Virus record (IMG/VR): IMGVR_UViG_3300032073_000004
Location: 1 to 64,000 of that record
Origin: a virus
DNA length: 64,000 nucleotides
Direction: 5' to 3' (one strand)
The notes beneath the pieces were generated by a model. It saw only the letters and a program-made list of their open reading frames with translations. It ran no database searches and was not told the origin of the DNA. Shown in pieces: positions 1 through 64,000 of this stretch; the stretch's first letter is position 1, and the number at the start of each line of letters is the position of its first letter. A program made the position numbers and the translations under genes.

Positions 1-3000
1 ACCAGAGTCAATGTCAACGTTAGTTGAATTGTAGTTGGCATGATCAACGTTTGAGCCCAACGTTCCAAGATTGGAAGTCGTTGCAGTCAAGGTTGTGACA
101 GTTGCCGCTGCTGCAGAAGCTGCACCGATAACAGTGCCGTCAATCGCACCAGAGTCAATGTCAACGTTAGTTGAATTGTAGTTGGCATGATCAACGTTTG
201 AACCCAACGTTCCAAGGTTGGAAGTCGTTGCAGTCAATGTTGTGACAGTTGCCGCTGCAGCACTTGCTGCACCGATGGTAGTACCATCAATCGCGCCGCC
301 ATTAATGTCAACAGTGGTCAACGTGGACGTGCCAGTTGCAGTGATTGCATCAATGTAACCATGATCAACGTGAGCTTCGGCCCACTGCTTTGCAGATGTA
401 CCCAAGTCGCTTGTGCTATCTAAAATAGGAATCAAGTCACTATCAAACTGACCAGTTACAGTAACGCTGTCTGTGGTAGCATTACCTAAGTCAACATCGC
501 CCGTAGCAGACAAAGCTGCGACAGTAGTTGAACCAGCAGAGACAACCAAGTTGCCGAGAGTAACTGTTAAGTTACCTGCTTCAACTTCTACATTATCTTC
601 AACAGTCAGGGTTGAACCCAAAGCTGCAGCACCTTGTACAGACAAAGTACCAGAACCAGACATGTTGCCAGCAATATTCATGTTGCCAGAACCAGAGATA
701 GCCCCTTCGACTGACAAGTTGTTACCCAAGCTTGTTGCACCTGCAATTTGCAATGTGCTAGAGCCAGAGATGGTTGTAAACTTTGCAGTTGTTGCAGAGT
801 TTGCACCGATGGCAGTACCATCAATCGCGCCGCCATTGATGTCAACAGTAGTCAACGTGGATGTACCAGTTGCAGTGATTGCATCAATATAGCCATGATC
901 AATGTGAGCTTCGGCCCACTGCTTTGCAGTTGTACCCAAGTCTCTTGCACTGTCAGTTGACGGAATCAAGTCACTATCGAACTGGCCAGTTACAGTAACT
1001 GTATCAGAAGTAGCATTACCCAAGTCAACGTCACCAGTTGCAGACAAAGCTGCGACAGTGGTTGAGCCAGCAGAGACGACCAAGTTACCGAGAGTAACAG
1101 TCAAGTTACCCGCTTCAACTTCTACATTATCTTCAACAGTTAAGGTAGAACCCAAAGCTGCGCCGCCTTGTACAGACAAGGTGCCTGAACCAGACATGTT
1201 ACCAGCTACGTTAAGAGTTCCTGATCCGGAAATATTTCCTTCAACAGAAAGGTTGTTACCCAAGCTTGTTGCACCTGCAATCTGCAATGTACTAGAGCCA
1301 GAGATGGTTGTAAACTTTGCAGTTGTTGCAGAGTTCGCACCGATGGCGGTACCATCAATAGCGCCGGAGTCAATGTTGACGTTGGTCATTGCTTCATCAG
1401 AGAAGTCAACCGCGCCAGCTTGCTCATAAGCACCAAGCTTAGTTGTAGTCAAGGTATTCGTATTGTTGTTATATACGAGCTGCCCGTCAGTCAAGATACT
1501 TGCACCAGCGCCTGCTGCAGTGGTACTACCAAGAAGGTAAACAGTCGCATCGTTATCGCCACCGTCAGCGGTAGTAATTGTGTCTGCGGAAATACCTGTC
1601 AAGCTAGAACCGTCGCCATGGAATGTCTGAGCATGCATTTGAGAAGCAGACAATGGAGCTGAGTCAAAAGCTAAGTTTCCAGTCTGAGTTCCTAACGAGC
1701 CCGACTTTAATGTTGCAATTTGGAAACGGTCTGCTGACTCGTCCCAGAACATTGCTGCATCAGTTGCCGCGCCGCGCTTCATGATGAGGCCAATATCATT
1801 GATGTTGGTCGCACCATTATCTGCGTCACTACTGCCACTATTCAAGACAATCAAGCTGTCATTAAGAACAGTGTTAGAAGAAGACACATAAGTTACAGAA
1901 CCTTGTACGGTCAAGCTTCCGCCAACAGTCAAGCCAGTGTTCAGAGACAAAGAGTCATCTGAAGCATTATGCGTGATAGTTGTTGGTGAACCTGTACCGA
2001 AGCTAAGAACTGCGCCGTCACTTAACAACTTGAGGTCGTCACCGATAACAGCATCTAATGCAACAGATAAACCACCGTCGGTCTGCAAAGAGCCGTCAGT
2101 TGTTGAGGTTGCGTTAGTTGTGTCATCAGTCTTCAAGATGCCAGAGAAAGTACCAGTAGTACCTGCAACAGTTGTGAATGTACCTGCTGCTGCACTTGCT
2201 GCACCAATGGTAGTACCATCAATCGCACCAGAGTCAATGTCAACGTTAGTTGAATTGTAGTTAGCGTGATCAACGTTTGAACCCAACGTTCCAAGATTGG
2301 AAGTCGTTGCAGTCAAGGTTGTGACAGTTGCCGCTGCAGCACTTGCTGCACCGATGGTAGTACCGTCGATAGCACCGCCATTAATGTCAACAGTGGTCAG
2401 CGTGGACGTGCCAGTTGCTGTGATGTCATCAATGTAACCATGATCAACATGAGCTTCAGCAAACTGCAAAGCAGATGTACCCAAGTCTCTTGCACTATCA
2501 GTTGATGGAACAATGTCGCTGTCAAAGCGGCCTGTTGCAGTGATCGTATCAGAGGTAGCGTTACCTAAGTCAACGTCACCAGTTGCAGACAATGTTGTTG
2601 CAGTCAAAGCTTGAACAGCAGTTGTACCAGCGGAGACAGTCAAGCCACCTTTGGTAACAGCCATAGCATTGTTCGCAGTCAACGTGCTCTCAACGTGCAT
2701 CGTGCCGCCGACTGACGCATTGCCAGAACCAGAGACAGTGCCCATAACAGTTAAGTTACTACCCAAGCTTGTTGCACCAGCAATTTGCAGTGTGCTAGAG
2801 CCAGAGATGGTTGTAAACTTTGCAGTTGTTGCAGAGTTTGCACCGATAGCAGTACCATCAATTGCACCACCGTTGATGTCAACAGTAGTCAATGTGGACG
2901 TGCCAGTTGCAGTGATTGCATCAATGTAACCGTGATCAACATGAGCTTCGGCCCACTGCTTTGCAGATGTACCTAAGTCTCTTGCACTATCAGTTGATGG

Positions 3001-4014
3001 CACCAAGTCACTATCAAATTGGCCTGTTGCCGTGATAGTGTCTGTGGTAGCATTACCCAAGTCAACGTCACCAGTTGCAGACAATGTTGTCACAGTTGCC
3101 GCAGCAGGAGTTGTCCCACCAAGGACTGCATCAACAGTACCACCGTTAATATCGGCAGTAGTTGCAACCAAGCTAGCTGCAGTAGTTACACCAGCAGCAC
3201 TAACGCTAAGCTTATCAGTACCGTCTGTTTGCTCAACATTAAACAATTGAGCTGTTTGGCTACCAACGCCTTTAACATTCAAAGTGATCTCGTCAGTAGT
3301 GTCACCGGTGATTGTGGCACCAGCAGCAACGACCAGTTGATCATTTGCAGTCAAAGTTGTGAATGTACCAGCAGCAGGAGTTGCTGCACCAACAGTTGTA
3401 CCATCAATTGCGCCGCCGTTGATGTCAACAGTAGTCAAGGTAGACGTGCCAGTCGCAGTGATGTTATCAATGTGACCAGTGTCAATATGAGCTTCGGCAA
3501 ACTGTAAAGCAGATGTACCTAAGTCTCTTGCACTATCGGTTGATGGAACAATGTCACTGTCAAAGCGACCTGTTGCGGTGATGGTGTCAGAGGTAGCATT
3601 ACCTAAGTCAACATCGCCTGTAGCAGAAATATTCACAGTTCTAAACGTAGAACTTGCTGGGTTATATGAAATAGAACCCGAATGAATATACTGAGTTTCA
3701 GAGCCGCCAGAGGCAGAGACAAACGTTAAATGTAAATAATTGTCTGTGTCTGCTGGGCTAGTAGAAGCATTTTCCACTGAGCCTCCAACGCCTGATAAAT
3801 TAGAACCGTTACCATAAAAATATGATGCCGATATCTTTCCGCTAGCAGACAATGATAAGCCTGTAGCGTTGTTGTCTCCGCCTGCAGCGGAAGACGAAAT
3901 AGTTAATGAGCCACTAAAATAGTGAGCACCATTATCCAGAGAACGAAATTTGGTGTCTTTCCAATTCGCTCCAGAGCCGGATATAACGGCTATACCTCTT
4001 GGATCAATAGGCAT
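1..4014 (-). CDS. Giant repetitive fibre protein, C-terminus beyond window
   Basis: The reading frame starts at ATG 4014 (MPIDPRGIAVISGSG) behind AGGAGGGA and stays open to the left edge, giving 1338 codons with no stop, so the C-terminus is missing. It is extremely rich in Thr, Ser, Ala, Gly, Asp and Val and almost lacks Cys and Trp, as expected of an extended beta-structured fibre. About residues 132-1242 hold five copies of a roughly 71-residue module running from GDVDLGNAT through a DLGTS-Q-AEAH-D--YID core to INGGAIDG. Between them lie other repeated blocks: TTISGSSTLQIAGATSLG three times, and SNLGTLGSNVDHANYNSTN three times. The DLGTS...W/F..H.D..YID pattern is common in phage tail fibres and ends of virion spikes. 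It is the last visible gene of the adhesion block and has its own leader hairpin. A receptor-binding or long-fibre shaft role is inferred; its end may carry an autochaperone or adhesin domain that cannot be seen here. Confidence 0.85.
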   Translation of the reverse strand, partial: MPIDPRGIAVISGSGANWKDTKFRSLDNGAHYFSGSLTISSSAAGGDNNATGLSLSASGKISASYFYGNGSNLSGVGGSVENASTSPADTDNYLHLTFVSASGGSETQYIHSGSISYNPASSTFRTVNISATGDVDLGNATSDTITATGRFDSDIVPSTDSARDLGTSALQFAEAHIDTGHIDNITATGTSTLTTVDINGGAIDGTTVGAATPAAGTFTTLTANDQLVVAAGATITGDTTDEITLNVKGVGSQTAQLFNVEQTDGTDKLSVSAAGVTTAASLVATTADINGGTVDAVLGGTTPAAATVTTLSATGDVDLGNATTDTITATGQFDSDLVPSTDSARDLGTSAKQWAEAHVDHGYIDAITATGTSTLTTVDINGGAIDGTAIGANSATTAKFTTISGSSTLQIAGATSLGSNLTVMGTVSGSGNASVGGTMHVESTLTANNAMAVTKGGLTVSAGTTAVQALTATTLSATGDVDLGNATSDTITATGRFDSDIVPSTDSARDLGTSALQFAEAHVDHGYIDDITATGTSTLTTVDINGGAIDGTTIGAASAAAATVTTLTATTSNLGTLGSNVDHANYNSTNVDIDSGAIDGTTIGAASAAAGTFTTVAGTTGTFSGILKTDDTTNATSTTDGSLQTDGGLSVALDAVIGDDLKLLSDGAVLSFGTGSPTTITHNASDDSLSLNTGLTVGGSLTVQGSVTYVSSSNTVLNDSLIVLNSGSSDADNGATNINDIGLIMKRGAATDAAMFWDESADRFQIATLKSGSLGTQTGNLAFDSAPLSASQMHAQTFHGDGSSLTGISADTITTADGGDNDATVYLLGSTTAAGAGASILTDGQLVYNNNTNTLTTTKLGAYEQAGAVDFSDEAMTNVNIDSGAIDGTAIGANSATTAKFTTISGSSTLQIAGATSLGNNLSVEGNISGSGTLNVAGNMSGSGTLSVQGGAALGSTLTVEDNVEVEAGNLTVTLGNLVVSAGSTTVAALSATGDVDLGNATSDTVTVTGQFDSDLIPSTDSARDLGTTAKQWAEAHIDHGYIDAITATGTSTLTTVDINGGAIDGTAIGANSATTAKFTTISGSSTLQIAGATSLGNNLSVEGAISGSGNMNIAGNMSGSGTLSVQGAAALGSTLTVEDNVEVEAGNLTVTLGNLVVSAGSTTVAALSATGDVDLGNATTDSVTVTGQFDSDLIPILDSTSDLGTSAKQWAEAHVDHGYIDAITATGTSTLTTVDINGGAIDGTTIGAASAAAATVTTLTATTSNLGTLGSNVDHANYNSTNVDIDSGAIDGTVIGAASAAAATVTTLTATTSNLGTLGSNVDHANYNSTNVDIDSG
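290..3620 (-). repeat. Five dispersed copies of a ~212-bp fibre-coding repeat
   Basis: Copies lie at about 290-502, 825-1035, 2370-2581, 2860-3072 and 3408-3620, all in the same orientation and frame inside the fibre gene. Each encodes the module from GDVDLG to INGGAIDG. The copies are closely similar at DNA level, and silent and conservative changes separate them. Two secondary repeats are interleaved. One encodes a TTISGSSTLQIAGATSLG block, at about 720-830, 1260-1370 and 2730-2840. The other encodes an LGTLGSNVDHANYNSTNVDIDSG block, at about 1-75, 135-230 and 2230-2310. Such in-frame DNA repeats can recombine to change fibre length. Confidence 0.85.
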
Positions 4015-4027
4015 ATTTTTTCCCTCC

Positions 4028-4051
4028 TTCTTCGTCGAATATCACGAAGAA
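4028..4051 (-). promoter_or_regulatory. Leader hairpin abutting the ribosome binding site of the fibre gene
   Basis: On the minus strand an 8-bp perfect stem (TTCTTCGT paired with ACGAAGAA, loop of 8) ends at the first bases of the Shine-Dalgarno AAGGAGGG, 13-20 bases before ATG 4014. The sixth base pair is C:G here and T:A in the equivalent hairpin at 4537-4560, a compensatory change that supports a real RNA structure. Translation control or mRNA stabilisation is an inference. Confidence 0.6.
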
Positions 4052-4084
4052 ATAAATTAAAAGTTTACTAATGTTTCCCATCTA

Positions 4085-4522
4085 TTAACTTAGATGAAAG
4101 AACATGTCAGGTACCCACGCACTATTGCGCGAAAAATACCATTTGTGGCCTTGCGAGAAAGCCTGAGCTGCGTCATTGCTGACTGCGACAGAACCTCCAT
4201 TGGCAATTGCACCTTTCGTAAGGCCAGTTGAATTTAGATATATAACGTGTCCATTGTAATCTTCTGGCGCTGCAGCCAGAGTATTTAAAATACCAATATC
4301 ATTTTCAGAACCTGAAGCATATACTGGAATTCTAAAGACGCCATGAACCTTCGTCACATCGTTAACGTTGTTTGTCTTTCTACCTAACATCGTACTACCA
4401 GAGATGGCCAATGCTTTATTGGACCCTCCCGCAGAAATGATAGCCGAACCATCGTCCAAAAACCTATGGACATTGGTCGGTGATGAACCGGTAGTGACTT
4501 GCAACCCTCTTCTTCCTACCAT
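4085..4522 (-). CDS. Short fibre-associated protein, paralogue of the N-terminal module at 9290-10402
   Basis: This 145-residue protein has no function I can name. It starts at ATG 4522 behind a strong AAGGAGGGA site. Nearly its whole length aligns with residues 1-142 of the 370-residue protein at 9290-10402. Shared segments include the LQVTTGS start, DDGS, FRIPVY, ND/DISILNTLA, YNGHVIYLNS and the invariant GLTKGAIANGGSVAVSNDAAQ. It lacks the 57-residue repeats that follow in the larger protein and ends shortly after the shared FSRNSAWVPD region. The module therefore occurs both with and without a repeat-bearing tail, on either side of the duplicated fibre cassette. The GAIANGGSVAVSNDAAQ motif suggests a small virion domain. 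Attachment or adaptor function for neighbouring fibres is an inference from position. Confidence 0.75.
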   Translation of the reverse strand: MVGRRGLQVTTGSSPTNVHRFLDDGSAIISAGGSNKALAISGSTMLGRKTNNVNDVTKVHGVFRIPVYASGSENDIGILNTLAAAPEDYNGHVIYLNSTGLTKGAIANGGSVAVSNDAAQAFSQGHKWYFSRNSAWVPDMFFHLS

Positions 4523-4536
4523 ATTATTTTCCCTCC

Positions 4537-4560
4537 TTCTTTGTCAAATATCACAAAGAA
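4537..4560 (-). promoter_or_regulatory. Leader hairpin abutting the ribosome binding site of the 145-residue gene
   Basis: An 8-bp stem (TTCTTTGT with ACAAAGAA, 8-base loop) sits directly against AAGGAGGG upstream of ATG 4522. It is homologous to the hairpin at 4028-4051, including flanking CTTTTAATTT and most loop bases. It differs at one stem pair on both arms, so pairing is kept. Confidence 0.6.
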
Positions 4561-4812
4561 ATTAAAAGTTTCTTTTTTTACGAATGAGGCGTATATTAAA
4601 GGTGAGTTTCCGCAACAAGTATATAAAATTGGCAACTCTTACCTCCCGAAAAAGGTTTCTTAATAAAACGCCCTTCTTCACAAGCATCCCTTCTCAAACG
4701 TGGGGCTTGATATTAGTATTTAGTGAGAAAAGTGTGGTTTATTGCCTGTTTGCTTCAAGTTCTCTGAAAAAAGTTCCTGCACGTTTTTTATCAAATATTT
4801 TATGCAGATCCA
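4561..4812. other. Longest non-coding stretch, between terminator and next leader
   Basis: The gap 4523-4866 is the only one over 300 bases. Apart from the terminator at its right end, a candidate late promoter near its middle and the leader hairpin at its left end, I see nothing conserved. An open frame on the plus strand runs through it (4584-4886), but that frame also crosses the terminator and has no ribosome binding site worth noting. I therefore read the stretch as a transcription-unit boundary. Confidence 0.6.
4711..4724 (-). promoter_or_regulatory. Candidate T4-type late promoter
   Basis: The minus strand reads ACTAAATACTAATA. It matches nine consecutive bases (TAAATACTA) of the extended T4 late consensus TATAAATACTATT. 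It lies just downstream of a strong terminator and about 190 bases upstream of the next start, a sensible place to restart transcription for the genes at 4522 and 4014. The first two bases of the octamer do not match, and no sigma70 -35/-10 pair with normal spacing was found nearby. This is a plausible but unproven site. Confidence 0.35.
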
Positions 4813-4813
4813 A

Positions 4814-4838
4814 TAAAAAACCCGGCGCGGGGCCGGGT
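4814..4838 (-). terminator. Rho-independent terminator
   Basis: On the minus strand the stem CCCGGC/GCCGGG (extended by one A:T pair, loop of five) is followed by six T residues, 29 bases past the stop of the gene ending at 4867. The GC-rich stem and U-tract are textbook. It should end the long structural transcript that includes the duplicated fibre genes. Confidence 0.9.
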
Positions 4839-4866
4839 CTTGAAAGTATGTTGTGCGAGCGTGTTA

Positions 4867-5949
4867 TTAGCTTACATCTTTTGTGAAAAACTCAAAGCCA
4901 TCAATTAGCGCATCGTGACACAAATAGTCGTCATCATGGGTTATAGCATGAGCCGTATAATAGCCACAGTCTTGAGATTTCAAGGTTGAGTTTGAACTAT
5001 CCCATTGTCTATAGTAAGAATCAGTAGTCGCTATTGAAATGGTTGTCTGCTTTGTCCATGTTTCGTTACTGAGAGTTTCTCCAATAGGTGCGGTATAGAT
5101 CTCAACCTTATCGGCACTAGCTTGTGGTGTCACATCCATCCGAACATGATACCATGTGTTGAACGAGCCTGAAAATATAGTCTCATGAAGACTGTTGGTA
5201 CCCGAACTAATGCCGTGAGAAATATCATTTGTTTTATGAGCGTGGAATTTCAAGCGAGGAACCCTTGCACCGACTTTGCCAGCTTCACTGGTTCCGCCCT
5301 GAGCGCCGTCGCTGTCGTCTCTCAAGGTTGAGAGCGTCAAGCAATATCCCGTCATTCTTGGGTTGTAATCGCCACCAGAGCCATAGAAAGCATCTACAGC
5401 GTCTTCGGTAGCGTCATTAAAATAAGACGCACTTAGAGAGCCTGTTCCTGAACTTACATAGTCTCCCTGCTGGGCGGTGCCTGGGCCGATGCCCTTGACG
5501 AACAGGCCAATTTCTGAGCCTTGATTTCTCTCGGAGTTGGCGACTATTGAGGAGTTGTCGTTGCCCAGTCTCAAGAAAGCTCGAATACTGTAGGCAATTG
5601 TAGTACCTTCCGCAGGAGTTGCGTCAACTGGAAAGTCGCTTCCTGAGTCTGAGCCCGTTGTTATAAACGCCGCCATAATGCATGCGTTGTGATAGCTATT
5701 GTTGGAATGAATGCTGGCCTGGCCATACATATATCCAGTGCAATAATCTCCCGCAGAAGCTGGTGCTGTGCCGGACAAGAAGGAGTGTGGGACGATAGAG
5801 CCAAAAGCTGCTTCGCCACCGCTGGTAGCTGCCCATGGGCCACCATTGCCGTAGGCCAAGAGGGACATGAAACGTTCCCCCCCTTCGAACTCGCCGGAAT
5901 TGCCGCCGTACATGCCGGCATATCTAAAGTTTGAACGTGAAATTCCCAT
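4867..5949 (-). CDS. Fibre-like virion protein, type B, copy 2
   Basis: This 360-residue protein starts MGISRSNFRYAG behind AGGAG. It is a close paralogue of the 362-residue protein at 7087-8175: long stretches match almost exactly (GTAPASAGD, CLGYMYGQAS region, VTTGSDSGSDFPVD, IRAFLRLGNDNSSI, ERNQGSEIG, FVKGIGPGT). The greatest difference is at residues about 12-45, where copy 2 has YGGNSGEFEGGERF in place of WIGSTGTTDAAQRW. A WYHVRMDVTP...DKVEIYTAP...ETWTK segment near residues 260-300 is shared with the two type A proteins, so all four form one family. The C-terminus ends in DALIDGFEFFTKDVS. No named domain was recognised; a jelly-roll or concanavalin-like beta fold is only a guess. Position among fibre genes suggests an adhesin. 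It is the last gene before the terminator. Confidence 0.8.
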   Translation of the reverse strand: MGISRSNFRYAGMYGGNSGEFEGGERFMSLLAYGNGGPWAATSGGEAAFGSIVPHSFLSGTAPASAGDYCTGYMYGQASIHSNNSYHNACIMAAFITTGSDSGSDFPVDATPAEGTTIAYSIRAFLRLGNDNSSIVANSERNQGSEIGLFVKGIGPGTAQQGDYVSSGTGSLSASYFNDATEDAVDAFYGSGGDYNPRMTGYCLTLSTLRDDSDGAQGGTSEAGKVGARVPRLKFHAHKTNDISHGISSGTNSLHETIFSGSFNTWYHVRMDVTPQASADKVEIYTAPIGETLSNETWTKQTTISIATTDSYYRQWDSSNSTLKSQDCGYYTAHAITHDDDYLCHDALIDGFEFFTKDVS

Positions 5950-5964
5950 TTTATTTTTCTCCTA

Positions 5965-7065
5965 TTAGCTTGATATATTTTTTGAATACACAGTTAGTGC
6001 ATCTAAGTATGCGTCGTGGTTTCTGGACCGGGTGCTAAGGGTTGAGCCATTTTGATCTCTCCACGCCTGCACACAATAACCCAAACCCCTGTGGTTTTGG
6101 GCATGCTGACGAGTGACGTAATGACAAGTTCCAGCAAAACGATATTGAGTTGCTCTTTTTGTCCATGTTTCCGAACCTATCGTGTCGGTTGCGGGTGCTG
6201 TGTAAATTTCAATTTTGTCTGTTCCTGGTAAGGGCGTAATGTCCATCCTTATGCGATACCACGCATTGAATGCGTATGAGCCTTGGCACTTGTGAACTCT
6301 TGGTCGTTGAAACGTGTTCCCAGCGGCGGCTTCGTTCGCATGAGGGCCAGTACTAATGAAAAGAAGTCTTACCACGCCAACATTCCCCCTGTTGGTATCT
6401 TTAACGCTTGAGCCATCACCATCGGAGTCAATATCGTCGTTGCCCCAAGAGTAATGCTTCATACTAGAAAGCCAGAGAGTGTACCCGTTTATTAAGGTGC
6501 CGTAAGTATCCGTCTTGGAGTACACTGCATATCCATAATCATCACCATCGGCATCGGTGGTGTATCTAGCTGTGGTGGATGGCGTTCTAGCTCCAAAGAA
6601 CAGACCCACTGCAGTGCCGCTTGACGTATATTGACTCACTGATGCTGTGTAGAGACAGCCCAATCTGACTGTGGCTCTCATAGAGACAGCAGTTGCTTGG
6701 CTGCGCTTTCCTGTTGAGTTTGCAAAGCTTGCTGCTGCGCTCCAAGCTGAACCACTGTTTGGGTCTAGTCTTGGCCCCAAGGATCTAGTTCCCAAGAAAC
6801 CCATGCCATACCAACCTCTATTGTAGTTGTTCACTGAGTAATTGTATTGGCTGAAGATCCACCCTCTTGCATAATCTCCGCAAGTGGTTATTGCGCCAGA
6901 TAACGTGGAATGGGGAACTGACATTCCCTCTGCAGCATATCCGCCGTTAGTACCACTTTCGCTGCCATTGCCGCGAGCCATGTTGTGGGCAGCCATTCTC
7001 ACGTTGCCGTCGGTGGCGTCGTTGAGGGTCGTATACCCTAGAAAATTAAAATCCTGTTTTGCCAT
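5965..7065 (-). CDS. Fibre-like virion protein, type A, copy 2
   Basis: This 366-residue protein starts MAKQDFNFLGYTT behind AGAGAGGA. It is a paralogue of the 357-residue protein at 8191-9264 and shares its start, the CGDYARGW/AW segment, YGMGFLGTRSLG-RLDP, SSMKHYSWGN-DIDSDGDG and the WYRIRMDITP...TDKIEIYTAPATDT...SETWTK block. The run DIDSDGDGSSVKD resembles a calcium-binding loop (DxDxDG), suggesting metal-stabilised folding; this is inference. It also shares the C-terminal DITP-IEIYTAP-ETWTK block with the type B proteins. The function is unknown. Neighbours and duplication point to a receptor-binding or decoration role on the virion. Confidence 0.8.
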   Translation of the reverse strand: MAKQDFNFLGYTTLNDATDGNVRMAAHNMARGNGSESGTNGGYAAEGMSVPHSTLSGAITTCGDYARGWIFSQYNYSVNNYNRGWYGMGFLGTRSLGPRLDPNSGSAWSAAASFANSTGKRSQATAVSMRATVRLGCLYTASVSQYTSSGTAVGLFFGARTPSTTARYTTDADGDDYGYAVYSKTDTYGTLINGYTLWLSSMKHYSWGNDDIDSDGDGSSVKDTNRGNVGVVRLLFISTGPHANEAAAGNTFQRPRVHKCQGSYAFNAWYRIRMDITPLPGTDKIEIYTAPATDTIGSETWTKRATQYRFAGTCHYVTRQHAQNHRGLGYCVQAWRDQNGSTLSTRSRNHDAYLDALTVYSKNISS

Positions 7066-7086
7066 CTCTTGTTCCTCTCTTTGTTA

Positions 7087-8175
7087 TTAAGTCAAATCTT
7101 TCGTAAAAAACTCAAAACCATCTATTAATGCATCGTGAGCCAAATAATCATCATCGTGAGTTTTACAGTGAGCCGCGAAAAAGCCACAGTCTTGTTGTTT
7201 GGAAGTAGAATCTGTTGAATCCCAGCTTCTGTAATATTCGTCTGTGGCGTATATACGCACTGTCTCTCGCTTTGTCCATGTCTCGCTACCCAGGGCGTTT
7301 GCAATAGGGGCCGTATAAATTTCTACCTTGTCATGCCCCGATATTGGTGTTACGTCCATTCGAACATGATACCAGGTATTAAAAGAACCTGAAAAGATTT
7401 CAACATGCTTGCTGTTAACGCCTGGTAAGACGCTGTGGTTGATATTATTCGTTCGGTGGGCGTGGAACTTCAGGCGTGGAATTCTTGCACCTTTTACGCC
7501 AGCTTCACTGGTTCCGCCAGTTGTTCCGTCGCTGTCGTCTCTCAAGGTTGACAAGGAGAGATAATACCCAGACATTCTTGGGTTGTAACTGCCGCCAGAC
7601 GCATAGAAAGGATCGGTGGCATCTTCGTCAGCGTCGTGATAATAAGACGCACTTAGAGAGCCTGTTGGTGAGGCTGTATAGTCATTCTGTTGGTTTGTTC
7701 CTGGGCCGATGCCCTTGACGAAGATACCGATTTCTGAGCCTTGATTTCTCTCGTGGTTGGCGTTTATTGAGGAGTTGTCGTTGCCCAGTCTCAAGAAAGC
7801 TCGAATACTGTAGGCAGTTCTGGTCCCTTCATTTGGAACTGTGTCCACTGGAAAGTCGCTTCCTGAGTCTGAGCCCGTTGTTACGAATGCTGCCACGAGG
7901 TGTGCCCTATGGTAGCTATTATTCGAAGGGTGACTGGCTTGTCCGTACATATAACCAAGGCAAAAGTCCCCCGCAGAGGCTGGTGCGGTGCCAGACAAGA
8001 AGGAATGTGGAACGACAGAGCCAAAAGCTGCTTCGCCGCCGCCCTCGTTGTTGTTGGCCCAACCAGCGCCTTGGTGTTGGCTTGCCAGTGCTGCCCATCG
8101 CTGAGCTGCATCGGTCGTGCCCGTACTGCCTATCCATGAGCCTGCGTATCTAAAATTTGAACGTGAAATTGCCAT
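7087..8175 (-). CDS. Fibre-like virion protein, type B, copy 1
   Basis: This 362-residue protein is the partner of the copy at 4867-5949 and starts MAISRSNFRYAG behind ATAGGAG. Most of its length is conserved with that copy, while residues about 12-48 differ strongly and it carries an insertion of a few residues there (NNNEGGGEAAFG against TSGGEAAFG). It contains SGHDKVEIYTAP and GSETWTK in the part shared by all four paralogues. The leader before the start is also nearly identical to that of copy 2, which shows the duplication included regulatory DNA. No enzyme motif is visible, and an adhesion role is inferred from context. Confidence 0.8.
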   Translation of the reverse strand: MAISRSNFRYAGSWIGSTGTTDAAQRWAALASQHQGAGWANNNEGGGEAAFGSVVPHSFLSGTAPASAGDFCLGYMYGQASHPSNNSYHRAHLVAAFVTTGSDSGSDFPVDTVPNEGTRTAYSIRAFLRLGNDNSSINANHERNQGSEIGIFVKGIGPGTNQQNDYTASPTGSLSASYYHDADEDATDPFYASGGSYNPRMSGYYLSLSTLRDDSDGTTGGTSEAGVKGARIPRLKFHAHRTNNINHSVLPGVNSKHVEIFSGSFNTWYHVRMDVTPISGHDKVEIYTAPIANALGSETWTKRETVRIYATDEYYRSWDSTDSTSKQQDCGFFAAHCKTHDDDYLAHDALIDGFEFFTKDLT

Positions 8176-8190
8176 GTTACTTTTCTCCTA

Positions 8191-9264
8191 TTATACTATC
8201 TTTGAATATACCACCAAGCCATCAATGAAGGCGTCGTGGTTCTTATCTACTGCCGTTGCATTGGTGTCTCGCCAAGCAGAAACACAATATCCTATACCTT
8301 TGCGGTCAGCATTGACCCTGGGTAAATAGTGGCTGGTTCCCGCGAAACGATACTGGGTTGCAACTTTCGTCCAGGTTTCCGAGCCTACCGTATCGGTTGC
8401 TGGTGCTGTATATATTTCAATCTTGTCTGTTCCCGGAAATGGAGTAATATCCATTCTTATTCTATACCATTTGTTGTACTGGTATGTTCCTTGACACTTG
8501 TGAAATCTCGACCTGGCTGCGCCAGCACTGCTGCCGCCGTTGGTAGCATACTGTTGTGAGCCAAACAGGAGTCTCACTGTTTGAGCTCCTCTATTGGAAT
8601 CTGAAACACTCGTACCGTCACCATCGGAGTCAATATCGCTGTTTCCCCAAGAGTAATGTTTCAGACTAGAGAGCATAAGAGTGTATCCTTGAAATTGGGT
8701 GCCATAGGCTGTAGTCTTATTGATAACCGTTCCAGCATAATCATCGCCATCGGAGTCATCTGTGTATTGAGTTGTCTGGGATGGCATGGTCGCATTGGTA
8801 AAGACGCCAATCGACGTTCCAAATGATGCCGAGTCTGCTGATCCGGTGTTGTCTGCTCCCAATCTGACCGTTGCTCTTATAGAGACAGCGGTGGCCGTTG
8901 TGCGTTTTCCTGATGAGTTTGCAAAGTTTGCTGATGCGCTCCAAGCAGAGCCGCTAGCTGGGTCCAGCCTTGCTCCCAATGATCTAGTTCCCAAGAAACC
9001 CATGCCATACCAACCTACATTGTAGTTGTTTGTTGAGTATCTGTTGGCGCTGAAAAGCCATGCTCTTGCATAGTCTCCGCAAGTGGTTATTGAAGCACTG
9101 AGAGAGCTATGCAACTGAGACTGTCCTTCTGCTGCGTATCCGCCGTTGGTACTTCCGCCAGCGCCGTTGCCAGCTGCAATATCATATGCTATTTTTCTCA
9201 CGCCGCCGTCGGTAGTGTCATTGCTTGTTCTATAACCTAGAAATCTAAAATCCTGTTTTGCCAT
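8191..9264 (-). CDS. Fibre-like virion protein, type A, copy 1
   Basis: This 357-residue protein starts MAKQDFRFLGYRT behind AGAGAGGA, with a leader nearly identical to that of 5965-7065. Glycine, serine, asparagine and tyrosine are abundant and there is no obvious coiled coil. Key segments are the CGDYARAWLFSA region near residue 62, YGMGFLGTRSLG near 85, a DIDSDGDGTSVSD loop near 210 and the KWYRIRMDITP...KIEIYTAP block near 265-290. It ends with NHDAFIDGLVVYSK, comparable to DALIDGFEFFTKD in type B. The family is not one I can name. It is the first gene of the duplicated cassette and follows the repeat-bearing protein at 9290-10402. Confidence 0.8.
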   Translation of the reverse strand: MAKQDFRFLGYRTSNDTTDGGVRKIAYDIAAGNGAGGSTNGGYAAEGQSQLHSSLSASITTCGDYARAWLFSANRYSTNNYNVGWYGMGFLGTRSLGARLDPASGSAWSASANFANSSGKRTTATAVSIRATVRLGADNTGSADSASFGTSIGVFTNATMPSQTTQYTDDSDGDDYAGTVINKTTAYGTQFQGYTLMLSSLKHYSWGNSDIDSDGDGTSVSDSNRGAQTVRLLFGSQQYATNGGSSAGAARSRFHKCQGTYQYNKWYRIRMDITPFPGTDKIEIYTAPATDTVGSETWTKVATQYRFAGTSHYLPRVNADRKGIGYCVSAWRDTNATAVDKNHDAFIDGLVVYSKIV

Positions 9265-9289
9265 CTCTTGTTCCTCTCTTTAAAAGATT

Positions 9290-10402
9290 TTAACTGTTAT
9301 CCCATCCTGCGGCGGTTTCGCCTATTGATGAACTAAACTCCAAATCTCCGCCTGACCACGTTACCGATGTCGCTGACGGGATATTATAATCTGTGTTTCC
9401 TGCTACCCAGTTTGCCTCAATTCTCTTGTGAGTGTTGTAAGTCCAAGTAGGTTCAGCTATATCAGTGGTGCCCCAGCCATGGCCAGTCTCACCCATTGAC
9501 GCGCTAAATTCTAACTCGCTGCCGCCGAAAGTAGGTGCGCTTGTTGCATGGATGTCCCAGTCGGTATCCCCTGCATTAAAACTGATAGGTCCAATTCTCT
9601 TATGAGAACCATAAGTCCAAGTAGGTTCAGCGGGGTCTGTTGCACCGTATCCTTGGCCTGATTCGCCCATTGCACTGCTAAACTCCAAATCTCCGCCTGC
9701 CCACGTTACCGATGTCGTTGACGGGATATTATAATCTGTGTTTCCTGCTACCCAGTTTGCCTCAATTCTCTTGTGAGTATTGTAAGTCCAGGTAGGTTCA
9801 GCTACATCAGTGGTGCCCCAGCCTTGGCCAGTCTCGCCCATTGATGAACTAAATTCTAGCTCACTGCCACCGAAAGTAGGTGCGCTTGTTGCATGGATGT
9901 CCCAGTCGGTATCTCCTGCATTAAAAAGTGTATATAATTGTCTGGTGAATGTTCTCGGAACTGTTACTAAATTGTCAGTAAACCAGTTGCCATTTCTGCA
10001 GTAATACATCGTTGCGCCTTTGGCAAAATATTGAGCTGCATCATTACTAACAGCAACAGAGCCGCCGTTGGCAATTGCCCCTTTGGTCAGGCCCTTTGAG
10101 CTATTCATGTAAAAAACATATCCATTGTAGTTAGATGGGGTGCCTGCTAAGGTGTTTAAGATTGATATGTCGCCTTCCGAACTGCTCTCGTATAAAGGAA
10201 TACGAAACATGCCACTAACAATGGCTCCTTGGCCAGTTAAGGCGTTCTGGTTAGTGCCGCCGTCAAATTCTACTGAAGCTGAAATTTCAACTACTCTGTT
10301 GTCGCCTCCTGCCGCAAGGACAAGAGAGCCATCATCTTTCATGATGTGAACCGAAGTACCGGAGCCTGTGGTTACTTGTAGTGTTGTTTTCTTATATCCC
10401 AT
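9290..10402 (-). CDS. Virion protein with N-terminal adaptor-like module and four 57-residue repeats
   Basis: This 370-residue protein starts MGYKKTTLQVTTG behind TGGAGG. Residues 1-142 form the module shared with the protein at 4085-4522 (GMFRIPLYES, SILNTLAG, GLTKGAIANGGSVAVSNDAAQ). Residues about 160-368 are four tandem repeats that alternate between two versions. The first reads NAGDTDWDIHATSAPTFGGS and continues to AEPTWTYNTHKRI. The second reads AGNTDYNIPSTTSVTWAGGD and continues similarly. The last repeat is cut short, ending GETAAGWDNS. The alternation A-B-A-B implies a 115-residue unit that was itself duplicated. The function is unknown; repeats of this kind usually form stalks or binding surfaces. 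It lies between the MAM-domain fibre and the duplicated cassette. Confidence 0.8.
   Translation of the reverse strand: MGYKKTTLQVTTGSGTSVHIMKDDGSLVLAAGGDNRVVEISASVEFDGGTNQNALTGQGAIVSGMFRIPLYESSSEGDISILNTLAGTPSNYNGYVFYMNSSKGLTKGAIANGGSVAVSNDAAQYFAKGATMYYCRNGNWFTDNLVTVPRTFTRQLYTLFNAGDTDWDIHATSAPTFGGSELEFSSSMGETGQGWGTTDVAEPTWTYNTHKRIEANWVAGNTDYNIPSTTSVTWAGGDLEFSSAMGESGQGYGATDPAEPTWTYGSHKRIGPISFNAGDTDWDIHATSAPTFGGSELEFSASMGETGHGWGTTDIAEPTWTYNTHKRIEANWVAGNTDYNIPSATSVTWSGGDLEFSSSIGETAAGWDNS
9293..9923 (-). repeat. A-B-A-B in-frame tandem repeat (345-bp supra-unit)
   Basis: DNA around 9451-9577 is nearly identical to DNA around 9796-9922, 345 bases away, and 9293-9420 is nearly identical to 9640-9765. 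Each half-unit of about 171 bases encodes one 57-residue repeat. The A and B versions are more diverged from each other than the two copies of each, so the 345-bp pair was the most recent duplicating unit. Confidence 0.85.
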
Positions 10403-10495
10403 GCTTCCATTCCTCCAGGGCGCGTTTGAACGAGAACCTACCTCGCATAGTTACAAGTTAAATAGTAGGAAACAAGGTACAATTCCTTATTTTTT

Positions 10496-13486
10496 TTAGC
10501 CGCAATGATAAGTGCAGCCCACAAAGGCTGCGCGGTAGGTCGATCCGTCATGAGAGATCTCAACACATTCGTAACTGCTGGAATTTAAGTCAAAGTCACA
10601 ATCTTGTGTTATCTTTGCAACAGTGTAGTTGTGAAGCAAGTCATCATCTTGTTTCATGCCGTATCCCGGAATTTCACAAGTGGTGATATAATCTCCATTC
10701 TCTAGGTTGCCATTGATGTTGCTAATCCAAACACCGCCCTCGCCGAGTGAGTTGATATAAAGTCTATTATCAGAAGAATCGCTCTTCTCCATGATAGTGG
10801 TATAGATGCCATGCTTGTAAGTTCTTGTAGCTTCATTCTCGTCTTCTGAGTCTGACACAACACCGAAAACAGATTTCTGGTTTCTAGCCGTTGCAAGCTT
10901 TACTTTTGGAATTGCCTCATTGATAGATATGTTTGAGTTGGCAGGTGTTAGGTTCGAGTACGTCCCGTCACTAATAACAATCTTGCCAACGCTTGAGGAG
11001 AGAGATGTGTAAGAAGTTGAGTCAGATGGTGTGCACCTGTGTTGGCCTGTAAAGGTAATGTTGTTTACATCAGCACCATCATCTAGATATCCTTTCGAGG
11101 AACCATTGAAAGAGAAGTTCAAATTCTCCGCTGTAGAATGCCAAAGCGTCCAAGTGTCGTCATTTCCAGACTGAATTATTGATAATCCACCAAGGTTTGC
11201 GGCATCAGCACCCTGCTTGACCTGTAGCATTCCCTCATCGGTTTGATAGTCGATGCCCACATATACCCTTCCGGAGTCCACAATTCCCATTCTTAGGGTG
11301 CCTGCGACGTTGTAGTCCGTGTTGTCTGGCTTAGTGTAGAAGTACATATTTGCACCCTTGTCACTGGAGCCCATTGTTTCTCCTGCCGTTGCAACGATAT
11401 ATGCAGCAGGATCACCACCGTCGATGCCGCCATCGGTGGTGTCCCATCCTATTCTACCAAGCTCGTCTCCGAGGGTAGTCGTAGCATCACTACGAACTAA
11501 AGTCAGTCGTCCACCAGAGGAATTATCTATTTGTAAATCTACTTGTGGACTGTCTGTTCCTATGCCTATTTTGCCGTCATTCTTGATCCTCATCCGCTCG
11601 GTATTATTCGTGCCGAAGTAAAGATCGTAGTTAGCCGATACATTCAGATAAGTGTTGCCGTCGGTATTTATAGAATTGCCGTCAATGTGCATATTGGTGC
11701 TACTGTCTGTTATTTTTACTCCGGCGTTGGCCAAAGTAAGGCTTCCAATGTCACCAACTGTAGCGTTCTTTGTGACATGCAACTGCGTTCCTACTGCGAC
11801 ACCACTATCGTTGATGTGCAAAGAATCTGCTGCAGCATCTCTGTCTATCCTGAAAATGTTCGTATCTGAAGTACTATTATTTCTCATTCCGACATTCAGC
11901 ATGCCGTTACCAAATCCAGATGCAGCATCGCCGTCATAATCCATGAACGCGCCGTAATTCATTACCTGGCTATCATCAGTATCTTCTGCAAATTCAAGTC
12001 TTGCTGAAAAGTTAGAAGCTGCTGCTGCATCTGCGCCTAGACGAAGTGAGACTGTTCCGCCGTCTGCGTCTCCCTCGATTGATAAGTTTGCAGCCGGAGT
12101 GGTTGTGCCTATGCCAACCCTGTTATTCGAGGAGTCCACATGAAGGGTGTCTGTATCAACTGTGAGTCCTGTGGAAACAATAGTGCCATCTACATCTAGT
12201 TCATGAGCCGGGGAACCTACTCCGTTAATTCCCACCCTGCCCGTAGAGGCGTCACATATGAATAGCGGGTTGCCTTGGTTGGAGCCGTTACCCTTGACAA
12301 CAAAGTCAACATTGTTACCACCATCATTGATAGTAACTTCATGAGGAGCAGATCCTTTCTCCTCCATCGTGACCATTGCTTTGCCGCCGGCTTTGAGGAT
12401 TATCTTGTCATCGGCGAAGTTGATGAGTGTGTTAGTATCTCCATTGTGGTAGATGTACTGATCGAGCACAAGATCGCCGGCGATGGTGGCAGTTCCAGAT
12501 TCAAGCTTCAACACTTCATCGTTTGCATTTCCGCAATGAACTCTTACTTCCTCATCCATGAGTCGTATTTTTGTGGTGGTGCTGCTATCTGTTTTTCGCC
12601 TAATTACGTCTACATATGCATCATCAAACTCTAAGCCGTTTCCCTTCCCATAGTATGCTGATGCTGAAACTGGCGCAGTAGAATAGAGCGCATATGGAGC
12701 TGGAGTGAATTCGATGGCATCGATTGCTAGATCGCTTCTATAACCGCCAGTGGTGTACCCATTGATGCGGATGTGCAGAGCAGAGCCCAAATACGAAGTT
12801 AGGTCCACTTCTCCCCTCTTCCAGGCATCACCCTGATTGGCTTGCTGTTCTCCAGAAATTGAAGATACTGCAGAAGGTGAACCATCTGCATCTTTAGTTA
12901 TTGTCATTCCCGTCCAAGAAGAGCCGTCTGTACTCGCAGAGATATGAAGGCTGCCCATATCGTCACCATGCATGTGATAATAAAAAGACATTTTACCAAT
13001 TTCAGAAGCTTCTGCTGCTGTAAAGCTTCTCTGCATGACATAAAATACGTTTGACCCATCATTATTCGCGGTTTGGGCGGCGGAAGCCTCGGCAAAAACG
13101 TAGTTGCTACCGGAGTGTGGTCCGGTGGGTCCGGTGGTGCCAGATGGTGTACCGCCGTCGCTGGTCTGCCACTCGTAGCCGTTTGCTATAGTTTGCCCAG
13201 TCTTTGAGCCTGCACCGTTAGTCCAAGTGCCATTCGATGATGGGTTTCCTGGTGATACCAGATCTGCTGTCAGGCCATCAAAGCTTTCTCGGTAAAGTGT
13301 TGTGCTGGTGTTATATGCAGTTGGTGGCATTCCCTTAATGCGACCAATAATTTCCTGAGAGCCTGTCATGGCGATTACATCAGTGCCATCATTGCCGATT
13401 TTAATACTGCCAGAAGCATACATGACGAAGCCGTAATTACCGCTGCCGTCCTTGTAGCCTAGAGCCCTATTTCTGTTTCCCGACAT
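10496..13486 (-). CDS. Large tail-fibre-like protein with MAM-like domain and chaperone-like C-terminus
   Basis: This 996-residue protein starts MSGNRNRALGYKDGSG. Residues about 66-262 resemble a MAM domain: a RESFDG start, GPTGPHSGSNYVFAEAS, a KMSFYYHMHGDDMGSLHIS strand pair, W191, GDAWKRGEVDLTSYLG and ending SDLAIDAIEF. Residues about 400-700 carry the repeated G-IGT-SPAANL/GRVGIN motif seen in many phage fibres that end in a self-cleaving chaperone. The last ~150 residues (VFGVVSDSED..., GGVWISNINGNLENGDYITT, PGYGMKQDDDLLHNYTVAK) resemble the G2/IMC-type autoprocessing or trimerisation end seen in phage appendages, but I cannot identify a catalytic residue with certainty. It overlaps the upstream gene by one base. 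A host-recognition fibre is the likely role. Confidence 0.8.
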   Translation of the reverse strand: MSGNRNRALGYKDGSGNYGFVMYASGSIKIGNDGTDVIAMTGSQEIIGRIKGMPPTAYNTSTTLYRESFDGLTADLVSPGNPSSNGTWTNGAGSKTGQTIANGYEWQTSDGGTPSGTTGPTGPHSGSNYVFAEASAAQTANNDGSNVFYVMQRSFTAAEASEIGKMSFYYHMHGDDMGSLHISASTDGSSWTGMTITKDADGSPSAVSSISGEQQANQGDAWKRGEVDLTSYLGSALHIRINGYTTGGYRSDLAIDAIEFTPAPYALYSTAPVSASAYYGKGNGLEFDDAYVDVIRRKTDSSTTTKIRLMDEEVRVHCGNANDEVLKLESGTATIAGDLVLDQYIYHNGDTNTLINFADDKIILKAGGKAMVTMEEKGSAPHEVTINDGGNNVDFVVKGNGSNQGNPLFICDASTGRVGINGVGSPAHELDVDGTIVSTGLTVDTDTLHVDSSNNRVGIGTTTPAANLSIEGDADGGTVSLRLGADAAAASNFSARLEFAEDTDDSQVMNYGAFMDYDGDAASGFGNGMLNVGMRNNSTSDTNIFRIDRDAAADSLHINDSGVAVGTQLHVTKNATVGDIGSLTLANAGVKITDSSTNMHIDGNSINTDGNTYLNVSANYDLYFGTNNTERMRIKNDGKIGIGTDSPQVDLQIDNSSGGRLTLVRSDATTTLGDELGRIGWDTTDGGIDGGDPAAYIVATAGETMGSSDKGANMYFYTKPDNTDYNVAGTLRMGIVDSGRVYVGIDYQTDEGMLQVKQGADAANLGGLSIIQSGNDDTWTLWHSTAENLNFSFNGSSKGYLDDGADVNNITFTGQHRCTPSDSTSYTSLSSSVGKIVISDGTYSNLTPANSNISINEAIPKVKLATARNQKSVFGVVSDSEDENEATRTYKHGIYTTIMEKSDSSDNRLYINSLGEGGVWISNINGNLENGDYITTCEIPGYGMKQDDDLLHNYTVAKITQDCDFDLNSSSYECVEISHDGSTYRAAFVGCTYHCG

Positions 13487-13902
13487 TAACCAACTCCAGC
13501 AGAACCAGACCAGTTTGTATGAAGCTCATCTGTCGGAATGGAGGTCAGTCCAGCAACGATATCGACGGAATCAGTTACCGCAGAGCCGTGAGAAAGAAGG
13601 AAGATATCCTTAACCTTTATCTCCATTCTCGACATATCTGTGGGGGTAGTGTTCCCCTTATGTACGGTAAAATAGTTTGTGCCCTCGACTCCGGCCTTGG
13701 AAAAACCAACTCTTATGTTTTGGTTGGAGCGGTTAATAACCGTGAACCATCGAGTGACATGTGGGAAAGATATTTGAGTGGCATCACCATTGCTCGCCTC
13801 TACATCCACACTGCCTGTTGCAAACGGAATACCAGATACCTGATATGCTGCCGTTGTCTTTAGGCCATTTTGGTGTTTAAATTGTTTTGGATCATATGAC
13901 AT
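13486..13902 (-). CDS. Small virion protein, possibly head or neck decoration
   Basis: This 138-residue protein starts MSYDPKQFKHQNGLKT, six bases after the bS21-like gene, behind AGGTAAAAAC. It is rich in beta-type residues: ATGSVDVEAS, ISFPHVTRWFTVINRSN, IRVGFSKAGVEGTNYFTV, MEIKVKDIFL and VDIVAGLTSIP. The pattern 'FPxVTRWxxVxN...RVGFSxxGVxGTNYF' is familiar from head-gene neighbourhoods of marine phages, but the family has no function I can vouch for. Length, absence of catalytic motifs and position after the scaffold-like genes favour a small structural protein. It could be a capsid decoration or fibre-base protein; that choice is inference. Confidence 0.7.
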   Translation of the reverse strand: MSYDPKQFKHQNGLKTTAAYQVSGIPFATGSVDVEASNGDATQISFPHVTRWFTVINRSNQNIRVGFSKAGVEGTNYFTVHKGNTTPTDMSRMEIKVKDIFLLSHGSAVTDSVDIVAGLTSIPTDELHTNWSGSAGVG

Positions 13903-13907
13903 TGTTT

Positions 13908-14117
13908 TTACCTCGCAAGTTCTTTCTTTTTCTTCTTCTGAGCATCTCTAATGGCTTTTTGCTTTGCTAATCTCTTAACATCAGAAGGTTTTTTATAAAA
14001 TCTTTTTTGTTTCACTGCATCAACAATCTTTGACTTTTTTGTCTTTTTCATGAACCTCTTAATAAGAGCCTCTACGCTCTCTCCTTTACGCAGCTTTACA
14101 CTAAAGTTTTGAGACAT
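13908..14117 (-). CDS. Ribosomal protein bS21-like
   Basis: This 69-residue, very basic protein matches the bS21 pattern through its length: VKLRKGESVEALIKRFMKK (V-xx-xE-x-E-xLxRF), a KIVDAVKQKRFYKKPSDVKR core (FYxKPS/T-xKR) and a lysine-rich helix ending KKKKKELAR. Cellular bS21 is a 60-70 residue small-subunit protein near the mRNA 5' path and affects initiation. Phage-encoded bS21 proteins are known from marine phages and are thought to replace the host copy. The start ATG 14117 lies one base past the stop of the upstream gene, with no strong Shine-Dalgarno, so it is probably translated by coupling. It is embedded among head-assembly genes, implying late expression. A non-ribosomal DNA- or RNA-binding role cannot be excluded. 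Confidence 0.85.
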   Translation of the reverse strand: MSQNFSVKLRKGESVEALIKRFMKKTKKSKIVDAVKQKRFYKKPSDVKRLAKQKAIRDAQKKKKKELAR

Positions 14118-14118
14118 C

Positions 14119-14517
14119 CTATACCAACTTTCTCCAGTTAGGGTTTACAAAAGAACTAATGTCTACACCAGTATCACTCGGATCAACATCCGAAAGTGCA
14201 TTTCCAGCGCCAGCCTGTGGGCTTCTCGCTGCAGGAGCAGGCGTTGTTCCCTCAAAAATATTAACACCATTGAATCTCTCTGAGCCCATAGACTCTAACA
14301 TCTTCTCCCTGACTTCTTTCATCTTCTTTTTTTCGACTCTAGGTAGAGCTTTTTGCTCTTTTATCTCTTTTGGCTCTTGTGTCTTTTCGCTGGGAGTTTC
14401 TATTCCTTCGGAAATCTGCTGCACTACTTTTGTCAACAAACCCTCTTCTAGAAGCATCTCGCTTATACACTCTTTAATAATTGGCTTTAAAACCTCTGTC
14501 AACTTCTTCTTATTCAT
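14119..14517 (-). CDS. Head scaffold or core-like protein
   Basis: The frame is open from a TTG at 14538, but the ATG at 14517 (MNKKKLTEVLKPIIKECISEM) is preferred. It overlaps the stop of the upstream gene, giving 132 residues. The N-terminal half is helical and charged (IIKECISEMLLEEGLL, KEIKEQKALPRVEKKKMKEVREKML). The C-terminal half is low-complexity (TTPAPAARSPQAGAG) and ends in a distinct SSFVNPNWRKLV. This composition and the position directly after the protease suggest a prohead core or scaffold component that may be cleaved. I cannot name the family. Confidence 0.6.
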   Translation of the reverse strand: MNKKKLTEVLKPIIKECISEMLLEEGLLTKVVQQISEGIETPSEKTQEPKEIKEQKALPRVEKKKMKEVREKMLESMGSERFNGVNIFEGTTPAPAARSPQAGAGNALSDVDPSDTGVDISSFVNPNWRKLV

Positions 14518-14779
14518 TGATCGCACCCATATCCCCAAGGCCGTCTTCTAGTTCTGGTGTTGGTTCTTCTTTTCTAGCTATTGACTTCAGGCCTCTATAT
14601 AGGTCTTCGCATTCTTGTTCAGATGGTAAAACCGGAGGCTCTCTAAGTAGGCCCTGTGCTACGGTCGCGAGCATGCCTTTTACGCTATCTAAAGATGCGT
14701 CGTTTTCGGTAATTTCGGAAGAGAAGTTCTCTACCTCTTCTTTTATGATTTGTTTTAATCTGCCCTTAGTTATTTTCAT
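14510..14779 (-). CDS. Small charged core-like protein (MKITKGRLKQIIKEE type)
   Basis: This 89-residue acidic helical protein begins MKITKGRLKQIIKEEVENFS, a start found repeatedly in small proteins near the prohead protease of T4-like aquatic phages. It overlaps the 3' end of the protease gene by 14 bases and the next gene by 8. There are no Cys-pairs or membrane segments apart from a single Cys near residue 57. A role in the prohead core is inferred from context only. Confidence 0.6.
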   Translation of the reverse strand: MKITKGRLKQIIKEEVENFSSEITENDASLDSVKGMLATVAQGLLREPPVLPSEQECEDLYRGLKSIARKEEPTPELEDGLGDMGAINE

Positions 14780-15398
14780 TTCTGTGTCTCCATAAGATAT
14801 TGTTTAAGCTTCTAAAAACATTGTCTTGTTTGTTATAAACGTTTGTCTCTTTCGATTCCTTCATCATCATAAAAGCTCCTGGCGTTGATGGCTCGGAAAC
14901 GAAGTCAAAGCAAATAAGTTGGAAGTCGTCTTGGACTTGTGAGATAGGGCCGTCTGGGGATTGTACCGTAGTGACAGAGCCCATTCCTCTCGATGAAATA
15001 CCCATCTTACATTCAGCGGCAACGAGGGACTTTAAAATCTTTCCAGATGGTGTGTCAAGAACTTTTACCTTGCCCATAACGGCGTCGCCGTCCCACCAAA
15101 CAGAAGTCACCATATGAGATACATTTGCGAGGTTTACAATGGATGAGTCTGGGTGGTCTAATTCTCCCAAAGCTCTATTATCCTCTACCACTCTTTGGTA
15201 GTTTTCCATTTCTCTTTTCAGAACTTCTTCTGAATATACACGGTTGTTTCCGTTCTTCACGTTACACTTTTGCATAATGCCGACCAAATACAGGGCACCA
15301 TGCTCTTTCATGTCTCTCTTCTCTGCCTCGGTCAACATGTCAGCGCATGTGTTACCGTCGCAAAGTTCATAATATTCTCGAAGTAAATACTTAGTCAT
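14766..15398 (-). CDS. 21: Prohead core protease (T4 gp21 type)
   Basis: This 210-residue protein matches the T4-type prohead protease (peptidase family U9/S78-related). It has NGNNRVYSEEVLKREMENY near residues 50-67, GELDHPDSSIVNLANVSH at 78-95 with the catalytic-type His82, and MGISSRGMGS at 132-141 with the nucleophile-region Ser135/136. In T4 this enzyme is made inside the prohead, where it cleaves core and capsid proteins before DNA packaging. The start ATG 15398 follows GAGAGGATAAGAT, and a GC-rich hairpin lies directly upstream. Following genes look like scaffold proteins, matching T4 order (21-22), but no gp23 major capsid gene follows. Confidence 0.9.
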   Translation of the reverse strand: MTKYLLREYYELCDGNTCADMLTEAEKRDMKEHGALYLVGIMQKCNVKNGNNRVYSEEVLKREMENYQRVVEDNRALGELDHPDSSIVNLANVSHMVTSVWWDGDAVMGKVKVLDTPSGKILKSLVAAECKMGISSRGMGSVTTVQSPDGPISQVQDDFQLICFDFVSEPSTPGAFMMMKESKETNVYNKQDNVFRSLNNILWRHRNENN

Positions 15399-15414
15399 AT
15401 CTTATCCTCTCAAA

Positions 15415-15431
15415 GACGGGCACGACCCGTC
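15415..15431 (-). promoter_or_regulatory. Hairpin immediately upstream of the protease ribosome binding site
   Basis: The minus strand has GACGGG-TCGTG-CCCGTC, a 6-bp GC-rich stem with a 5-base loop. An outer CTC/GAG pairing is possible. It is followed by TTT and then GAGAGGA, the Shine-Dalgarno of the protease gene. The U-run is too short for a convincing terminator, so a weak attenuator, an mRNA processing site or a translation-control element are alternatives. Confidence 0.5.
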
Positions 15432-15454
15432 CGAGTTAGCAGCCCTTTCTGCAC

Positions 15455-15775
15455 CTACGAACTGGTTGTAACATCCATTTCTGGTTCCACATGTTCATGT
15501 CTTATACCCCAATCGCCAACAAGTTGGCTCAGAAAATAACTCGTCCCAGAGGATAAACAGCCTAATAAAAAAGCTGTTATGGCACCTCTGTCAAACATAA
15601 ATAGTGAAGTGAAAGGGGAAAATGCCCACAAAAGAACGCCAACCCAGAAACCTAAACACATTGGACAGTGAAAGAATGAATTTTTTGGCCTAACCTTGTT
15701 AAATACTCGACCATAAGCCAGGATCATCGTCAAGCCATAGGCTGACAACACAAAGTACAATAATTCATCGAACAC
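15455..15775 (-). CDS. Small membrane protein with CPMC motif
   Basis: This 106-residue protein has about three hydrophobic segments (residues 4-20, 45-62 and 67-88). Between the first two is FFHCPMCLGFWVGV, a CxxC next to a Gly-Phe-Trp-Gly run. The CPMCxGFWxG signature recurs in small phage and bacterial membrane proteins of the DUF1360-like type, whose function is not established. The C-terminus is soluble and acidic. It overlaps the preceding stop by one base and is co-transcribed with portal and protease. In T4, prohead assembly starts at the inner membrane with gp40 help, so a membrane-linked head-assembly role is a possible but speculative reading. Confidence 0.7.
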   Translation of the reverse strand: MFDELLYFVLSAYGLTMILAYGRVFNKVRPKNSFFHCPMCLGFWVGVLLWAFSPFTSLFMFDRGAITAFLLGCLSSGTSYFLSQLVGDWGIRHEHVEPEMDVTTSS

Positions 15776-16323
15776 TAATAGTATCCTCTGATATACCTTC
15801 TTGATCTACTCGGCTCGATAGAACCTTTCTTCTCTCCGTGTTTTACATCGCCTAGCTCTGTAGAATCTTCAGCGTCGGGTGATGTCATCTTGTCTATTTC
15901 CTGATTTCTGTAGCTCTGGTCGTAAGCGAAATATGGTTGCTCTTCTTCCATGAATTTAGCAACAGATAACATAGCAAAGTTTTCAGCGGCATAATTTTCA
16001 ATGTTCGACTCCGGGTATGTCGCTTCCATTGAGCCATACACATTTCCGCCTTGGACGCTCTCTGGAATTACTACGCCATGCCTAAAAAGATAGTCGAACA
16101 TTCTAGACTGTGCAGCATACACGCTATCGTTGAGAGACTCTTTAGCAAATGCAACGATCTTCTTTTTCTCTGGCATGATAACAATGTCCATATCAATGTG
16201 GTCAAATATCATGACATTTCCGTCGATGCTTCTTCGGGCCTTCAATTTAAAAGTTAGACCCTCGTCCGTATTCTGCACTCTTGAGTTTTGTCCGTCTTTG
16301 TCGAATTTTACTTTAATTGGCAT
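15775..16323 (-). CDS. Head-region protein of unknown function
   Basis: The frame is open from GTG 16335, but ATG 16323 (MPIKVKFDKDGQNS) has a better placed GAGAAG and is preferred, giving 182 residues. The middle is a compact alpha/beta region (GLTFKLKARRSIDGNVMIFD, DMDIVIMPEKKKIVAFAKE, SRMFDYLFRHGVVIPESVQGG). The C-terminal third is acidic then basic and ends RSRRYIRGYY. I do not recognise the family beyond its usual place between portal and protease. It overlaps the preceding gene by 11 bases. A prohead core or portal-associated role is inferred. Confidence 0.65.
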   Translation of the reverse strand: MPIKVKFDKDGQNSRVQNTDEGLTFKLKARRSIDGNVMIFDHIDMDIVIMPEKKKIVAFAKESLNDSVYAAQSRMFDYLFRHGVVIPESVQGGNVYGSMEATYPESNIENYAAENFAMLSVAKFMEEEQPYFAYDQSYRNQEIDKMTSPDAEDSTELGDVKHGEKKGSIEPSRSRRYIRGYY

Positions 16324-17131
16324 TTTGCTTCTCACTTAGCATCTCTTGGACTTCTAAGATCGTCATCAATGCTTTTTCGTCAATTTCTTTCTTTTTGTAG
16401 CTCTCTAGGATATCTACGACGTCGGACATCATCTTCGATACTTTCTCGTCGAGTGAACTCTTGCTTCTCTCAACTAGGGAACTTTTCAAGTTTGCCAACT
16501 CCTCGTTCAAGTGAATTTTGAACTCTAGGCCGTTGTCGATAAATGAAAGGATATACTTGCTCAATAGCTCTTTCTGTTCTTCAAGCAAATTTTCTGAATA
16601 TTTCTGATTGAACTTCTTTACAAATAAGTTAAAGGAAAGCTCGTCAATATGCTTCATCTTGTTTGGGTCTTCTTGACTCTTTGCGGTCATGCCTTCAATA
16701 AGAACTTTCTTTACCTTATACTTCTCTTGTGCTGCAGCTTTGTCACTAAACATAGTTGAAACGCTAGCAAGGCTCTTATAAGACGGTACGAAATTTCCGT
16801 AAAAGCTTCTATCCAAATTCTTGTTGATGAAGTTTATTAAACTCGTCTTTTGTTCGAAAAGCTTTTCCTTGTTCAAGGCAGAGTGCGCTCTGCAGTTTTC
16901 TTCAATAATGAAGTCTGCTTCGTCGCTTTCAATCTCTTTAGCGTCCAATACGCTCTTGTATAGGCTTAACTCCTTGTGGAGTTCTGTGCCTGTTTTAAAG
17001 TGTTCCTGCAAGGCTCTTTTGATAGTATCTCTTTTGTCGAGGTCTTTGCTTATCATAGCATTGGTCATCTCGACTACAAGTGATTCGTACAAAAAGCCAG
17101 TATTTCTTTTCTTATTATGCTTCTTGCTCAT
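16313..17131 (-). CDS. Head-region helical protein, possibly prohead core
   Basis: This 272-residue, lysine- and glutamate-rich protein is nearly all helical, with heptad-like stretches (LLEEQKELLSKYILSFIDNGLEF, LKSSLVERSKSSLDEKVSKMMSDVVDILESYKKK). It begins MSKKHNKKRNTGFLYESLVVEMTNAMI. The NTGFLYExLVxExT start is one I associate with T4-like marine phages directly after the portal gene. It overlaps the portal end by 17 bases. The composition fits a scaffold or core protein, but T4 gp22 similarity is not evident by eye. Confidence 0.65.
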   Translation of the reverse strand: MSKKHNKKRNTGFLYESLVVEMTNAMISKDLDKRDTIKRALQEHFKTGTELHKELSLYKSVLDAKEIESDEADFIIEENCRAHSALNKEKLFEQKTSLINFINKNLDRSFYGNFVPSYKSLASVSTMFSDKAAAQEKYKVKKVLIEGMTAKSQEDPNKMKHIDELSFNLFVKKFNQKYSENLLEEQKELLSKYILSFIDNGLEFKIHLNEELANLKSSLVERSKSSLDEKVSKMMSDVVDILESYKKKEIDEKALMTILEVQEMLSEKQNAN

Positions 17132-19088
17132 CTTTGTTTATCTCCATCAAGCTGGAAATCAGTGACTTGACTTCCTTCGCAGAACCAAAAAGTACCTGCT
17201 CTTGTTTGTTATAAGTAGTTTCTTTTCCCTCTGGAAGACCTATGGCCGCACGATCTAATCCAATTTTACCGGGGAACACATTTCTTTTTGAACTAGAAGC
17301 TAGCTCTCCCGATGCTCTTGCTTTCAGAGACTTTTGTCTTGCAGCGTTTACTTTTCCATTCGGGTTGCTTCGGTATGTCTTGCCTTTCCAGCCTGGCCTT
17401 GTGTACTTCTGGCCTGGTACAATACCGTCTGTGTTCTGCTCTGTTTCTGCAACTGGCTCATCTCCACCAAGATCCGCATCTGGGGCTGGGGCGTCTGGGC
17501 TTGTAATAAGCATACTGTCGTCTTCAGGTGGTGTGTCTGTACCGGCTGTGTCGCCAGTAAGATCATCTAAGTCTGGGCCTGCATCACCACCAAGATCATC
17601 GTCTCCCTCAAAGCCGCCGCCGCCAGCTTGAAATCCTTCTGATGGTTCTCCTTCGGCCACTGCAGCAAGAGCCGCTTCGAACTTCTTATCGTGAAATGTC
17701 TCTCTCTGAAGTCTAATAATCTCATCATCGGTAAGGCCAAACAACTTAGTTGCAATCCAGCGTTTACTAAAAAGTCCCTCTCCTGCCTGTGCAGCAACAT
17801 CAAACTTTGTTCTCCAGTGTTCCAGTTCTTGCAGTTCAGCGATCTTGGAAGGGTTGTTTAGTGATAAAGTAAAATTCAACAAGTCTTCCCCTCGGAAGCC
17901 GAGCGTAAACAAGTGAATAATTCCTATCTTCTCAAGTTCAGAAACAACAGAACGCTGAAGTCTCTGGATGGTTCTCGCAAAGCGAACGTCTTTTTGTGCC
18001 AACGTTGTTTTATCTTCTCCTGAGTTTTCATCTCTAGAGAGGTAAGACTGTGGGATCTTCAATGCTGAGAATAGTTTATCTCTCAGGTACTTAACATCAT
18101 CAATGTCTCCCGTAAAAGTTCCTCCTGGCAATGATTCAATCTTTGAGGTTGAGTCTCCTCTAGTTGGCAGAAAGTAATCTTCCTCGACAGACAATGGGTT
18201 GTATCGCAAGTCAACCCTGCCAGTGGTGGTATCAACAACTTGGTTCCGCTTCATGGATGTGATGACTTTTTGCATATACTGTTCCACATCTTGAGGAGCA
18301 ATGTTTCCGACATCAATATAAAACACACGGCGTTCTGGTGAACGGACGATGCGATATGCCATCATAGCGTCTTCTAATAAAGTTAACTGTCTCCAAATTC
18401 TTCTAGCTGGTTCTAGTACGGATGTGCCGTATGGAGAATACTTATCGTTTCCAAGAATGCGGAAGTGGGCAACCTGCCAGTTTTCGAAAGTTAAGCCGCC
18501 AGAGTTCCACTGAAATTGTACATAGTTGGGGTTTGTTGGGTCTTCTCCTTCTAGTCTCTCTACTTCATGAGAAGGTAAGCCCACACAACTTTTTACACCC
18601 TCTACTTCATCAATGTCCAAGTAAAGAAAATAATCTCCGTACTTACACATGCTTCGGCACCAACCAAACAAGTTAAATTCCACATTCATAATATTGTGAT
18701 ATAAGTTTTTAAGCAAACTGCGTATCTCTTCGTTCTCACAATTTACCCGAAGCATATCCTCAAGAGTGGTATGCGTCGTCATCTCGTCTGCATAGATGTC
18801 CATCGCGGAGGCAATCTCCGGCACATATTCCATCTGATCGAAGTCTGAATATCTTTCTGCTCTATTCTGGTTCGAGAAAGATTCTTGGTTGTACTTTAGA
18901 AGAGGGTTTTCAATGCTCTTCTTGAATGTCATGCCTTGGGCCGAGCGAAACTTGTATTTGTCTAAGTCTCTTCTTCTTTGTTGCCGATATGTCTGGGCTC
19001 TTCTACCCGTAACTGGACCTGATAAAAGTCTGGTCAGCTTTTTAAATAATGATGATTGTGCGTTTCTAGGGTTGTTATTGTTGGGCAT
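17115..19088 (-). CDS. 20: Portal protein (T4 gp20 type)
   Basis: This 657-residue protein forms the head vertex channel through which DNA enters and to which the tail attaches. Portal-like segments include NQNRAERYSDFDQMEYVPEIASAMDIYADE near residues 75-104, LLKNLYHNIMNVEFNLFGWCRSMCKYGDYFLYLD, VAHFRILGNDKYSPYGTSVLEPARRIWRQL, IVRSPERRVFYIDVGN and KDVRFARTIQRLQRSVVSEL. It is longer than T4 gp20 (about 520 residues) because of an acidic, Asp/Gly/Pro-rich C-terminal extension from about residue 490 (FEGDDDLGGDAGPDLDDLTG) followed by a basic RPGWKGKTYRSNPNGK stretch. It starts four bases after the terminase stop, as in a coupled packaging operon. Confidence 0.93.
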   Translation of the reverse strand: MPNNNNPRNAQSSLFKKLTRLLSGPVTGRRAQTYRQQRRRDLDKYKFRSAQGMTFKKSIENPLLKYNQESFSNQNRAERYSDFDQMEYVPEIASAMDIYADEMTTHTTLEDMLRVNCENEEIRSLLKNLYHNIMNVEFNLFGWCRSMCKYGDYFLYLDIDEVEGVKSCVGLPSHEVERLEGEDPTNPNYVQFQWNSGGLTFENWQVAHFRILGNDKYSPYGTSVLEPARRIWRQLTLLEDAMMAYRIVRSPERRVFYIDVGNIAPQDVEQYMQKVITSMKRNQVVDTTTGRVDLRYNPLSVEEDYFLPTRGDSTSKIESLPGGTFTGDIDDVKYLRDKLFSALKIPQSYLSRDENSGEDKTTLAQKDVRFARTIQRLQRSVVSELEKIGIIHLFTLGFRGEDLLNFTLSLNNPSKIAELQELEHWRTKFDVAAQAGEGLFSKRWIATKLFGLTDDEIIRLQRETFHDKKFEAALAAVAEGEPSEGFQAGGGGFEGDDDLGGDAGPDLDDLTGDTAGTDTPPEDDSMLITSPDAPAPDADLGGDEPVAETEQNTDGIVPGQKYTRPGWKGKTYRSNPNGKVNAARQKSLKARASGELASSSKRNVFPGKIGLDRAAIGLPEGKETTYNKQEQVLFGSAKEVKSLISSLMEINKDEQEA

Positions 19089-19091
19089 GCT

Positions 19092-20684
19092 CTATCCTTT
19101 AATAAGCCAAGAGAATTCTCTGTAGTTGTCTTGTTCGGTTTTGCGTCGTAAGTTCTTCTCGTGGTCTAGCTTACTATTATAACCTATTTGTCCTGGAATT
19201 TTAGTGTTCATTTTTGTATTTGACATAATCATTGCGTCCAAACAGGCTCTATTGTATTCCTCTGCTCTCTTGTTGGCCACCAGTGCGGTGTCCCTTACCC
19301 AGCAGGCAATTGCCAAAGACATAACAAGGTCATCATTATATCCCCTCATGGCTTGAGGTCTTCCATTTTGCCAAACAAAAGTCCTAATTTCGTCCACCAG
19401 GCGGTTGGAGCTAACATTAAGTAGTTTATTGCGAATGAATTCTTCTAACTTTGCGATGATAAGTGGGCGAGTTTTCATTGATGTAGTGAACCCAGGTACA
19501 GCATTTGACTTATTTTCTCCCATCAAGGGATCAATGTACTCGTGACTGCCCTTGAGGGAGTAATACAAATTACTATAGCTCATCTCTATAAGCTTCTCTA
19601 GGACGTTAAAACCAATGTTATTGTTCTCGACGACAAGCATGGCTCCGCCATACTCATTCCCGGTGGTGTACAGTAACTGAGAAAACATCTCTAGGTTTGG
19701 CTTTCCTTTATATTCTGCAACTACCTCCATGTTGTCCACGTCGATCACATGAAAGACGGAGAAATCTTTGCCATCGCCACGGGCGACATCGGCTACGACA
19801 AGGTATTTTGAGCTGTTGTTTCTTTCTTTCCATATCCACAAATTGCGGTCAAAGCCAGTCCTGTGCTTCGGCTCTGTAACTTTTTGCTCTATTCTCTCTA
19901 TATCATCTGGGTGTATAACTGTTTCTCCCGATGCGAGAAAAGAACATTCCAATTCCTGAGCTATGTCTCTCCGTGGCATGTTTCTGGTTTCTTTCTTAAA
20001 CCATCCTGCATCTCTATCCGGATGCTCATCCCATTTTAACTTTGTCGGAAAGAAGTCGTTGTTCTTGTTTTCTGAATCTGTGTATGTTTTGTGGAACCAG
20101 TTTCCCACACCATTTGGTGTTGATAGGGCGATGCAGCGACCACCAGTAGAGAGAGTAGGATAAAGACCCATCCAGAGCTCCTCTAAGCCCTCCACATGGG
20201 CGGCCTCGTCAATAACGAGCAGAGACAAGGCTTCCGAACGTCCGGCGTCTCCGGAGGTCGAGGAGGCCTTTATTTGGGAACCGTTTGCAAGTTCAAAAGA
20301 CTGCCTGTTATCTATCTCTATTTTTGCAGTAACAAGCCACTCTGGTAAGTTCTTGATAATGTTCTTGACTTTTTTAACCAGATTGACTGCAGTTGATAAT
20401 TTTGTAGCGATAATGAGAACATTCTTCTCCTTATGGAAAAGCATGAGCCACGCGACATATGCTGCAGTTACTGTCGAAATACCCAACTGTCGTGCTTTGA
20501 GAATAACGTTGAAGCGATAGTCATCAAAGTCTTGCAAAAGCTGGGTCTGAAAGTCATAAGTCTTGAAAAGAAGTTGACCTTTCATTGGGTGTGTTATTTT
20601 TGCGTAGTTGTTCGTAAAGTATACAGGATCTCTCCCGCACTTCACAATCTCTTTCATTAGAGATTTCTTATCTAGTGAAACCAT
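19092..20684 (-). CDS. 17: Terminase large subunit (T4 gp17 type)
   Basis: This 530-residue protein is the ATP-driven packaging motor and headful nuclease. The ATPase half shows FNVILKARQLGIST (Walker A variant, residues 58-71), LSLLVIDEAAH (Walker B with Asp159/Glu160) and the coupling-motif region IALSTPNGVGNWF near 185-197. The RNase H-like nuclease half has YLVVADVARGDGKDFSV (Asp299), MLVVENNNIG (Glu353) and GYNDDLVMSLAIACW (Asp451/452). The length is close to gp17-type terminases. No small terminase subunit is recognisable next to it; the gene is preceded by the Hc1-like gene and followed by the portal gene. Confidence 0.95.
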   Translation of the reverse strand: MVSLDKKSLMKEIVKCGRDPVYFTNNYAKITHPMKGQLLFKTYDFQTQLLQDFDDYRFNVILKARQLGISTVTAAYVAWLMLFHKEKNVLIIATKLSTAVNLVKKVKNIIKNLPEWLVTAKIEIDNRQSFELANGSQIKASSTSGDAGRSEALSLLVIDEAAHVEGLEELWMGLYPTLSTGGRCIALSTPNGVGNWFHKTYTDSENKNNDFFPTKLKWDEHPDRDAGWFKKETRNMPRRDIAQELECSFLASGETVIHPDDIERIEQKVTEPKHRTGFDRNLWIWKERNNSSKYLVVADVARGDGKDFSVFHVIDVDNMEVVAEYKGKPNLEMFSQLLYTTGNEYGGAMLVVENNNIGFNVLEKLIEMSYSNLYYSLKGSHEYIDPLMGENKSNAVPGFTTSMKTRPLIIAKLEEFIRNKLLNVSSNRLVDEIRTFVWQNGRPQAMRGYNDDLVMSLAIACWVRDTALVANKRAEEYNRACLDAMIMSNTKMNTKIPGQIGYNSKLDHEKNLRRKTEQDNYREFSWLIKG

Positions 20685-20691
20685 AAAAGTC

Positions 20692-20886
20692 CTATCTTTT
20701 GGCTTTGCGACTCTCTCTTACTTCCAAAACCAAACCACGAAGGCCTTTAAGTAGCTTAGATGCGTCTAGACACTTCTTCCGAAGGCGTACTCCCGCTGCA
20801 CCTACGCCACGATCAAATTTCTCGGCGTCTTTTTGTGCACCCTGCAAGAGTTCTACAATTTCATTCAATTCATCAAGTGTCAACAT
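20692..20886 (-). CDS. Hc1-histone-like small basic protein
   Basis: This 64-residue protein resembles bacterial/chlamydial Hc1-type histone H1 homologues: LLQGAQKDAEKFDRGVGAAG followed by VRLRKKCLDASKLLKGLRGL and a basic end ESRKAKR. The shared pattern is DAEKF-x3-G-xAAG-xRxRK-x3-...KxLxxLR, the hallmark of the short Hc1 core. Hc1 proteins bind and condense DNA. The gene lies eight bases upstream of the terminase start and overlaps the preceding gene by 14 bases. The position suggests a link to packaging. It might act like a small terminase or as a DNA-compaction protein, both inferences. The lysine-rich tail of true histones is short here. Confidence 0.65.
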   Translation of the reverse strand: MLTLDELNEIVELLQGAQKDAEKFDRGVGAAGVRLRKKCLDASKLLKGLRGLVLEVRESRKAKR

Positions 20887-21271
20887 CTTTAGTTACCCCA
20901 TTAGGACGCCAGCCATCAAGCCATCTTTCTTCCCTGTCTTCGACATATTGTATATAACATTCTTGACAACAAGAATATTTATTCAAAAACAGATTGTCGC
21001 CCTTAGAGAGCGAAAAACAGCCGCATGCCTCGCATTTCCTGCTTTGTCTATTAATAAATAGATTTGAGGATACAAAAAACCCTTCATGCTTTTCCTTAAC
21101 TTCTTTATCTTTTCTTGTTTTTTCTCTTTGGTAAACTTTTTTCATTTGCTCAAGGTACTGAGCCTCTTTTTTGGCATCCCAACCTGCTTTTGGGTTGGTC
21201 ACAGATTCTTCCCCATACTTCTCTGAAATTGCTTTTTCGTAGTGGGCTATGTCAACGTCTTTCTTATTCAT
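20873..21271 (-). CDS. Zinc-binding protein of unknown function
   Basis: This 132-residue protein has a charged helical N-terminal half (YLEQMKKVYQREKTRKDKEVKEK). Its cysteine module is RKCEACGC at residues 79-85 and YSCCQECYIQYVEDREERW at 99-117, consistent with one structural zinc bound by two CxxC pairs. The YGEESVTNPKAGW start, GFFVSSNLFI and CYIQYVEDREERWLDGWRPN form a set I associate with small proteins next to terminase genes in marine T4-like phages. Its function is unknown. A packaging or transcription-accessory role is possible by location only. Confidence 0.75.
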   Translation of the reverse strand: MNKKDVDIAHYEKAISEKYGEESVTNPKAGWDAKKEAQYLEQMKKVYQREKTRKDKEVKEKHEGFFVSSNLFINRQSRKCEACGCFSLSKGDNLFLNKYSCCQECYIQYVEDREERWLDGWRPNGVTKDVDT

Positions 21272-21428
21272 CTTGAGTTCCCTCTCTCTGGTTCTGTAGC
21301 AGAGACAAGTCTCCCCTTAAATCCGACAGTTGGTCCGATGCTGAGCTAAGTTGCCATTTCAAGCGATCAATCAAGTTTTCTAGGCCGCTAATTCTTTTTT
21401 CCAAAATATCAATTTTGTCCTGAGTCAT
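21264..21428 (-). CDS. 54-residue coiled-coil protein
   Basis: A small frame begins at ATG 21428 (MTQDKIDILEKRISGLENLI) and ends at TAA 21264-21266. It overlaps the upstream gene by 20 bases and the downstream gene by 8, and fills what would otherwise be a 137-base gap in a tightly packed operon. The protein is a continuous heptad helix (ILEKRISGLENLIDRLKWQL, LSDLRGDLSLLQNQRE) with an SlyX-like look. No function can be assigned. Overlap geometry and heptad pattern are the evidence that it is real. Confidence 0.6.
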   Translation of the reverse strand: MTQDKIDILEKRISGLENLIDRLKWQLSSASDQLSDLRGDLSLLQNQREGTQDE

Positions 21429-21861
21429 TTGTTATTTGTACCGCCGCATAAAATATAGTAACAGAGAGGATAATACCACTCAAAGTTCCAGTAACAAACC
21501 ATACCGGACCCATTGCTGGTGGTTCCTTTTTTAACAGTTCGTTTAATCTAACTATCTCTTTCTCTTGCAAATCGACAAGTATCTTGTTTTGTTGAACATC
21601 TGTTCTCAAGATTGCCTCTGATGTCATTTTTTCAAGATTGCACTTGTTAATTTGTTTACTCTTCTCGTTTTCGATAAGCAGGTTGCATTTTGACTTTTCG
21701 AATTCCTTATCTGCTACGATCTTAGCGGCAGTTGTTGGGTCCATCAAAACGCCAGTAAATGGTGCAGGATCATCTTTGTGAAGCGGCTCTACCCTCTTCT
21801 CTGTCGCATAAGATGACGAAGCTTGTAAAGCAAGCAATAGAATAACAGCAATAAACCTCAA
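21409..21861 (-). CDS. Exported or envelope protein, possible lysis accessory
   Basis: This 150-residue protein has an N-terminal signal-like segment (MRFIAVILLLALQASSSYA, cut probably after YA). It then has KDDPAPFTGVLMDPTTAAKIVADKEF, a coiled region with two cysteines (CNLLIENEKSKQINKC) and a C-terminal transmembrane segment (WFVTGTLSGIILSVTIFYAAVQI). The 'APFxGVLxxPxxAAKIxAxKE' segment is one I associate with small envelope proteins in phage lysis regions. With the two membrane proteins upstream it makes a plausible holin/spanin-like cassette. Endolysin activity is not visible here. The assignment is inference. Confidence 0.65.
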   Translation of the reverse strand: MRFIAVILLLALQASSSYATEKRVEPLHKDDPAPFTGVLMDPTTAAKIVADKEFEKSKCNLLIENEKSKQINKCNLEKMTSEAILRTDVQQNKILVDLQEKEIVRLNELLKKEPPAMGPVWFVTGTLSGIILSVTIFYAAVQITNDSGQN

Positions 21862-22212
21862 CTAAAACCTCTCTTTTATCTTCCTAGCTAACTCATCTAT
21901 ATCTTCCTGAAGTTCTTCTTCGAGATTGTCCCTCTCGTTCTCAAGAGCCCTTATGTCTTTTCTTATAGACTTTTGTCTCTCTTCTTCTTTTTCGAGTGTT
22001 GCAAGGGCGCTTCTGCTCACCTCTTCAATGGCGTCTTTGTTTGCTTTGTGAGACTCCTCAAGAGCTTTCTTATAATCTTCTCTCGTCTGCTGCATAGAAC
22101 CAAGAAGGGCAGCTATCTTGGAGCGGTAAAAAAAAGCACATACCAGCAACAGAACAACTACTGCTGGTATTTTCCAATGGTGCTTTAAAAATAAAATTAC
22201 CCTGCCTAACAT
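21862..22212 (-). CDS. Membrane-anchored coiled-coil protein, i-spanin-like
   Basis: The frame extends upstream to 22338, but the start is placed at ATG 22212 (MLGRVILFLKHHWKIPAVVV), which shares TGATG with the stop of the preceding gene; this gives 116 residues. The upstream extension would lie wholly inside that gene. One N-terminal transmembrane helix (residues about 11-30) is followed by a long charged coiled coil to the end (EEERQKSIRKDIRALENERD, LEEELQEDIDELARKIKERF). This is the layout of an inner-membrane spanin such as Rz. No separate lipoprotein Rz1 with a lipobox was found nearby, so the role stays tentative. Confidence 0.6.
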   Translation of the reverse strand: MLGRVILFLKHHWKIPAVVVLLLVCAFFYRSKIAALLGSMQQTREDYKKALEESHKANKDAIEEVSRSALATLEKEEERQKSIRKDIRALENERDNLEEELQEDIDELARKIKERF

Positions 22213-22451
22213 CACGCGCTTTTCCAAGCAACGGCTAAGTCTACTGCTGCTTGGCCACCAATGTAAACAAGCGAAATAGCTACCCAGTCGGACGACTGTA
22301 GGCCGCCTGTGTACAGAAGGGCAGAGCCAGTAAGCCATACCAAAAGTTTTCTGGATGTTACTTTGCTAATAATTTTATCAAGTGCTCCGCCTTTTGGCAG
22401 GGCTTTGTTCACCAACTTAGCGGGTGAGTCTGTCTTTTTTCTAGTTGCCAT
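22212..22451 (-). CDS. Small two-helix membrane protein, holin-like
   Basis: This 79-residue protein starts at ATG 22451 behind AAGGAGA. It has a basic N-terminus (MATRKKTDSPAKLVNKALPK) and two hydrophobic segments, LLVWLTGSALLYTGG (about 36-50) and WVAISLVYIGGQAAVDLAVAW (about 56-76). Size, charge and two membrane helices suit a class II-type holin. The two genes after it also look like envelope proteins. There is no sequence motif specific to holins, so this is context-based. Confidence 0.55.
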   Translation of the reverse strand: MATRKKTDSPAKLVNKALPKGGALDKIISKVTSRKLLVWLTGSALLYTGGLQSSDWVAISLVYIGGQAAVDLAVAWKSA

Positions 22452-22460
22452 ATTGTCTCC

Positions 22461-25400
22461 TTAGCATCTAACTTTTGCATATCCATTTTCTTTGGATATA
22501 TCTAGTGTCATATCAACGCAGTCTTTCAAGCTATCTAGATGAGAAATAAGGAACACTGTCTTAAACTGAGTCTTCACCATGTCTATAATTCTGATGAAGC
22601 CTTCCATGTTCTCTTCGTCTAAAGCCGTCCCTGGTTCATCCAGGATGAAAATATCTCCCTTTGGCAAGGACGAGACATTGAGCAATGCAAGTCTTATCGC
22701 CATAGAAGCTAACGTCTTTTCCGCGCCCGAACAGTTGTCGATAGGGCGTGGCTCATATGTTGGGTGCTTGATGTAAATGTCGAGCTTATTTTCGTCGTTT
22801 TCAAAAAACACCTCAAAGTCAACTACGTTTGCAAGAACTTTTGAAACTTCCTCATTGATGATGGGGAGCTTGTTCTTGATAATATTATATGAGATACCAT
22901 TCGTACTCATACTTTTCATAAACAAGTCATACGCAGAAAATTGTTTTCTACTGTCTGCCAGTTTTTCTTTCTGCTCAGTAAACATAACAGCTCTTTCCTC
23001 ATATGAGCCCAACTCTTTGTGAAGAGATATCAAGCTATCCTGACATTCCTCAATAAGCGCGTCAAAACGTTCTGACATGATTATAGCACCATTCTCTCTA
23101 CTTTTAAGTGAATTCAAGCTATCAACCATCTTTTTGTTTTTATTATATATTTCAACATCCTCTTCTAGTTTGCTAATGTGTTCCATCAGCTCTTTACTTT
23201 CGAGTTCCTGTTTAACGATGTTATCAGAATATTCAGATACGTTTTTCTGAAGTTTTTCCAACTTCTTTACGTCCTTGTCATGTTCCTTTACAATCTTGCT
23301 AGCCTTTTCTGCTTCGCATGCTTTTTGTTTCTTTGCTTTGCTTGCTATAAGTTCTTGGAATGTTTCAATTTGTCTTTCGAACTCACTCTTGTGATCTAGT
23401 TCTGCGCCGCACTCTGGACACTTTATCGTGTCGCTAGCGTTTTCTTGTTCTTCCAGAACTTTCTCAAGTTGCTTTTGCAACGAAAGAATATCTCCCTTTA
23501 GCTCCTCTGCTCGCGAAACTTTTCTCCTCATTTCAAAAGCATCGACACTATCTGTTTTTTCTTCTAAAACAACAATGTCTTTGAGGACACCTTCCTTGTC
23601 TAAACGCAGATTGCTTATCTCCTTCTCAAGATATAATAGATCATCACTTTTTTCTTTGAGTACGCCAAGAACGTTAGAGATGTTCATGAGGCTTGCGGGG
23701 ACGCTCTCTATCTCTCTGCGAATCTCTAAAATTTGCTTGTTAGTCTTTTCTTTCTTTTTTGTCAGACTCTTACATCTTTTATCTTGCTCTGATATCCGCT
23801 GCCTGACATCAGCTAGTGCTTCTCTGGACTGTTCTATCTCGGCGTCATAGTCAACGTTTTCCATAGTCTTGAGGTACCCCAAGAGTTCCTTTGCTTCATC
23901 CTTAGCGTGACGATACTTCATATCAAAAAGCTCAAGATCCAAAAACTTAGCTAGAATTTCTTTTCTTTTTGTATTTCCTTCCTCAACAAAGGCTAGTGAG
24001 CCCATCTGAGAAGCATACGATGTTAAAAGAAAATCATCCACTGAGCCAAAGCTTTTTCTGATGGCTTTGTCAGTTTGGTTTCTAGTGATCCCGTTTAATG
24101 ACTGCTCTTCCCCAGAAGCCAAGTCTACTTTGCTAAAATCTAAAATAACTCTTGCCTCTTTGGACTCTTTGCCGTATAGACGTTTAGTATACTTTTCTGT
24201 CCTTCTTCTGATCTTGTATTTGTTGTGGCCAACCGTTAAGCTTACAATACCTTCGGCATTGTCTTCGTTTTGGTTAACAACGTTAATATTCTTTCTGCTG
24301 CTCTTGCTAGTTGAATTATATAATGTATAAATAAAGCTATCAAAAATAGAAGACTTGCCAGAAAAGTTCTTTCCGAAAATTCCTACAACACCACTAAGTT
24401 TATCAAAGTTTATCTTGTTGCCCTTACCGTAGTTAAAATAATTCTTCCACTCGAAGCTATCGATCTTCCACCGAACATTGCGACTGATGTCTTCATTTTC
24501 TTCCACAATAGTATTAAACTTTTTATTAAGCTCATATACCTTTTTTAAGGTTTCTTCGTCGGTAGTATAATCCTCAAGATACTTTGATATAAACTTTTCT
24601 TGCACAGCGATGTCTCTCATGTTTTCATCTTCTGCAAAAATATTTCTATCGTCGTCCTGATATGATCCCCTAGAGGCGTCATTAAAGACAATGCTCTCTG
24701 GCTTGAAGCGAGAACGCGCTACATCAAGGGCCTTTCTCATAATGTCGATAGGCAATCTCGTCTTCGATTGTACTCGTAAGCGAGCGCCTTCTGGAACTTT
24801 TACTTTAGCTGGTATCTTTCCTCTTGCTGTCAGAGACAAAGTTACAAATGGCTTGGGGTTCGAAAACGCCATGTGTTTGCAAGTAAAGTCATCTTTTCCT
24901 TTGATGTTCCAAAGCAAATATCCTTTATCGTTAGTCTCTCCAAAGTTCTGCTGCACTGTAGATCCCGCATACCTAACACGACCCTCCATATCTAAAATCT
25001 GGTTTGTCTTGTGGATGTCTCCCAACATAGCATAGTCATACGGAGCGAACTCTGCAATATCTATGTCCCCATGTTCCATTTGCCAACCCAAATCTGTGCG
25101 GCAGCCTGAAACTGAGCCGTGGAAGAGGCAAATGTTCACAGTGTCATTGCTTGCTGGAACTTGCCATGCATCTCTGTCAAACACAGATAAAACACTCAAA
25201 GAAATATTTTCCGGCAGCACAATCTCTTCGTAGTCTCTATAGACGAATAAGTTTTCGTGCTTGAGAGCTGCAGCGATGGGAGAAACAGCATCCATGCGAA
25301 AGCTATTCTTTAGGTTGCCGTCATGATTGCCAAGAATGACGTGAGTTGGTGCGATGTCTGCCAAGTTGTTGAGGAACTCTCTGCACATCTCGACATACTC

Positions 25401-25565
25401 TGGGCTGATCTGTGTCTTTGTGTGGGCAATATCGCCACAGTGAACGATGTAATCTACCTTTTCTTTTCGCAAAGACTCATACATCTCTTCAAAAACTTGT
25501 CTATATTCTTTATGATATTTTAAATTGCGGATGTGTGTATCCGCAAAATGTGCAATTTTAACCAT
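22461..25565 (-). CDS. Fused SbcD-SbcC (Mre11-Rad50 / T4 gp47-gp46) nuclease-ATPase
   Basis: This 1034-residue protein carries both halves of the Mre11-Rad50 machine in one chain. The nuclease half (about 1-350) has the metallophosphatase motifs FADTHIR (Asp9, His11), HCGDIAH (Asp45, His48), LGNHD (Asn80, His81, Asp82), LFHGS (His149) and GDIH (182-185). The Rad50 half starts near 367 and has Walker A GIFGKNFSGKSS (396-406). Long coiled coils follow, with a zinc hook IKCPECG (Cys716, Cys719) at their apex. The chain ends with the signature NCSGAEKTLAS (944-953) and Walker B IFILDEPGTALDEEN (972-986). In T4 these are two proteins needed for recombination-dependent replication and host DNA breakdown. 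There is no stop or frameshift at the junction. It starts at ATG 25565, after the primase stop. Confidence 0.95.
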   Translation of the reverse strand: MVKIAHFADTHIRNLKYHKEYRQVFEEMYESLRKEKVDYIVHCGDIAHTKTQISPEYVEMCREFLNNLADIAPTHVILGNHDGNLKNSFRMDAVSPIAAALKHENLFVYRDYEEIVLPENISLSVLSVFDRDAWQVPASNDTVNICLFHGSVSGCRTDLGWQMEHGDIDIAEFAPYDYAMLGDIHKTNQILDMEGRVRYAGSTVQQNFGETNDKGYLLWNIKGKDDFTCKHMAFSNPKPFVTLSLTARGKIPAKVKVPEGARLRVQSKTRLPIDIMRKALDVARSRFKPESIVFNDASRGSYQDDDRNIFAEDENMRDIAVQEKFISKYLEDYTTDEETLKKVYELNKKFNTIVEENEDISRNVRWKIDSFEWKNYFNYGKGNKINFDKLSGVVGIFGKNFSGKSSIFDSFIYTLYNSTSKSSRKNINVVNQNEDNAEGIVSLTVGHNKYKIRRRTEKYTKRLYGKESKEARVILDFSKVDLASGEEQSLNGITRNQTDKAIRKSFGSVDDFLLTSYASQMGSLAFVEEGNTKRKEILAKFLDLELFDMKYRHAKDEAKELLGYLKTMENVDYDAEIEQSREALADVRQRISEQDKRCKSLTKKKEKTNKQILEIRREIESVPASLMNISNVLGVLKEKSDDLLYLEKEISNLRLDKEGVLKDIVVLEEKTDSVDAFEMRRKVSRAEELKGDILSLQKQLEKVLEEQENASDTIKCPECGAELDHKSEFERQIETFQELIASKAKKQKACEAEKASKIVKEHDKDVKKLEKLQKNVSEYSDNIVKQELESKELMEHISKLEEDVEIYNKNKKMVDSLNSLKSRENGAIIMSERFDALIEECQDSLISLHKELGSYEERAVMFTEQKEKLADSRKQFSAYDLFMKSMSTNGISYNIIKNKLPIINEEVSKVLANVVDFEVFFENDENKLDIYIKHPTYEPRPIDNCSGAEKTLASMAIRLALLNVSSLPKGDIFILDEPGTALDEENMEGFIRIIDMVKTQFKTVFLISHLDSLKDCVDMTLDISKENGYAKVRC

Positions 25566-25569
25566 TCAT

Positions 25570-26532
25570 CTATCCTCTTAGTGTGGAGATTTTCTCCCGA
25601 AGCAAACCCGTGGTATTACTAATAAGCTTCGCTTTTTGTTTCCTACTATTAAACTCTTCCTTCGTCATGCATCCAACATCTTCAAAGCCGGAAACATCGA
25701 TCTTAAAAACCTCTATACCATATGATAACATATTTTTGATGATTTTTATAGTCTTTTTTTCGGCATCGGCGTCGAGAGCCATGTACACTGGGGAGTCGTT
25801 TTCTACGATCTTTTGAAAGACTGGACTCTTTTCTGTTAATGTCGATCCCAACAAAGGTATTGCATTTCCTGCCTTTATAGCATCGAACACTCCTTCTACC
25901 AAGGTAATATCCTCGTGCCAGTCAACAAAAAGTTCGTTAAACACAAGCTTTTTGTTCGTTGGGGGATTTTTATACTTTATCCAGTCTCCGCTGTAAGTTC
26001 TCGCAACGAAAAAGTCTACAAGACCTTCCGTGTTAAATGATGGTATGATTATGCGACCTTCGTATTCTCCTGTGTCACAGTACCCAATCTTCCATCTTAA
26101 TATATCTTCCTGGGTTATGCCTCTTTGTTTCAAGTAGTTTATTGCAGCAAACGACGTTGGCTTTCTTTTCCTGTTCGCCAATGGAGCATACTCAGTGGGC
26201 AAATTGATATTTTCTTCTTGCTCTTCTTCTTGCTCTTTCCCCATGATAATATCTTTAAGGGAGCGAGGCACCTCTGACATATCGTGTTCGTTTTCGAATT
26301 CTTGCCACTTGGTCTTTTGGGAGAATGAGCCCCAGCGTCGGACAAGATGATATAAGCTCTTTCCCCGATAATCACATATCCAACACTTAAACATATCCAA
26401 AGAAAGGTTCACCGACAGCTTCTTTTTGTGGTGTTTGCAAGAAGGGCAGTAAAACAAACTCTCCTCGCCGGAGTTGTAATAAGACCCTAATATCTCTTTT
26501 AGAATTTTAATTTTTTCACTTTTTACAAGCAA
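25570..26532 (-). CDS. DnaG-like DNA primase
   Basis: The protein has a CHC2-type zinc ribbon, LFYCPSCKHHKKKLSVNL...MFKCWICDYRGKS, followed by a linker and a TOPRIM domain (TLVEGVFDAIKAG with Glu-Gly-x-x-Asp, then YMALDADAE with Asp-x-Asp). It should make RNA primers for lagging-strand synthesis; T4's equivalent is gp61. The frame opens at TTG 26568, inside the upstream gene. A second TTG at 26532 has AGGAG five bases before it and follows the upstream stop, so I chose it (320 residues); the start is uncertain. No helicase domain is fused and none is adjacent. The length is short for DnaG because the helicase-interaction end is absent. Confidence 0.9.
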   Translation of the reverse strand: MLVKSEKIKILKEILGSYYNSGEESLFYCPSCKHHKKKLSVNLSLDMFKCWICDYRGKSLYHLVRRWGSFSQKTKWQEFENEHDMSEVPRSLKDIIMGKEQEEEQEENINLPTEYAPLANRKRKPTSFAAINYLKQRGITQEDILRWKIGYCDTGEYEGRIIIPSFNTEGLVDFFVARTYSGDWIKYKNPPTNKKLVFNELFVDWHEDITLVEGVFDAIKAGNAIPLLGSTLTEKSPVFQKIVENDSPVYMALDADAEKKTIKIIKNMLSYGIEVFKIDVSGFEDVGCMTKEEFNSRKQKAKLISNTTGLLREKISTLRG

Positions 26533-26540
26533 ATTATCTC

Positions 26541-27278
26541 CTACTCTTGGATAATTAAGTTTTTGCAAATATCTTTTTTATAGTTCGAGAGGCTATCAAT
26601 TAGTTCTCTTTTTACCTTAAAGTTGTGACCATTATTTTTGAGTACGAGCTCTTTGTCCACTCCGTAATTTATAGTCAACATGTCTCTATGTCCCTCAATA
26701 GGCTTCAGGCCCTTGTGTAGGCCGTGTGTCATCCCCACGAACACTTGCCCCTTTGGTCCAACAATACGCCTCTCTAAGCCTGGGTATTGTTTTTTAACAT
26801 CCCTATCTGTCTTTCTATACATGGTTAGATCATCCAAATAGACATCGTTGCTTCCCTCTATGTAGGTAAAGGGGCCGTTCTTTTCTGTAACCTCGTTTAG
26901 GTAAATAAAAATCTTTAAAAAGTTTCCAGAAGTTTTTTCGAGAGTTCCGAGGTTCTTATCTCTGTGAAAGAGTGCCACTCCCTCGGCGGGTTGTTTGGTG
27001 AATTTTGTTCTTCTTAGATTTCCCGATCCTAAATAAAAGGGCCTGCCAGAAAAAAACAAAGAAGGAATCTCAAGAAAGTCATCTCTTAGGGCTAATTCCA
27101 TACACTCATCTATCAGCCACGGTTGTGCTATTTTAGTATAATGCTTATCTTTTTGCGATAGTCCTTTTTTTTGCTTTTCTCTTTTCGAGATTATCTCAAC
27201 AAGCTTATCTATGATCTTGTCTTCAACTTTAATATCGGAATATGCATATCCGTGTTTTTTAAACTTTTCTATATCCAT
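26541..27278 (-). CDS. PhyH-like 2-oxoglutarate/Fe(II) dioxygenase
   Basis: This 245-residue protein has a facial triad pattern: ALFHRDKN (His105-x-Asp107) and THGLHKG (His185, perhaps His188). Arg198 in GHRDMLTINY is positioned to bind 2-oxoglutarate. The strands IFIYLNEVTEKNGPFTYIEGS and GLHKGLKPIEGHRDMLTINY are typical of phytanoyl-CoA dioxygenase-type hydroxylases, which are frequent in aquatic phages. The substrate is unknown: DNA base modification, a tRNA, a protein or a small metabolite are all possible. It sits between the resolvase and primase genes, with two bases to the former, so a nucleic-acid link is a fair guess but not shown. Confidence 0.8.
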   Translation of the reverse strand: MDIEKFKKHGYAYSDIKVEDKIIDKLVEIISKREKQKKGLSQKDKHYTKIAQPWLIDECMELALRDDFLEIPSLFFSGRPFYLGSGNLRRTKFTKQPAEGVALFHRDKNLGTLEKTSGNFLKIFIYLNEVTEKNGPFTYIEGSNDVYLDDLTMYRKTDRDVKKQYPGLERRIVGPKGQVFVGMTHGLHKGLKPIEGHRDMLTINYGVDKELVLKNNGHNFKVKRELIDSLSNYKKDICKNLIIQE

Positions 27279-27279
27279 A

Positions 27280-27801
27280 TTAATTTTCTTTCTCCAAAAA
27301 CACTTTTCCAGCCCTTGCTATAACAATGCTGTCAGCTCTATCATAGACCCCTGGCTTGAAATTACCAAACTTTGTATATTCTACCACGAACGTAGGCTCA
27401 TTGTCAAGCAAAAAGTTAACAACCTTCTCTTTTGCGTTTTCGCCACGCAACACCTTGATACCACAGGACTTTCTAGCAGAAGAAGCAGAAAGGTACTCTG
27501 GTTTTATATTTAAGTTCTCAAAAACCATCCACGAAACGATCCCATTAAATCTACTGAGAGTGGATAGCGTTTTTGCCGAAGAAAAGCCACTTCGAAAAGA
27601 TTGTAACGACTGCTCCACAAAAACGTGCTTGATGTCTTTTGTCTTGACCAGTTCTTTTATCTTCTCGTGGACAAATTTAGCCTTCTCGAAGATGTCTTTG
27701 AACTTTCTTGTGTCCCAAGCATCATTGCAAATTATGTTTCCGCTATCATCCAAAACTGTTGCTCCGGTGATGCTCGTGCTAATATCTAAACCTAAAATCA
27801 T
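27280..27801 (-). CDS. RuvC-like Holliday junction resolvase
   Basis: This 173-residue RNase H-fold protein starts MILGLDISTSITGATVLDD, with Asp6 as first acidic residue. It continues with HVFVEQSLQSF (Glu63) and ends with YDRADSIVIARAG (Asp154, Asp157), the four carboxylates expected of RuvC-type resolvases. SARKSCGIKVLRGENAKEKV is also like the RuvC region that contacts DNA. In phages such enzymes resolve branched DNA before packaging, replacing T4's endonuclease VII. It overlaps the upstream structural gene by four bases, so the resolvase is expressed with late structural genes, which fits that job. Confidence 0.85.
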   Translation of the reverse strand: MILGLDISTSITGATVLDDSGNIICNDAWDTRKFKDIFEKAKFVHEKIKELVKTKDIKHVFVEQSLQSFRSGFSSAKTLSTLSRFNGIVSWMVFENLNIKPEYLSASSARKSCGIKVLRGENAKEKVVNFLLDNEPTFVVEYTKFGNFKPGVYDRADSIVIARAGKVFLEKEN

Positions 27802-28862
27802 AAATCTAACTTTAGTTTAAAAGTATAACCGTCTTTTTGCCTTTTTTTAATAGGGGTGGCTAATTTTCCTATTGCCACCAAGTTTTCATCTTCGTCGTAA
27901 ATTCCAATAGATGATATGTAAGTTGTTTTTTCGAAAGATCCGCTTGCCCCATGAGGACTATATGTTAAGTTCTTTAAAGAGCGGGTGCTATTCTCCACAT
28001 AAGAAACAGAGCTTGTATGTTGTAATGTCGTTTGGCCTCTTGTGATCGCCGTCTTGTTTGAAGAACAATTGAGCTCTCCCTTTGGGGCATTCACATACAT
28101 GGTCATGGTGGGGATGTCTTCTGTGCCATCAAACTCCAACTCGAAAGCTGTTTTTGTAGGATTGATTTTTGCACCAAAGTATTTCCACTTAGGGTTATCG
28201 GTGTTACCAGAGCCGTACTCGTCCGTAGAGGGCGATAAGCCCCAGGCCCCAGATAGGTATAGGAAACCTTCGTTATAGAGCGCAACGCCAGCCACAGAGC
28301 CCGAGCCGGTGCTTCCACGAGGGCCTACTTGGACAAGTTCTCCGTTTCCGTGAACATCGTGAAGTTCTCCCACCAAACTGCCCGTCATATAGATGCGACA
28401 CTTAATGCTTCGTTTTTTGATTTTAGAACCAAAATGAACTGATGGTATGGATACCAAACTGTGGCTTGTGCTTCTCTTTGCTCCGTGAGCAGTAGAGGAG
28501 AATTGATATCTTGGACTCAAAGAATTATAAGAATCTAGTGCTGTCCTTAGACTGTCTATCCTAGTTGTCGTTCCCGAGTTTAAGTCAAAACGATAACTTG
28601 CACTCATAGGATATGAGCCTGTTATAGTGTCCCCATATTGCATAGCTGCATACGAGGCACTGGTTGTCGTCTTAAATGCATACTGACTGGAGTTTTTGTA
28701 TATAAAGGGCTGTGCCGAGGCCACAGTTTCATTAAGATAGATGAAGCTTGACGTCGTGTTGTTGATAAACACTTTGCCCTTATGAACCCACACACGGTGA
28801 TGAGGATGGGTTCTAAGTCTGTTTATCGCTACTTCATTGTTCCGGAACTTATAGAGCGTCAT
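27798..28862 (-). CDS. Structural protein, paralogue of the next upstream gene
   Basis: This 354-residue protein starts MTLYKFRNNEVAINRLRTHP. Its C-terminal part matches the 346-residue neighbour at 28872-29912: TYISSIGIYDEDENLVAIGKLATPIKKRQKDGYTFKLKLDL against SYITTVGLYSADNELLAVAKLSEPIKKDPTNELILRVRLDY. The rest is beta-rich with Ser, Thr and Gly and includes VGPRGSTGSGSVAGVALYNEGFLYLSGAW. The family name and function are not known to me. Its place between large tail-associated genes suggests a virion component, perhaps of tail or fibre base. Confidence 0.75.
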   Translation of the reverse strand: MTLYKFRNNEVAINRLRTHPHHRVWVHKGKVFINNTTSSFIYLNETVASAQPFIYKNSSQYAFKTTTSASYAAMQYGDTITGSYPMSASYRFDLNSGTTTRIDSLRTALDSYNSLSPRYQFSSTAHGAKRSTSHSLVSIPSVHFGSKIKKRSIKCRIYMTGSLVGELHDVHGNGELVQVGPRGSTGSGSVAGVALYNEGFLYLSGAWGLSPSTDEYGSGNTDNPKWKYFGAKINPTKTAFELEFDGTEDIPTMTMYVNAPKGELNCSSNKTAITRGQTTLQHTSSVSYVENSTRSLKNLTYSPHGASGSFEKTTYISSIGIYDEDENLVAIGKLATPIKKRQKDGYTFKLKLDL

Positions 28863-28871
28863 AAGGCCCTC

Positions 28872-29912
28872 CTAGTAATCTAGTCTGACTCTTAGGATAA
28901 GCTCGTTAGTTGGATCTTTCTTGATGGGTTCCGATAACTTTGCCACTGCCAAAAGTTCGTTATCTGCGGAATACAAACCAACAGTAGTGATGTACGACGT
29001 AGGATTGTCGCTAGCCTCGTTCTTGACCCTAATCTTACTTCCATTCAAGTAAGTCGGGTTAGAGGAGTAGTTGTATTCATTGTTTCCAATGCGGCAGAAA
29101 TAAACAGTAGAGTTGAGCTCAGTCGTATTATTAAACTGAACATTTTCAATTCTGTTTCTTAACGCTGTGGCATTGTTCGTAATGCTCGACGAAACAATGG
29201 CCTGGTTGCTTGTTTTAGAACCGGAATACGCTGTTTGAAGTTTTCCTAGCGAACTCACAAATACACTCGATGTAACAACTGCGATTCCCGCTTGATAGTA
29301 AAACAAGCCAACAGGAGTACCATAGCTGGTACCACTTGCAACAGAGGAGGTATAAAGCAAGCCATATTCTCCAGCAGGAGAGTTGATCTTGTAACTTGAT
29401 GCTGCATTTGCATCGTAAAGCGTAACGGAGCCAGTAAAAGGGGAGGCATAAGCGGCTGTGCCAAATTTAAGCTGAACTGAGCCTTTCTTTACTTCATCTT
29501 TTGTGAGAAGTCTCGCAAAGTTTAGAAAGAACGCTGACTTTATTTTTGAGCCTCCAGTGAAGTCTCCGTCGGCATCAAACTCTCTGATGGAACCTGTATG
29601 ATCATATCCGGCAAGAACTTGTGCCATTTGATTATAGACTTCCATCTTCTTGTCTCCGTCTACCATGTTGGTAGAGCCGGAAAGAGCTGATGTTGCGGTG
29701 AACCCACATGTAATATCGAAAATGTGGTTTGATGAAGAGCTCAAATATGGATAGTCATAGACTGACTGGAACATATTGTGAGAATAGTTTTTGATATTGT
29801 TGTCTGCGTATGTCCCCGAAACAATGCTGCCCGTAACGGGGATGCTCTCGTGCAAGAGAGTTCTCGTTGAAGCGACGTCATTGTTTAAAAGAGGTTTATA
29901 AATTGTTGCCAT
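28872..29912 (-). CDS. Structural protein, paralogue of the following gene
   Basis: This 346-residue protein starts MATIYKPLLNNDVASTRTLLHES. Internal features are a YDYPYLSSSSNHIFDITCGF segment, a KKMEVYNQMAQVLAGYD helix near 90-105, an FFLNFARLLTKDEVKKGSVQLKFG block and the shared C-terminal module ending NELILRVRLDY. The VYNQMAQVLAGYD plus FARLLxKDEVKKGSF pattern is one I recall from virion proteins of large aquatic phages. No enzyme motif is present. It is separated by nine bases from its paralogue. Confidence 0.75.
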   Translation of the reverse strand: MATIYKPLLNNDVASTRTLLHESIPVTGSIVSGTYADNNIKNYSHNMFQSVYDYPYLSSSSNHIFDITCGFTATSALSGSTNMVDGDKKMEVYNQMAQVLAGYDHTGSIREFDADGDFTGGSKIKSAFFLNFARLLTKDEVKKGSVQLKFGTAAYASPFTGSVTLYDANAASSYKINSPAGEYGLLYTSSVASGTSYGTPVGLFYYQAGIAVVTSSVFVSSLGKLQTAYSGSKTSNQAIVSSSITNNATALRNRIENVQFNNTTELNSTVYFCRIGNNEYNYSSNPTYLNGSKIRVKNEASDNPTSYITTVGLYSADNELLAVAKLSEPIKKDPTNELILRVRLDY

Positions 29913-29928
29913 GTCTTTTACCTATCCC

Positions 29929-30852
29929 TTATATCTTTTTAATTAATCTTACTGGGATATCCAAAGAATACCCTGTTGTTGCGCCATGAACTCGCAAAAT
30001 AGTATCAATGTATCTGCAACTGGTTGGGCCTGAACCCACGTTTACTGTTCCACCTAACTCTGTAAAGAGATAGTTGCTACTTTCCAAGTCCTGCGTTGCT
30101 TTGAGCTTTGTCATTATCGTTGTTCCGCGAGGACCAGCAATCACATGGCCACTTTCGGTGTTTGTGTCCTTGGCGATAATCTGATTCACCATAGACTTGT
30201 GAGAGTTTTCAGTTACCAAGTAGTTGGCGATCTTATCGTCATCAACGAAGTTTGGCTCCAATAGCACATTGTCAGGCTGGCGAACAGACATAAGTCTATT
30301 GTCCATCTCTAGGCTATACTGAGTCTCTCTCAAGTCTCCATCAATATCGTTGGTGTAAGAAATTTCTGTAGTGTCCAAACCCTGATCGAGTCTAATGACT
30401 CCTTCGCCTGGTGTGGATGTTCCGTTCAAGAGTCCAGTTGTTCCAGTGACTGCTTTTTGGGTAGCGTCGTCAACTGACAATAAATAATGGTTTGTTGCAG
30501 TCATTGCAGTTCCATTTTTTTGAAGTGGGGTTTGGCCACTAGGACTTCCTTCTTGAAGCTTGATGATAGGAAGGTACTTTAAGGTGTTCCTAGCAATACT
30601 TACAAGCTTGCTTTTCATGCTGGAAGCGTTGTTGGTAAAAGCCTCTAGAACTGGTGTTCTCAGCACGTTCAAATCATAGTAAGCACTGCCACTTGAGTGC
30701 GAACCATTGTAGTTCTCGTAGTTTATCTCGTCATCGCCGAGAGCGAACTTGGCAATCTTAAAGGAGCCGTCTCCCTTTGCCAGTCTGTATCTGCCAGTGT
30801 CGGTGAGCACCGCATCTAAAATAATATCACCCGAATTGTCTAAAAAGCCCAT
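29929..30852 (-). CDS. Structural protein of the 'LDNSGDIILDAVLTDTGR' family
   Basis: This 307-residue protein starts MGFLDNSGDIILDAVLTDTG, followed by GSFKIAKFALGDDEINYENY and SAYYDLNVLRTPVLEAFTNN. This start is a recurrent family in T4-like and other large aquatic phages, usually annotated only as structural. The N-terminal 'DTGR...FALGDDEI' is also distantly similar to the start of the protein at 36780-37919 (LTKFGRHLYSSGKLKAAHYAFFDDDILYD), so both may share a domain. The C-terminal half is beta-type (VIAGPRGTTIMTKLKATQDL). It has a strong GGAGG site with a hairpin directly before it. Confidence 0.8.
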   Translation of the reverse strand: MGFLDNSGDIILDAVLTDTGRYRLAKGDGSFKIAKFALGDDEINYENYNGSHSSGSAYYDLNVLRTPVLEAFTNNASSMKSKLVSIARNTLKYLPIIKLQEGSPSGQTPLQKNGTAMTATNHYLLSVDDATQKAVTGTTGLLNGTSTPGEGVIRLDQGLDTTEISYTNDIDGDLRETQYSLEMDNRLMSVRQPDNVLLEPNFVDDDKIANYLVTENSHKSMVNQIIAKDTNTESGHVIAGPRGTTIMTKLKATQDLESSNYLFTELGGTVNVGSGPTSCRYIDTILRVHGATTGYSLDIPVRLIKKI

Positions 30853-30866
30853 TGTAGTACCTCCAC

Positions 30867-30883
30867 CACATAAATAGTATGTG
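30867..30883 (-). promoter_or_regulatory. Hairpin two bases before the Shine-Dalgarno of the structural gene
   Basis: The minus strand reads CACATA-CTATT-TATGTG, a 6-bp perfect stem, then GT and GGAGG, then ATG 30852. A second hairpin (GTGAT/ATCAC, 30881-30898) shares the bases CAC with it, so the two are mutually exclusive. There is no U-tract, so it is not a terminator. Confidence 0.5.
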
Positions 30884-30901
30884 ATATTAGGAAATCACCT
30901 T

Positions 30902-33598
30902 TTACGTGTTCCCTATAAACGATTTTGTAAAACTAAAATTAAAATCTATCTTTTTGCCCGAAGATTTTGACGTTAGTCTAAGTTTAAATTTCTTGCCCCA
31001 AAGAGACTCTATTCCGGTATCTAGTCCTGGCTCGTATGATGTCTTTGTTGCATCATATGCGCTGTTAAGAGTCAAAGACTCGTCTTTCTTCTTCAATGGA
31101 AGAAACTTTGTCTCTGGTGTTATTCTCAAGAATCTCTTCATGTTTCTCTTTGTTTCTCTGGTTTCCTTTATCTCATTTGGAAATTCATAAACTCTGATAT
31201 TTGGGAACACATTGAAAGACTTTACAATCTCCACTTCGTAAACTGCGGATGGGTTTGATATGTTCCCATGGTTATCCATGCAGCGGAATGTATAATAATA
31301 TTTTGTGTTTGGAGCGATCCCATCTTTATATGAGGTTCCCGTAGTTCTGGTTATTCTACTACCTGCAAAATCTTTGTAACTCTTTGGCGGCGTAGAGGTT
31401 CGATATACTTCAAAGAGTACTGATCTACCATCATACTCATATTCTAATAAATTTTTAAATTTTTCTTCATCACTTTTTATTCGGAAGTCTTCTGCGCTGA
31501 TAGTCGGGTCTGGAATTCTTCTTCCATATATGCCTGATATTTTCAATATCCTGTCTCTCTCTGTCTCGTCAAAAAAGGTAGGCTCCATGAGTGCCTTGCC
31601 TGATGAGTCGTTCATCAAAAACAAAACATCATTCTCATTACCCATGTACGGAGCAATAGTGACGTCAGGTGGCATTGGCGGCTTGCTTACAATGTATATT
31701 CCATCTTGTCTAAATACTTCTGTTTCCAGAACCAAAGAGTGCGTACCCGTTGACGGTAAAAGTATTTCATATGCGAATACTTTATAGTTGTATGTCTTTG
31801 CAATATTTACTTGAGTATCTACAAAGCTTATTGGAGCGCCCTCGGAGTCGTTTAAGAAAAAGAAGTTTTGAATTGGCTCATCACTTCCTTCTTCGTATTT
31901 CGACACCTTGAACACAATTGTTTCTTTGTGTTGTTCTCTCGTTCTCGTGATCGTTGACAGATCTGCCAAATATGATCCTTCTCTATAGCTAGACATTTCA
32001 GAAGAGCTCATTTTCGATAATTTCTCACTAAGTGCTTTTTGTTCTTTAAAATACTGTATCTCTTGTTCCACAAGACTCTCGTCTAGGCCGGCTCTCGTTT
32101 CTAAGAACTCTTCAAGTGTCAGGTTCAAAACTTCGCTTGGCATCTCTGCACGAGAAACGCCTTCCGACCAAAAGCTGATGGAGTTCTTATTGTTGTATGT
32201 ATTTTTGCCCAGAAAAGACGCAGGAGCCAGTGGTACGCCCCAAAGACGGACTGGGCTTCCTTCTTGGTCCTGTCCTACGATTTCTCCTTCTTCGCTTGTT
32301 CTTTCTGCAAGGTAAGTGAGGAAACGAGTTTCCATTTCATTTTTCAGCAAAACGCTTGCAAGAGTTTTTTCAACTTTTCTTTTTGTGTTTTTTGCTCTAA
32401 AAGAAGACAGCTCGATATTAACATAAACAGGGAAGTGTTTTTTCAAAAAGTTTTTGTCGCTTTGTGCTTTTATAAAACTTTGGTGGAAAAAATAATTCTT
32501 ATTTGCCTGGGCTATGTCTCCCAACATATCGTCTCCATATTGTAGTGAAGAGAAGAGGTCTTGGTAATATATCGAAACAGAACCTCCGGCCAATTGACTT
32601 TTCTCTGCTCTAGAACTCAGGTTTCCAAAGTATGTTCTTGGCGCTCTTGGTAAGATGTTATCATAAGAAAGGCAAGCGGTGGATACAGCATTGAGTGATG
32701 TAGACTTTGGCCCCAGGTTAATAAAATTACTGAAAGATGGCAGGGATGCCTCCATGGGCTCTTTCGCTAAAACATAGTCTTCGAATTCATACGAAGCATA
32801 ATTGTAAGCGACGTCGAACTCCGCATATCCGCTACTTAACGTATTTCCATATGCCTCTATGTCGTTGTTGTCTACATATTTCCTCACCTCGTACTCTTCT
32901 ATTTCAGCGGTGCCGTCTTCGTCAGCGGAAGGTGCAGTTTTTTTAGCGTCTTCTGCTGACTTTTGCTTCGCATTCTCTTCTGACGGTGAGGTACCTTGAC
33001 CACCTTGTGTTATTGAGGTGTGATAAGTTTTGCTATAACAATCCAGAAGCGAGGCTCTCTCAGCGTCTGTCAATTGTTCATCGTTGACAATTCTTGTTAT
33101 CTCAACGACTCTTTGTATTTCTGGGCTGTTTTGAGCAATCTCTTCTGCCTCTTCTATATCCACATCTCCCGTATTTGCGTCGAGATATTCATCCATAGTT
33201 GCGCCTGCACCATCGGTACCAAGACCTGCTATTCCCCCGAGGTTGCCGCCAGCATAGCTTCCTTCTTCAGGCTCGTCATCTTCTCCTGTTACAATTTCTG
33301 CAATGGCTGCCATAGTAGAGTTTTCAGTAGTCTGCGTTACAAAAATAACAACAGTCTCTTCTTCTTCGGCTTCCTTTGCCTTCTGTGCTGCTTCGTCTGC
33401 TTTTCTCTGGGCCTCTGCTTCCTGTCTTTGCCTCTCAGCTTCTAAAAGAGCGGCCTGGGCTGCAGCTGCGCCGGTGTCTGCTGTCCCTGTCACGTTGCCG
33501 CCCCTACTTCTTCCGCCGCGACTGTTGCTGCTGCTTGAAGAACTGCTGTTGCCAGAAGAGTTGTTGTTTCCGTTGTTATATACTAACGTAAGTGGCAT
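30902..33598 (-). CDS. Large structural protein with fibronectin-III-like domain
   Basis: In this 898-residue protein the N-terminus is low complexity: Asn/Ser-rich (residues 9-26), Gly/Arg (GGRSRGGN) and an Ala/Glu/Gln helix (AALLEAERQRQEAEAQRKAD). The region about 715-790 looks like an FN3 domain (LFEVYRTSTPPKSYKDF, TSYKDGIAPNTKYYYTFRCM, DNHGNISNPSAVYEVEIV). A second, weaker one lies at about 560-650 (INIAKTYNYKVFAYEILLPS-like). The C-terminus is basic and beta-rich. The neighbouring 1060-residue gene has a similar Ala-rich N-terminal part. The role is unknown; size and place suggest a tail- or baseplate-associated protein. Confidence 0.75.
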   Translation of the reverse strand: MPLTLVYNNGNNNSSGNSSSSSSSNSRGGRSRGGNVTGTADTGAAAAQAALLEAERQRQEAEAQRKADEAAQKAKEAEEEETVVIFVTQTTENSTMAAIAEIVTGEDDEPEEGSYAGGNLGGIAGLGTDGAGATMDEYLDANTGDVDIEEAEEIAQNSPEIQRVVEITRIVNDEQLTDAERASLLDCYSKTYHTSITQGGQGTSPSEENAKQKSAEDAKKTAPSADEDGTAEIEEYEVRKYVDNNDIEAYGNTLSSGYAEFDVAYNYASYEFEDYVLAKEPMEASLPSFSNFINLGPKSTSLNAVSTACLSYDNILPRAPRTYFGNLSSRAEKSQLAGGSVSIYYQDLFSSLQYGDDMLGDIAQANKNYFFHQSFIKAQSDKNFLKKHFPVYVNIELSSFRAKNTKRKVEKTLASVLLKNEMETRFLTYLAERTSEEGEIVGQDQEGSPVRLWGVPLAPASFLGKNTYNNKNSISFWSEGVSRAEMPSEVLNLTLEEFLETRAGLDESLVEQEIQYFKEQKALSEKLSKMSSSEMSSYREGSYLADLSTITRTREQHKETIVFKVSKYEEGSDEPIQNFFFLNDSEGAPISFVDTQVNIAKTYNYKVFAYEILLPSTGTHSLVLETEVFRQDGIYIVSKPPMPPDVTIAPYMGNENDVLFLMNDSSGKALMEPTFFDETERDRILKISGIYGRRIPDPTISAEDFRIKSDEEKFKNLLEYEYDGRSVLFEVYRTSTPPKSYKDFAGSRITRTTGTSYKDGIAPNTKYYYTFRCMDNHGNISNPSAVYEVEIVKSFNVFPNIRVYEFPNEIKETRETKRNMKRFLRITPETKFLPLKKKDESLTLNSAYDATKTSYEPGLDTGIESLWGKKFKLRLTSKSSGKKIDFNFSFTKSFIGNT

Positions 33599-36500
33599 CA
33601 GGAATTACCTCCGTAAGTAATAGCTCTGCGTCTCATTGCACCGAACATGCCGCCGCTGCGACCCTGGTTTGTTTGTGCTCCCTCTCTCGCAACTCTCGAT
33701 ATTTGCTTAAAGGTGTTTTCAATATAGTCGAGAACGAAATACTCTTCAGTAGGCACTGCATCGAGGCCTTCACGAGCATCATAACCAAGAAGACTGTTCT
33801 CATATGGTGTTATTCTGCACAGCAATTTCCCATTTGGGGTGCCGGCCAAGTTTTCATAACTTAAATCCTTGAAAACTGGGGCTTGGTATTCGTGTGTACC
33901 TTCGTCATTCTTTTGAAAGCCTGACAGGAACTGAACTCTCTGTATCTGCTTCATAAACAACTCATAGAAAAATCTAGCATCATATACTTCGTCAACGCTG
34001 CTCTCAAAGTTGTCTGCCATTCTCCGGACGTATGAGTTGCTATCTAGGTCAAATTGTGTACTTGTCTTTGTCAAATAAAGTAAGACACACTTTATATGAG
34101 TTGGAAAAGAGTTGAACTCTTCCTCTGTGAAGGTTCTCTCCTCTCCTTTGAAATTTCTTAATTTTAGCTTATTTGAGTCAGGAAGAACTCCTGCCTCTAC
34201 TATGGGGTTCTTTAGGTTAAGGTCTGACATCTCTCCGTCAACCAAACCGTTAAGAAAATTGTTCATTGTTTCTCTTGATATTTCTGCCCCTTGGGAGTTA
34301 GCTGGTCCGTCTTCTAAGCTTGCCGCTAGTTTTGCTTGGTTTTCGCCAATAGGGAGCGTTACCCTGTGTTCGACGTCCAAATTACTTAGTGACATTAGTG
34401 ATGCGCCATACTTTTTCATAAAGTCATCCAACACAGTCCGTTCATCGACTGATGAATCTTCCATATACATTTGTGCTCTTTCTTCTGAGATTCTCTCGTC
34501 ATTGTCTTCATCAGGCTGCTCTAAGAACTCATCAATAATATACTTTTTGTCACCCACACACATCTGAGTCGGCGTCAAAAAAGTCGGCGTGGTGTCGTTT
34601 TCTTCTAGAGTGATGCCAGTCAGTATCTCTTTGCCTCCTGAAGTTATCACGCTCGGAAGAAGATTTCTTTTTTGGCCAAATAGACTTTTTAATTCTGAAT
34701 TTATAATTTTGCTAGAATATAAGTATGAGGACAACTCAAGAAGACATTGGGACTGTGGGTCGTAATAAGTTCCTGGAAAATATTGTGCTCTCAACTTCTT
34801 TGCACTGTCTCTGTTTATGTGTTCCGAAAATGTATATTCAAACTTTGTTGTCTTTTCATAATCACCAGTACCAGAGCTTGGGCTCGTTTTACCCACTTGT
34901 CCTCCCGATTTTCCTCCTACCATATTACGACCGAACAATGCCAGCTTTTCCTCATAAAAACCTGCGGCTTGTTCTGCCAAAAACTTGACAATATTTAGAC
35001 CATGAGGGGTTCCAGAGGATGGGTGACACACTCTCAATAGAGGAAGTATATAATCACCCAAATCGATATCGAGGACAGAACTGTTTTCCTGTATGACCCT
35101 TACTATTTCTGTGGGCATTGTTTGCCAAGGTGGTAATTCTGTAGAACTAGCCCACCATGCTTCTGCTACGTTCAAGAGTCCAGCGACGAAGAGGCCGGTG
35201 GCTGGGTCTATCGTCTGACCTTGAGTCTCTACAAAAGAGATATATTTGTCAAAGTCTCCTATCTTGCTCCTGACTTCTTCCAGTTTTCTTGCGAAATATT
35301 CTGCTGAGTCGTCTTTTATGCTGACTTCTACACGATAAGAATATGCTCCTGCTTTCTGAAATGATACTTGCTTGTCGCAAAAACAATACGCCTTGTGTGT
35401 CGTTGTACTTGTTGAGATATTTCTGCTGTGTGCAGAGATTGATTCAGCGTCTGCCACTTCTACTTCCATGACGTTTTCCGGCTTAACAGAATCGTCAAAC
35501 TTTCGAAAAACAACATTGCTTGAAAAGTCATTACTTAATTCTACTGGAGTTATTCTTTGTCTAGTTATTTTAATAGAAGATACTTTTGCGGTGTTTACCA
35601 CTCCCGTTCTTGGCTGTTCTCCTTTGTATTGTTCTATAAATTTGCTTTCGTCAAAAAAGAACATTCCCCGAACTTCGCCGTCATGCTCCTCCGAAATAAA
35701 AAGAGGTGAAAAGTAGGAAGCAAAGCTCCTCTCTTTTTGATATAGACTATCGGCATGGACTGTCTTTGCTTTTGACGTTTTATTGAAGACTCTGGAGTTT
35801 TTAAGTGTTCTAAGTATTTTATCCACAACCAACTCATCAGTAACTATAGTATCCATAATTGGTGGTGCTGTGGGTGTTGAGCGTGAATAATTAGTTATCT
35901 TGCCATTCCTAATAAAATATTTGCTTCTCTGAGTTCCCACAAAACTTTGAATGTTTTGTTGATCTGTCATAGAGAAATACACGTCCTTGTCAAAGCCTGT
36001 CGTCAGTACAACATATGCTGACATTTCTTCATTTCGTTCCATCAAGTCAAGCATGTTTATTGCGCCTAGAGACATGCTCTTTACAAGCTCAAAAGGATTG
36101 AACGTCACCTTGTAATAAACACTACACTTGGTTTTTGACTGTTTGTTCATCACCTCTTCTGAGATTGCGTTATAGCTTTTTATTGATGAGTCTAGGTACA
36201 CTCTCCTTACAATATCTTCTGTCCCTTGGTTAGTTTTCAAACAAAGTTTGACATCAACAAATGCACTTTTCTTATATATGCTGTCCCCCAACCACCCAAA
36301 GGAAGGAGATAGAACACCTTGGCCATCTTTTATAATTGCGTATGTGTCTTCGACAAAATAACAAATTTCAATGTCTGTATTCCTAACATTAATGTTTTTA
36401 ATAGTGGGAGATGGTAAAACAATAGATGGGGCTGGTTCTATTCGTGCTGCTTCTGCTGCTTTAGTTGCGGCATCGGCATCGGCCTGTGCTGCTGCTGCTG

Positions 36501-36780
36501 CGGCTGCCTGTTGAGCTGCAGCATCGGCGTCTTTTTGAGCTGCTGCTGCGGCTGCCTGTTGAGCTGCAGCATCGGCGGCTTTTTGAGCTGCTGCTGCAGC
36601 GGCTTTTTGGGCTGCAGCGTCGGCGGCTTTTTGAGCTGCTGCTGCTGCGGCGGCTTTTTGAGCTGCTGCTGCTGCGGCTTGTTGGGCTGCAGTCCCAGAC
36701 TGTATCATTGTCGTGCTCGCGGTCTGTGTGCCCCCAGTGGCGCGTCCGGTTACTCGTCCTCTATAGTTTCTCGTAGCCAT
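33598..36780 (-). CDS. Large structural protein with Ala-rich repeat
   Basis: This 1060-residue protein starts MATRNYRGRVTGRATGGTQT. Residues about 33-115 are an alanine-dominated repeat of the form (A)n-Q-K-A-A/D, a helical rod or linker. It is followed by IEPAPSIVLPSPTIKNINVRNTD and a long mixed region. No named domain was recognised in residues 130-1060; segments such as LLGYDAREGLDAVPTEEYFVLDYIENTF near the end are well conserved-looking but unknown to me. It overlaps the next gene by one base on either side. It is probably a component of the tail or baseplate periphery. Confidence 0.75.
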   Translation of the reverse strand: MATRNYRGRVTGRATGGTQTASTTMIQSGTAAQQAAAAAAQKAAAAAAAQKAADAAAQKAAAAAAQKAADAAAQQAAAAAAQKDADAAAQQAAAAAAAQADADAATKAAEAARIEPAPSIVLPSPTIKNINVRNTDIEICYFVEDTYAIIKDGQGVLSPSFGWLGDSIYKKSAFVDVKLCLKTNQGTEDIVRRVYLDSSIKSYNAISEEVMNKQSKTKCSVYYKVTFNPFELVKSMSLGAINMLDLMERNEEMSAYVVLTTGFDKDVYFSMTDQQNIQSFVGTQRSKYFIRNGKITNYSRSTPTAPPIMDTIVTDELVVDKILRTLKNSRVFNKTSKAKTVHADSLYQKERSFASYFSPLFISEEHDGEVRGMFFFDESKFIEQYKGEQPRTGVVNTAKVSSIKITRQRITPVELSNDFSSNVVFRKFDDSVKPENVMEVEVADAESISAHSRNISTSTTTHKAYCFCDKQVSFQKAGAYSYRVEVSIKDDSAEYFARKLEEVRSKIGDFDKYISFVETQGQTIDPATGLFVAGLLNVAEAWWASSTELPPWQTMPTEIVRVIQENSSVLDIDLGDYILPLLRVCHPSSGTPHGLNIVKFLAEQAAGFYEEKLALFGRNMVGGKSGGQVGKTSPSSGTGDYEKTTKFEYTFSEHINRDSAKKLRAQYFPGTYYDPQSQCLLELSSYLYSSKIINSELKSLFGQKRNLLPSVITSGGKEILTGITLEENDTTPTFLTPTQMCVGDKKYIIDEFLEQPDEDNDERISEERAQMYMEDSSVDERTVLDDFMKKYGASLMSLSNLDVEHRVTLPIGENQAKLAASLEDGPANSQGAEISRETMNNFLNGLVDGEMSDLNLKNPIVEAGVLPDSNKLKLRNFKGEERTFTEEEFNSFPTHIKCVLLYLTKTSTQFDLDSNSYVRRMADNFESSVDEVYDARFFYELFMKQIQRVQFLSGFQKNDEGTHEYQAPVFKDLSYENLAGTPNGKLLCRITPYENSLLGYDAREGLDAVPTEEYFVLDYIENTFKQISRVAREGAQTNQGRSGGMFGAMRRRAITYGGNS
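36436..36684 (-). repeat. Alanine-codon minisatellite-like repeat
   Basis: About 250 bases of imperfect repeats built on GCN codons with interspersed CAG/CAA and AAA/AAG encode the Ala-Gln-Lys-Asp rod of the 1060-residue protein. Several blocks (for example AAQKAADAAAQKAAA) recur two to four times with small length changes, indicating slippage or unequal recombination. Confidence 0.8.
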
Positions 36781-37919
36781 TATTCTGTATCTCCTTCATC
36801 ACATGGCTCGCCAGTGGGGTTAGAGACTTCGTAAATATCTTCCTGTGAAACGTCACTTTCTTCGGAACCAGCTTTGGCAGTCGCTTCAATATTCCTCAAA
36901 GGTATCTGAGCTATTTCGTCCATGGTCAGAGTGGCAAATTTGCTTGTCTCGTAGTCTCTACTTGCCTCTGATGTGTTATCTTCAATCAGGATATTGCTGT
37001 TTCTTCCTCTCAAGTTTCCTTTACCGCCAAGCCTTGAACCTGCAAACGAACTCTTAACAACATCTCTTGGTATCTGGCTATCTGTCTCTATGTTCAAAAA
37101 GTATGATGCATATGAGGGGTCTGTTCTCATATCATTTATTATATCCCGACCATCACCGAGTAAAATGTCGTCAACAATGCCTTCGCTTTTTTTCTCAAAA
37201 AACAATGGCCTGAGCTCTTCTCTATAGTGTTTGTCTGAGGATGTTCCTTGGATATTATTATCTTCCACTTCTTCTATCTCGAAAAGCTCAATGTCAAAAT
37301 TATCAAAAGACTCTGGAGAGTTTGCCTCTCCGATGTTTATCACCAGCTCACCAGATGACATATCAAGAGTGAGTGCGGTACCGTCTGGAAATATCTTTCC
37401 GTAAAGGTTGGCCATGCGGTCTGGCACTTCGACTGGCTTAACGGAACAAGTTAAATCTTGAAGGTTTATTTGTGGTATGTTTTCTGATTCGATTGTTTCT
37501 TTTGTGCCAGATGATACTTTCCACACCACTTGGCTGCTTTGTGCGTTTGAGGATATGCTTCCCCTGGCAACGTACACGTCCCACGAAGGCTGATAGTCTG
37601 TCAGTGGGTCTGAGTTTCCTATTCTGTTAGTTAGCAATCCTCTTTTCTCGTCTGAAACCTGTCTTGCTGTTGTTCTAAGTTTTACTTTTCTATCCGAGCC
37701 TACCCTAGAGGATAGTGGCTTTATCCTTGTGCTTCTCTTTATTCTAGTGTTTGCGGAAGAGGGATTTTCGGAGAAGCCGGCATGGTTCGTATCATATAAT
37801 ATATCATCATCAAAAAATGCATAATGAGCTGCCTTCAGCTTTCCAGAAGAATATAGGTGCCTGCCGAACTTAGTTAAAGTTAGCTCAATAACTTGCTCTT
37901 TTCTGTCGAAAAATGTCAT
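36780..37919 (-). CDS. Structural protein of the 'FFDRKEQVI-LTLTKFGR' family
   Basis: This 379-residue protein starts MTFFDRKEQVIELTLTKFGR, followed by KLKAAHYAFFDDDILYDTNH. This opening marks a family common in virion gene clusters of T4-like and jumbo aquatic phages, with no settled function. The remainder is acidic and hydrophilic, with an IDIELFEIEE-type stretch near 205-215 (NFDIELFEIEEVEDNN) and an acidic end (EEDV-like, EPCDEGDTE). It overlaps the giant upstream gene by four bases. It is likely a tail- or neck-associated structural protein. Confidence 0.8.
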   Translation of the reverse strand: MTFFDRKEQVIELTLTKFGRHLYSSGKLKAAHYAFFDDDILYDTNHAGFSENPSSANTRIKRSTRIKPLSSRVGSDRKVKLRTTARQVSDEKRGLLTNRIGNSDPLTDYQPSWDVYVARGSISSNAQSSQVVWKVSSGTKETIESENIPQINLQDLTCSVKPVEVPDRMANLYGKIFPDGTALTLDMSSGELVINIGEANSPESFDNFDIELFEIEEVEDNNIQGTSSDKHYREELRPLFFEKKSEGIVDDILLGDGRDIINDMRTDPSYASYFLNIETDSQIPRDVVKSSFAGSRLGGKGNLRGRNSNILIEDNTSEASRDYETSKFATLTMDEIAQIPLRNIEATAKAGSEESDVSQEDIYEVSNPTGEPCDEGDTE

Positions 37920-40900
37920 TTACGTTTTCCTCTAACCGACCACGAGAACCTGTGCCCTAATATATTTACCATCTGCTTTAGGTTTTTAGCCTGTCGTTTT
38001 GTCATCCTCTGCCTAAAGGGACTGATAGAAGACAATACTCTTGCCGACTTTCTCCCTAAGCCTGTGATCTTACCTCTCTTCGAGTTTGTTAATTTTGTAT
38101 TTCTTCTTGCTCTTCTTTTGCGCTTTCTCTTCATAGCTCGCCTGCTGGCTCTTTTTTTCTTCCCTGCTGCCCTTATTCTGCGTATACGCGCAATTCTCGC
38201 CATGATTCTGCGTCGTCGTCTTTTGGCATATGCTGCTTCACTGTCTAGTGGCAATCTGCTAAGAAGGTCATTTAGTCTTTTTAATTCTGCATCGTTTAAT
38301 TCTGGTGGTTCTCCCAGTGTATCATCTATGTCTTCGCTTGTAAAGGTAGTTGTGCCTAAAAGAGTGTTTAGTGCTCTCGTCCTATCTTCGCTAGTAATCG
38401 TAGGCGTTCTGCCGTCAACAGAAACCTTTGACGACATATTGATTGTTGCGTCCACCTTGGCAGTCTCCAGTAAAGAAAAATAATCATATGGCCAGTTGTA
38501 GGATCTGTTTTCGTTAATTCTTAACTTCGCGTCGCCAGCGAATGAAACTAAAAAGTTGTTATCATCTCTGGAGTCTGCTGTCGTTCTAAAGTAATTCTTC
38601 TTTGCTTTTTTCTTTACTTTAAAAATAGCGAACTTCAGGCCTTCCGGCGGGCGTCCACCAAAGACTCCGAAAAAGTCCTTAATAGAAACTTTGAGTCTAT
38701 CTTCAAAAAGTTCCCCATCCATGTTCCTTGCTATCTTCGGAGACAAGCCTTGCCAGATGTCTGAAAGGTCTTCCCTATCAAATGTGTGATCCACCTTAAC
38801 AAAGAACATTGCAAATTTTTGTCTTATCTTGTTACCATAGCTCAAGAAGTCTAGTCTTGGCGGTAGATGATACTTCTTCATATCCGCTATCATATCGGGA
38901 ATCCTGTATATTCCGTCGTCACTTTCTCCGAACTTCATACTTCTTTTGATGCTGTTCGTCGTGAGCTTAATAGGGGAGAATTTTTCTCTATCAAGAAAAG
39001 ACTTTCCTGTTGTGTAATTTCTTCTTTCAATATATGGCAAAATCAATAATGCTTCCTCAACGGTCTTGGACTCTGCCAGTTTACTTACTCTCTTTGTCTC
39101 CGGCTCAAAACCAACAACATCGACAAGAGAGCCTGTGGTTGCCCCATATGCCCCTTGAGAAAAACTGTCTCGAACAGTGAGAGACGGCAGCACCTCTTCT
39201 GAGTATGTTCCGTAGTTTGTCCACTGTGTTTTTGGCTTCTCATATGACAGAGAAGTCATGTTGAAAGAAGATTCTACGGCTGTGTTGTGAGAGGTATATT
39301 TTGATGAGTATGCCGAGTCGTTGTCTCTACTGTCTAATACCGGACTTTCATATTTAGTTGATATAACCCACCTTGCATTGTCTTGATTTCCCTTTTCTAA
39401 ATCGAATGAGGTGATGTTCCCCTCACTATCAAACTTTGTGTTACCTGGGTCTACTGTCACTCCGAAAAGATCAAGGGAAGAGCTCAGAGTCATCTTCGAT
39501 TTCTCCTGGGTGGTTGTTAGTTTTTTGTATCTTCTCTTTCTTCCCGAATGAGTAGCAACCCTATCTTCATCTATCAGCAAAATATTCTCAACAGTTGCGC
39601 TCTCAAAAATCTCTCGTATTGTCGGCTTTACTGAAGTTGTGGGCTTATATTTAATACGAGCAATTGCCTCTCCGTAAAAGTGGGGAGGAGTATAGGAAAC
39701 ATAGCCTGGGTCCATGACCCTATCAACACCTAGACCAAAAAGTTTTCCATGCTGCTTGTTGACAAAAGCTCCCTGGTGAGAAGTTGATCCTGAGATTGTC
39801 TTATTTGCAAAAGTCACTGCGTTTTGGTTTCCAAGGTTTCCAACAGAAGTTGATTGGGCCAAGGCACCGGTAAACATCATAATACAGTTCGAAGTATTGG
39901 AAGAGATCACCGGGTTCGAGTCACCACTAGCCCCAGAAGGAGCTGACATGTAGTAGCTCAGTCCTGCGGTTCTTAGGCCGAGGTCGGAAGCAACACCAGC
40001 GCCGTGACCAGTGAAAACAAAGAGGTTGTGATCTGGGTTGTTGGGGTTTCCTCCGTACAAAAGCTTCACAGGAACCTTGCCAACGGTATCTGATGCTGCA
40101 TTGTGGGCAGTTTTTTGAATTGGGAATACGCTCTGTCTCGGCACATAGTCTCCACTCTGAGAGTAGAAATTCATCACAGCAAGGCCACCAGTAAGGTAGG
40201 TTCCGTTCATTCCACTAGCTGACATCTGCGGAATGGTTGCAGCAACATAAATTTCTGGTCTTCCCGTTGTCTTGTTGAATATCGCTTCTGCGTCAATGTG
40301 ATAACCAAAACCTGCGTTGGCGGTGTTAGCTGTACCGAAACCGTTTCTGTACTGTACGAATCTTTTAACATCTCCGCTAGATGTAACATATGTAGAGTGA
40401 GATGCAGATATAGTAGCTTGCAAGCCGTGGAAGCCGGTTGAGGAAGAAGAGTACAGGCGAATTCTGCCATGCTCCATATCATGAGGAGTCGAGTCTGTAT
40501 CGACAGCATCTCCTGCTGTAAAGTAATATATTTCTTTTTTGGTTCCGGTTGGATCAATAGCAATTGCGACTGAAGAGCCTTGCTGTCCACCAGCGTCAGA
40601 GACGTTCGTCGAAAAAATGGAGCCGGCATTATGATGAACTTTTTTGTTCTCTCCGAGGCCCGGATCTTGAACAAGCCACCTGTATGCTGCTCCTCTTTTT
40701 GAGTTATAGCTCGGAACACCTGCAACAATATGAAGGCCTGAAATTTTATTTCCTGGGTCATCTGGAAATTCAACATACTGCATGTCAATGAGAGAGGTTT
40801 TTGAACCAAGTTCCCAATCAAAAGAAGCAGTTGCAATACCGCGATAACTGTTCGAGGATGATGTTAGGACAGTCTGATATTCGTTCTGGGATGTGCCCTG

Positions 40901-43900
40901 TGTGATAGAGAAGCCTGAACTTTTGCTATGGAAAAGAAACAATATTCCCTTATTGGCCAAAACGCTGTCTCCGTTTGAAAGAGAGCCTGTTGGGTGAGGC
41001 GGAGCTGCAGATAGCAAATAGATGCCTCCCTTTGTGTCATCACACATTTTTAAAGAGCCGCCGCACAAACCACCGTAACTGCTGGTTGTAAAGTGGTTTC
41101 TTGAGCCCTGTAAACCATCAGAAAAGTGACTAGACGTTATAAAGGTGTAGTGTGTTGATGTCGGTGTGCCATCAGAATTTATCTTAAAACCATCCTCATC
41201 TCCTTTGAGAAGGTGAAGTGCGCCATATTTATCTGGCTCTCCATCAACATAAAAATAAGGATCTGATATAGCTAAATGAAGACCTGCTGAACCATATGAT
41301 AGTTTCGCGGTGCTAGGAGTTGATAGTGTTTTTGAAGAACCATGCCCATTACCTGGCAAGACCCTGTAAGGGTCGAAGTTATATTGGGCTGAAATGTATC
41401 CGTTTTTATTCAGTCCGTCCAGTGAAATATCCTGAACTTTTTGCCAGCCGGCGTCATCTAAGTAATTCTTCCAAACAGAAACAATTTCCTTTCCGTATAT
41501 GTTCAGGTCTGGATTGGTCGCAGCGGATGCGCCCCTGGCTGATGGCGACATATTTCTAGTAGAGATGCCGCATGCATAGTATGCGTCACTGCCGCTGATA
41601 GCATCAGTAAAAACAACATCGGCAGAGAAGAAGGGGTCTGGTACGACGCGCTTGCTGCCCGAATACTCTACAAATTTGTTAAGCTGCTCGATGTCTGATA
41701 ATCTCACATCCATGTAATAACTTTTGCTTGGATCTAAATCGTCTGCAAAATCTGACTGTTTTTTTGATTTAAAGGAGGTCAACTGTCCCTCTTCTAGAAA
41801 AAAGTCAACACTTTCTGCAAGGAAGTTGTGCATCGCCAGCTCAAACTTTGAGTTGTTAAAAATACCGTCCCACGAGAACTGATATGGAAACTGCAGTGCT
41901 ATTTCATTGTCTGATACGAAACTTGAAACAAAACGTATTTTATCTCCCGCAGGCAATCTACTAGGCACATACAGGCTATCAAAAGGTAGCCTAAAATCTG
42001 GCTTTGTTGATAAATTAAATTCTCCAAACGTATTATCGCCCCCCTCAATCACTGTAGGTGCACTAGCCGTATAAATGGGATAGTCTACTGCAAGGCCGCT
42101 CTTTAAAGAGTTATATAAAATACCAGGAGACATAAAAGGCTTGAGTAGTCCTTGCATGGCTCTCTTGTTCGAGTTGGTTGATGTTTTTTCTACGCCTTCC
42201 TCATATGCCTTAATTCTATTTTTAAAAGAAGAGCTGAGTATGTTTCCGAGCTGAACTGTTCTTGTTATCGGATAGAAGCCGTTCTCTATTCTCATTTTCT
42301 TTATTCCCGTAACGTCAATGTCCAGAGTAGAAAAGCCCATACCATAAGACAAATGATCTTCCGACAAATTTGTTTCTTGGGTGTGGAATTCCATTTCCTT
42401 TGTCGTCACATAGTTGTCGAAAAAATCTCCATCGGATAGGCCCAGAGAGGTGCCGATGCTGGAGGTGTGGGTTGCCCCTTTGCAACTCAAAATATCCCCT
42501 GTCAAAGAAGTTGGTTGGCTAGATTCTCCAACAATACTGTCAATGTGTTCTGAAATGTTATACTCTGGTAGTATCGACATGTCTTTGGCAATCCCACGAA
42601 AATCTTCTGAGTATTGCTCATACGAGTCAAAAAACGGCTTCTTGTTTGAACTCTCTTCTGTTAGGCGCTCCAAGTAATCCGAGCTAGTGTTGTTTTTACG
42701 AATATGAGTTACCTCGGCATAAGATAATGAGGGAACGGGGGAGTCCCCATATATGCTCTCGTCTGTGTCTTGCATGAGCTCCCCAACATTATTAGAATAA
42801 CTTCCTGACTCTTGAAAAGATTTAACACCATCTGTTCTCATTGGCCAAAAAGATGATGCAGGTTTTTCAGAACTAGATCCTGTGGCTGCAATTTTTACAT
42901 TCTTTATACCCCAGTTATCATAATCTTGGCCGCTGGCTTTTCTTTGGGCGATCCTTATGGAGTATGCACTGTTTGGGTTTGGTTCTCCAGAAACACTGGA
43001 AGATGGCCACACGTTTACGGTGATTGAATTCCAGACTCCTCTCGATACTGTAGAAAACTGCGATGTGGGTGTATCGTGCGGATAGGAAGCTCCATTGGGG
43101 CCACTGCCAGTAATATGAATAACATTGGACCACGAATTTGATCCTGTGGGCTTGACCTGTACATACAAAAATTCATTATTGTACCCGGTTTGAGTATCTA
43201 CATATTCAAAAAATTGGCCACCGACGGTTGTGTTGTTTCCGATAAGATATTCAAAGCTCAAAGAAGCGGTGGTGTTCGCGGCGAACGTTTTGTTTATTTC
43301 AAAAAATCTTCCGGTGTTTCCAGTGTCGCCAGTGAATTTCATTGAATATTCACCGGTGGAGGTATCTAGGTAAACAATACTACCATCATTTTTAAAAGTT
43401 TGTGATGGTAAGTTCGTAGAGGTGAAGGAAAAATCATATGTATCATTGTCCGTCACAACCAAAGCAGGATCGACACCCATTGAGTTAAGAGAGGTAGTAG
43501 AGCTTCTCTGCTCAGAATCTCTATAAAAAGTACGTTGAGTACCGTATGTCCTGTCATATCCGCCTGCTCCTTGGCCAGGGGCCTCTTTGTAACCCTCCCT
43601 CTTTCTGACGCTGGATAGGTAGGCCCTTTCTTTTCCTGGGTATATTTGTTCTGAATAAGAAAAATGTAAAACTTTGTTGATGTATTTCAATGCTGCATTA
43701 TTTATGAGGCTGCTCTCTCCCAACAAGAAGCTCTCCAAAAACTTGCTGTAAAATGTCCTCTCTTCGTCACCAGCGATTTCTAAGAGATTATTCACTTTTT
43801 CGTTATTATAATATCCCAAAAAGTTTCCATAAGAAGATACCAGATCGTAAGCGCCTACAGTAGCACCCTCGTCCAAGGACAAAGTGTGTGTTAGTGGTTT

Positions 43901-46576
43901 ATAAACTGACGTAATAGGCGGTTCCACAAAATGGTGGTTTTTTATATTTTCTTTGCTTGTTCCATCCTGCTTGTCTTCAACATCTATAGTTGTGACAGCA
44001 ACTATGTTATTTTTCTTAAAATATTTTGTTACAGGATCGTCTTTTCTTATTTGTCTCCAGGTAGAGTAATTGTATCTCTTCTCGAATTGTCTAGCTGATG
44101 ATGATAAGATAGAATATGTGTTTGTCTTTTGTTCTATAGAGTGCTCTTTTCTTACTTTCGAGCCCCAATATAACAGTGGTTGATCGTACCAGCGGCCCGT
44201 TGCTGCATTGCCCGGTGTGGCATTCCAAAACATCACTCTCAGTTTCTCATTATTTGGCCCTCGTTTGGCAGAGTTGTTGTTTAGAGCCAACTGTAATCTT
44301 CCCTGGTAGATGGAGGCGAAGGAGGAAGATGGGCTATTAGCATTCCAATATGCCAATCTCTCATAAGAAGTAAAATCAGAATTCGTTGAGCGTCCGACAA
44401 AGCGATTTACTTTTGGCGTGGTCCTGCCAGAATCACTTACGTTGTAATATATTGCATCTGCTGTCTTGATAATTTGATTTTCATGAAAAGGCCAATCTAC
44501 ATTAGTTATTGACGCATTCTGGTGGGTACCTGAAACGACAGTAATTACCCCTGGATGGGACCACAATGCTGTTCCTGACCAGGTGTTGTTCGCGGAGGAC
44601 GTTACCAAAGCCAGCCGACCAACATCAAATTCAGGCGTGTCGTATTCCGGCTCGCCAACAAAAACATATTGCTTTTGGTTCACCTCTTCGGCCATCACCG
44701 GTACTGCTCCTAAATAGTTAGTTCCCCAGCCTACCGCCTTTGTACTAGAATATACCGCACTTCCTGTTGTCCATGTTTTTCCACCATTGGTACTCAAGGA
44801 GTGCCGAAGAAATGAGCCTGTGCTTGAATTTCCTATATCTAGTGCGTATAAGTGATAGTTGCCCGACGAGTCGGCCTGCATATCCCAGTTTATATAAATG
44901 TTATCGTCTGTAGAATTATCCGATACATTGAACGACCACGGATTAAAACTGGCTGTTTTCGCTGACAAATGGAGATTTGGATCTGTCAAACTTCCAGTAA
45001 ACACTATCCAGCTCCCGTCAGCGTCTTCGCCCCCTCCTTTGGCCGTAACAACGCTCTTCTGTCTTGTGTTATCATGGTCAACCCTTATTGAAGCAAAGGG
45101 TCGATCAAGAAAAGGCTGGTGGCTAGAGAATGTTCCATTTGGAAAACTGGCTATTCTTTTATAAAATCTTTTGATGTTACTTTTCCATGAAGCGGTGGTT
45201 TCGTAAATTAAGTTGACAACGCCAGAGGCCGTTGCCTCGTGGAAAGACATATCATACGGCACCCCATACGATGAAGTCTTTGAAAGTTTTGTCAGTAAGT
45301 TATATTTCCCTGAATCTCCTACTGAGGAAAACACGGGAACGAAAGCCGACTGCATAGCCGACAATGCAATAAACCTCGTATTTAGTACCGACGAATAATG
45401 AGTTGCTAAAGTGGTGAGATTCATCTGGTATGATGCGGTCATTTCCGCAATTAAATTTACGGTGTCGAGATTGAAATCTATCTCCCTAAGAGTTCCGAAA
45501 GGGTCGAGTTCTCTGCTGGAAGTTACTGGGCTGTTCAAAAAGAACGGGCTAGCGGTGTGAAGCTTTAGGGCATTCGCATCTGGCTGATAACCATAAAGAA
45601 CTGAGGATGTTGTAGCAATTGTTCCAACGCTTTGCGTAATCCAAGCATACTGCAAGTCAGTCTGTGGAATGGGGTGCTGAATGAAATAGTTATCATGTAT
45701 CTGTCTTGTAGTCTCTGTGCCGTTAATAACAACTGGCACCTTCTTTGTATTTCTTGCTACTTTGTGAGTAGATGGTGTTGTTGCACTTCCCGATTCATAT
45801 CCGCCTTGCTTCGAGTGTCTTGTAAGTTGGTTTCTTAAAGTTGTTCTGTTTGGCAAGTTGCGAAATGGCATCGCATTGTAAACAGACATCTCTTCGCCTG
45901 CAGGGTTTAGGAAACCGCGAGACATCGTGTATCTGTCGCCAGGCGCAGAAAACTTGTTTACAAGAATTGCTTTTGTTGTCGATCTCGTTGGTAATGTATA
46001 GCTTCTTAGCGAGCCTGTATCATTCAAAGTGCTGTTAAGTACATCGCCCTCATGAGTCATTCTTTCCGGAAAGGCCTGATATGCTGTGCTGTTCTCTGCG
46101 AAGTCTCTTGGGTTTGTCGTTCTACCAACTGTTTGAACAACTTGATAAATTTCTTGATAGTTGCCGATGCTCTGAGAGCCTGTACCAAACTGAATGTTTG
46201 CTATGTTTAATGGTCGCTGCGCGACGCCATCGCGGTACAAAATAGCACGAGCTTGATGTAAAGTGGGGTGATCTGCGCCATAGACTTTTAGTTGGTTTGA
46301 GTCTGCAATGACAAACAGAGATTCTGCTCTGTTTATTTTCAGCATGCTACCTGTTACAATTTCCTGATGTCTATGTTGCCTGCCGCCGACCCATCTATTA
46401 GTAAAAGGGCCTTGCATGGGGACACTATCATCAGTAATCACCAAGTCTTCATGAAAATTGTTTATCTCAACAAACGGAGTAAAGTTTGTGTGCAAATCTG
46501 TCAAATACCCACCCTTGGCGGATGAGCTCATGATATTAAAAGGTGCGGTTAATTGTCCTGGATGTCTAAATGCCAT
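37916..46576 (-). CDS. Giant virion protein (2886 residues) with Asp-box and Arg-rich C-terminus
   Basis: This is the largest gene in the window. The N-terminus has NNFHEDLVITDDSVPMQGPF and TNRWVGGRQHRHQEI near residues 39-73, a signature I associate with giant structural proteins of marine phages. Residues about 490-800 look like a sialidase-type beta-propeller region: an Asp-box SLSTNGGKTW at 593-602 and blade-like repeats around it. Two or more later regions (about 1900-2200) have integrin-like or propeller-like repeats (GSSVAIAIDPTGTKKEIYYF). The last ~110 residues are very basic, with runs such as KRRRRRIMARIARIRRIR and RRAMKRKRKRRARRN. No catalytic site could be confirmed. A baseplate/tail-fibre assembly or carbohydrate-binding role is inferred. 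Confidence 0.8.
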   Translation of the reverse strand: MAFRHPGQLTAPFNIMSSSAKGGYLTDLHTNFTPFVEINNFHEDLVITDDSVPMQGPFTNRWVGGRQHRHQEIVTGSMLKINRAESLFVIADSNQLKVYGADHPTLHQARAILYRDGVAQRPLNIANIQFGTGSQSIGNYQEIYQVVQTVGRTTNPRDFAENSTAYQAFPERMTHEGDVLNSTLNDTGSLRSYTLPTRSTTKAILVNKFSAPGDRYTMSRGFLNPAGEEMSVYNAMPFRNLPNRTTLRNQLTRHSKQGGYESGSATTPSTHKVARNTKKVPVVINGTETTRQIHDNYFIQHPIPQTDLQYAWITQSVGTIATTSSVLYGYQPDANALKLHTASPFFLNSPVTSSRELDPFGTLREIDFNLDTVNLIAEMTASYQMNLTTLATHYSSVLNTRFIALSAMQSAFVPVFSSVGDSGKYNLLTKLSKTSSYGVPYDMSFHEATASGVVNLIYETTASWKSNIKRFYKRIASFPNGTFSSHQPFLDRPFASIRVDHDNTRQKSVVTAKGGGEDADGSWIVFTGSLTDPNLHLSAKTASFNPWSFNVSDNSTDDNIYINWDMQADSSGNYHLYALDIGNSSTGSFLRHSLSTNGGKTWTTGSAVYSSTKAVGWGTNYLGAVPVMAEEVNQKQYVFVGEPEYDTPEFDVGRLALVTSSANNTWSGTALWSHPGVITVVSGTHQNASITNVDWPFHENQIIKTADAIYYNVSDSGRTTPKVNRFVGRSTNSDFTSYERLAYWNANSPSSSFASIYQGRLQLALNNNSAKRGPNNEKLRVMFWNATPGNAATGRWYDQPLLYWGSKVRKEHSIEQKTNTYSILSSSARQFEKRYNYSTWRQIRKDDPVTKYFKKNNIVAVTTIDVEDKQDGTSKENIKNHHFVEPPITSVYKPLTHTLSLDEGATVGAYDLVSSYGNFLGYYNNEKVNNLLEIAGDEERTFYSKFLESFLLGESSLINNAALKYINKVLHFSYSEQIYPGKERAYLSSVRKREGYKEAPGQGAGGYDRTYGTQRTFYRDSEQRSSTTSLNSMGVDPALVVTDNDTYDFSFTSTNLPSQTFKNDGSIVYLDTSTGEYSMKFTGDTGNTGRFFEINKTFAANTTASLSFEYLIGNNTTVGGQFFEYVDTQTGYNNEFLYVQVKPTGSNSWSNVIHITGSGPNGASYPHDTPTSQFSTVSRGVWNSITVNVWPSSSVSGEPNPNSAYSIRIAQRKASGQDYDNWGIKNVKIAATGSSSEKPASSFWPMRTDGVKSFQESGSYSNNVGELMQDTDESIYGDSPVPSLSYAEVTHIRKNNTSSDYLERLTEESSNKKPFFDSYEQYSEDFRGIAKDMSILPEYNISEHIDSIVGESSQPTSLTGDILSCKGATHTSSIGTSLGLSDGDFFDNYVTTKEMEFHTQETNLSEDHLSYGMGFSTLDIDVTGIKKMRIENGFYPITRTVQLGNILSSSFKNRIKAYEEGVEKTSTNSNKRAMQGLLKPFMSPGILYNSLKSGLAVDYPIYTASAPTVIEGGDNTFGEFNLSTKPDFRLPFDSLYVPSRLPAGDKIRFVSSFVSDNEIALQFPYQFSWDGIFNNSKFELAMHNFLAESVDFFLEEGQLTSFKSKKQSDFADDLDPSKSYYMDVRLSDIEQLNKFVEYSGSKRVVPDPFFSADVVFTDAISGSDAYYACGISTRNMSPSARGASAATNPDLNIYGKEIVSVWKNYLDDAGWQKVQDISLDGLNKNGYISAQYNFDPYRVLPGNGHGSSKTLSTPSTAKLSYGSAGLHLAISDPYFYVDGEPDKYGALHLLKGDEDGFKINSDGTPTSTHYTFITSSHFSDGLQGSRNHFTTSSYGGLCGGSLKMCDDTKGGIYLLSAAPPHPTGSLSNGDSVLANKGILFLFHSKSSGFSITQGTSQNEYQTVLTSSSNSYRGIATASFDWELGSKTSLIDMQYVEFPDDPGNKISGLHIVAGVPSYNSKRGAAYRWLVQDPGLGENKKVHHNAGSIFSTNVSDAGGQQGSSVAIAIDPTGTKKEIYYFTAGDAVDTDSTPHDMEHGRIRLYSSSSTGFHGLQATISASHSTYVTSSGDVKRFVQYRNGFGTANTANAGFGYHIDAEAIFNKTTGRPEIYVAATIPQMSASGMNGTYLTGGLAVMNFYSQSGDYVPRQSVFPIQKTAHNAASDTVGKVPVKLLYGGNPNNPDHNLFVFTGHGAGVASDLGLRTAGLSYYMSAPSGASGDSNPVISSNTSNCIMMFTGALAQSTSVGNLGNQNAVTFANKTISGSTSHQGAFVNKQHGKLFGLGVDRVMDPGYVSYTPPHFYGEAIARIKYKPTTSVKPTIREIFESATVENILLIDEDRVATHSGRKRRYKKLTTTQEKSKMTLSSSLDLFGVTVDPGNTKFDSEGNITSFDLEKGNQDNARWVISTKYESPVLDSRDNDSAYSSKYTSHNTAVESSFNMTSLSYEKPKTQWTNYGTYSEEVLPSLTVRDSFSQGAYGATTGSLVDVVGFEPETKRVSKLAESKTVEEALLILPYIERRNYTTGKSFLDREKFSPIKLTTNSIKRSMKFGESDDGIYRIPDMIADMKKYHLPPRLDFLSYGNKIRQKFAMFFVKVDHTFDREDLSDIWQGLSPKIARNMDGELFEDRLKVSIKDFFGVFGGRPPEGLKFAIFKVKKKAKKNYFRTTADSRDDNNFLVSFAGDAKLRINENRSYNWPYDYFSLLETAKVDATINMSSKVSVDGRTPTITSEDRTRALNTLLGTTTFTSEDIDDTLGEPPELNDAELKRLNDLLSRLPLDSEAAYAKRRRRRIMARIARIRRIRAAGKKKRASRRAMKRKRKRRARRNTKLTNSKRGKITGLGRKSARVLSSISPFRQRMTKRQAKNLKQMVNILGHRFSWSVRGKRK

Positions 46577-46581
46577 ATTCT

Positions 46582-49500
46582 CTATTCTTTGTTATAGTTG
46601 AAGTTATACTTGAATTTCCTTCTTGGTTCTGGTGGAGTGTCAGCATCATCATAACAAATCGGACTTTCTCTATTAAGATCAGAGGGGTTAATAATTATAT
46701 ATCCCCCACTTCCAATTTTTAACTCTGCAATAGTGATATCGTGAGTTGCTCTTCTTGGAGTCGAGAGTGCCTCTTTGTTTTCGATGTAGTTGCTCTTTTG
46801 TATTTCTGCCGTAAGATCTATGTTCTTCTCTCTGCTGTCATACGCATCGAAAAGGTTTTGTCTTGCAGTGTCAATAACTGCATTTCCAACTGATGTTGCT
46901 GTTTTTTCTGCTCTCGTGGCCCACCAAGGACAGTTATAGCCTTCGGAGTTGTTGACTGGGTGGTGTGTTACTGACCACTTTGTCTTCACTGCACCGCAGC
47001 TATGGAGAGCATCCTGAAGAACAGGAAGCTTGTATTCAAAATGTGGATACTTGTGAACTATCTTGCTTCTATCTAAGACGTGACTTTCTATTGTCTTTAG
47101 GGAGTTTTCCAAAACATCAGCAGACATGGGGAGGAACTGAAAAAGCATATTATTAACAGCGTCATCAATCCATTTGAAGTATTCAAAATATGTTTCTGCG
47201 TCTGGGGTGTTTTCTACTCTTTCAAAAAACATCTTTCTCAGATATTCAAGTTGCTTGTATCTTTCCCTATATTTATTCGCGGGTGTTCCGATAGCCGTAT
47301 TCAAATCTCTCATGCTGGCAAAATATCTCATTATCTCGTCATTTATTGGCTGTGCGCTATTCATCTCGATGGAACTAAAGTATTCTTCTGGCTCTTGTTC
47401 TTTTTCAAATATCCTGTCATCTGTTGACAGAACCCTAACAAGCTGTGTCCCATCGGTAACTTCAGGATCTGTTTTCTCTACAGCATCCATATATTGTCTA
47501 TTTATTGCCAGCCCTGAACTTACAGGAAAGCCATATGCAACACCTGGGTGTTTAATGAAAACACTTTGAGCCAGGCTGGAACTTCCGTGTTGTCTCACTT
47601 TCGCGAGGGAGCCTGATGAAAAGTCTTTTGTGACAAAACTTCCTGCTGCGTCTGAGCCACTTACATCGTGGAATTCCCAAGCTAAAGCCAGAGAAGAAAC
47701 TTTCTTTACGCTCCCAGTGGCAGCAACGGAAATATTCTCAAGTGCACTTTCTGCACCAATATTAAATGGCTCCTTGCCGTGTCTCTCTATAGTCTTGTTG
47801 TCTAACTTGTCATTGTAGTATCTGATAGAAGAAGCTAAGACGTCACTGTAGTTCACCACTGCGCCTGTTATGTTAGTTCGATAAGCGCCAGCATAAACTC
47901 TCTTTGCCGAATCGAAGAACTCCTCTCCTCTAGAACTGGTAACGGAGGCCGTCACACTGAAAGAGTTAAGGGTTATATCTGACTGTGTATTATATCCGCA
48001 AAGCTCCAAAATATAACTACCAGTGGTACCGAGGTGGGAAATATGCGAAATAGGATATTTCTCGTGATAAACCTTAGCACCAATTACCCAATGCTGGTTG
48101 TTGTACACTTCGTCAAACGTACTACTGGTTAGTGATAAGCCGAAATGGGAAGAAGTAAGTTCAAAATATGCACCAGCCTGATTGTTGGCAGGTCTTACAC
48201 TTCTTATGATAAGTTCTGCGTTATCTCCTGCGACCCAAGTATTCGAGGTTGGTTTTGCTGAGGATGCTTCCTTTATTCCCATGAGAGAGTTTGTTCTAAA
48301 GGAAGGATTAAAAAGACTGGAGTCGTCTGAGACTGATGGTCTTTCTGGAAAAATAAATTGTCCTTCTAGAGTTGCGCCGAGGTGCCTTAGACTTGTGCCT
48401 CCGGCAAGGTAGGTTCTTTCATTGGAACCTCCGGCATCTGAGCCGTTGTACACTACTCCGTCTGTTCTTCCTTGCCCCAGAAAGTCAACATAGTTTTTTG
48501 GCTTGCTAACTTCTCTATATGAGTCTTTCATCGTATAGGTTGTGTTGTTGCCGTAAGTATTTACCCTAACCAAGTCTTCACTAATGCCGAAACAATGTAG
48601 CAGGTTTCTAAGTGCTTTCTTTGTTCCCTTAGATTTGTTTAAATAAGTTAGGTTATTGTATATGTTGTGAAAAATACTATTCTTTACTTTTATCACATCA
48701 TCTTCAAATATTATCTTTTCGCTCCTGTTACGAAAAGTTTCCAATACGCTAGCATCGAGAAAAATATCAGTTGCTTCAAAACCACGAGAACTCAAAGCCT
48801 GTTGCATGAAACTATAAGCAGAGTCAGTATCTGTGGGATATTCTATGTTTGAAATCTTTGATATATTGAAAATCTGTCCGTACAAAGTGTCCAGATAACT
48901 TGACATGACCTGGCAAAGATTCTTTAAGTTCTTGTTGTCATCCTCTTCTTGGATAAAACTTGCAAAGGAGCGATACAGACTGGTGTGGTTCTGATTATCA
49001 TACATACTTCCCGTTTTCTGCAAGGATGTCGCTAGTGCAGAAACATCAGGATGTGCAGAATAAATTATAGGGTCCTTTGCTTCTGCGTTGGCTGCGGCTG
49101 CAAGAACGATAGCAGAATCTGTGGAACGAGCGCCAACAGCATAACCAGTCCACTTCCCATTCGACATTCTTCCGGAATAGTCCAATACCTTGTTGTCTCT
49201 TGAATCTGTAGTGGCAGCGTTGAAAATTCCCTCGTTAAATTTAAAATATAACCCCAAGTCTGGATTTTTGTTCCTATCTGTGTTTGTTCCCCCGAAGACA
49301 TTGTTTCTCCATCCTCTTCCTATTTCTTCATATGTTCTGTGTTTTCTCCAGAATCTAAAGTCATCCAGAGAAGCTGAAAGTAGGCCCCAACCTTTGCCGG
49401 CATGTGCTCCACTTACGTTAGTATACAGAGAACCAATTTGGCCAGCCAAAGCTCCATTAAAGCTGCCTATTGAAGATCCTGTTGTAACTGTCTGGTTTAA

Positions 49501-50352
49501 TGCTCCGTTTCTATAAAGAGAGCAGTTTAAGTTTGAACCATTGTTCTTGAAAGTCAGGGCATAATGAGCCCAGTTGTTATCGTCAATATCTAAGCCCGTA
49601 CCAACCTCTGCGTAAAACGAACCACTTGAGCCAGACATCAATTCAAAGCGGAAAGCGTCTGCAGAAGAGCCAGACACGAGTTCAACTCGAAATCTCAAAT
49701 AAGAGGCTGCGCCGAATGTTGCGCCGTTGCTCACATCAAAGATTACTTGTTTGTCGCTCTGTGCCGTATTGAAAACTGGTTTCTTCATCCAGAATTCTAC
49801 CGTGGCTCCAGAGGTTCCAGTGAAAGAAAGGTTTGATTTCAAGTTCTCGTCTTCGTCGAACTTGTTTGCATCGGAAAAGTTTTGATATAAAGGCGACGAT
49901 GCCATTGGAGAAGAAGATGTATGAGGGCCGCCAACAAAATAAATATATTCATCTGAGGCTGGTTTTTTATAATTGTTTTGTGCTGCGACGGCAGCGAGGG
50001 TGCTGCCAAGGCCAATCTTAGCATGGCCGTTGGTTTTCGGATATAGGTTGTCGTACACATAAGTTTCTAAAGCCGATGCTGAGAGTTCCCAATGTATCTT
50101 CTCTGATTCCGAACCATCATATGGATAGCTATTATAAACATGCTTCATCGCAGAGTCATAGTACTCTTCTGCTAGACCATAAATGGCAAAGTTTTCTGGC
50201 TTAGAGTAGTCCAGGCGTGGTACGAGCTTCTTGTTATTAAGATTTGCTGCTTCGAGTGCTTTAAAACTCTCTACGCCTTCTGCCTTAAAGTCATCTAGGC
50301 TTCTCGCCTTAATGGGCTTCTTTGTATTTTTATATAAGTCTTTTAAAGACAT
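46582..50352 (-). CDS. LamG-containing baseplate/tail protein
   Basis: In this 1256-residue protein, residues about 175-385 form a LamG/concanavalin-like carbohydrate-binding domain: FTGTSGATVEFWMKKP, DNNWAHYALTFKNNGSNLNC, SASLDDFRFWRKHRTYEEI and LGLYFKFNEG...VLDYSGR. The middle holds a helix-rich block (LCQVMSSYLDTLYGQIFNI). The C-terminal part has LHSCGAVKTKWSVTHHPVNN and NCPWWATRAEKT. It lies just after the gp6 and DNRLRE-like genes and overlaps the latter by one base, as expected for a wedge or tail-fibre connector. Glycan contact is inferred from the LamG domain. Confidence 0.8.
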   Translation of the reverse strand: MSLKDLYKNTKKPIKARSLDDFKAEGVESFKALEAANLNNKKLVPRLDYSKPENFAIYGLAEEYYDSAMKHVYNSYPYDGSESEKIHWELSASALETYVYDNLYPKTNGHAKIGLGSTLAAVAAQNNYKKPASDEYIYFVGGPHTSSSPMASSPLYQNFSDANKFDEDENLKSNLSFTGTSGATVEFWMKKPVFNTAQSDKQVIFDVSNGATFGAASYLRFRVELVSGSSADAFRFELMSGSSGSFYAEVGTGLDIDDNNWAHYALTFKNNGSNLNCSLYRNGALNQTVTTGSSIGSFNGALAGQIGSLYTNVSGAHAGKGWGLLSASLDDFRFWRKHRTYEEIGRGWRNNVFGGTNTDRNKNPDLGLYFKFNEGIFNAATTDSRDNKVLDYSGRMSNGKWTGYAVGARSTDSAIVLAAAANAEAKDPIIYSAHPDVSALATSLQKTGSMYDNQNHTSLYRSFASFIQEEDDNKNLKNLCQVMSSYLDTLYGQIFNISKISNIEYPTDTDSAYSFMQQALSSRGFEATDIFLDASVLETFRNRSEKIIFEDDVIKVKNSIFHNIYNNLTYLNKSKGTKKALRNLLHCFGISEDLVRVNTYGNNTTYTMKDSYREVSKPKNYVDFLGQGRTDGVVYNGSDAGGSNERTYLAGGTSLRHLGATLEGQFIFPERPSVSDDSSLFNPSFRTNSLMGIKEASSAKPTSNTWVAGDNAELIIRSVRPANNQAGAYFELTSSHFGLSLTSSTFDEVYNNQHWVIGAKVYHEKYPISHISHLGTTGSYILELCGYNTQSDITLNSFSVTASVTSSRGEEFFDSAKRVYAGAYRTNITGAVVNYSDVLASSIRYYNDKLDNKTIERHGKEPFNIGAESALENISVAATGSVKKVSSLALAWEFHDVSGSDAAGSFVTKDFSSGSLAKVRQHGSSSLAQSVFIKHPGVAYGFPVSSGLAINRQYMDAVEKTDPEVTDGTQLVRVLSTDDRIFEKEQEPEEYFSSIEMNSAQPINDEIMRYFASMRDLNTAIGTPANKYRERYKQLEYLRKMFFERVENTPDAETYFEYFKWIDDAVNNMLFQFLPMSADVLENSLKTIESHVLDRSKIVHKYPHFEYKLPVLQDALHSCGAVKTKWSVTHHPVNNSEGYNCPWWATRAEKTATSVGNAVIDTARQNLFDAYDSREKNIDLTAEIQKSNYIENKEALSTPRRATHDITIAELKIGSGGYIIINPSDLNRESPICYDDADTPPEPRRKFKYNFNYNKE

Positions 50353-51764
50353 CAGTCTACCCTAAATTTAAATGTTTCTCTTTGCTCTTCATACCTGTCT
50401 TCGAATTTGTAAAGAATTTTAATGGCATAAGAATAGCCACTAACCAGGTTTGACATATCAAAGTCAAAATAGTTAGACTCCCTGTCGTAAGACATTCTAG
50501 TGTGATTCAAACTTCCCGTACCATACCCAACAACTTGTTGTCCATCAACAACTCTGTATATTTTGTAAAATGCGTTTTCGAATATCTCACTTTGAATATT
50601 TTTATTTGCCACAGTATAAATTGTGGGACACCAATCTCTGTCCCTAACGTACAAGCGAAATCTTGTCTTTTCGCTCGGAGAATAAGATGGTTTCATGTTC
50701 ACGATATTGGTAACATAGTCTCCAATACCTGCCTGCACGTCGCTATCAAATGTTCTCACTGTTATTTGACTTCCCGTTGTGTAGGTGGTGGAACCGCTCG
50801 TCCATACATCGTAGAGATATGAACATGTCGTGTCAATGGCCACAGACGCCTTGTAGAGGCCGGTTGATACATAGCTACCCGTTGCTCTGGTCTTGCCGTC
50901 AGAAAGCGTTAGAGCGGAGCCTGTAGGCCCTGTAGAGCCACTATAAAAGCTTACATAAATACTTCCTGTCCCGATGGACGGAATATTGGTAAGTTTTCCC
51001 CTTATTCTATTATAGATGTATACATGATTCAAGTTGTCTGCACCTGGGGCTAATGAGCTGCTAGCATAAAAAGAGTCTCTTCTGTCTGCAACAGTTGAAT
51101 CCCATCTTGCTTCGATGACTGGCTTTTTAAGTTCATATTGTGTATTTCTTGCAAAAAACTTTTTAGTATAATAACTTCTGGTTGCAGTCTCTAAACTAGA
51201 GGTTAGTTGGATGCCAAAACCATAGTTACTCTTTGCTCCCGCTATCCACTGCTCCACCAAAGGAGTTACATCTAGTTCCAAGTGCTCAAGCCCAGTATCA
51301 AAAGTTTGAGTAAAGACTGGCGCTGCATGGTAGTCTCCACCAGCAGCAGACCAAGTGACAGCTGTAGTTGCTGTTGTCCAGTTTGACACATCCTTATCTG
51401 AATAGTCTTCCATGTCTAGACCAATTCCTTCGGTCCATGAGCGAGAAACAGCATTCACCACAAGGTTGTAGCTCTTTGGCACAGTTTGGCTGTGCTCTGC
51501 GTTAAACATCTTCAGATAAAAACGAACACTACCAGAGACAGGTATGTCTCCACTTGTTCGGTCTTGAGATATTGTGGTCACTGGAAACGAAACTAAGGAA
51601 CGGGCAAGCTCAGAAGAAGAGGTCGAATACTGACCGTAAATGCTGAACACTTCCAAAATATCGGAAGCTCCCATGTTAGAGCCCGTCCCCCGAAGAGAGA
51701 ACGTACTATTGTAAGCATTTGTGATTGTGTTGTCGGCATTTGCCGAATATCTTTTAAAAGCCAT
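50352..51764 (-). CDS. Structural protein with DNRLRE/CBM96-like domain
   Basis: In this 470-residue protein, residues about 30-205 resemble the DNRLRE (CBM96-like) beta-sandwich. It has an ARSLVSFPV strand, VRFYLKMFNAEHSQTVPKSY, VNAVSRSWTEGIGLDMEDYS, NWTTATTAVTWSAAGGDYHA and the closing LDVTPLVEQWIAGAKSNYGF. In bacteria this domain occurs on surface proteins and some bind polysaccharide. The C-terminal half has Ig-like strands (GSIYVSFYSGSTGPTGSALT, TRFRLYVRDRDWCPTIYTVA). It overlaps gp6 by one base. A baseplate-wedge accessory that may contact the cell surface is the likely role. Confidence 0.75.
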   Translation of the reverse strand: MAFKRYSANADNTITNAYNSTFSLRGTGSNMGASDILEVFSIYGQYSTSSSELARSLVSFPVTTISQDRTSGDIPVSGSVRFYLKMFNAEHSQTVPKSYNLVVNAVSRSWTEGIGLDMEDYSDKDVSNWTTATTAVTWSAAGGDYHAAPVFTQTFDTGLEHLELDVTPLVEQWIAGAKSNYGFGIQLTSSLETATRSYYTKKFFARNTQYELKKPVIEARWDSTVADRRDSFYASSSLAPGADNLNHVYIYNRIRGKLTNIPSIGTGSIYVSFYSGSTGPTGSALTLSDGKTRATGSYVSTGLYKASVAIDTTCSYLYDVWTSGSTTYTTGSQITVRTFDSDVQAGIGDYVTNIVNMKPSYSPSEKTRFRLYVRDRDWCPTIYTVANKNIQSEIFENAFYKIYRVVDGQQVVGYGTGSLNHTRMSYDRESNYFDFDMSNLVSGYSYAIKILYKFEDRYEEQRETFKFRVD

Positions 51765-53557
51765 TAGATTACCGATCCTTTAATATCTGCTTTTGGCAAC
51801 TTTATTTCGTAAACCACATTCTTTGGCAGGTTGATATCTCTTCCGTCTCTTGAGGTGTGCTTGTCGATGTCTAGATATATTCCAGAATAAGATGCTCCCG
51901 TCTTGTTTACAATAGAAACATTTTGAGTATCCAAAACTCCCTCTACAGCGTTTAGGTGCTGATATATCTCTGATATTGAAAAGTCCTCTCCAATATGGGC
52001 GACTTTTTCTGCATAAACCTCTTGAAGCCTCAGAAGACAATTGTTTAGTACATCTGCACTTTCATAGTCCTCTCTGACCGATATGCTAAAGTTTATTCCA
52101 AAGTTCGCTATCTTGCCGTCAAGAATATCCACTGTGTCGTTAATCATCTTATTTTTTGAAACCCAAGTTTTTAGGTTGTTTTTTAGAATTGTATTTGCGG
52201 TTGTCAAAGAGCCATCAACATTCTCTGTTAGGACATAGATGTTCATATTCTTTCTTACAGATTGCGGGTCTTTGCATATCTTGGCTCTCTTTACCGAACC
52301 AAACTTTGCAGGCATTAAATAACACATGGCCTCATAGTCTTGCTCTGTTACAGCTCTGTTTTGTGCACCAAACGTATTCATTGCTCTCACTTTGATATCT
52401 TCAACGGTCAAGTCAATATTATCTCCAGTGATAGGTTCATCGTTTGTGCTCTCCAAAGAGCCACGAACGACATTAGAAGTAGTGACACTTAGCAGCTCTT
52501 CATTATCAAAAGATATTTCTTTTCTCACCACTTTGTCTAAAGTGTTGGAAGCAACATTTGTGTTGCTCGTTGTGTTTCTTCTATAAGTTATAAAAAGAGT
52601 AGTATTTGCCGGACTAACGCCCATCTTATCCGAAGATACCAATTTGTTTGGGTCCAGTACTTCGTCGGTGACGTAATGTTTTCCGGATATCTTCATGGCA
52701 ATATTAGAGGGATCGAGAGCTTTGTCTGCAGCGAAGTCCTCTTCCTGGCCAGCGCCAAACTGAAGTTCGACCCTATCTCTAAAAAAGTCTGTCGTAAATC
52801 TTCTCGATGCCACAAAGGGCTTCATAATCTGAGGTGCCTGAGTTCTTGAGCCTGGGTCTACATTCTTTATCGCTTTGTATACTGTGTTCTGACTCAGATA
52901 GTCTACTTCGTAATATTCATTACCCAGAGAGTCTGTAACTGATATTATCTCGTTTATATCTGCTATGCTCACCGTAACTCTTTTGAACTTTTTAAATTCA
53001 CCGACTACAATCTCTGCTCTATTCTTTGTTCCCGACGAAACCTTTCCATAAGCCTTCAGTGCATAATATGTGACTGCATTGGTGGAGGAGTCGAACCTAG
53101 CTGCAGTTGCTTCGCCGTTCTTAAAATCTACATCTTGGTCTAGAATGAAAGATGTACCATTTTTGGACATGAGCTCTGCTCCTGCCTTTAAGACGGGAAT
53201 ATAGCTTTGATTTATTTTTGTGCCATCGCCAGATGCAGGGACCAAAACAAAAAAGGCTGCGAGCCCTTGAGAAGAGGGAGTATTTGTAAACTTGTAGCCA
53301 GACTGTTTTGCCAGTGCAATAACATTGTCAATCTCTGAGGCGTTTTGTAAAAATGTCTCATTTGCTTGATAATCCAAATAAAAAGACAAAGAGTCCCCAA
53401 TATAGGAGACTGTATCCATCATGAGCGAACCGAAGCCTGCTTTACTAAAATCTTGATATGAATTCGGATAGTATCTTTTGGAATATTCTATAAGAGATTT
53501 CTTGATTGAATCGAAGTCTCTTGATGTATAATCTATGAACTTACTTTTTTTAGGCAT
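51764..53557 (-). CDS. 6: Baseplate wedge subunit (T4 gp6 / baseplate J type)
   Basis: This 597-residue protein starts MPKKSKFIDYTSRDFDSIKK, with SYQDFSKAGFGSLMMDTVSYIGDSLSFYLDYQANETFLQNA in residues 33-73. That is the standard opening of gp6-like wedge proteins. The later part has RAVTEQDYEAMCYLMPAKFGSVKRAKICKDP (baseplate_J core) and LNAVEGVLDTQNVSI near the end. gp6 dimers form the continuous ring of the baseplate. The length is close to T4 gp6 (about 660). It sits directly after gp25, as in many contractile-tail clusters. Confidence 0.93.
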   Translation of the reverse strand: MPKKSKFIDYTSRDFDSIKKSLIEYSKRYYPNSYQDFSKAGFGSLMMDTVSYIGDSLSFYLDYQANETFLQNASEIDNVIALAKQSGYKFTNTPSSQGLAAFFVLVPASGDGTKINQSYIPVLKAGAELMSKNGTSFILDQDVDFKNGEATAARFDSSTNAVTYYALKAYGKVSSGTKNRAEIVVGEFKKFKRVTVSIADINEIISVTDSLGNEYYEVDYLSQNTVYKAIKNVDPGSRTQAPQIMKPFVASRRFTTDFFRDRVELQFGAGQEEDFAADKALDPSNIAMKISGKHYVTDEVLDPNKLVSSDKMGVSPANTTLFITYRRNTTSNTNVASNTLDKVVRKEISFDNEELLSVTTSNVVRGSLESTNDEPITGDNIDLTVEDIKVRAMNTFGAQNRAVTEQDYEAMCYLMPAKFGSVKRAKICKDPQSVRKNMNIYVLTENVDGSLTTANTILKNNLKTWVSKNKMINDTVDILDGKIANFGINFSISVREDYESADVLNNCLLRLQEVYAEKVAHIGEDFSISEIYQHLNAVEGVLDTQNVSIVNKTGASYSGIYLDIDKHTSRDGRDINLPKNVVYEIKLPKADIKGSVI

Positions 53558-53579
53558 AAAAAACCCTCGCTGCTACTCT

Positions 53580-54044
53580 CTAAATAGAGATATAGTCAGA
53601 TAATTCTCCCCTATCGTTGAATAAAAGAGTGGCCCCTTCTTGAATTGAAGAAACAAATATCTGCATTAACACTAAAATTTTATTATTGTCTTCGGTATCC
53701 TCGACAACCTCAAGTCTAGTAATATCCATGTATGGCATATACTTGTTGTATTGAGAAGATATCCTACCCCTTATATCATCGAGCAGGCTTTCTGAAATAT
53801 TTTCAAATAAATAAGTTTGCAGCCCCACTCCAAATTCTGGGTCCATTACTCTTTCTCCCGGAATTGTGAACATTATCATTTTTGCATTTTGTTTTATCAA
53901 ATCAATATACTCATCAACATGAGCAAAGTCCAAAGTATCGTCCTTCTTTAGGGGGATAGATGGGGTAATGTTATTGCTCTCTGCACCCTCCATCCTGAAC
54001 TTCTTTTGAATATCACTTAAACTTCTAATATTATTCTTTACCAT
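53580..54044 (-). CDS. 25: Baseplate wedge protein gp25-like
   Basis: The frame opens at 54068, but ATG 54044 (MVKNNIRSLSDIQKKF) is preferred because AGAGGG precedes it and it falls just past the upstream stop, giving 154 residues. The family signature is present: GERVMDPEFGVGLQTYLFEN then SLLDDIRGRISSQYNKYMPYMDITRLEV. GpW/gp25 proteins link the sheath-proximal baseplate core to the wedges. The length fits T4 gp25 (132 residues) with a short N-terminal extension. It is followed directly by gp6. Confidence 0.92.
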   Translation of the reverse strand: MVKNNIRSLSDIQKKFRMEGAESNNITPSIPLKKDDTLDFAHVDEYIDLIKQNAKMIMFTIPGERVMDPEFGVGLQTYLFENISESLLDDIRGRISSQYNKYMPYMDITRLEVVEDTEDNNKILVLMQIFVSSIQEGATLLFNDRGELSDYISI

Positions 54045-54045
54045 T

Positions 54046-57000
54046 TTAACACCCTCTTGCTTTTCCAAACTTTGACATGTCTAGAATACTAAATGTTGTT
54101 TCGCTCTCTGGCTTGCAAAGAGAGTAAGAAGAGTCTTCGACCTCATCTGGCTCCTCTGATGCCTCTTCACCCTTGTCACAAATAATGCACGAACCGTCTT
54201 GTCTTATGTTCAGGCCTATGTTGTCTAGCTCTCGTTTGAGATCTTCGTTCTCTAGCACTTGATTGCTCGATATCCCATCAAGTAAAAATAAGAGAGGATC
54301 GACAGCGGCATAATATATTAGGCCGAAAGGAGTTGGAATAAAAGGAGGTGCACCGACAACAAGAGGGGCATAAGTTACCCCAAGGGCAGTTAACTGAGTC
54401 ATACCGGGAAAGTCTACCCGGACCCCTGGATAAACTGGAGTGTTTATGGGTAGGCATCTCTTGGGATCTGAAAATGGTATTTCAAATGACTTTTCCTCTA
54501 ATTTTGGTATTATCAAGCCTGCCTTCAATAGTTCAACTATTGTCTGCGTTATTAGCGTGTGAGGATCTGCTGTCTTTACCCAGCCCTTGTAAACCTGCAG
54601 CGGCGTTCGTAACATGAAAAGAAGCAAATCTGGGTTCCAACTATGAGCAGGGAATTCAAAAGTTTTGGATGCCTGAGATGAATTACATTCCTCGAAACTC
54701 TTGTTGTAATCTGAAAGTTCTTCTCCTATCGCTGTCAGCATGGCTATGTTGTGTTTCGTTTGTGAAAACATCTGTTCAAACTCTTGAGATGTGTTGGCCA
54801 TATATGCATAAGAAGAGACGAGGGAAGTATATTTATCCAAGTCAAACGAAAAGTCAAACATAATTCTAAATTCGTCATCCTTCGCAACTTGCCTTAATAA
54901 ATTGCTGAACAGTTGGTCGCTTAGTGTTAAGTCAAAGTCTAGAGGTATTTGCTCAGTATGGACATGATCGTGCGTGATGTTCTTTTTATATTTTACTAAA
55001 ACATAGTTGTTTATGCTGTCGCGGTTAAGGGGAGTGTACTTTTCTCCGTCGGCAAAGGTAACTGGATAGTCTTCATTGTGTTCTTCGATCATAGCCAGAA
55101 CTTCTTCCTCGGTCTTGTTGAAAAATCTTATGCTCCTGTCTGTTAGTAAGCCCGGCTCTTGTCCGGAGGCGAACTCTTGTAGCGGCCAAGAGCTTGGCCT
55201 CTTATAATTACCTCGCAGCGACGAAGCTTTCGATAGCCACACGTTCATCTCCGCCTGCACCACTGCAGGCTTTATGGTGTTTCCTACAATGTCGTGTGTG
55301 TGCTCTTTGTTCACTGCATCGTTGTAACTTATGTAGTATCTGTCCACAACCATCCTGCCGGTAGTCTCCGAAGTGATATCTTCGGAACTAATACTTTGAT
55401 GTTCTTCGCTTGGCAAAGAAACCGCATTGTGATGGTGGGACTTCACAACAATTCTTTTTGTTCTGACTCTGCCAAAGTCTGGATCTGGTAAGGAATAGCT
55501 TCCATCTGTTTCAACATAGTCAAAAGCAATGTTGAGGTCTTTCTCTGTTGTTTTAAGCTCTTTCGAGGAATCTCTTGTGAAGAACTGTTCTATGTCACAA
55601 GGGTCTGCAGTATCGACCCCCAAGTTTTGCAGTGCCTGCTCTCTAGTCTCCTCGTATGAGCATAAGACATGAACGAACATCATCTCTTGGTAGTCACCAC
55701 TGTCAACAACCTGAACATGTGCCTTATCACTTTGCTCCACTTTGTCGAAATCTATGTTTTGCAAAATTTGCAAGTCTATCTTTTGGTCTTCTGGCGTTTG
55801 CTCTACTACGCCGTACTTGTTGAGATACATATTTGGCTCTTGCTTCTCGACGTAGGCTACTCTAACCCCGTATGCTGCAACATCTTTGCTAAGAAGCAAC
55901 TCTTCGTTATCCCACTCAAAGTCATACCTTACTTGATCAGGGTTTGGATCTCCCTCCATATGAAACCTTCTCATCTTCGTAATAACTTCGCCGTTGATGC
56001 CTCTGACATATTTTTCTAGAATTATCTTTCCCTTGCTTGCGTCTTGCCAGTTAAAGTCTTTAAATCTGTTTTTCTCCACAGATAAAACTTGCAAGGAGTC
56101 TACAAATTTCTCTCTCAAAGCAAGGTCCACAACGTTCTGCTCTTCTTCTGTAATCGAAGGTACCTCGCAAACATTATTTATATTTTGCTTCAACTTTTTA
56201 GTGACCTCAAGATATTCTCTTTCAATAAGGTAATCTAGCACCTCAAAAAGGCCATCCTTTGAATCGCTAACAATCGGACGGTCTGAAAAGTCGTAATACG
56301 ATCCCATCTCTTCACCGGAAGTTGGATACTTAAACTTTGAGTCAACCATGCTATTGTTTGCTTTTATTATCGCCTTAGACATTTTTGGGGTCATGTTAAA
56401 AGTTTCCGACATCTCCGTCATCATTCTCTTTTTTATCAACTCTTTAGTTAAAGCATCCATTGGCTTGTTATAGTACAAGATGGGGACTATAGCCTGTAAT
56501 ACATATTCTAGGCAATACGCTCTCACGAGCATCAATGCCGACATCGAGGCCATTGTCATAGACATTGGCGTATCTACATTCTTATCTGCAGAAACATTGT
56601 ACTTCCTATTTTCTTGTGAATTTAAATGAGCAAACAACGATGTCGCTAGTTCGTAGATGCTGTCAAAGTTGAACAGCCTTGGATCTTTCTTTGCCTTCTT
56701 ATGTGCGGGGCTCTGCGTAGGATTGAAGTTTATAAAATGAGCGCCAATAAGACTCTCTCCGGTATCAACATTCTCTGTCCCGTTTACTGGAGTTATAAGT
56801 GGGCTGCTGGATAATTCTTCACTGAGAAAGGATATTATCTCGCGAGTTATCCTGTCAAAAACTGAAGTTTGTTTTTCCGTGAAGTTATCCAAGTATGGCT
56901 TTAGCATCTTGTTTTCGATAGTAGCAATATAAGAAGCTCTATCTGCTGCAGATTCAGAAGCTTGATAAACCTTTGTCCAATATCTCCTCATCAGGACATT

Positions 57001-60000
57001 AAATGCTCTCTCTTGGCTTGTCATTTTTAAGTTACTGACTCCATCCGCAATGAGATCTTCACACTCAGTGTCTGCTGCTTCTTCGGGATCTATTGCCTCT
57101 AGCATTTTTGCAAGTTCCGGAGATAGGGAGTTCTCAACTTCTGCGACTGCTGAATATGGGGTTCTTCCGAACCTCTCAATAAACAACTTTGTTTTGTTCT
57201 CATAACTCAAACTATATTCATCAGAAAAGCGAACAGTGAAGTCGTTCTTCATGGCTGGGTCTACAAAACCGCTGGTGGTGGCCACATCCGATAATACAGT
57301 CTCCGATGTCTGCCCTCTCATTCCATAATATGAGGAGTCTCTTACAATATTCTCAATAGCCACACTATAATCTTCTGGCGACGTGTATATGTTCTCCATG
57401 TATAACTTTTCCAGGCCTCTAGTAAAATACGCAAGCTGGCTATACATCATTCCCTTTGACTGGTTGTTGTTTTCTAAAATTACGCCTATGGCCACTACCT
57501 TGCTGTGCAAGTCGGAAATAGAGTTTAACAATTCGTGAGTACTGCAAGCCCATTGTGAATCTACGAACTGTTCCGTCGTTACAGTAGCTGTGGTTCCTGC
57601 AGTCGTAACAGGCGTGGTTAGATTCATAGAACGACTTGTGGCTGCGTACCTGGAAGTGACTCTAACTCCATTGAGTATTAGGACTCTTACGATAGTTTCT
57701 TCCACTTCGTCTCCGATAGTTGTCATGCTATCTCCGAAGCCAAACATGTCGGAAATATTAAAAGATATATCCTCTTCCGTGTCCAAACTCTTAAAGCTTC
57801 CGTTATCCAACTCTCTACCAGAGAAGAAGCTTTTTGTAAGAGTTTCAGCTTTCAAATGATCTCTCAAATTGCCCATCAAGATGTTTGTTTCTATCTTCCT
57901 TGTGGCTATTGGGTTTTCAAAGTCAGTGTAAGGGCCGACCGATTCTGCATCCCTGAATTTAGCGTTCACGACCCTATCTTCACCGAAGTCGCTCTTTTTG
58001 TAAATTATCGTATCGTTGATATATTCCTGGTCTTCATCCCTAGCAAGATACCCTCCCTCTGGAGTTCCGTCAATGGTGATACCATCTTCGAGAAGTGGGA
58101 CGTAGCCAGTAGACAATAATGCTTGGAATTCTGGGTTTACCATTGTTTTCTGGACTTCTCCTCGCTGCTCTATAAACTTAGTCTCTTCTAGAGAGCGAAA
58201 AGTTATGTTCTCGCCTTTAGCAAGAATCTTTGGTATTTTCTTTTCATGAATCTTTTTCTTTGCAATTGCAGCTTTGTACAGTTTCATATCCTTGTCAAAA
58301 GATATTTTCACTGGATCTAGCATCTTTCTAAAAACCTTCTGCGTGATATTTTGCAAAATCTTTGGTTGTGGTATTACCTCCATCTGATCTTTTAGATCAC
58401 CGCCAAGGTTTGTACCCATTTGCTTGATACTCTCAATCGCGACTTGAAGTGCTTGCTTCTTTTCTTCCTGTGCCTTTTCCCTAGCTCTGTCTGCTTCTTC
58501 CTCGGTAATCTCGCCCCTGTCTAGGCTTTGCTCTAGGATACGCTCTCGAATATCTGCTTGTGTTATGCACGATTGGAATGGCTCTTTTGCCGAAAAGCTT
58601 TCTTGTGCTTTTGCAACAATGTCTTTCTTGATATCGCTCAAACCGGCAAGATGACCAATAAGAGAAAATGTTGAAGACAGTGCATCATTTTTGTCCACAA
58701 AAAGAGTTCTTAAATTCTGAGGCAAGGCCTCTCTTGCCTTTTCGATTGTTTCTTCCTCTGCCTCTCCAATGAGCAGTGACATATTCTCGTAGGGAGTCAG
58801 CTCCTGAGAAACAGAAGTCACTGATTGTAGCATGGAAATACTATTTTGTGCTGAGGTTGTCGATGGAGGGCTGAGTGGTCCTTGGGTCGAAGCCGCCAAA
58901 GTAACTTGGTCTGGTGTTACGACGTTCAGATCTGAGTATTTATTCAGAGTGTCTTCAAGGAAAGAAAAGGCCGATGTTCCTTTGGCCTTTGTTTTGGTAT
59001 TGCCTGCAGCGTCGGATGTTATAGAAAAGTTGTCGGTTGTTGATATTGCGCCGCCTGGACCTGCGCTATCCATTCCAATGTCGAGTCTTGCCTGTGCTAA
59101 GTCTTTCAACATTGGTGCAATCTTCTTTACAGCGGCCTCCAGCTCATCACTTATTCCCTTGTTCGCCATTTGAGATATCTCTGTCATAGCACCAGCTATA
59201 TCCCCAGAAAGAAAGTCTGCAGCGTTTTTGACATTCAGCATGTTACAATCAATAAGCTTCTCTAGGAGACTAACTATGAGTCCCCACAAAATGCCAAAAA
59301 TTGCCATAGCGACTGCTTGATTTATCTGAAAGTAAAAGTTTCCAAACGGGCGAACCAATGTTGCTCTAGGGGTATCAAACGTCGGAAATCTAGCTCCAAA
59401 GGCCTCTAGCATGAGGCGTACCAAGACCGTACAAAAGGCGTTAATGTCGATGTGCTTTTCTATCTCTTGCATCACGAGGTCAGCGGCATTGGCTGGTTCT
59501 CTAGCTGCAATGACGATGCCCGTCTCAAAACCAGGAAGCTGAGGTCCTTTGTATTCGAACCCAAATGGTGTTCCGTGATATTCTTCTCTTATCTGGTTAA
59601 ATATTCTGTTTGTCTTTGTGTCTCTATTGGTCTTATCTATCGAATCCTCAAGGTCGTCTCCCATTCTAAGCCAAATGACCATATCTTCAGTTATACTATC
59701 CACTTCTGATATTCCGAGGTCTTCATTTGGAAAACCATCTAGCGCCTTGTTATACATTTTAAAATTATCAAACTTACCTGAAAAGGTTGAGTTTCCTCCT
59801 CTGGTGTCGTCGCCAGCAAGAACAATCTTAACCCTACTGGTTCCTGCTCCAACAGTTTGACGCAACTCTTCTGGTATTTGGTATGATTCTGCCCTCTCGT
59901 TTTGAGTTGTTTTCAGGATAAGCTCTGCATCTAGAGAGTAAGCTTTCACTCTACCTTCTTTGTAGGTAAAGCCAAACGGTATAAAGGTAGAATCGCTGCT

Positions 60001-61455
60001 GGTTAGGATATTACTCTCTGTCACCAAAGATAGTTTTCTGGTGGCGGCACCTTCTCGATAGTAAACTTCTATAATGATGTTGCCGTCTTTTCCCGCCTTT
60101 ATTGACCAGGCCCGATTGTTAACGCCCGACATATGAGAGGCTATGATGGTCCCTGGTGGGTTCTTTAAATAAGATGCGGCAATGTTCATGGAGACAGAGA
60201 ATTCGCTTCTATAGAGCGCCTGCAGCTCTTCATCGGCCTTTATTCTTATCCTATTTCCCCTGTCAAGCTTTACTACTTCTGTGTTAAACTGACTGTTCAA
60301 CTCCCTGACTCCATTTAACATTTCGACATATTTGCTGTCCGATGCGACGAAGGTTTCAATGACAGGAAGCAGTGCTGGAATACCAATGGTTGTTATCAAG
60401 TCTCTACAGTCTGTTGTTCCCAAATTACATTCTATAACCTTGCTTATAATTGAACTTGGACATGCTTTGTGTAAGACCTTGTTGTACAGGTCAGATATGT
60501 TGGTGACTTCTGTTACAAGTTTTTTTAAGTTACTTTCTGTAAAAAAGTCATCCCCAATGTATTCGAAACTTTCGTAGAAGTTCTCTAAATCTTTTATAAC
60601 ATCGGTGCCGGCCTTGTTTATATTTTCTTCGTACCATTTCCAGTCGTGCCACGACGTTCTTTTCTTAAATTTGTCAGGGGCCTTTTCAATGGTTGATTTT
60701 TCTTTTCTTTTTGGACCCAAAGCATCCGAATATGGGTGCGCGTTATATTTAAGCGAAAAGTCATACCAGTCCCAACGAGGGGGCTCTTTGACTGAACCTA
60801 GTTTTCTCTGTCTATTGAAGATTCCCACAATGCCGGTACCTTCTGTGACTCTATCACAATCGTCAGAAGCTCTCTCAAGGTGACTCTTCAGCTCTCTAGG
60901 TTTTTTATATATTGTGTTTGCGAGAGCAGAAACAATATCTAGGTTACTCAAGTATCCTACGATAACGGGGTCAAGTGAGCTTTTGATGTTAATTATCAAA
61001 GGAGAGCTCTCTTGTTCTTGTGGGCCAATCCATTTCCAGGTAATATACGCACCCTCTACAGATAAGGCTCGTTTAGGAGTCTCCTGGCCTATCGTTCCTC
61101 TGTACTCTATAACAAGGTCTTCCACCAGGAAGTCTCCTATATTAGACTTTCCTCCGTTTGCTTGTGATATCGTTTGAAACCTTGCTCTTATTCTAGTCAG
61201 AACTTCTTTGGTAAACTTCCTCAACAGCGTTGCTTCTCTAGAATAAGAAAAGCCATTAGGGTCGCCATCTTTTGATAGCTCCTTTTGGTAATACCTCAGC
61301 AACTGAATTGTCTTATCTACCTTTAGGCCAAACTCAGTGTTTGCAACCAAGCCGTCGTATGTCAAGTCCTTTTGGTCTGGCTTTTCTTTTACGCCGGACC
61401 ACACAGGAAGATATATGTCTCTCAGGCCTATAACTATGCTTTTTGTTTGGGACAT
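54046..61455 (-). CDS. Giant baseplate-associated protein (2469 residues) with LamG-like domain
   Basis: This protein starts MSQTKSIVIGLRDIYLPVWS. Residues about 415-600 look like a LamG domain (FSVSMNIAASYLKNPPGTII, SIKAGKDGNIIIEVYYREG, STFSGKFDNFKMYNKALDG, DMVIWLRMGDDLEDS). Near 705-735 is a strongly hydrophobic stretch (INQAVAMAIFGILWGLIVSL). A long helical, charged region follows (about 900-1200, EEEADRAREKAQEEKKQALQ). The last third has several His clusters (KSHHHNAV, KEHTHDIVG, THDHVHTEQ) that could bind metal, as HxH does in T4 fibre tips. It lies between the hub-like gene and gp25. No enzyme signature was seen. Functionally it may span hub, wedge and tape-like roles, but this is open. 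Confidence 0.75.
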   Translation of the reverse strand: MSQTKSIVIGLRDIYLPVWSGVKEKPDQKDLTYDGLVANTEFGLKVDKTIQLLRYYQKELSKDGDPNGFSYSREATLLRKFTKEVLTRIRARFQTISQANGGKSNIGDFLVEDLVIEYRGTIGQETPKRALSVEGAYITWKWIGPQEQESSPLIINIKSSLDPVIVGYLSNLDIVSALANTIYKKPRELKSHLERASDDCDRVTEGTGIVGIFNRQRKLGSVKEPPRWDWYDFSLKYNAHPYSDALGPKRKEKSTIEKAPDKFKKRTSWHDWKWYEENINKAGTDVIKDLENFYESFEYIGDDFFTESNLKKLVTEVTNISDLYNKVLHKACPSSIISKVIECNLGTTDCRDLITTIGIPALLPVIETFVASDSKYVEMLNGVRELNSQFNTEVVKLDRGNRIRIKADEELQALYRSEFSVSMNIAASYLKNPPGTIIASHMSGVNNRAWSIKAGKDGNIIIEVYYREGAATRKLSLVTESNILTSSDSTFIPFGFTYKEGRVKAYSLDAELILKTTQNERAESYQIPEELRQTVGAGTSRVKIVLAGDDTRGGNSTFSGKFDNFKMYNKALDGFPNEDLGISEVDSITEDMVIWLRMGDDLEDSIDKTNRDTKTNRIFNQIREEYHGTPFGFEYKGPQLPGFETGIVIAAREPANAADLVMQEIEKHIDINAFCTVLVRLMLEAFGARFPTFDTPRATLVRPFGNFYFQINQAVAMAIFGILWGLIVSLLEKLIDCNMLNVKNAADFLSGDIAGAMTEISQMANKGISDELEAAVKKIAPMLKDLAQARLDIGMDSAGPGGAISTTDNFSITSDAAGNTKTKAKGTSAFSFLEDTLNKYSDLNVVTPDQVTLAASTQGPLSPPSTTSAQNSISMLQSVTSVSQELTPYENMSLLIGEAEEETIEKAREALPQNLRTLFVDKNDALSSTFSLIGHLAGLSDIKKDIVAKAQESFSAKEPFQSCITQADIRERILEQSLDRGEITEEEADRAREKAQEEKKQALQVAIESIKQMGTNLGGDLKDQMEVIPQPKILQNITQKVFRKMLDPVKISFDKDMKLYKAAIAKKKIHEKKIPKILAKGENITFRSLEETKFIEQRGEVQKTMVNPEFQALLSTGYVPLLEDGITIDGTPEGGYLARDEDQEYINDTIIYKKSDFGEDRVVNAKFRDAESVGPYTDFENPIATRKIETNILMGNLRDHLKAETLTKSFFSGRELDNGSFKSLDTEEDISFNISDMFGFGDSMTTIGDEVEETIVRVLILNGVRVTSRYAATSRSMNLTTPVTTAGTTATVTTEQFVDSQWACSTHELLNSISDLHSKVVAIGVILENNNQSKGMMYSQLAYFTRGLEKLYMENIYTSPEDYSVAIENIVRDSSYYGMRGQTSETVLSDVATTSGFVDPAMKNDFTVRFSDEYSLSYENKTKLFIERFGRTPYSAVAEVENSLSPELAKMLEAIDPEEAADTECEDLIADGVSNLKMTSQERAFNVLMRRYWTKVYQASESAADRASYIATIENKMLKPYLDNFTEKQTSVFDRITREIISFLSEELSSSPLITPVNGTENVDTGESLIGAHFINFNPTQSPAHKKAKKDPRLFNFDSIYELATSLFAHLNSQENRKYNVSADKNVDTPMSMTMASMSALMLVRAYCLEYVLQAIVPILYYNKPMDALTKELIKKRMMTEMSETFNMTPKMSKAIIKANNSMVDSKFKYPTSGEEMGSYYDFSDRPIVSDSKDGLFEVLDYLIEREYLEVTKKLKQNINNVCEVPSITEEEQNVVDLALREKFVDSLQVLSVEKNRFKDFNWQDASKGKIILEKYVRGINGEVITKMRRFHMEGDPNPDQVRYDFEWDNEELLLSKDVAAYGVRVAYVEKQEPNMYLNKYGVVEQTPEDQKIDLQILQNIDFDKVEQSDKAHVQVVDSGDYQEMMFVHVLCSYEETREQALQNLGVDTADPCDIEQFFTRDSSKELKTTEKDLNIAFDYVETDGSYSLPDPDFGRVRTKRIVVKSHHHNAVSLPSEEHQSISSEDITSETTGRMVVDRYYISYNDAVNKEHTHDIVGNTIKPAVVQAEMNVWLSKASSLRGNYKRPSSWPLQEFASGQEPGLLTDRSIRFFNKTEEEVLAMIEEHNEDYPVTFADGEKYTPLNRDSINNYVLVKYKKNITHDHVHTEQIPLDFDLTLSDQLFSNLLRQVAKDDEFRIMFDFSFDLDKYTSLVSSYAYMANTSQEFEQMFSQTKHNIAMLTAIGEELSDYNKSFEECNSSQASKTFEFPAHSWNPDLLLFMLRTPLQVYKGWVKTADPHTLITQTIVELLKAGLIIPKLEEKSFEIPFSDPKRCLPINTPVYPGVRVDFPGMTQLTALGVTYAPLVVGAPPFIPTPFGLIYYAAVDPLLFLLDGISSNQVLENEDLKRELDNIGLNIRQDGSCIICDKGEEASEEPDEVEDSSYSLCKPESETTFSILDMSKFGKARGC

Positions 61456-62378
61456 TAGTTTACCTTGTTATACCTACTGTTGATATATTTGTTTCCACCC
61501 ATAGCAGATAAATAGTCTTTAGAAAAGTTTGCTAAGTTATCTCGCAAATAACCTTCAAGACCCAATGCATAATCTTGTAGCTGATTACACATAGTTTTTA
61601 CGCCCTGAAAGGTGACTGGCTCTGAAAAGAGGCTGATGTTATCATAAAAGCCTGTAAAGTGCATATGGTCTATCAGCGTCATGTTGAGGTCGTTTTGTGT
61701 GGAGTAATATGAAACTTGCAATTGTATTAGTTGCTCCAAAAGCTCCGCCAGGTATGACAATGCGTCCACTAGGTTATCCCCCAAGACTATGGGCTGCAGC
61801 GAGTCTGTCTCGTTATTCGCGATGATGTCGATACCTGTGTTACTCGACGGCGAGGGCGTCAAACCCTGCTCTGCATGTATTTTCATGGATGCATGGGTAG
61901 GCTCACCTGTCGTTATTATTTTTAAACTTCTTCTCCCCACCATTCTTACATCATCTGCTTTCATACCAATTGAAGATCTTGTTTGAATTTGTTGCTCTCC
62001 TCCGGATGAAGCCATTAAATCATATTTCCTATCAATTAAAGAATTTTCTGAAATGCAAATAGATGCTGCATCTGCTCCGAAATTTGGATTGTTCTCTATT
62101 CTTCCACAGAGTAAAGTTATTGATGATGTCCCAGCTTTTGGGCTGCGACCTTCTCCAGTTGACCAAGAGCCATCTCGATCCCTACCAAGAACAATTTCAC
62201 AGTTGGTGTTGCCAGGGTAAACTACTTCACAGGCAGCCTTGTTCCACTTTGTTTTTGGCTCGTTGGTGATTCCTTGGGCCAGGCCACTGGACAGGACTTT
62301 TTCTCTGTCTTCTTTTGATGAATTCGCTTGAGTATGTTTTTTGTTTGCCGGGGGCTTGTTAGAAATAAAGTCAGACAT
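61455..62378 (-). CDS. Baseplate hub/spike-associated protein
   Basis: In this 307-residue protein, residues about 55-165 are a beta-rich segment with regular short repeats: CEIVLGRDRDGSWSTGEG, SSITLLCGRIENNP, RSSIGMKADDVRMVGRRSLK and IITTG. This resembles oligonucleotide-fold or spike-type baseplate hub proteins, where KADDVRxxGRxxxKI repeats are common. The C-terminal part is helical (ALSYLAELLEQLIQLQVSYY) and ends MGGNKYINSRYNKVN. It overlaps the M23 peptidase gene by one base, so the two probably act together in the tail tip. Confidence 0.65.
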   Translation of the reverse strand: MSDFISNKPPANKKHTQANSSKEDREKVLSSGLAQGITNEPKTKWNKAACEVVYPGNTNCEIVLGRDRDGSWSTGEGRSPKAGTSSITLLCGRIENNPNFGADAASICISENSLIDRKYDLMASSGGEQQIQTRSSIGMKADDVRMVGRRSLKIITTGEPTHASMKIHAEQGLTPSPSSNTGIDIIANNETDSLQPIVLGDNLVDALSYLAELLEQLIQLQVSYYSTQNDLNMTLIDHMHFTGFYDNISLFSEPVTFQGVKTMCNQLQDYALGLEGYLRDNLANFSKDYLSAMGGNKYINSRYNKVN

Positions 62379-63574
62379 TATGCTACTCCACCCCCTTCAT
62401 CGGGTGCCCTGTTCCAAGCCATCAGAAGAGGCTTTGGATCGACCTTCCTTCTCCTTGGGTGAGTCATAAGTGTGTAGTGTAGGTGAACACCTTGGCTGCG
62501 GCCTGTTTTTCCCATAGTCGCTACCTGATCACCTTTCTCGACTCTTTGGCCCACCTTAACCGTCACTGTTTCGCAGTGCAAATAAAGAGATCTATATCCA
62601 TTATCGTGAATAATAGAAACTTGGTTTCCTCCTGGATATTTCTTTATGTTTGATGCCAAGCTACCATTTGCCGAGTCTATTACCCCTCCCAACGGGGCCA
62701 GCATAGGGTGTCCAGCCTTGCCATCGACGGCCAAGTCGATGCCGTTGTGGTCTTGTATGAGGGGTTTTCCGTTCCTGTCTTTTGCTACTGGGTGTGGTCT
62801 GTTTTTTTGAAAGTCGGAAGACATTCTAACCGCATTTGGAACCAACAGTCTTGCAGCTGCACCAAACTCATCAATTTGTGCAGGAGTCATGATGCTTCCG
62901 TTTATTTCTGCCATGACCTTTCCTGTTTCCCTGTCGGTAGGTACTCGAAATTTTGTTTTTTGCTTTTCGGGCTCACCCATTATTTGATCATAAACAGTAC
63001 CAACATGCTGACCCAATTGGCCGAACATACCCTTTACTGCGTCTTGTGCAACTGTGGACATATCCCTATTTGCAGAGCCAGCATTCGCACTAGACTCTAT
63101 AATCTCTGTTATTAAAACACCATCTCTATCTTTTGGGTGAAGATATTTGCACTCGACAAGATCTCCTACGCTGAGAATAGCTCCCTCGTTACCATAGTCT
63201 AAAAAGGCGTCTGGGTGTAATGACATGTAAAAGAGCCTTTCTTTAGTCCCCTCGTCATATGAGAATGGATCTTCCAAGTGGCCATACAGGTCTGCTCTTA
63301 TTTTATATACTCTTTCTGTACCACTGCTTTTTCTTCCAAGCTTTGTGCTAAGAAGTGACGAAACTATATCTGGGTCTGTAATAATGTCTATTATTTTGGC
63401 GTCGAAGCTATCAGGATCGGTTGGTGCCATCTCTCTGAAGACGGTGCTCAATATAGAGTCGATGGGGCTTTCTCGGTTTACGTTAACCCTTCCCGATCTC
63501 ATCTTATCAGACGAATCATTTAATTTAGATATATTATCTGGCAGTCTTGTTCCGACTTTTTCATCTTTTGCCAT
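62378..63574 (-). CDS. M23-family peptidase of the tail tip (hub lysin)
   Basis: In this 398-residue protein the C-terminal domain (about 258-392) is an M23/LytM zinc endopeptidase: DHNGIDLAV (His276, Asp280), YLHCE (His333) and VHLHYTL (His364, His366). These are the metal and catalytic positions of the family. GVIDSANGSL, KYPGGNQVSIIHDNGYRSLY and RVEKGDQVATMGKTGRSQG complete the fold. The N-terminal part (about 85-165) looks like an OB-type segment (GDLVECKYLHPKDRDGVLIT). It would cut peptidoglycan cross-links during DNA entry, replacing the lysozyme of T4 gp5. There is no signal peptide, and the position next to the baseplate supports a virion enzyme over an endolysin. Confidence 0.88.
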   Translation of the reverse strand: MAKDEKVGTRLPDNISKLNDSSDKMRSGRVNVNRESPIDSILSTVFREMAPTDPDSFDAKIIDIITDPDIVSSLLSTKLGRKSSGTERVYKIRADLYGHLEDPFSYDEGTKERLFYMSLHPDAFLDYGNEGAILSVGDLVECKYLHPKDRDGVLITEIIESSANAGSANRDMSTVAQDAVKGMFGQLGQHVGTVYDQIMGEPEKQKTKFRVPTDRETGKVMAEINGSIMTPAQIDEFGAAARLLVPNAVRMSSDFQKNRPHPVAKDRNGKPLIQDHNGIDLAVDGKAGHPMLAPLGGVIDSANGSLASNIKKYPGGNQVSIIHDNGYRSLYLHCETVTVKVGQRVEKGDQVATMGKTGRSQGVHLHYTLMTHPRRRKVDPKPLLMAWNRAPDEGGGVA

Positions 63575-63577
63575 TTA

Positions 63578-63871
63578 CTAGCCCTCTTTAATAATGCGAA
63601 ATAACTCTTCCTTGTCGTCATCGCTAAGAGTGGCAGATTCTTTCTGTTCTTTCTTCTGTAATAAAGATGCGATCTTTACCAACTGCTCATTAGAGCGTTG
63701 GAGTGTTTCTAAATATTTTGCAGCCACAGTTCCCACTTCTGCATGCTTGCTTGGTGATACACCTATGTACATCATCAAATCTTCTAGAAGTTTGGTAGTA
63801 ACTGTTCTGTCTTTTGTAATATTATCTATCGCTGTCTCTATCTGCGTCGAGAACTTTTTATTTGATTTCAT
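63578..63871 (-). CDS. Small helical protein of unknown function
   Basis: This 97-residue protein starts MKSNKKFSTQIETAIDNITK. It is entirely helical and charged, with KYLETLQRSNEQLVKIASLLQKKEQKES and an acidic end LSDDDKEELFRIIKEG. There is no cysteine and no membrane segment. It precedes the M23 gene by three bases and overlaps the partial gene upstream by 14. I do not recognise the family; the general look is also seen in small terminase and chaperone-type proteins, but nothing specific supports either. Confidence 0.6.
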   Translation of the reverse strand: MKSNKKFSTQIETAIDNITKDRTVTTKLLEDLMMYIGVSPSKHAEVGTVAAKYLETLQRSNEQLVKIASLLQKKEQKESATLSDDDKEELFRIIKEG

Positions 63872-63998
63872 CTTCGACCCACCTCTCTTTGAATGTCCTA
63901 TATTTTCCCCTAAGTTTATTTAAGCTGTTTACAATTTGTTTTGTATTCATACCCGTTATTTCTCTTAGGTAAAAGTAAATAGCCTTTTTGTTGAAAAT
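63858..63998 (-). CDS. Partial CDS at the right edge, unknown function
   Basis: A frame open to the edge encodes 46 residues ending FKERWVEDEIK, with TAA at 63858-63860 overlapping the next gene's start by 14 bases. That overlap matches the packing elsewhere in the operon. An internal ATG (MNTKQIVNSLNKLRGKYRTF) would give only 30 residues, so the true start most likely lies outside the window. The visible part is basic and helical. It could be the C-terminus of a longer protein; nothing more can be said. Confidence 0.5.
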   Translation of the reverse strand: MFNKKAIYFYLREITGMNTKQIVNSLNKLRGKYRTFKERWVEDEIK

Positions 63999-64000
63999 TT

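Follow-up and report, generated by a model that had tools for sequence, protein, structure and literature searches.

Described Mre11-Rad50 systems

Single-chain fusions of Mre11 and Rad50 have been in print as a kind since 2011, and the gene described here is a further example. Yoshida, Claverie, and Ogata (2011, PMC3175470) reported such fusions from marine metagenomes and from twelve sources besides Mimivirus R555, and the published fusions span phage, bacteria, plasmids, and eukaryotes. At that time only a few long environmental sequences confirmed the fusion; relatives of R555 were abundant in aquatic viral metagenomes, and the authors suspected that part of them were phage-derived. R555 comes from a giant virus of amoebae and carries the nuclease first and the ATPase second in one chain of 1351 amino acids, with a coiled coil that matches those of cellular homologues in length. 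Most of the published fusions retain the capping and helix-loop-helix regions (PMC3175470).

The window, the 64,000 nucleotides of viral DNA analyzed here, encodes a fusion in the same order with both regions retained, but of 1034 amino acids and in an uncultured tailed phage. Microcystis phage Mel-JY01, an isolated cyanophage, has a similar one-chain fusion of 1066 amino acids beside a primase gene (WWT39521.1), which is 29% identical to the window protein over the whole length and differs in its hook (CKHC). The product name of WWT39521.1, "AAA domain containing protein", refers to the ATPase only.

E. coli SbcCD (7yzo, 6s85) consists of two chains, but the window protein shares its ATPase-half fold and, through S. 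aureus SbcD (7dog), its nuclease-half fold. The window fusion presumably does the same work as E. coli SbcCD, which has the canonical motif V. SbcC alone has 1048 amino acids versus approximately 670 in the ATPase half of the window protein, and therefore has a longer coiled coil. In the T4-type phages Synechococcus phage S-SKS1 and Sinorhizobium phage phiM12, the same two activities (gp46/gp47, as annotated) are encoded by two genes separated by small genes, and the nucleases, which carry GHxH, are 24-25% identical to the window protein in the matched part. The window gene is one frame, unlike the two separate genes of T4 gp46/gp47. The initial annotation stated that the proteins are separate chains in T4, bacteria, and eukaryotes; the statement has known exceptions in bacteria and eukaryotes because fusions have been published there (PMC3175470).

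Domain organization and predicted structure

The frame at positions 22461-25565 on the minus strand, where all features given below are also located, starts with ATG and encodes 1034 amino acids without an internal stop. An intron or intein inside the gene was ruled out, as the frame has no interruption. Pfam searches of the protein detected Metallophos (PF00149, residues 3-185, E = 3.2e-13) and AAA_23 (residues 374-611, E = 7.9e-10), and PHROGs detected SbcD-like phrog_100 (residues 1-265, E = 1.7e-35) and, in the same protein, SbcC-like phrog_77 (residues 313-1032, E = 6.8e-61). The AlphaFold model is a monomer with a pTM of 0.51 and is silent on dimers. Residues 1-296 were superposed on S. 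aureus SbcD (7dog_A; Z = 24.7, 276 residues aligned, 3.2 Å) and residues 366-1034 on E. coli SbcC (7yzo_D; Z = 31.1, 352 residues aligned, 3.4 Å). Among viral folds in BFVD, giant-virus proteins ranked first and were aligned along the whole chain, with Tupanvirus at the top (E = 3.5e-63).

Conservation was assessed in 200 unique proteins, which were chosen as fused and thus show conservation and not the share of fusions. The calcineurin-like phosphoesterase (nuclease) domain covers approximately residues 1-235 (24861-25565), as judged from PF00149, the 7dog_A superposition, and this conservation. SbcD/Mre11 motifs I-IV (DxH, GDxx, GNHD, H) are all present, and the motif residues of the domain are D9, H11, D45, H48, N80, H81, H149, D183, and H185. 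An Mre11-type cap and a helix-loop-helix region lie between the nuclease and the ATPase. The capping region (approximately residues 236-310; 24636-24860) is strand-helix-strand in the model (262-267, 273-287, and 291-296) and is covered in part by the match to 7dog_A, an SbcD nuclease with its cap. The helix-loop-helix (residues 316-357; 24495-24620) has helices at 319-333 and 337-357, and we name it the Rad50-binding region after that of T. maritima Mre11 (PMC3175470). The joint between the halves follows at residues 358-365 (24471-24494), with R362-N363 inside it and W366 directly after it.

The second half has the SbcC/Rad50 sequence motifs and the long coiled coil. The N-terminal ATPase lobe (residues 366-545; 23931-24470) was delimited by AAA_23 and the 7yzo_D superposition. 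It contains Walker A, GKNFSGKS (residues 398-405; 24351-24374), of which GK[ST] was found in 200/200 unique fusions. At the tip of the coiled coil, the CXXC zinc-hook motif CPEC (residues 716-719; 23409-23420) falls in a turn between long helices that was modeled with low confidence (716-722). The ABC signature SGAEKT (residues 946-951; 22713-22730) keeps SG in 185 of the 200 proteins, the remaining 15 being gapped, and Walker B, IFILDE (residues 972-977; 22635-22652), keeps DE in 184, the remaining 16 being gapped. Family profiles, the predicted structure, and many relatives bear out the covalent SbcD-SbcC fusion proposed in the initial annotation. The motifs were also located at the positions claimed, except that GDIH is not the standard motif V.

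The domains, motifs, predicted folds of the halves, conserved joint, and location beside primase and resolvase genes point to a complete DNA-end-processing machine of the Mre11-Rad50 (SbcCD/gp47-gp46) type in one chain, belonging to the R555-like viral fusion kind; we assign this reading a probability of about 0.86. Two copies would most likely form a dimer held together by the nuclease domains, the ATPase heads, and the coiled-coil hook, with two nucleases and two ATPases in one body as in SbcCD. ATP binding and hydrolysis may gate the access of DNA to the nuclease, and the enzyme would trim or cut broken and hairpin ends, feeding recombination-dependent replication of the phage. That the fusion fixes stoichiometry, as previously noted, is trivially true of one chain; because one gene does so, these proteins lend themselves to structural studies of nuclease and ATPase head movement.

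Distribution of the fusion

Listeria phage LMTA-57 has one frame of 1009 amino acids, versus two genes in its near relative A511; therefore, false or chance joins can occur, and an assembly or sequencing artefact joining two genes, as may have happened in LMTA-57, was considered for the window gene. However, a second IMG/VR contig, of 158,153 bases, shares a 13,102-base stretch spanning the gene at 100% identity. A nuclease-only query gave 80 loci among the matches listed (587 relatives), of which 73 were full one-frame fusions, 6 were fused and ran to the end of the DNA, and 1 ended inside the nuclease. Hence, 79/79 evaluable viral contigs among these matches were fused in one frame, and neither a two-gene form nor a stop or frameshift at the joint, the observation named beforehand as refuting the fusion, was found among the 80 loci. 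The joint sequence was also conserved in the 200 unique fusions, although the 60 of them aligned with the window protein were just 22-50% identical to it. We rejected an artefact on the identical second contig and the fused relatives, and regard its probability as negligible.

Among named phage records, the tblastn matches were limited to Microcystis phage Mel-JY01 and a small number of huge-phage assemblies from the lineage. Plasmids were rejected as a home of the fusion: matches were confined to 4 of 72,556 records and in no case exceeded 80% of the length. In cellular genomes, 80 stretches matched, with 12 relatives. Five of these (loci L337, L338, and L340-L342) were full fusions on MAG contigs of 7.8-24 kb, which may be binned phage contigs. 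L339, in a MAG chromosome, broke off at a stretch of N, and L343 reached a contig end; L344, L345, and L347 were GHIH nucleases, L346 had no profile match, and L348 was a fragment. The fusion is not rare, being the form of nearly every near relative found here, in scans biased to relatives of the window, Mel-JY01, and the fused locus L003, so that the proportions are no census.

Joint between the halves

The joint comprises approximately 8 residues, and R362, N363, and W366 were conserved in 183, 181, and 194 of the 200 unique fusions, respectively. Its length was nearly constant: residue 359 was missing from 115 rows, and a single row carried an insert after residue 358. Such a short conserved joint fits the earlier suggestion that the fusion would constrain the placement of the nuclease on the ATPase heads, and each nuclease arm would be expected to bind the coiled-coil root within the same chain. 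The model has approximately 7 residues between the helix end and the first strand, versus 9-12 linker residues estimated from the T. maritima geometry (PMC3175470); therefore, there may be little slack for within-chain binding, or the heads may adopt another arrangement.

Alternatively, the fused chain could be a precursor, in that cleavage by a protease of the phage or host, or translation from an internal start, yields a separate nuclease and ATPase that assemble conventionally. A branch of relatives (L005/L352-L431) has two chains, so separation is tolerated within the lineage, and an in-frame GTG is present at residue 354, within the second Rad50-binding helix. However, no clear ribosome site was seen by eye before this GTG, no in-frame ATG lies around the window joint, and no column from 358 to 370 has Met in more than 8 of 200 rows. 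Cleavage spacers are often variable, whereas R-N-x-x-W in this joint is conserved. We consider a precursor improbable.

Motif V of the nuclease

Motif V of the window protein is GDIH (residues 182-185; 25011-25022), with Asp in the column occupied by His (GHxH) in 8/8 aligned two-chain phage proteins. D183 and H185 (GDxH) were conserved in 200/200 unique fused proteins. R555 is stated in PMC3175470 to have GDxxH (GDIAH in the window) and Asp at His206 of P. furiosus Mre11 (GDIH in the window). Because its motif V is GDIH and not GHxH, the window nuclease was assigned to the R555 kind rather than to canonical SbcD/Mre11. The departure from canonical Mre11 means that the nuclease chemistry could be altered. 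One alternative is that Asp for His weakens or abolishes the activity of the nuclease half, so that the protein chiefly tethers and clamps DNA ends, and the uniform difference between fusions and two-chain phages agrees with it. However, Asp is able to bind metal, and the remaining catalytic and ATPase motif residues were kept in nearly all 200 proteins, whereas decay is expected of an inactive site. A weak or inactive nuclease half is very unlikely, and an active fused nuclease is the preferred reading.

Two-gene branch and variant hooks

The huge-phage branch (L005/L352-L431) has two genes, with the boundary inside Mre11 and its Rad50-binding helices left on Rad50. This layout was found in 74/74 loci with both genes in view. 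In the open-access literature searched, we met no report of an Mre11 gene cut inside its cap. L005 was rejected as an interrupted fusion and belongs to this branch. For a group I intron in the interrupted copy L002 or in L005, no Rfam family was detected at the gathering cut-off in L001, L002, L003, L005, and L006; at E up to 1, positions 5500-6800 of L002 matched just an unrelated snoRNA family, below the threshold (E = 0.4), and positions 5600-7300 of L005 matched nothing.

A quick tree was built that included 33 of 65 dereplicated fusion rows, part chosen and part random; as the 725-aa neighbor of SNUABM_5 yielded no Rad50 segment, SNUABM_5 was left out of the trees. The fused L003, on a long branch, was placed beside the two-gene branch with a support of 95, and of 82 in a second tree. 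A single clade of all fusions was not rejected by AU tests (p = 0.48 and 0.45); descent by re-splitting is therefore based on gene architecture and not on the tree.

In 58 of 190 unique fused proteins, C-x6-C or C-x7-C replaced CXXC at the coiled-coil tip, and 64 of the 190 judged were typed as other than CXXC, by a pattern in residues 641-820 with which single rows can be wrong. The hook type switched repeatedly on the quick tree. No C-x6-C Rad50 hook was reported in the same open literature. Tentatively, and at somewhat less than even odds, the one-chain form may be ancestral with the joint as a working part, the huge-phage branch having later re-split inside Mre11 with the Rad50-binding helices left on Rad50, and the tip having repeatedly swapped between CXXC and PCGxx[FY]xxC[KR]F (C-x6-C), a would-be second metal-hook design. 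With these natural variants in hook spacing and in gene boundary, the latter shifted into Mre11, it can be asked which Mre11-Rad50 connections are needed.

Gene neighborhood

A DNA primase gene (phrog_47, E = 6.1e-39) lies directly upstream at 25570-26568, and a RuvC-like Holliday junction resolvase gene (phrog_159, E = 1.7e-8) lies at 27280-27801. Among the matches listed, the primase was upstream on the same strand in 70/80 loci, the resolvase was upstream in 62/80, and a terminase was in synteny in 62/80. The phage home of the fusion is now documented by many contigs, together with a conserved joint, a diagnostic nuclease active-site letter, and the conserved row of primase, resolvase, and terminase. 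The window also carries a T4-type portal gene, that of a tailed phage.

A single gene for Mre11 and Rad50

The Mre11-Rad50 fusion gene occupies positions 22461-25565 on the minus strand of the window, starts with ATG, and encodes 1034 residues in an unbroken frame. Pfam and PHROGs searches placed an SbcD-type calcineurin-like phosphoesterase at its start and an SbcC-type ATPase behind it, bearing out the single uninterrupted frame described in the initial annotation; that observation of a one-chain fusion was correct. Solved-structure matches (phmmer) were SbcD/Mre11 chains for the first half, whereas the second half matched chains of Rad50 and SbcC. A profile built from 59 relatives matched 105 distinct PDB sequences, and none of the best 60 of these was a one-chain fusion by name. 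The main point of the fusion is ordinary, as this kind of protein has already been published; the evidence for its phage home is fuller here than in the 2011 paper (PMC3175470), and hook variation and a moved gene boundary are two side observations deserving a specialist's look. The window comes from a viral record 118,830 bases long, and T4-type portal and large terminase genes were found near the fusion (Pfam, PHROGs).

A second contig, IMGVR_UViG_3300032011_000001 (158,153 bases), was 100% identical to the window across 13,102 bases surrounding the gene. Together with one-frame relatives, this excluded the assembly artefact considered earlier. IMG/VR was scanned with an alignment of three fusions, and a simple overlap test placed 79 of the best 80 of 588 relatives in one frame; the sole exception (L014) passed the later profile test. 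Three separate profiles (nuclease, ATPase-N, and ATPase-C) were run on 246 sequences from the first scans and named records, with duplicates and the window counted. All three domains shared one frame in 227, and nuclease and ATPase-N only in 15, of which 14 reached the end of the available DNA and one (L148) was broken within the coiled coil. The remaining four failed the test: huge-phage assembly LR756508 (L002), two huge-phage loci (L005, L006), and Listeria phage LMTA-57 (L008), whose nuclease was overlooked by the profile. Because full-length ranking favours fusions, the scan was repeated with the nuclease half alone. The count of one-chain versus two-chain forms proposed earlier thus stood at 79 fused (73 full, 6 up to the DNA end) to 0 two-gene loci among the best 80 of 587 relatives, all close kin of the queries, below which remoter two-chain forms would rank; the last locus stopped inside the nuclease.

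Active site, structure, and joint

Conservation was examined in 200 unique fused proteins, including that of the window. D45, H149, and both the Asp and the His of GDxH were present in all 200, H48 and N80-H81 each in 199, and D9/H11 in 198, the other two being gapped. In the column aligned with D183, His was found in all eight two-chain phage nucleases, and GHIH was read in translations of three more (SNUABM_5, LR756502, and MT837014). According to PMC3175470, Mimivirus R555 departs identically at two sites, with GDxxH and Asp for His206. The one-frame protein of LMTA-57 retains GHYH. GDxH is therefore a mark of the window's lineage and not of fusion per se.

The AlphaFold model of the fusion (59 sequences) had a mean pLDDT of 83.9 and a pTM of 0.51. 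The suggested comparison with known enzymes, made on this monomer, matched residues 366-1034 to E. coli SbcC (7yzo_D; Z 31.1, 352 residues, 3.4 Å) and residues 1-296 to S. aureus SbcD (7dog_A; Z 24.7, 276 residues, 3.2 Å). Giant-virus proteins (Tupanvirus, Harvfovirus, Yasminevirus, and others) headed the Foldseek ranking of viral models, which also included chains of approximately 1310 residues from Tenacibaculum phages pT24 and PTm1.

The second Rad50-binding helix ends at residue 357 in the model, with approximately 7 residues between it and the first ATPase strand (365). For T. maritima, PMC3175470 gives a measured distance of approximately 28 Å from the Mre11 end to the Rad50 start and proposes a 9-12-residue linker. 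The joint of the fusion is equal to or shorter than this estimate, which suggests that each nuclease arm binds the coiled-coil root of its own chain. R362, N363, and W366 were conserved in 183, 181, and 194 of the 200 proteins; residue 359 was absent in 115, and one row had an insert after 358. At each position from 358 to 370, Met occurred in no more than 8 of 200 rows; it was commoner at 332 (53 rows) and 333 (52 rows), in the helix region, and at 376 (115 rows), just beyond the first ATPase strand. The window fusion has an in-frame GTG at residue 354.

Gene neighborhood and spread

Among 80 loci, of which 69 had more than 1.2 kb of flank upstream and 74 downstream, 70 carried a same-strand relative of the window primase upstream, and 62 had a RuvC-like resolvase relative upstream; a large terminase relative was present in 62. 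This replication-recombination setting is similar to that of gp46/gp47, and we infer that the fusion is used in recombination-dependent replication. Between primase and resolvase, the window carries a PhyH-like gene (26541-27278; phytanoyl-CoA dioxygenase, E 7.6e-5), with no relative in the 80 loci. A 79-aa protein adjoining the fusion (22212-22451) had relatives downstream of it in 73 of 80 loci, and 21862-22338 matched an Rz-like spanin (phrog_1403, E 4e-4); these two genes are possibly a lysis cassette.

A tblastn search of 50,697 phage records returned 468 matching records. Among the matches listed for the best 60, four records covered at least 80% of the fusion length: Microcystis phage Mel-JY01, LR756508 (in two frames), and LMTA-57 twice. 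LR756501 encodes a 1202-aa one-chain form, and the LR756503 match was similar. In LR756508 (L002, 4944-9169), a 305-aa frame encoding a TnsA-like endonuclease domain interrupts the fusion shortly past GDIHK, and no Rfam match to an intron was obtained there. Nuclease and ATPase share a single frame in LMTA-57 (L008, 2419-5448) and form two genes in A511 (L332, 2827-5857); the LMTA-57 frame is either an error in sequencing or a fusion that arose recently by chance. In Yersinia phage TG1 (L334, 3151-4954), the gp47 annotation is split in two, and a homing endonuclease gene separates the parts. No full-length match was found in plasmids. Genomes gave 12 relatives, and the full fusions among them sit on short MAG contigs. 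In the chromosome record of a WOR-3 MAG, one copy (L339, 6001-8058) ends in a run of N with other genes beyond, and is probably part of a phage contig mistakenly scaffolded into the MAG. A starred branch of a quick tree (nuclease and head segments) parted the fusions from the eight two-chain phages.

A moved gene boundary in huge phages

A huge-phage branch (L005, 4992-9528; L006; L352-L431), on contigs of up to 304 kb and many shorter, carries two genes. This layout held in all 74 loci showing both genes, and Rad50 alone was visible in 6 of 80. The nuclease gene (mostly 259-281 aa) ends near window residue 250, with GDIH in 74 of 74; the Rad50 gene, mostly 790-814 aa, lies 1.0-2.4 kb beyond, and in its open frame the ATPase mostly begins at residues 134-158. 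The extra Rad50 N-terminus corresponded to window residues 256-360, the cap remainder and helix-loop-helix (hhalign, probability 95.5-96.8%; E 1e-8 to 1e-10, one comparison). Its predicted model showed strand-helix-strand, two helices, and ATPase strand one, ordered as in the window. Confidence was low for the first 17 residues and for some of the cap, and the model was not independent of the fusions, because six of its 30 alignment rows were fused relatives, including the window. Most simply, the cut inside Mre11 would have arisen from a fused ancestor that re-split, an origin that the tree neither shows nor rejects. The same cut occurred on a 286 kb contig of a MAG titled uncultured Bacteroidales (L344, 5992-6825; L349, 1393-3771), with the genes approximately 12 kb apart in reversed order. 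Its nuclease reads GHIH instead of GDIH, and re-splitting would therefore need a reversal or another history for this copy.

Hook variation at the coiled-coil tip

The CPEC hook of the window lies at 23409-23420. Hooks were typed in 190 unique proteins, ten of the 200 being too short: 126 had CXXC, 58 had PC-x6-C (52) or PC-x7-C (6), four had C-x-C, and two had neither type. This variation was seen across loci L009-L245 (e.g., L035, 6001-9132), with the C-x6-C motif reading PCGxx[FY]xxC[KR]F. In the 52 C-x6-C rows, P, C, G, [FY], C, and [KR] were invariant, and the following F and I were missing in one and two rows, respectively. The longer motifs (C-x6-C/C-x7-C) may bind zinc. A quick tree inferred from the nuclease and head segments, with the coiled coil left out, required 9-10 changes of hook type; starred branches alone imposed four for CXXC and six for C-x6/7-C. 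The row nearest to the window there (L017) and the window's neighbor in a later tree (L060) both carry C-x6-C. A changeable tip is plausible, since yeast Rad50 with a MukB hinge replacing the hook is functional, according to PMC6969161.
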